A stretch of DNA of 8,516 nt from Bdellovibrionales bacterium (lineage in GTDB: Bacteria; Bdellovibrionota; Bdellovibrionia; Bdellovibrionales; UBA1609): positions 1 through 8,516 of the forward strand of contig JAPOOY010000039.1 of the NCBI GenBank assembly GCA_026713205.1, in the 5' to 3' direction. Both the position numbers and the translations under genes were made by a program. The notes under the pieces were generated by a model. The model was not told the DNA's origin and did no database searches. It saw only the letters and a program-made list of their open reading frames with translations. Below, piece by piece: positions 1-8,516 of the stretch (position 1 is its first letter; the number at the start of each line of letters is the position of its first letter).

Positions 1-18
1 ACTCATTTTTGACCCCTA
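1..18. repeat. Edge of a REP-like palindromic repeat (copy C, cut by the window)
   Basis: Bases 1-18 match 3123-3140 of the central repeat with one mismatch (T for C at base 6); the shared core is TTTTGACCCCTA. Similarity stops after base 18, so this is the outer end of a copy whose body lies left of the window. It lies in the same orientation as the central copy. The match is short, but a third occurrence of this end in 8.5 kb is unlikely by chance. Confidence 0.6.
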
Positions 19-38
19 GAGTCTGTTATAAAGGGCTT

Positions 39-116
39 ATGTCTCTTAAAGAAAAACAGGAAAAATTCAAACACGATTGGTATAGCTCTCCATTAAAAGA
101 AGAGAAGGGGGTGTAA
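39..116 (+). CDS. Possible 25-residue ORF, doubtful
   Basis: An ATG at 39 opens a 25-codon frame ending in TAA at 114-116; the peptide is very lysine/glutamate-rich (starts MSLKEKQEKF, ends LKEEKGV). AAAGGG lies 3 nt upstream of the ATG and could serve as a ribosome-binding site, and TATAAA at 27-32 could be a -10 box, but no -35 box at normal spacing is visible. The frame stays open to the left edge, so it could instead be the end of a longer gene. The repeat edge at 1-18 argues against that, because such repeats usually lie between genes. No family is recognised. Confidence 0.22.
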   Translation: MSLKEKQEKFKHDWYSSPLKEEKGV

Positions 117-131
117 TCCTTCTGTCATCTT

Positions 132-158
132 GTCAAGAAGTCCCTCAGATTTCTTGAC
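132..158. other. Perfect-stem hairpin between convergent reading frames
   Basis: GTCAAGAAGTC (132-142) pairs with GATTTCTTGAC (148-158) over 11 bp with one G-T wobble, leaving a 5-nt loop CCTCA. It lies 31 nt beyond the stop of the leftward ATPase gene. No run of T follows on either strand, so it is not a classical intrinsic terminator. It may be a 3'-end stabilising hairpin or a protein-binding site. Confidence 0.5.
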
Positions 159-189
159 CCACAAAACTCAAACGCGAGTGATATAACAA

Positions 190-1359
190 TTATTCCATAC
201 ATTGTGATATTTTATTGTTTATAAATAATTCCAATGAAGAATAAGTAATGCCTTTGACTTTAAAAGTTTCTTTGATCGGAGCTATGATAAAAGCCTCTTT
301 GGGTTTTATTTCTTCCATAAGCTGATAAAATCCTTTTGAAGCTTTCGGTGAAGAGTTGAGCTTTATTTCAAACAAAAGTTTTTTTTGTCCTTTGCTTAAT
401 AAAAGATCCACTTCTGCAGCATTAGAAGTTCTTAAGAAGAAGGCTTCCCAGTTTGGAAATTGAAAAATAAGATTTTCTATAACAAGACTCTCAAAAGAAG
501 CTCCACAGACAGGATGGGACATCAAGTCCTCTACATTTTCTATATCCAACAAAGCATGAAGAAGACCGCTGTCTCTGATATAAATTTTAGGGCTTTTCAC
601 AAGCCGCTTCTTTAAATTAAAACTATAAGGACTGAGTTGTCTTATAATAAATGTTTGTTCCAGTAAAGAAATGTATTTCCTGATGGAAACCGAAGAAACA
701 CCTAGAGATTGACCCAGCTTGGATTGATTTAAAATTTGTCCGTGGGAATGAGCTAGCATTTTCCATAGACGGTGCATTTGAGAAGAGCTTATATAACCGA
801 AACCCAGTTGAGGGATATCCCGCTCCAAAAAGGTTCGGATATAATTTATTCTCCAATCAAAACTGTCTCTGTTATTTTCAGCTAACAGACTGAGAGGGTA
901 GCCGCCTCTGAGCCAGTGACTTTGAAAGTCACAAAAATCGGTAACTTCTTTTCTTTGAAAAGGTGTAATTTCCAGATAACAAATCCGTCCGGCAAGGGTT
1001 TCTGAGCTTTGTTTAATTAAGTTTGGGCTTGCAGAACCAAGGATTAAAACCCGGCCAGGATGTCTTTTTTTATCAATAAGACTTCGTAAAATAGGGAAGA
1101 ACTCAGGCTTTTTTTGTATCTCATCCAAAATAATTAAATTTTTTTCATGTTGTTCAAAAAGAGCTATAGGGTCTTCTAATCGGAGCAGACTTCTGGGGTC
1201 TTGCAGATCCAAATAAATTGATTTTTTGATTTGTTTTTGAACCTCTTGAGCCAGAGTGGATTTTCCGGATTGTCTTGGACCCAACAGAGCAACGGCAGGG
1301 TATCGTTTGATCTGGTGTAAAATGGAATTAAAACAAGCTCTTTGAATATAACCATGCAT
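190..1359 (-). CDS. AAA_14/DUF4143 family ATP-binding protein
   Basis: This 389-residue protein has the usual length and domain order of the AAA_14 + DUF4143 ATPases. The Walker A motif is GPRQSGKST (residues 27-35), the Walker B motif is LIILDE (75-80) and a sensor-1-like LGSAS follows (107-111). A helix-turn-helix-like stretch (about 205-235) precedes the DUF4143 part. The C-terminus carries EVD (316-318) and EIK (331-333), the pattern of a PD-(D/E)xK nuclease-like fold, which appears intact. Family members are cytoplasmic P-loop ATPases; their substrate is not established. The first ATG was chosen because residues 1-26 match the usual family start and a -10 box lies 7 nt upstream. No Shine-Dalgarno sequence is present, which suggests a leaderless mRNA. 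The gene stands alone, and a palindrome over its start hints at autoregulation. The family call is firm; the biological role is unknown. Confidence 0.9.
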   Translation of the reverse strand: MHGYIQRACFNSILHQIKRYPAVALLGPRQSGKSTLAQEVQKQIKKSIYLDLQDPRSLLRLEDPIALFEQHEKNLIILDEIQKKPEFFPILRSLIDKKRHPGRVLILGSASPNLIKQSSETLAGRICYLEITPFQRKEVTDFCDFQSHWLRGGYPLSLLAENNRDSFDWRINYIRTFLERDIPQLGFGYISSSQMHRLWKMLAHSHGQILNQSKLGQSLGVSSVSIRKYISLLEQTFIIRQLSPYSFNLKKRLVKSPKIYIRDSGLLHALLDIENVEDLMSHPVCGASFESLVIENLIFQFPNWEAFFLRTSNAAEVDLLLSKGQKKLLFEIKLNSSPKASKGFYQLMEEIKPKEAFIIAPIKETFKVKGITYSSLELFINNKISQCME

Positions 1360-1394
1360 ATTTAAAATTATAATTTAAATTTGCATGGTTGCAA
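1351..1394 (-). promoter_or_regulatory. Leaderless promoter inside a 39-bp palindrome at the ATPase start
   Basis: Read leftward, TTGCAA (1389-1394), a 16-bp spacer and TATAAT (1367-1372) form a good sigma-70-type promoter. The ATG (1359-1357) follows 7 nt later, so transcription should start at or next to the start codon. The same DNA is a near-perfect palindrome centred on 1370 (1351-1389). ACCATGCA (1351-1358) mirrors TGCATGGT (1382-1389), and ATTTAAA (1360-1366) mirrors TTTAAAT (1374-1380). Sixteen of 19 pairs match. A dimeric repressor bound here would cover the -10 box and the start codon. The operator role is inferred. Confidence 0.6.
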
Positions 1395-1795
1395 GATAAA
1401 TAAATCCTTTTTTTAGGAATATTAGGGTTGATCCGCTGGGTGGCGGTATTGTATAGGCGTTGTGCTGTCATAAGCCTTCCGGCATAACCTCCGGCCTATC
1501 TTAACGATATGACCTGATTTGCTGAAGTAATGAAAAGAGAGATCGGATGATCCTTTCATTTTGTAATAGTTTTCTCCCTTTCTGGCTAATGGTTGGTTTG
1601 TTATTCATGCCGATCTAATTGGTTGATTTGGTTTCATTTTATACAAATTTTACAACTCAGATACGATATATAGTTCAATAGTTTACCCCCCTTAATTTTT
1701 GTCCACAAGAGTTTAGATATACTGGACTTTTATATGCTTTTATCTCAACAGAAAATCTGAAGTTTCAGTACTGATTGATATAAAAAAATGACAGA
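1395..1795. other. Intergenic spacer without a convincing gene
   Basis: About 400 bp separate the isochorismate synthase stop from the ATPase promoter. On the minus strand there are overlapping short frames: a 35-codon ATG frame (1608 to 1501, starting MNNKPTISQKGRKLL) and a 45-codon ATG frame (1559 to 1422, starting MKGSSDLSFHYF). Neither has a well-placed ribosome-binding site or a recognisable family. They could be remnants of one decayed gene. The right part (1600-1795) is AT-rich, and I see no clear terminator for the isochorismate synthase apart from a T-run directly after its stop codon. Confidence 0.4.
1425..1513. repeat. GC-rich structured patch with tandem and inverted repeats
   Basis: This stretch is over half G+C by hand count, while its flanks are clearly AT-rich. 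It holds an adjacent imperfect tandem repeat, CATAAGCCTTCCGG (1469-1482) and CATAACCTCCGG (1483-1494). It also has inverted arms GTCATA (1467-1472) with TATGAC (1508-1513), and ATAGGC (1453-1458) with GCCTAT (1494-1499). These could fold in an RNA or mark a decayed mobile segment. No known RNA family or tRNA is recognised. Confidence 0.4.
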
Positions 1796-2926
1796 TTAAG
1801 GTTGCGGAATGAGGTGAAAAAATTGTTTTATTTGATTTCTTTTTAAGGTTAGTTCCCGCCATTCTTTTTGTAGGATACTGTTTTTCACCAGACCACATCC
1901 CGCGCCTATTTGTAGTCCTTGAGGGTTCCATTCTATACCACGAAGAGCTATCAGGCAGAATCCGTTGGTTTTTCCATCAAAATATCCAAAGGGCGCTCCA
2001 AAATATCCTCTGTTTTTTTGATGAGGAGTTTCTTTTAGCCAGTGGAGTGCGGCCTGTTTTGGAAAGCCGCCTAAAGCGGCAGTGGGGTGGAGTTTTTTAC
2101 AGAGGAAAGTGAAGTCAGCCGGTTGTTTTAAAGTTCCTTTTATTTTTGTGTGCAGGTGTTTCAGTGAGCCAAACTTTTTTTCCTGTGTGGGGGAGTCGTT
2201 CCAGATGGCCAGATCTTTCAGGGATTCTTTTATACTCTGAATGACCCATTGATGTTCCTGCATTTCCTTTGGATCATGTAATAAAGAAGGACCGAGCCAG
2301 GGACCTGTTCCGGCCAGAGCCATAAGTGAGAGTTCTTTTTCAGAAAAGGAAAAGAGCATTTCCGGAGAGAACCCCAAGAGTCCTTTTTTGGAATTCCAAA
2401 TACCATAGAGAAAACCTTCGCGATTTATGGTCGCTGTTTTTTTCAACAAAGCCTGTAATAGATATGGGAAAGGGATTTTTTCATTCCGGTTTTCAAAAAA
2501 AACAGGAACACCTTTTTTCAAAATTCCCTGATTGATTTTTTGTTGTAGTTGGGCAAAGACGGTGTGAAATTCTGTAAAGGAAGGTTGTTCAGTTATTTTT
2601 TGTGGCTGATGAAAATCTTCTCTATGGGTCTGGTGAAAGATAGGTTTTTTAGCAATAGAGGGATGTTTCGTGATCGCGTCATCAAGCCACTGCTCTATGA
2701 GAGTTCTTGTGGTGGAAAAAGTTTTTTTCGGGAAAATCCAAGGTTTTTTTTTCTCAAAAAAGAAGTCCGGGTGAAAAAACCCCTGACCTGGCCGGTTTGA
2801 TGTAAGCAGAGGTCCTTCTCCAAGGAGAATCTGTGTATTTGTTTGTAAAATCAGACCTTCCTTCAACCAGGATTGGAAATCTATAGGACAGTGGTTGGTT
2901 GTCTTAGGGAGATATACGGAAGTCAT
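1796..2926 (-). CDS. menF: Isochorismate synthase (chorismate-binding enzyme)
   Basis: This 376-residue cytoplasmic enzyme belongs to the chorismate-utilising family and probably converts chorismate to isochorismate with Mg2+, for menaquinone or a catechol siderophore. Family signatures are all present: GFSPEML (185-191, with the general-acid Glu189), ALAGTG (203-208), EH (224-225, metal-binding Glu), HLHTKIKG (257-264), HPTAALGG (280-287), GYFGAPFGYFDG (307-318) and EWRE (355-358, metal-binding Glu). A lysine at the GILKKGV segment (137/138) fits the general base of isochorismate synthases. Alanine 284 sits where anthranilate synthases have threonine. Both favour isochorismate synthase over TrpE or PabB. 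The sole usable ATG lies 8 nt after a TATAAT box and no Shine-Dalgarno is seen, so the mRNA is probably leaderless. No other men or siderophore genes are nearby, so menF versus entC/dhbC usage is not decided here. Confidence 0.85.
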   Translation of the reverse strand: MTSVYLPKTTNHCPIDFQSWLKEGLILQTNTQILLGEGPLLTSNRPGQGFFHPDFFFEKKKPWIFPKKTFSTTRTLIEQWLDDAITKHPSIAKKPIFHQTHREDFHQPQKITEQPSFTEFHTVFAQLQQKINQGILKKGVPVFFENRNEKIPFPYLLQALLKKTATINREGFLYGIWNSKKGLLGFSPEMLFSFSEKELSLMALAGTGPWLGPSLLHDPKEMQEHQWVIQSIKESLKDLAIWNDSPTQEKKFGSLKHLHTKIKGTLKQPADFTFLCKKLHPTAALGGFPKQAALHWLKETPHQKNRGYFGAPFGYFDGKTNGFCLIALRGIEWNPQGLQIGAGCGLVKNSILQKEWRELTLKRNQIKQFFHLIPQP

Positions 2927-2934
2927 AGAAAAGT

Positions 2935-2964
2935 ATTATACACAGTTTTGATTTGAAATTTCAG
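2935..2964 (-). promoter_or_regulatory. Leaderless promoter of the isochorismate synthase
   Basis: Read leftward, CTGAAA (2964-2959), an 18-bp spacer and a consensus TATAAT (2940-2935) precede the ATG at 2926 by only 8 nt. Transcription would begin at about the start codon, leaving no room for a ribosome-binding site. A 10-bp palindrome TGAAATTTCA (2954-2963) overlaps the -35 box and could be an operator half. Confidence 0.6.
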
Positions 2965-3034
2965 CGCAACATCTCTGAAAATGTGTGTTATACCGGTTGG
3001 AGTTGAGTTTTAAGACTTTCTGTTACAATCAAGG

Positions 3035-3159
3035 TGAGTTCTTCATAGGAGGATAGGGGTCAAAAGTTCAGACATGCGTTTTGCCACAGAGCGGCTTGCA
3101 GCCGCTACTGTGTCAAAGCCGAACTCACTTTTGACCCCTATCCTCCTATGAAGAACTCA
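3035..3159 (-). repeat. REP-like palindromic element (copy A) with 33-bp perfect arms
   Basis: Bases 3035-3067 are the exact reverse complement of 3127-3159. Inside, TTGCCACAG (3081-3089) pairs imperfectly with CTGTGTCAA (3108-3116). The tip is CGGCT-TGC-AGCCG (3092-3104). On the minus strand GTAG (3108-3105) lies directly 5' of this tip hairpin, the hallmark of REP elements served by IS200-like (RAYT) transposases. The inner 56 bp (3079-3134) recur at 8461-8516 in inverted orientation with 50 of 56 identities. The outer 20 bp of each arm are not found beside the other copies. It lies between the divergent isochorismate synthase and purH. A transcript would form a very stable hairpin able to act as terminator or 3' stabiliser. 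No transposase gene is in the window. Confidence 0.85.
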
Positions 3160-3183
3160 TGTATTTGTTCATTTTTGAAATTC

Positions 3184-3210
3184 TTAAACCTCAACCTTAG
3201 TTAGTATAAA
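3184..3210 (+). promoter_or_regulatory. Possible purH promoter
   Basis: TTAAAC (3184-3189) and TATAAA (3205-3210) are spaced by 15 bp, a little short. Transcription would start near 3217 and give a 5' leader of about 24 nt before the purH ATG. An alternative -35, TTGAAA (3175-3180), is too far at 24 bp. The site lies just downstream of the palindromic repeat, so the repeat would not be in this transcript. Confidence 0.35.
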
Positions 3211-3230
3211 TCTGGGAAATGTTAAGAATC

Positions 3231-3236
3231 GGAGGA
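3231..3236 (+). promoter_or_regulatory. purH ribosome-binding site
   Basis: GGAGGA lies 4 nt before the ATG at 3241 and is the strongest Shine-Dalgarno sequence in the window. It fixes the purH start and contrasts with the four other main genes on either side of the purH/TPR pair, which have none. Confidence 0.8.
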
Positions 3237-3240
3237 TTGA

Positions 3241-4749
3241 ATGTTTAAAAATGCTCTTGTTACGGTCTTTGATAAGACGGGTCTTTATGAATGTTTAAAG
3301 CCCCTTGTGGAAGAGGGGATGAGAGTGGTTTCCACAGGAGGGACTGCTGAATTTTTAAAATCCAAAGGTTTGCCGGTTACAATGGTTGAGGAGCAGACAG
3401 GTTTCCCTGAGATTCTCTCCGGGCGGGTCAAAACATTACATCCCCTGATACATATTCCTCTTTTAGCTCGCAAAACAAAACCGGCTGATCAACAGGCCTT
3501 GGAAAAATATCATTTATCTCCTTTTGATTTGGTTATTTGTAACCTCTATCCTTTTGATAAAAAAACACACATTCAAGATGATGAAGAGTTGGTGGAATGG
3601 ATTGATGTGGGCGGGCCGAGTTTGTTAAGAGCGGCTGCAAAAAATTTTCAAACAGTAACTGTTTTGTCCTCTCCTGAAGATTACAGCCGGATAAAAGAGG
3701 GTTTGTCTCTGGATGGACGAAAACGATTGGCTGCAAAGGTTTTTAAGAGGTTATCCCATTATGATTCTCTTGTGGCGGCCCGACTGACGGGTCAAGATAG
3801 ACCTTTGCCGGGGGATGCTGAGTTGGTGAGAACGCTTCGTTATGGAGAGAATCCAGGTCAAAAGGCGGAGTGGTATAAATCCTCTTTCACTAAGGGAGGT
3901 TTACATCAGGCGGAATGTCTCCAGGGTCGGGAACTTTCTTTTAATAATTTGTTGGATTTGGAGGGAGCTTTATCCACATTAAAAGAGTTTAATGAGTCTT
4001 GTTGTGTTTCCGTAAAGCATAATAACCCCTGCGGTGTAGCCTGTGGGAATCATGTGCGGGAATCTGTCGTTCTTTCTTTAAATGCCGATCCTCTCAGTGT
4101 CTTTGGGGGTATTGTGGCTGTTAATCAAAAATTAGATAAGAGTTCTGCCGAGGAAATGGTTAAATTTTTTCTGGAAGTGATTATTGCTCCGGATTATTCA
4201 GAAGAGGCTTTGGATATTTTAAGTCAGAAACCCAAGCTCAGAGTTTTAAAATGGCCGGAGATGGAGTCATTTTCTTCCACAAACAGGGAGTTGAGAGAGG
4301 TATCCGGTGGAATCTTGCTCCAGGATCGGGATAAAGTTGTGTCCAAATGGAATGAAAATTGGAAAATTATAGGAGAGAAACCAAACTTGAAAATGAAAGA
4401 GGATTTACTTTTTGCCTGGAAGGTTTGCGCTCATTTGAAGAGTAATGCTATCGCTCTCACTAAAAAGAAGCAAACAGTTGGTTTGGGAATGGGGCAAGTC
4501 AATCGAGTCTCTGCTGTGGAACAGGCTCTTTCCTGTCAACAGCGGTTTCATCCTCACATTGACGAAGGGATTATTTTAGCCAGTGATGGTTTCTTCCCTT
4601 TTCCTGATTCCATAGAACGGGCGGCTCAGGGAAAAGTGCAATGGATTATTCAACCGGGAGGTTCAATTAAGGACAAAGAAGCCGTTCAAAAAGCCAAAGA
4701 TTTAGGTTTAAATATGGTTTTAACCGGCCAAAGACATTTCAAACATTGA
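3241..4749 (+). CDS. purH: Bifunctional AICAR formyltransferase / IMP cyclohydrolase
   Basis: The protein catalyses the last two steps of de novo purine synthesis, AICAR to FAICAR (using 10-formyl-THF) and FAICAR to IMP. Its 502 residues are slightly below the usual 510-530. The MGS-like cyclohydrolase domain (about 1-145) shows DKTG (11-14), STGGT (31-35), GRVKTLHP (61-68), NLYPF (101-105), DVGGP (122-126) and RAAAKN (130-135). These keep the active-site Arg62, Lys64, Tyr103, Asp122 and Lys134. The formyltransferase domain shows LRYGENPGQ (199-207), the catalytic KH (259-260) in VKHNNPCGVA, FGGIVA (288-293), ASDGFFPFPD (447-456) and the end TGQRHFKH. Oddities: the usual HPKxHGG loop reads HPLIHIP (67-73), and the His of LRYGENPHQ is Gly206. 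A strong ribosome-binding site precedes it. The next gene follows after 49 nt with no terminator, so the two are probably co-transcribed. Confidence 0.97.
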   Translation: MFKNALVTVFDKTGLYECLKPLVEEGMRVVSTGGTAEFLKSKGLPVTMVEEQTGFPEILSGRVKTLHPLIHIPLLARKTKPADQQALEKYHLSPFDLVICNLYPFDKKTHIQDDEELVEWIDVGGPSLLRAAAKNFQTVTVLSSPEDYSRIKEGLSLDGRKRLAAKVFKRLSHYDSLVAARLTGQDRPLPGDAELVRTLRYGENPGQKAEWYKSSFTKGGLHQAECLQGRELSFNNLLDLEGALSTLKEFNESCCVSVKHNNPCGVACGNHVRESVVLSLNADPLSVFGGIVAVNQKLDKSSAEEMVKFFLEVIIAPDYSEEALDILSQKPKLRVLKWPEMESFSSTNRELREVSGGILLQDRDKVVSKWNENWKIIGEKPNLKMKEDLLFAWKVCAHLKSNAIALTKKKQTVGLGMGQVNRVSAVEQALSCQQRFHPHIDEGIILASDGFFPFPDSIERAAQGKVQWIIQPGGSIKDKEAVQKAKDLGLNMVLTGQRHFKH

Positions 4750-4798
4750 GAGCAAAAGGTGACAATCTCTTTTTTTTAGTTTTTAATTTGAAGGTAAT

Positions 4799-6553
4799 AT
4801 GTCAACTTTAGAAAAAAAATGGCTTATTCGCTCCTCTAATACCATCCTTGGACCATATACAAAGCAGGAAATTGAGGATTTATTAAAAGAAACAGGGTTA
4901 TTTATTCATGATGAGGTGACGGCTCCTTGCACTTTTTGGCGGGCTATTCAGGATCACCCGGAATTTGAAATTTTTGTAAAAGAGTTTCGTTCCAAAGGCT
5001 CGCTAACACATTTGGTTAAATCTATTAGCGGAAAATTAACATCCTCTTTTAATACAGGAGGGGTTACATCTAAATCCGGAAAACAGACTCAAACCCTTAC
5101 TACGGACACTATCAGTTTGTCGGCAGAGGAGTTGGAACCAACACAGACACTTTCTCAAGAAAGCCGAACAGCAAAAGTGAAGGAAGTGGATTTTAAGCTC
5201 GTTACATCACCTCAATTACAAACTTCTCCTTCAGATCCCGGCTATCGTAAAGTGAAAACACATTCATTGAGAGCGGGAAAAAAAGCAAAACAAAAAACGC
5301 AGGGTATTTGGATAGTAGGTTTAATAGTTATGCTGGGTTTTATGGGATATACCGCTTTTCAGAAGATCATCCTTCCTCAAATGATGCAGGAGAAACTTCT
5401 TTTATCAGAGATAAAAGAAGTGGGTCATAGGGCTTATTCCGCCGGAAATTTTGAAAAAGCCTTTCAAAATTTTGAAAAGGGCTTGGAAGAAGGAACTCTG
5501 GGAGTCAAAGAAAAATTACTGATGATAGTTTTATTGATTCAGAAAAATCAAATTGAATTGGCGGAGAATCTTTTGCAATCCGTGCCTGAGCAGGCAAGAT
5601 CAGACACCAGATTTCTTTTGGCGCAGGGTTTATTGTTCATGTATGAAAGGAGATTTTCAAGCGCGGAAAAACTGTTTACACAAGCTGAAATTTATCATCC
5701 GAAAAACAGTCTGTTGAATTTGAGTCTCCTGAAGTTTTTTGAAGAAGACTATAAAGCTTCTTTGGATTATGTAAATAAACTTCTTCTCTCCGGTTATAAG
5801 AGAGGGATTGGGTTTTATTTAAAAGCGCTGAATCAGATTCAGATATCTCAGAGTCCTTCAACCATTAAAAAAACTATAGCTGGTTATCTTAATAAAACAG
5901 TTGAATATCACCAGGAGTTTTACTTCCTTCTGGCCTATTTAAGCTCTTTACAGGGCAATAAGAAAGAAACAGGTGATTTTATAAAAAAAGCCTTGGAAGA
6001 AGATCCTTATTTTGTAGAGGAGTATCATTACGATCCTTTTCTTGCCGTGCAATTATTAGATTGGAGTTTTTTAATGGATTACTGTTCTCAGGTATTTAAA
6101 TTGGATTCAGGAAAATCTTTCTTTAATGCAATCAATGGATTTTGCCGGTTAAAAGCCAATGTGGACGATAAGGGAGCTTCTCGTTTGGAAAGAGCAAAAT
6201 CTCAAGCGCCGAAGCATCCCATCATTTTATCCGCATATGCTTTTCATCTCATGAAGGGAGGTTTTTTTCCTAAAGCTGAAGAGGTTTTGGAGACAGCCAT
6301 ACAAAACAATAAACAAAACTTTTTAATTCCTTATGTCATGCAGGGGCGGTTATACGAAAAGCGGACAGAGTGGGTTTCCGCTTTCCAATCCTGGAAAAAA
6401 GTTTTGAGTTTGAATTCTTATTATATATCCGGTTTTGCCGGAGCTGCGGTTTCCAGTTTTCATTTAAATAAAAAATCAGAAATGAAGTATTACAGGAACA
6501 AGGGACTGGAGCTTTATCCTCATCAAAAACGGCTTTTAATGTTAGAGAATTAA
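4799..6553 (+). CDS. GYF_2-domain, single-pass membrane protein with TPR-like repeats
   Basis: The 584-residue protein has three parts. Residues 7-55 form a GYF_2-type domain (KWLIRSSNTILGPYTKQEIE, with a later Trp47). A polar linker rich in Ser, Thr and Gln (about 66-165) ends in a basic stretch KKAKQK. One transmembrane helix follows (about 169-187). The rest (about 200-584) is helical with TPR-like units, clearest at 206-233 (GNFEKAFQNFEKGLEEG), 270-300, 376-403 and 478-575. The lysines before the helix suggest the GYF domain is cytoplasmic and the repeats are periplasmic. Both parts are protein-binding scaffolds; no catalytic motif is seen and the partner is unknown. The start has GAAGG 4 nt upstream of the ATG. 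It follows purH by 49 nt and ends at a hairpin, so it is likely the last gene of that transcript. Operon membership need not mean a role in purine synthesis. Confidence 0.85.
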   Translation: MSTLEKKWLIRSSNTILGPYTKQEIEDLLKETGLFIHDEVTAPCTFWRAIQDHPEFEIFVKEFRSKGSLTHLVKSISGKLTSSFNTGGVTSKSGKQTQTLTTDTISLSAEELEPTQTLSQESRTAKVKEVDFKLVTSPQLQTSPSDPGYRKVKTHSLRAGKKAKQKTQGIWIVGLIVMLGFMGYTAFQKIILPQMMQEKLLLSEIKEVGHRAYSAGNFEKAFQNFEKGLEEGTLGVKEKLLMIVLLIQKNQIELAENLLQSVPEQARSDTRFLLAQGLLFMYERRFSSAEKLFTQAEIYHPKNSLLNLSLLKFFEEDYKASLDYVNKLLLSGYKRGIGFYLKALNQIQISQSPSTIKKTIAGYLNKTVEYHQEFYFLLAYLSSLQGNKKETGDFIKKALEEDPYFVEEYHYDPFLAVQLLDWSFLMDYCSQVFKLDSGKSFFNAINGFCRLKANVDDKGASRLERAKSQAPKHPIILSAYAFHLMKGGFFPKAEEVLETAIQNNKQNFLIPYVMQGRLYEKRTEWVSAFQSWKKVLSLNSYYISGFAGAAVSSFHLNKKSEMKYYRNKGLELYPHQKRLLMLEN

Positions 6554-6576
6554 AATTGTAGAGAGCTGTTACGAAA

Positions 6577-6609
6577 CTCGCTTCTTTAAAAAGCGGGAAC
6601 TCTTTTTTT
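6577..6609 (+). terminator. Terminator candidate after the GYF/TPR gene
   Basis: CTCGCTT (6577-6583) pairs with AAGCGGG (6591-6597), including one T-G wobble, around a 7-nt loop. TTTTTTT follows at 6603-6609 after a 5-nt gap. It starts 23 nt past the stop codon and lies between convergent genes. The gap between stem and T-run makes it weaker than a classical site; read leftward there is only a short T-run, so it may also weakly end the small gene at 6632. Confidence 0.5.
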
Positions 6610-6631
6610 ATATACGGGAAAATATTTTAAA

Positions 6632-6901
6632 TTACTTTAGCTTTAGAGCCAGAGTTTCTTTTTTGGAAGAATTTGCCGGTTTTTGTGCTGTTGTCAGAAC
6701 AGCAACAACTTTTTTGTTGCGCAAAATATTGAGAAAACTTTGAACATCTTGTGTTAAATTGGATTTAAAATCATTTGCTGTATTTCGCTGTACATTTTTC
6801 TTAAATACAGAAGTGTACCCTTTGGCGCCGCAAAAAGCGGAAAAACCAGATAAGCTGGAGAGAAAGAATATAAGAGCAATGGATAATTTCATCATTTTCA
6901 T
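6632..6901 (-). CDS. Small secreted protein of unknown function
   Basis: The 89-residue product starts with a clear signal peptide: basic MKMMK, a hydrophobic core LSIALIFFLSSLSGF and a small-residue cleavage area (SAFCGA, about residues 21-26). The mature part is about 63 residues, basic at both ends, with NVQRNTANDFKSN and a short hydrophobic strand VVAVLTTAQ. The one cysteine (24) lies in the signal region but the residues before it do not form a good lipobox. No family is recognised. No Shine-Dalgarno precedes the ATG; TAAAAT lies 6 nt upstream, which may be a leaderless -10 box without a clear -35. A PhoB-box-like repeat points at it from 6942-6958. An overlapping frame on the other strand (6759-6950) has no such signals and is taken as a shadow. 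The gene is judged probable because of the signal peptide and the upstream repeat. Confidence 0.58.
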   Translation of the reverse strand: MKMMKLSIALIFFLSSLSGFSAFCGAKGYTSVFKKNVQRNTANDFKSNLTQDVQSFLNILRNKKVVAVLTTAQKPANSSKKETLALKLK

Positions 6902-6941
6902 AATTCTATTTTACCAAAAAGAATTTAGAGAAAAAAGTCGC

Positions 6942-6958
6942 TTAACATAATCTTAACA
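6942..6958 (-). promoter_or_regulatory. PhoB/PhoP-box-like direct repeat upstream of the small secreted protein
   Basis: Read leftward the site is TGTTAA-GATTA-TGTTAA, two exact hexamers with an 11-bp period; the 7-mers TGTTAAG are also identical. The format matches boxes of OmpR/PhoB-family winged-helix regulators (E. coli Pho box period 11 bp; B. subtilis PhoP TTAACA repeats 5 bp apart). It ends 40 bp upstream of the ATG at 6901. The regulator's identity is inferred. Confidence 0.5.
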
Positions 6959-7001
6959 GAGAAGTTGAAAATGGGATTTTTTACTATTTTTTTGATGTAA
7001 A

Positions 7002-7017
7002 ACCCTTTAAATAGGGT
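7002..7017. other. Short hairpin in the divergent intergenic region
   Basis: ACCCT (7002-7006) and AGGGT (7013-7017) are perfect inverted arms around TTAAAT. Several T follow on both strands, but no gene ends here, so it may be an operator rather than a terminator. It lies midway between the two direct-repeat boxes. Confidence 0.3.
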
Positions 7018-7059
7018 GTTATTTTTATATCTTTGGTCTTGGCATGGCGTATTATGAAA

Positions 7060-7076
7060 TGTTAAGGTTTTGTTAA
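7060..7076 (+). promoter_or_regulatory. PhoB/PhoP-box-like direct repeat upstream of the Omp85-type gene
   Basis: The site reads TGTTAA-GGTTT-TGTTAA on the plus strand, again two exact hexamers with an 11-bp period, directed toward the barrel gene. If the second hexamer stands in for a -35 box, GAGAAT (7095-7100) is an 18-bp-spaced -10 candidate with four of six consensus bases, giving a leader of about 85 nt. It mirrors the site at 6942-6958, so one regulator could control both divergent genes. Confidence 0.5.
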
Positions 7077-7162
7077 TTTTATATTAGGTCAATTGAGAAT
7101 TTACTGTTTTTAAACAGATTTCAAAGAGATAAAAACGAAACATATTTTTTTAAAATTCAAGC

Positions 7163-7186
7163 TTAAAATATTTTAACTGTTACAGT
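7163..7186 (+). promoter_or_regulatory. Two abutting palindromes just upstream of the Omp85-type start
   Basis: TTAAAATATTTTAA (7163-7176) is a perfect 14-bp palindrome, and ACTGT-T-ACAGT (7176-7186) is a perfect 11-bp palindrome sharing one base with it. They end 6 nt before the ATG, where a ribosome-binding site would be expected but none is seen. They may be operators or a small hairpin controlling translation; the AT-rich one could arise by chance. Confidence 0.35.
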
Positions 7187-7192
7187 GATTTT

Positions 7193-8353
7193 ATGAAATT
7201 TCTTTTTGTTAATTTTATTTTTTTCTTGTGTGTGTGGATACTTCCCGCCGATGCGTCAGTAAAGGACTCAAGAGAAAAACAATCCGTAAATCCCATCCTT
7301 TCACAGAAAAATCTTTTTTTTCAGAAGAACACAGAAAAAACTTACTCCTGGTTTTTTGATTCTGTAATAACAAAACAGGAATTGGCCTTGGTTCCCACTT
7401 ATTTTAGATCTCGGACTTATGGTTCAAATTTAGGGGTTCGTTTTTTTACTTTTTCTCCGAACAGAGCTGGATATTATGGGTCTTTCTCAATTTTAAACCA
7501 GGTTTTAAAACCTTATTTTAAGGTGAAAGCTCTCTATAGAAAAACTTATCTCAATGATTGGAAAATCTATTTTACAGCGGAATACTCAAACTATTTTCAG
7601 CCTTGGTATGGAGAAGGACAAAAGGGAATGCAAAGTGTTTTGCCTCCGCCGGAAAAAAATACAAAAAATTGGGAGGAATTACATTCCCATAGGATTCTCA
7701 TCAATCAGAAAGTTCTGTTTAAAAAACATTATCCTCTTTTTTATGAGATGGGAATATCTTGGATTTTTCGGCAGGAAAACCTGGCGAAGCAGAAAAAAAG
7801 ATATTTTGAGGATGAGAACTTCCCCTTTCCTGAAGCTGTTGTGGGTTATGACAGCCGAGACAGTTGGGAAAATGCAAAAAAAGGTCAATACCATCAGCTC
7901 TCTATTGGTTGTGCTTTACGAAAAAACAATTTTTGTCGGATGGAGGGAGACTTTCGTTTTTATCTCCCTTTCCATAATAAAGCCGGGTTTGCTTTTAGAG
8001 GATTTGCGGGGATGGCCTTTTTTAATGAGTTGACTTATTCTCTGGCTTACAGTTTAGGCGGATCAAAAGTGTTCCGTGGATTTCCGGATAATCGCTTTCG
8101 TGGGGATAAAATTTATTTTACCCAAAGCGAGTTAAGGTTGGATTTATGGAAAGAAATTATTTCCGGAGTGTTGTTTTTTGAAATAGGTGAAGTGGCCTCC
8201 TTCAAAGAGTCATTTATGGCGCCACGATGGAATTATGGAATGGGCCTGCGTTTCGGTTTTCCTCCCTCCTATAAAATAAAACTCCGCACGGATTTTGGGT
8301 TTTCTGATAAAGAAAGTTACAATATAACCGTAGATTTTCGTCAGGCCTTCTAA
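7193..8353 (+). CDS. Omp85-type outer-membrane beta-barrel protein lacking POTRA domains
   Basis: The 386-residue protein opens with a signal peptide (MKFLFVNFIFFLCVWILPADA, cleavage likely after Ala21). There is no room for POTRA domains before the barrel. The rest alternates aromatic, strand-like stretches and ends in Phe (DFRQAF), as outer-membrane barrels do. Omp85 (BamA/D15) C-terminal features are visible: YDSRDSWENAKKG (219-231, the D-x-R-D strand turn), FRGF (294-297, equivalent of the [VI]RG[FY] lid-loop motif), RLDLWKEIISGVLFFEIGEV (315-334, usual form GxxFFDxGxV) and GMGLRFGFP (349-357). About 360 residues suffice for a 16-strand barrel. Family members insert or export proteins or lipids; without POTRA domains the substrate cannot be guessed. 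No Shine-Dalgarno precedes the ATG, but the signal peptide supports this start. It is divergent from the small secreted protein across a 291-bp region with matching direct repeats. Confidence 0.78.
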   Translation: MKFLFVNFIFFLCVWILPADASVKDSREKQSVNPILSQKNLFFQKNTEKTYSWFFDSVITKQELALVPTYFRSRTYGSNLGVRFFTFSPNRAGYYGSFSILNQVLKPYFKVKALYRKTYLNDWKIYFTAEYSNYFQPWYGEGQKGMQSVLPPPEKNTKNWEELHSHRILINQKVLFKKHYPLFYEMGISWIFRQENLAKQKKRYFEDENFPFPEAVVGYDSRDSWENAKKGQYHQLSIGCALRKNNFCRMEGDFRFYLPFHNKAGFAFRGFAGMAFFNELTYSLAYSLGGSKVFRGFPDNRFRGDKIYFTQSELRLDLWKEIISGVLFFEIGEVASFKESFMAPRWNYGMGLRFGFPPSYKIKLRTDFGFSDKESYNITVDFRQAF

Positions 8354-8390
8354 GGGTATCAAAATTCAACTCCAGTCAACATAAAGATAT

Positions 8391-8424
8391 ACTGATCGTG
8401 TTTGAGATTTTCAGTTTTTCTTTT
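8391..8424 (+). terminator. Weak terminator candidate after the Omp85-type gene
   Basis: ACTGA (8391-8395) pairs with TCAGT (8411-8415), and TTTTTCTTTT follows (8415-8424). The loop is 15 nt and the stem is short, so this is a modest candidate 38 nt after the stop codon. The palindromic repeat at 8461 could serve as a stronger end. Confidence 0.38.
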
Positions 8425-8460
8425 ACATGAAATTAGCCCTCCCTTAAGGAAATAGAGGAG

Positions 8461-8516
8461 TCAAAAGTGAGTTCGGCTTTGACACAGTAGCGACCGAAGG
8501 TTGCTCTGTGGCAAAA
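8461..8516 (+). repeat. REP-like palindromic element (copy B, cut by the window)
   Basis: These 56 bases align without gaps to the reverse complement of 3079-3134, with 50 identities. GTAG (8487-8490) stands directly before the tip hairpin CGACC-GAA-GGTTG (8491-8503), and CACAG (8483-8487) pairs with CTGTG (8506-8510). All six differences from copy A fall in the tip hairpin and preserve it. The copy faces the opposite way to copy A and continues past the window edge. It follows the barrel gene, a typical place for REP elements. Confidence 0.85.

Follow-up and report, generated by a model that had tools for sequence, protein, structure and literature searches.

Correia elements and RUP are bacterial MITEs of the TA-inserting kind, and ERIC and similar repeats are long imperfect palindromes that lie between genes. 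REPs are palindromic, extragenic and present in more than 100 copies, with complementary changes noted among them (PMC2817692). Here we describe a repeat that shares features with each of these systems.

The window, that is, the whole stretch of DNA analysed, is 8,516 nt long and is an entire contig (G000:C225:1-8516) of a 1.5-Mb genome that is 85% complete and lies in 302 contigs. It carries three copies of the repeat, one whole (A) and two cut (B and C); copy B is truncated because position 8516 is the contig end. The features are as follows.

2989..3208, minus strand: copy A, the complete element, 220 bp from outer TATA to outer TATA, with ends located by script
Terminal repeats of copy A, minus strand: TATACCGGTTGGAGTTGAG... 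and ...CTCAACCTTAGTTAGTATA, ends located by script
3035..3159, minus strand: inner hairpin of copy A, with 33-bp arms that are 100% complementary and flank the core (repeat search)
3067..3126, minus strand: conserved 60-bp core of copy A, GAGTTCGG...TGTCTGAA, an internal loop plus apical hairpin that is kept across the family
3091..3105, minus strand: tip hairpin of copy A, 15 nt, with six of six pairs Watson–Crick
8388..8516, plus strand: copy B, the left part of an element, from the terminal repeat TATACTGATCGTGTTTGA (8388-8405) to the contig end
8490..8504, plus strand: tip hairpin of copy B, GCGACC-GAA-GGTTGC, with one G.T pair
1..84, minus strand: copy C, the left portion of a third element, truncated where the contig begins, with its terminal repeat at 67-84 (TCAAACACGATTGGTATA on the plus strand)

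The predicted fold of the whole copy A unit has an energy of -106.7 kcal/mol, and positions 3000-3190 fold with a z score of -13.1 as RNA and -15.5 as DNA. Adjoining copy C, window positions 85-165 seem to hold a decayed right-arm piece of another subfamily (CTCCATTAAAAGAAGAGAAGGGGGTGTAATCC). Elsewhere in the window, positions 190-1359 on the minus strand encode an AAA_14/DUF4143 ATPase (Pfam), and positions 7193-8353 hold a 386-aa ORF with an apparent signal peptide and no Pfam match.

The repeated unit measures about 223 bp and is bounded by terminal inverted repeats, one reading TATACCGATCnnGTTTGA and the other its mirror image. With 46 copies as its basis, a covariance model gave at least 150 matches in this genome, several of which run off contig ends; if each copy takes up about 223 bp, they would make up near 2% of the assembly. 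Homology between copies of this genome typically stops 80–90 bp from the 60-bp core on each side. We searched for ends around 71 pattern hits, some of which are not elements, allowing up to four mismatches; five hits were short of flank, and among the 66 with enough flank, both terminal repeats were present in 38, one in 12 and neither in 16. The 38 units with both ends are 200–243 bp long (median 223 bp), and 25 of them have the outer TA on both sides. Genome-wide, the terminal repeat matched 465 times, compared with 8 times for a reversed control (at most three mismatches), and 54 of 59 copies lie outside ORFs of 80 aa or more. At one locus (L018), the tip loop of an element has another nested in it, flanked by a 2-bp TA duplication, and removing 219 bp while retaining a single TA restores a canonical 15-nt tip to the host; this is the one insertion in which the TA duplication was observed, which makes the evidence for it thin. 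The same two flanking matches gave 115 bp in genome G239, with the element, and 22 bp in genome G242, without it. In a further genome (L207, G252), a copy seems, by eye, to lie within the apex of an older copy in inverted orientation and may be another instance of nesting.

We put at about 0.6 the probability that this gene-less repeat of about 223 bp is a MITE-like transposon, moved in trans by a TA-targeting transposase and with a core that would need to fold on one strand to persist. The enzyme would recognise TATACCGATCnnGTTTGA, the outer repeat, together with its mirror image; insertion of the unit would be at TA, with a 2-bp duplication, as seen once, in the nested insertion. The whole unit is predicted to form one long hairpin, with a conserved asymmetric internal loop (GAGTTCGG / CATGTYTGA) at its centre capped by a variable apical hairpin. 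This core may act as RNA or ssDNA bound by some factor, and the outer arms would stay complementary because replication switches template from one arm to the other. Units that are shorter or lack the core, the smallest being 40 bp, also have the terminal repeat at their ends, and the existence of core-less elements with the same terminal repeat indicates that the core is not needed for mobility. Three such units (L035:2510-2720, L270:53-282 and L028:2511-2677) have the same terminal repeat around a different interior without the core, which in the first two contains a hairpin with CAGGCAGGCCGTCCTGGCCTGC; a fourth (L254:241-280) is a 40-bp palindrome of just the two terminal repeats. No common terminal repeat was seen at the arm ends in genomes G017 and G041, and the MITE reading thus rests on tests in this genome alone.

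Profile searches for Y1_Tnp and DDE_3 identified no transposase for the element. DDE_3 (PF13358, IS630/Tc1-mariner) had no match in 14 genomes, an absence that weighs little because this genome is 85% complete and in 302 contigs. A candidate for an autonomous IS630-type partner, in which terminal repeats about 2.4 kb apart on contig C91 enclose a 672-aa ORF, was rejected: the ORF appears by eye to encode an ordinary membrane protein, and each end is part of its own short repeat (it was the only such pair taken, among the matches listed).

The original prediction grew from a comparison of copies A and B. Copy B (8461-8516) and the reverse complement of 3079-3134 do differ at 6 of 56 positions, all in the 15-base tip (positions 33, 35, 37, 39, 41 and 42 of the 56), and the differences are of the kinds described: two double-sided compensations (G-C to A-T and T-A to C-G), one one-sided change from G-C to G.T, and one change in the loop. 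The 41 identical bases had been taken as a sign of recent common origin, but a large family has them in common as its conserved core, so their identity proves no such origin. With the tip plus one base masked, 13 of the 48 copies from this genome (A included) show no difference from A outside the tip and 13 show one, and the exact 39-mer of copy B is present in five other copies. The expectation that further copies exist in the genome was borne out by 36 exact matches to the flank pattern with a free tip, compared with none for a reversed-pattern control.

Tips could be parsed in 62 of 63 copies (L012 was dropped), 50 from this genome and 12 from two relatives; the nine partial or rearranged rows omitted from the 46-copy alignment were kept in this set, except one. 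The 372 pair cells of these tips, which are not independent events because the copies are related, comprise 326 Watson–Crick pairs, 40 G.T pairs on the GTAG strand, one A.C and five others, so that 6 of 372 are unpaired and tips are far from being broken as often as they are kept. Re-dealing the 3′ letters gave a mean of 285 Watson–Crick, 60 G.T and about 22 A.C cells, and none of 2,000 such shuffles had as many Watson–Crick or as few A.C cells as observed. The 50 tips of this genome alone have 266 Watson–Crick, 32 G.T, one A.C and one other cell; the 20 distinct tip stems hold 16 G.T and one A.C, and when kinds of mismatch are counted by position in the 62-tip set plus G017, there are 11 G.T and two A.C. 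On the opposite strand the 40 G.T cells would be A.C. That the tip mismatches are almost all G.T, and almost never A.C, on one strand is what folding of this strand as RNA or ssDNA would produce, and shows that the core is constrained on this strand only. The bias holds in the 11 copies in which both neighbouring genes read against the folding strand (six G.T, no A.C), so local mRNA does not explain it. The result is weaker in G017, in which the 15 of 32 cores with standard length and start have 22 G.T, one A.C and 212 Watson–Crick cells, compared with 25.0, 4.7 and 197 after shuffling. By predicted core energy, the folding strand is the more stable one in 35 of 71 hits in this genome, 26 of 32 in G017 and 22 of 29 in G041; in this genome the core folding energies barely differ between strands.

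These data support selection for pairing in the tip and core, a conclusion that draws on the strand bias of mismatches and extends to the tip and core only, and the folding strand likely must fold for the element to work. The earlier proposal that the pairing is selected thus stands for these parts and is hardly supported for the outer arms. Its companion proposal of a single-strand RNA or ssDNA substrate is favoured by the one-strand G.T bias in the tips, without the IS200/RAYT transposase that it named.

To follow the element beyond this genome, the model was run across its family with stricter filters than in the genome itself and 72 candidates scored per genome, and 16 of 47 genomes matched. 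Copy number is patchy: at least 72 copies in G001, at least 59 in G016 and at least 51 in G002, with no model match in G003, of the same genus. Covariance-model matches of about 50–65 bits can arise from any long hairpin, as reverse-strand hits reveal, and distant genomes were therefore accepted on the motif. The conserved internal-loop core, GAGTTCGG...CATGTYTGA, recurs in one apparently Bdellovibrionales family. In its strict form, which overlooks carriers such as G041 and G010 whose motif is slightly different, a search of 368 genomes of the phylum found it in 20: 14 belong to the family, and the remaining six, each with a single core copy, fall in two further families of the order. Outside the order none of the 368 genomes had the strict motif, and there was one control match; two G007 motif hits in coding sequence are probably chance. 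Three loci in G010 (C112:6242-6499, C112:16322-16531 and C73:27210-27513) hold copies in closely spaced inverted pairs, as in BIMEs.

The internal-loop sequence is kept across genera while the tip and arms change. It is conceivable, as a tentative alternative, that the core itself is the lasting unit: a new class of hairpin-core element in Bdellovibrionales, centred in very long palindromes whose arms would be rebuilt or co-evolve in each copy, and spread as folded RNA or ssDNA by undescribed machinery, with the MITE shell as one of several vehicles. A phage or plasmid origin was discarded, with no blastn match and the narrow pattern in no viral contig; the sole viral-contig hit, to a broad pattern, falls where ORFs overlap on a GC-rich contig and lacks the fold of the element. 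No description of the element was found in titles and abstract starts, among the matches listed.

The same conservation of the internal loop despite changing tip and arms, together with G.U on one strand, would also fit a functional RNA, in which the structured core works in trans or binds a host protein, and copies persist because of this function instead of being mere mobile passengers. Placement relative to genes, assigned with a simple ORF caller, bears on this idea in two ways. Among the other genomes (11 copies in ORFs and two at edges dropped), 24 of 49 classified copies lie between convergent genes, 23 between tandem and two between divergent genes; among the 145 adjacent gene pairs of these loci, the corresponding numbers are 33, 91 and 21. 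In this genome (five and 12 dropped), 39 classified copies divide into 7 convergent, 19 tandem and 13 divergent, against a background of 16, 57 and 11 among 84 adjacent gene pairs, and the gene-end preference of the other genomes is absent. A bidirectional terminator, whose placement fits in the other genomes but not in this one, was accordingly rejected. The different placement in this genome, the mixed orientation to neighbouring genes and the patchy copy number (16 of 47 genomes) make a functional RNA doubtful. Nor does the window match Rfam at the gathering threshold; the best sub-threshold match is to a microRNA model, at 32 of 100 bits, as a long hairpin may give.

Pairing extends over the whole hairpin. 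In the 46-copy alignment, from which 9 of 55 distinct full-length rows that were partial or rearranged had been omitted beforehand, 94.3% of the cells in 48 pairs are paired, compared with 79.7% after shuffling. Both sides have changed in 33 of the 48 pairs (24.6 shuffled), and double-change cells number 343 (104.4 shuffled, with none of 500 shuffles as high). Template switching, however, can create and maintain hairpins and produce compensatory changes (PMC8794818), so pairing alone is not proof of selection. Arm mismatches were counted in 126 of 195 pattern hits, the 69 with weak arms being dropped. Within 0–22 bp of the core there are 105 G.T and 12 A.C, many of the G.T at fixed positions common to copies and so reflecting few events; beyond 22 bp there are 96 G.T and 61 A.C, a weak strand bias. 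From this weak bias we infer that the outer arms are more likely kept complementary by template switching than by selection. In G017 and G041, where the apical hairpin is different, arms are 96.5–99.2% complementary within a copy and, 15–50 bp from the core, 39–44% identical between copies (0.31–0.38 shuffled), or 0.44–0.53 at the best of five offsets (0.40–0.48 shuffled).

Formation of the arms by de novo inverted duplication of the flank is supported neither at the one empty site, in G242, from which the arm sequence is absent, nor in this genome, where the arms are element-borne; in G017 and G041, where identity between copies is little above shuffled, arms may have arisen in this way. Arms that are complementary within copies and nearly unrelated between them in G017 and G041 are also what would be seen if all complementarity, the tip included, came from template switching (quasipalindrome correction) with no selection on pairing. 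That account is improbable, because it predicts G.T and A.C in about equal numbers, and the observed ratios are 40 to 1 in the tips and, in the innermost 22 bp of the arms, 105 to 12, many of the latter at the fixed shared positions.

The original prediction had noted GTAG before the hairpin in both copies and called for a search for a Y1_Tnp/RAYT gene flanked by copies. No such gene was found, and GTAG varies: of 62 copies, 40 have TA as the dinucleotide that follows CACAG, which makes GTAG, and the others have AT (13), GA (7), AA (1) or CA (1), at a position inside the stem and not at its foot. The sole Y1_Tnp match of this genome is an IS200-like TnpA (L066:1-354) that runs off the contig end, and its 1.8-kb locus contains no copy; the nearest lies about 3 kb off (C72:3366-3496), and the missing contig side could hold one. 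Y1_Tnp had no match in four other genomes, including the carriers G001, G002 and G016 (87–92% complete), each with at least 51 copies. Despite the imperfect palindrome, intergenic position, high copy number, strand-specific fold and single Y1_Tnp gene, REP/RAYT movement, in which a Y1 tyrosine transposase would recognise the folded single strand at GTAG and move it, is thus highly improbable, since the terminal inverted repeats and TA duplication, the three carriers without Y1 and the variable GTAG point to MITE anatomy instead.

The many natural copies of this hairpin offer a test bed for telling selection on pairing from mutational matching of arms: in some genomes the arms are almost wholly different between copies and still match within each, and the strand bias of mismatches, strong at the tip, fades towards the outer arms, where it is weak. 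Should the core serve as a single-strand substrate, these bacteria would have a mobilising or binding activity yet to be described. Like ERIC, by general description and not by sequence, the element is a long imperfect palindrome in intergenic regions; its arms are nearly unrelated from one copy to the next in two related genomes. With REP/BIME it shares a palindromic, extragenic nature, more than 100 copies and complementary changes (PMC2817692). It differs from them in being several times longer, in having terminal repeats, in lacking a conserved GTAG head and in the absence of Y1 from three carriers. In anatomy it resembles TA-inserting MITEs such as Correia and RUP: the element is short, non-coding, intergenic, of high copy number and folded as a stem–loop, with terminal inverted repeats that start from TATA and, in the one case seen, a 2-bp TA duplication. 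It differs from them in that no matching transposase was found (DDE_3 in 0 of 14 genomes) and in having a conserved internal-loop core, paired on one strand, that recurs in other genera within unrelated arms.
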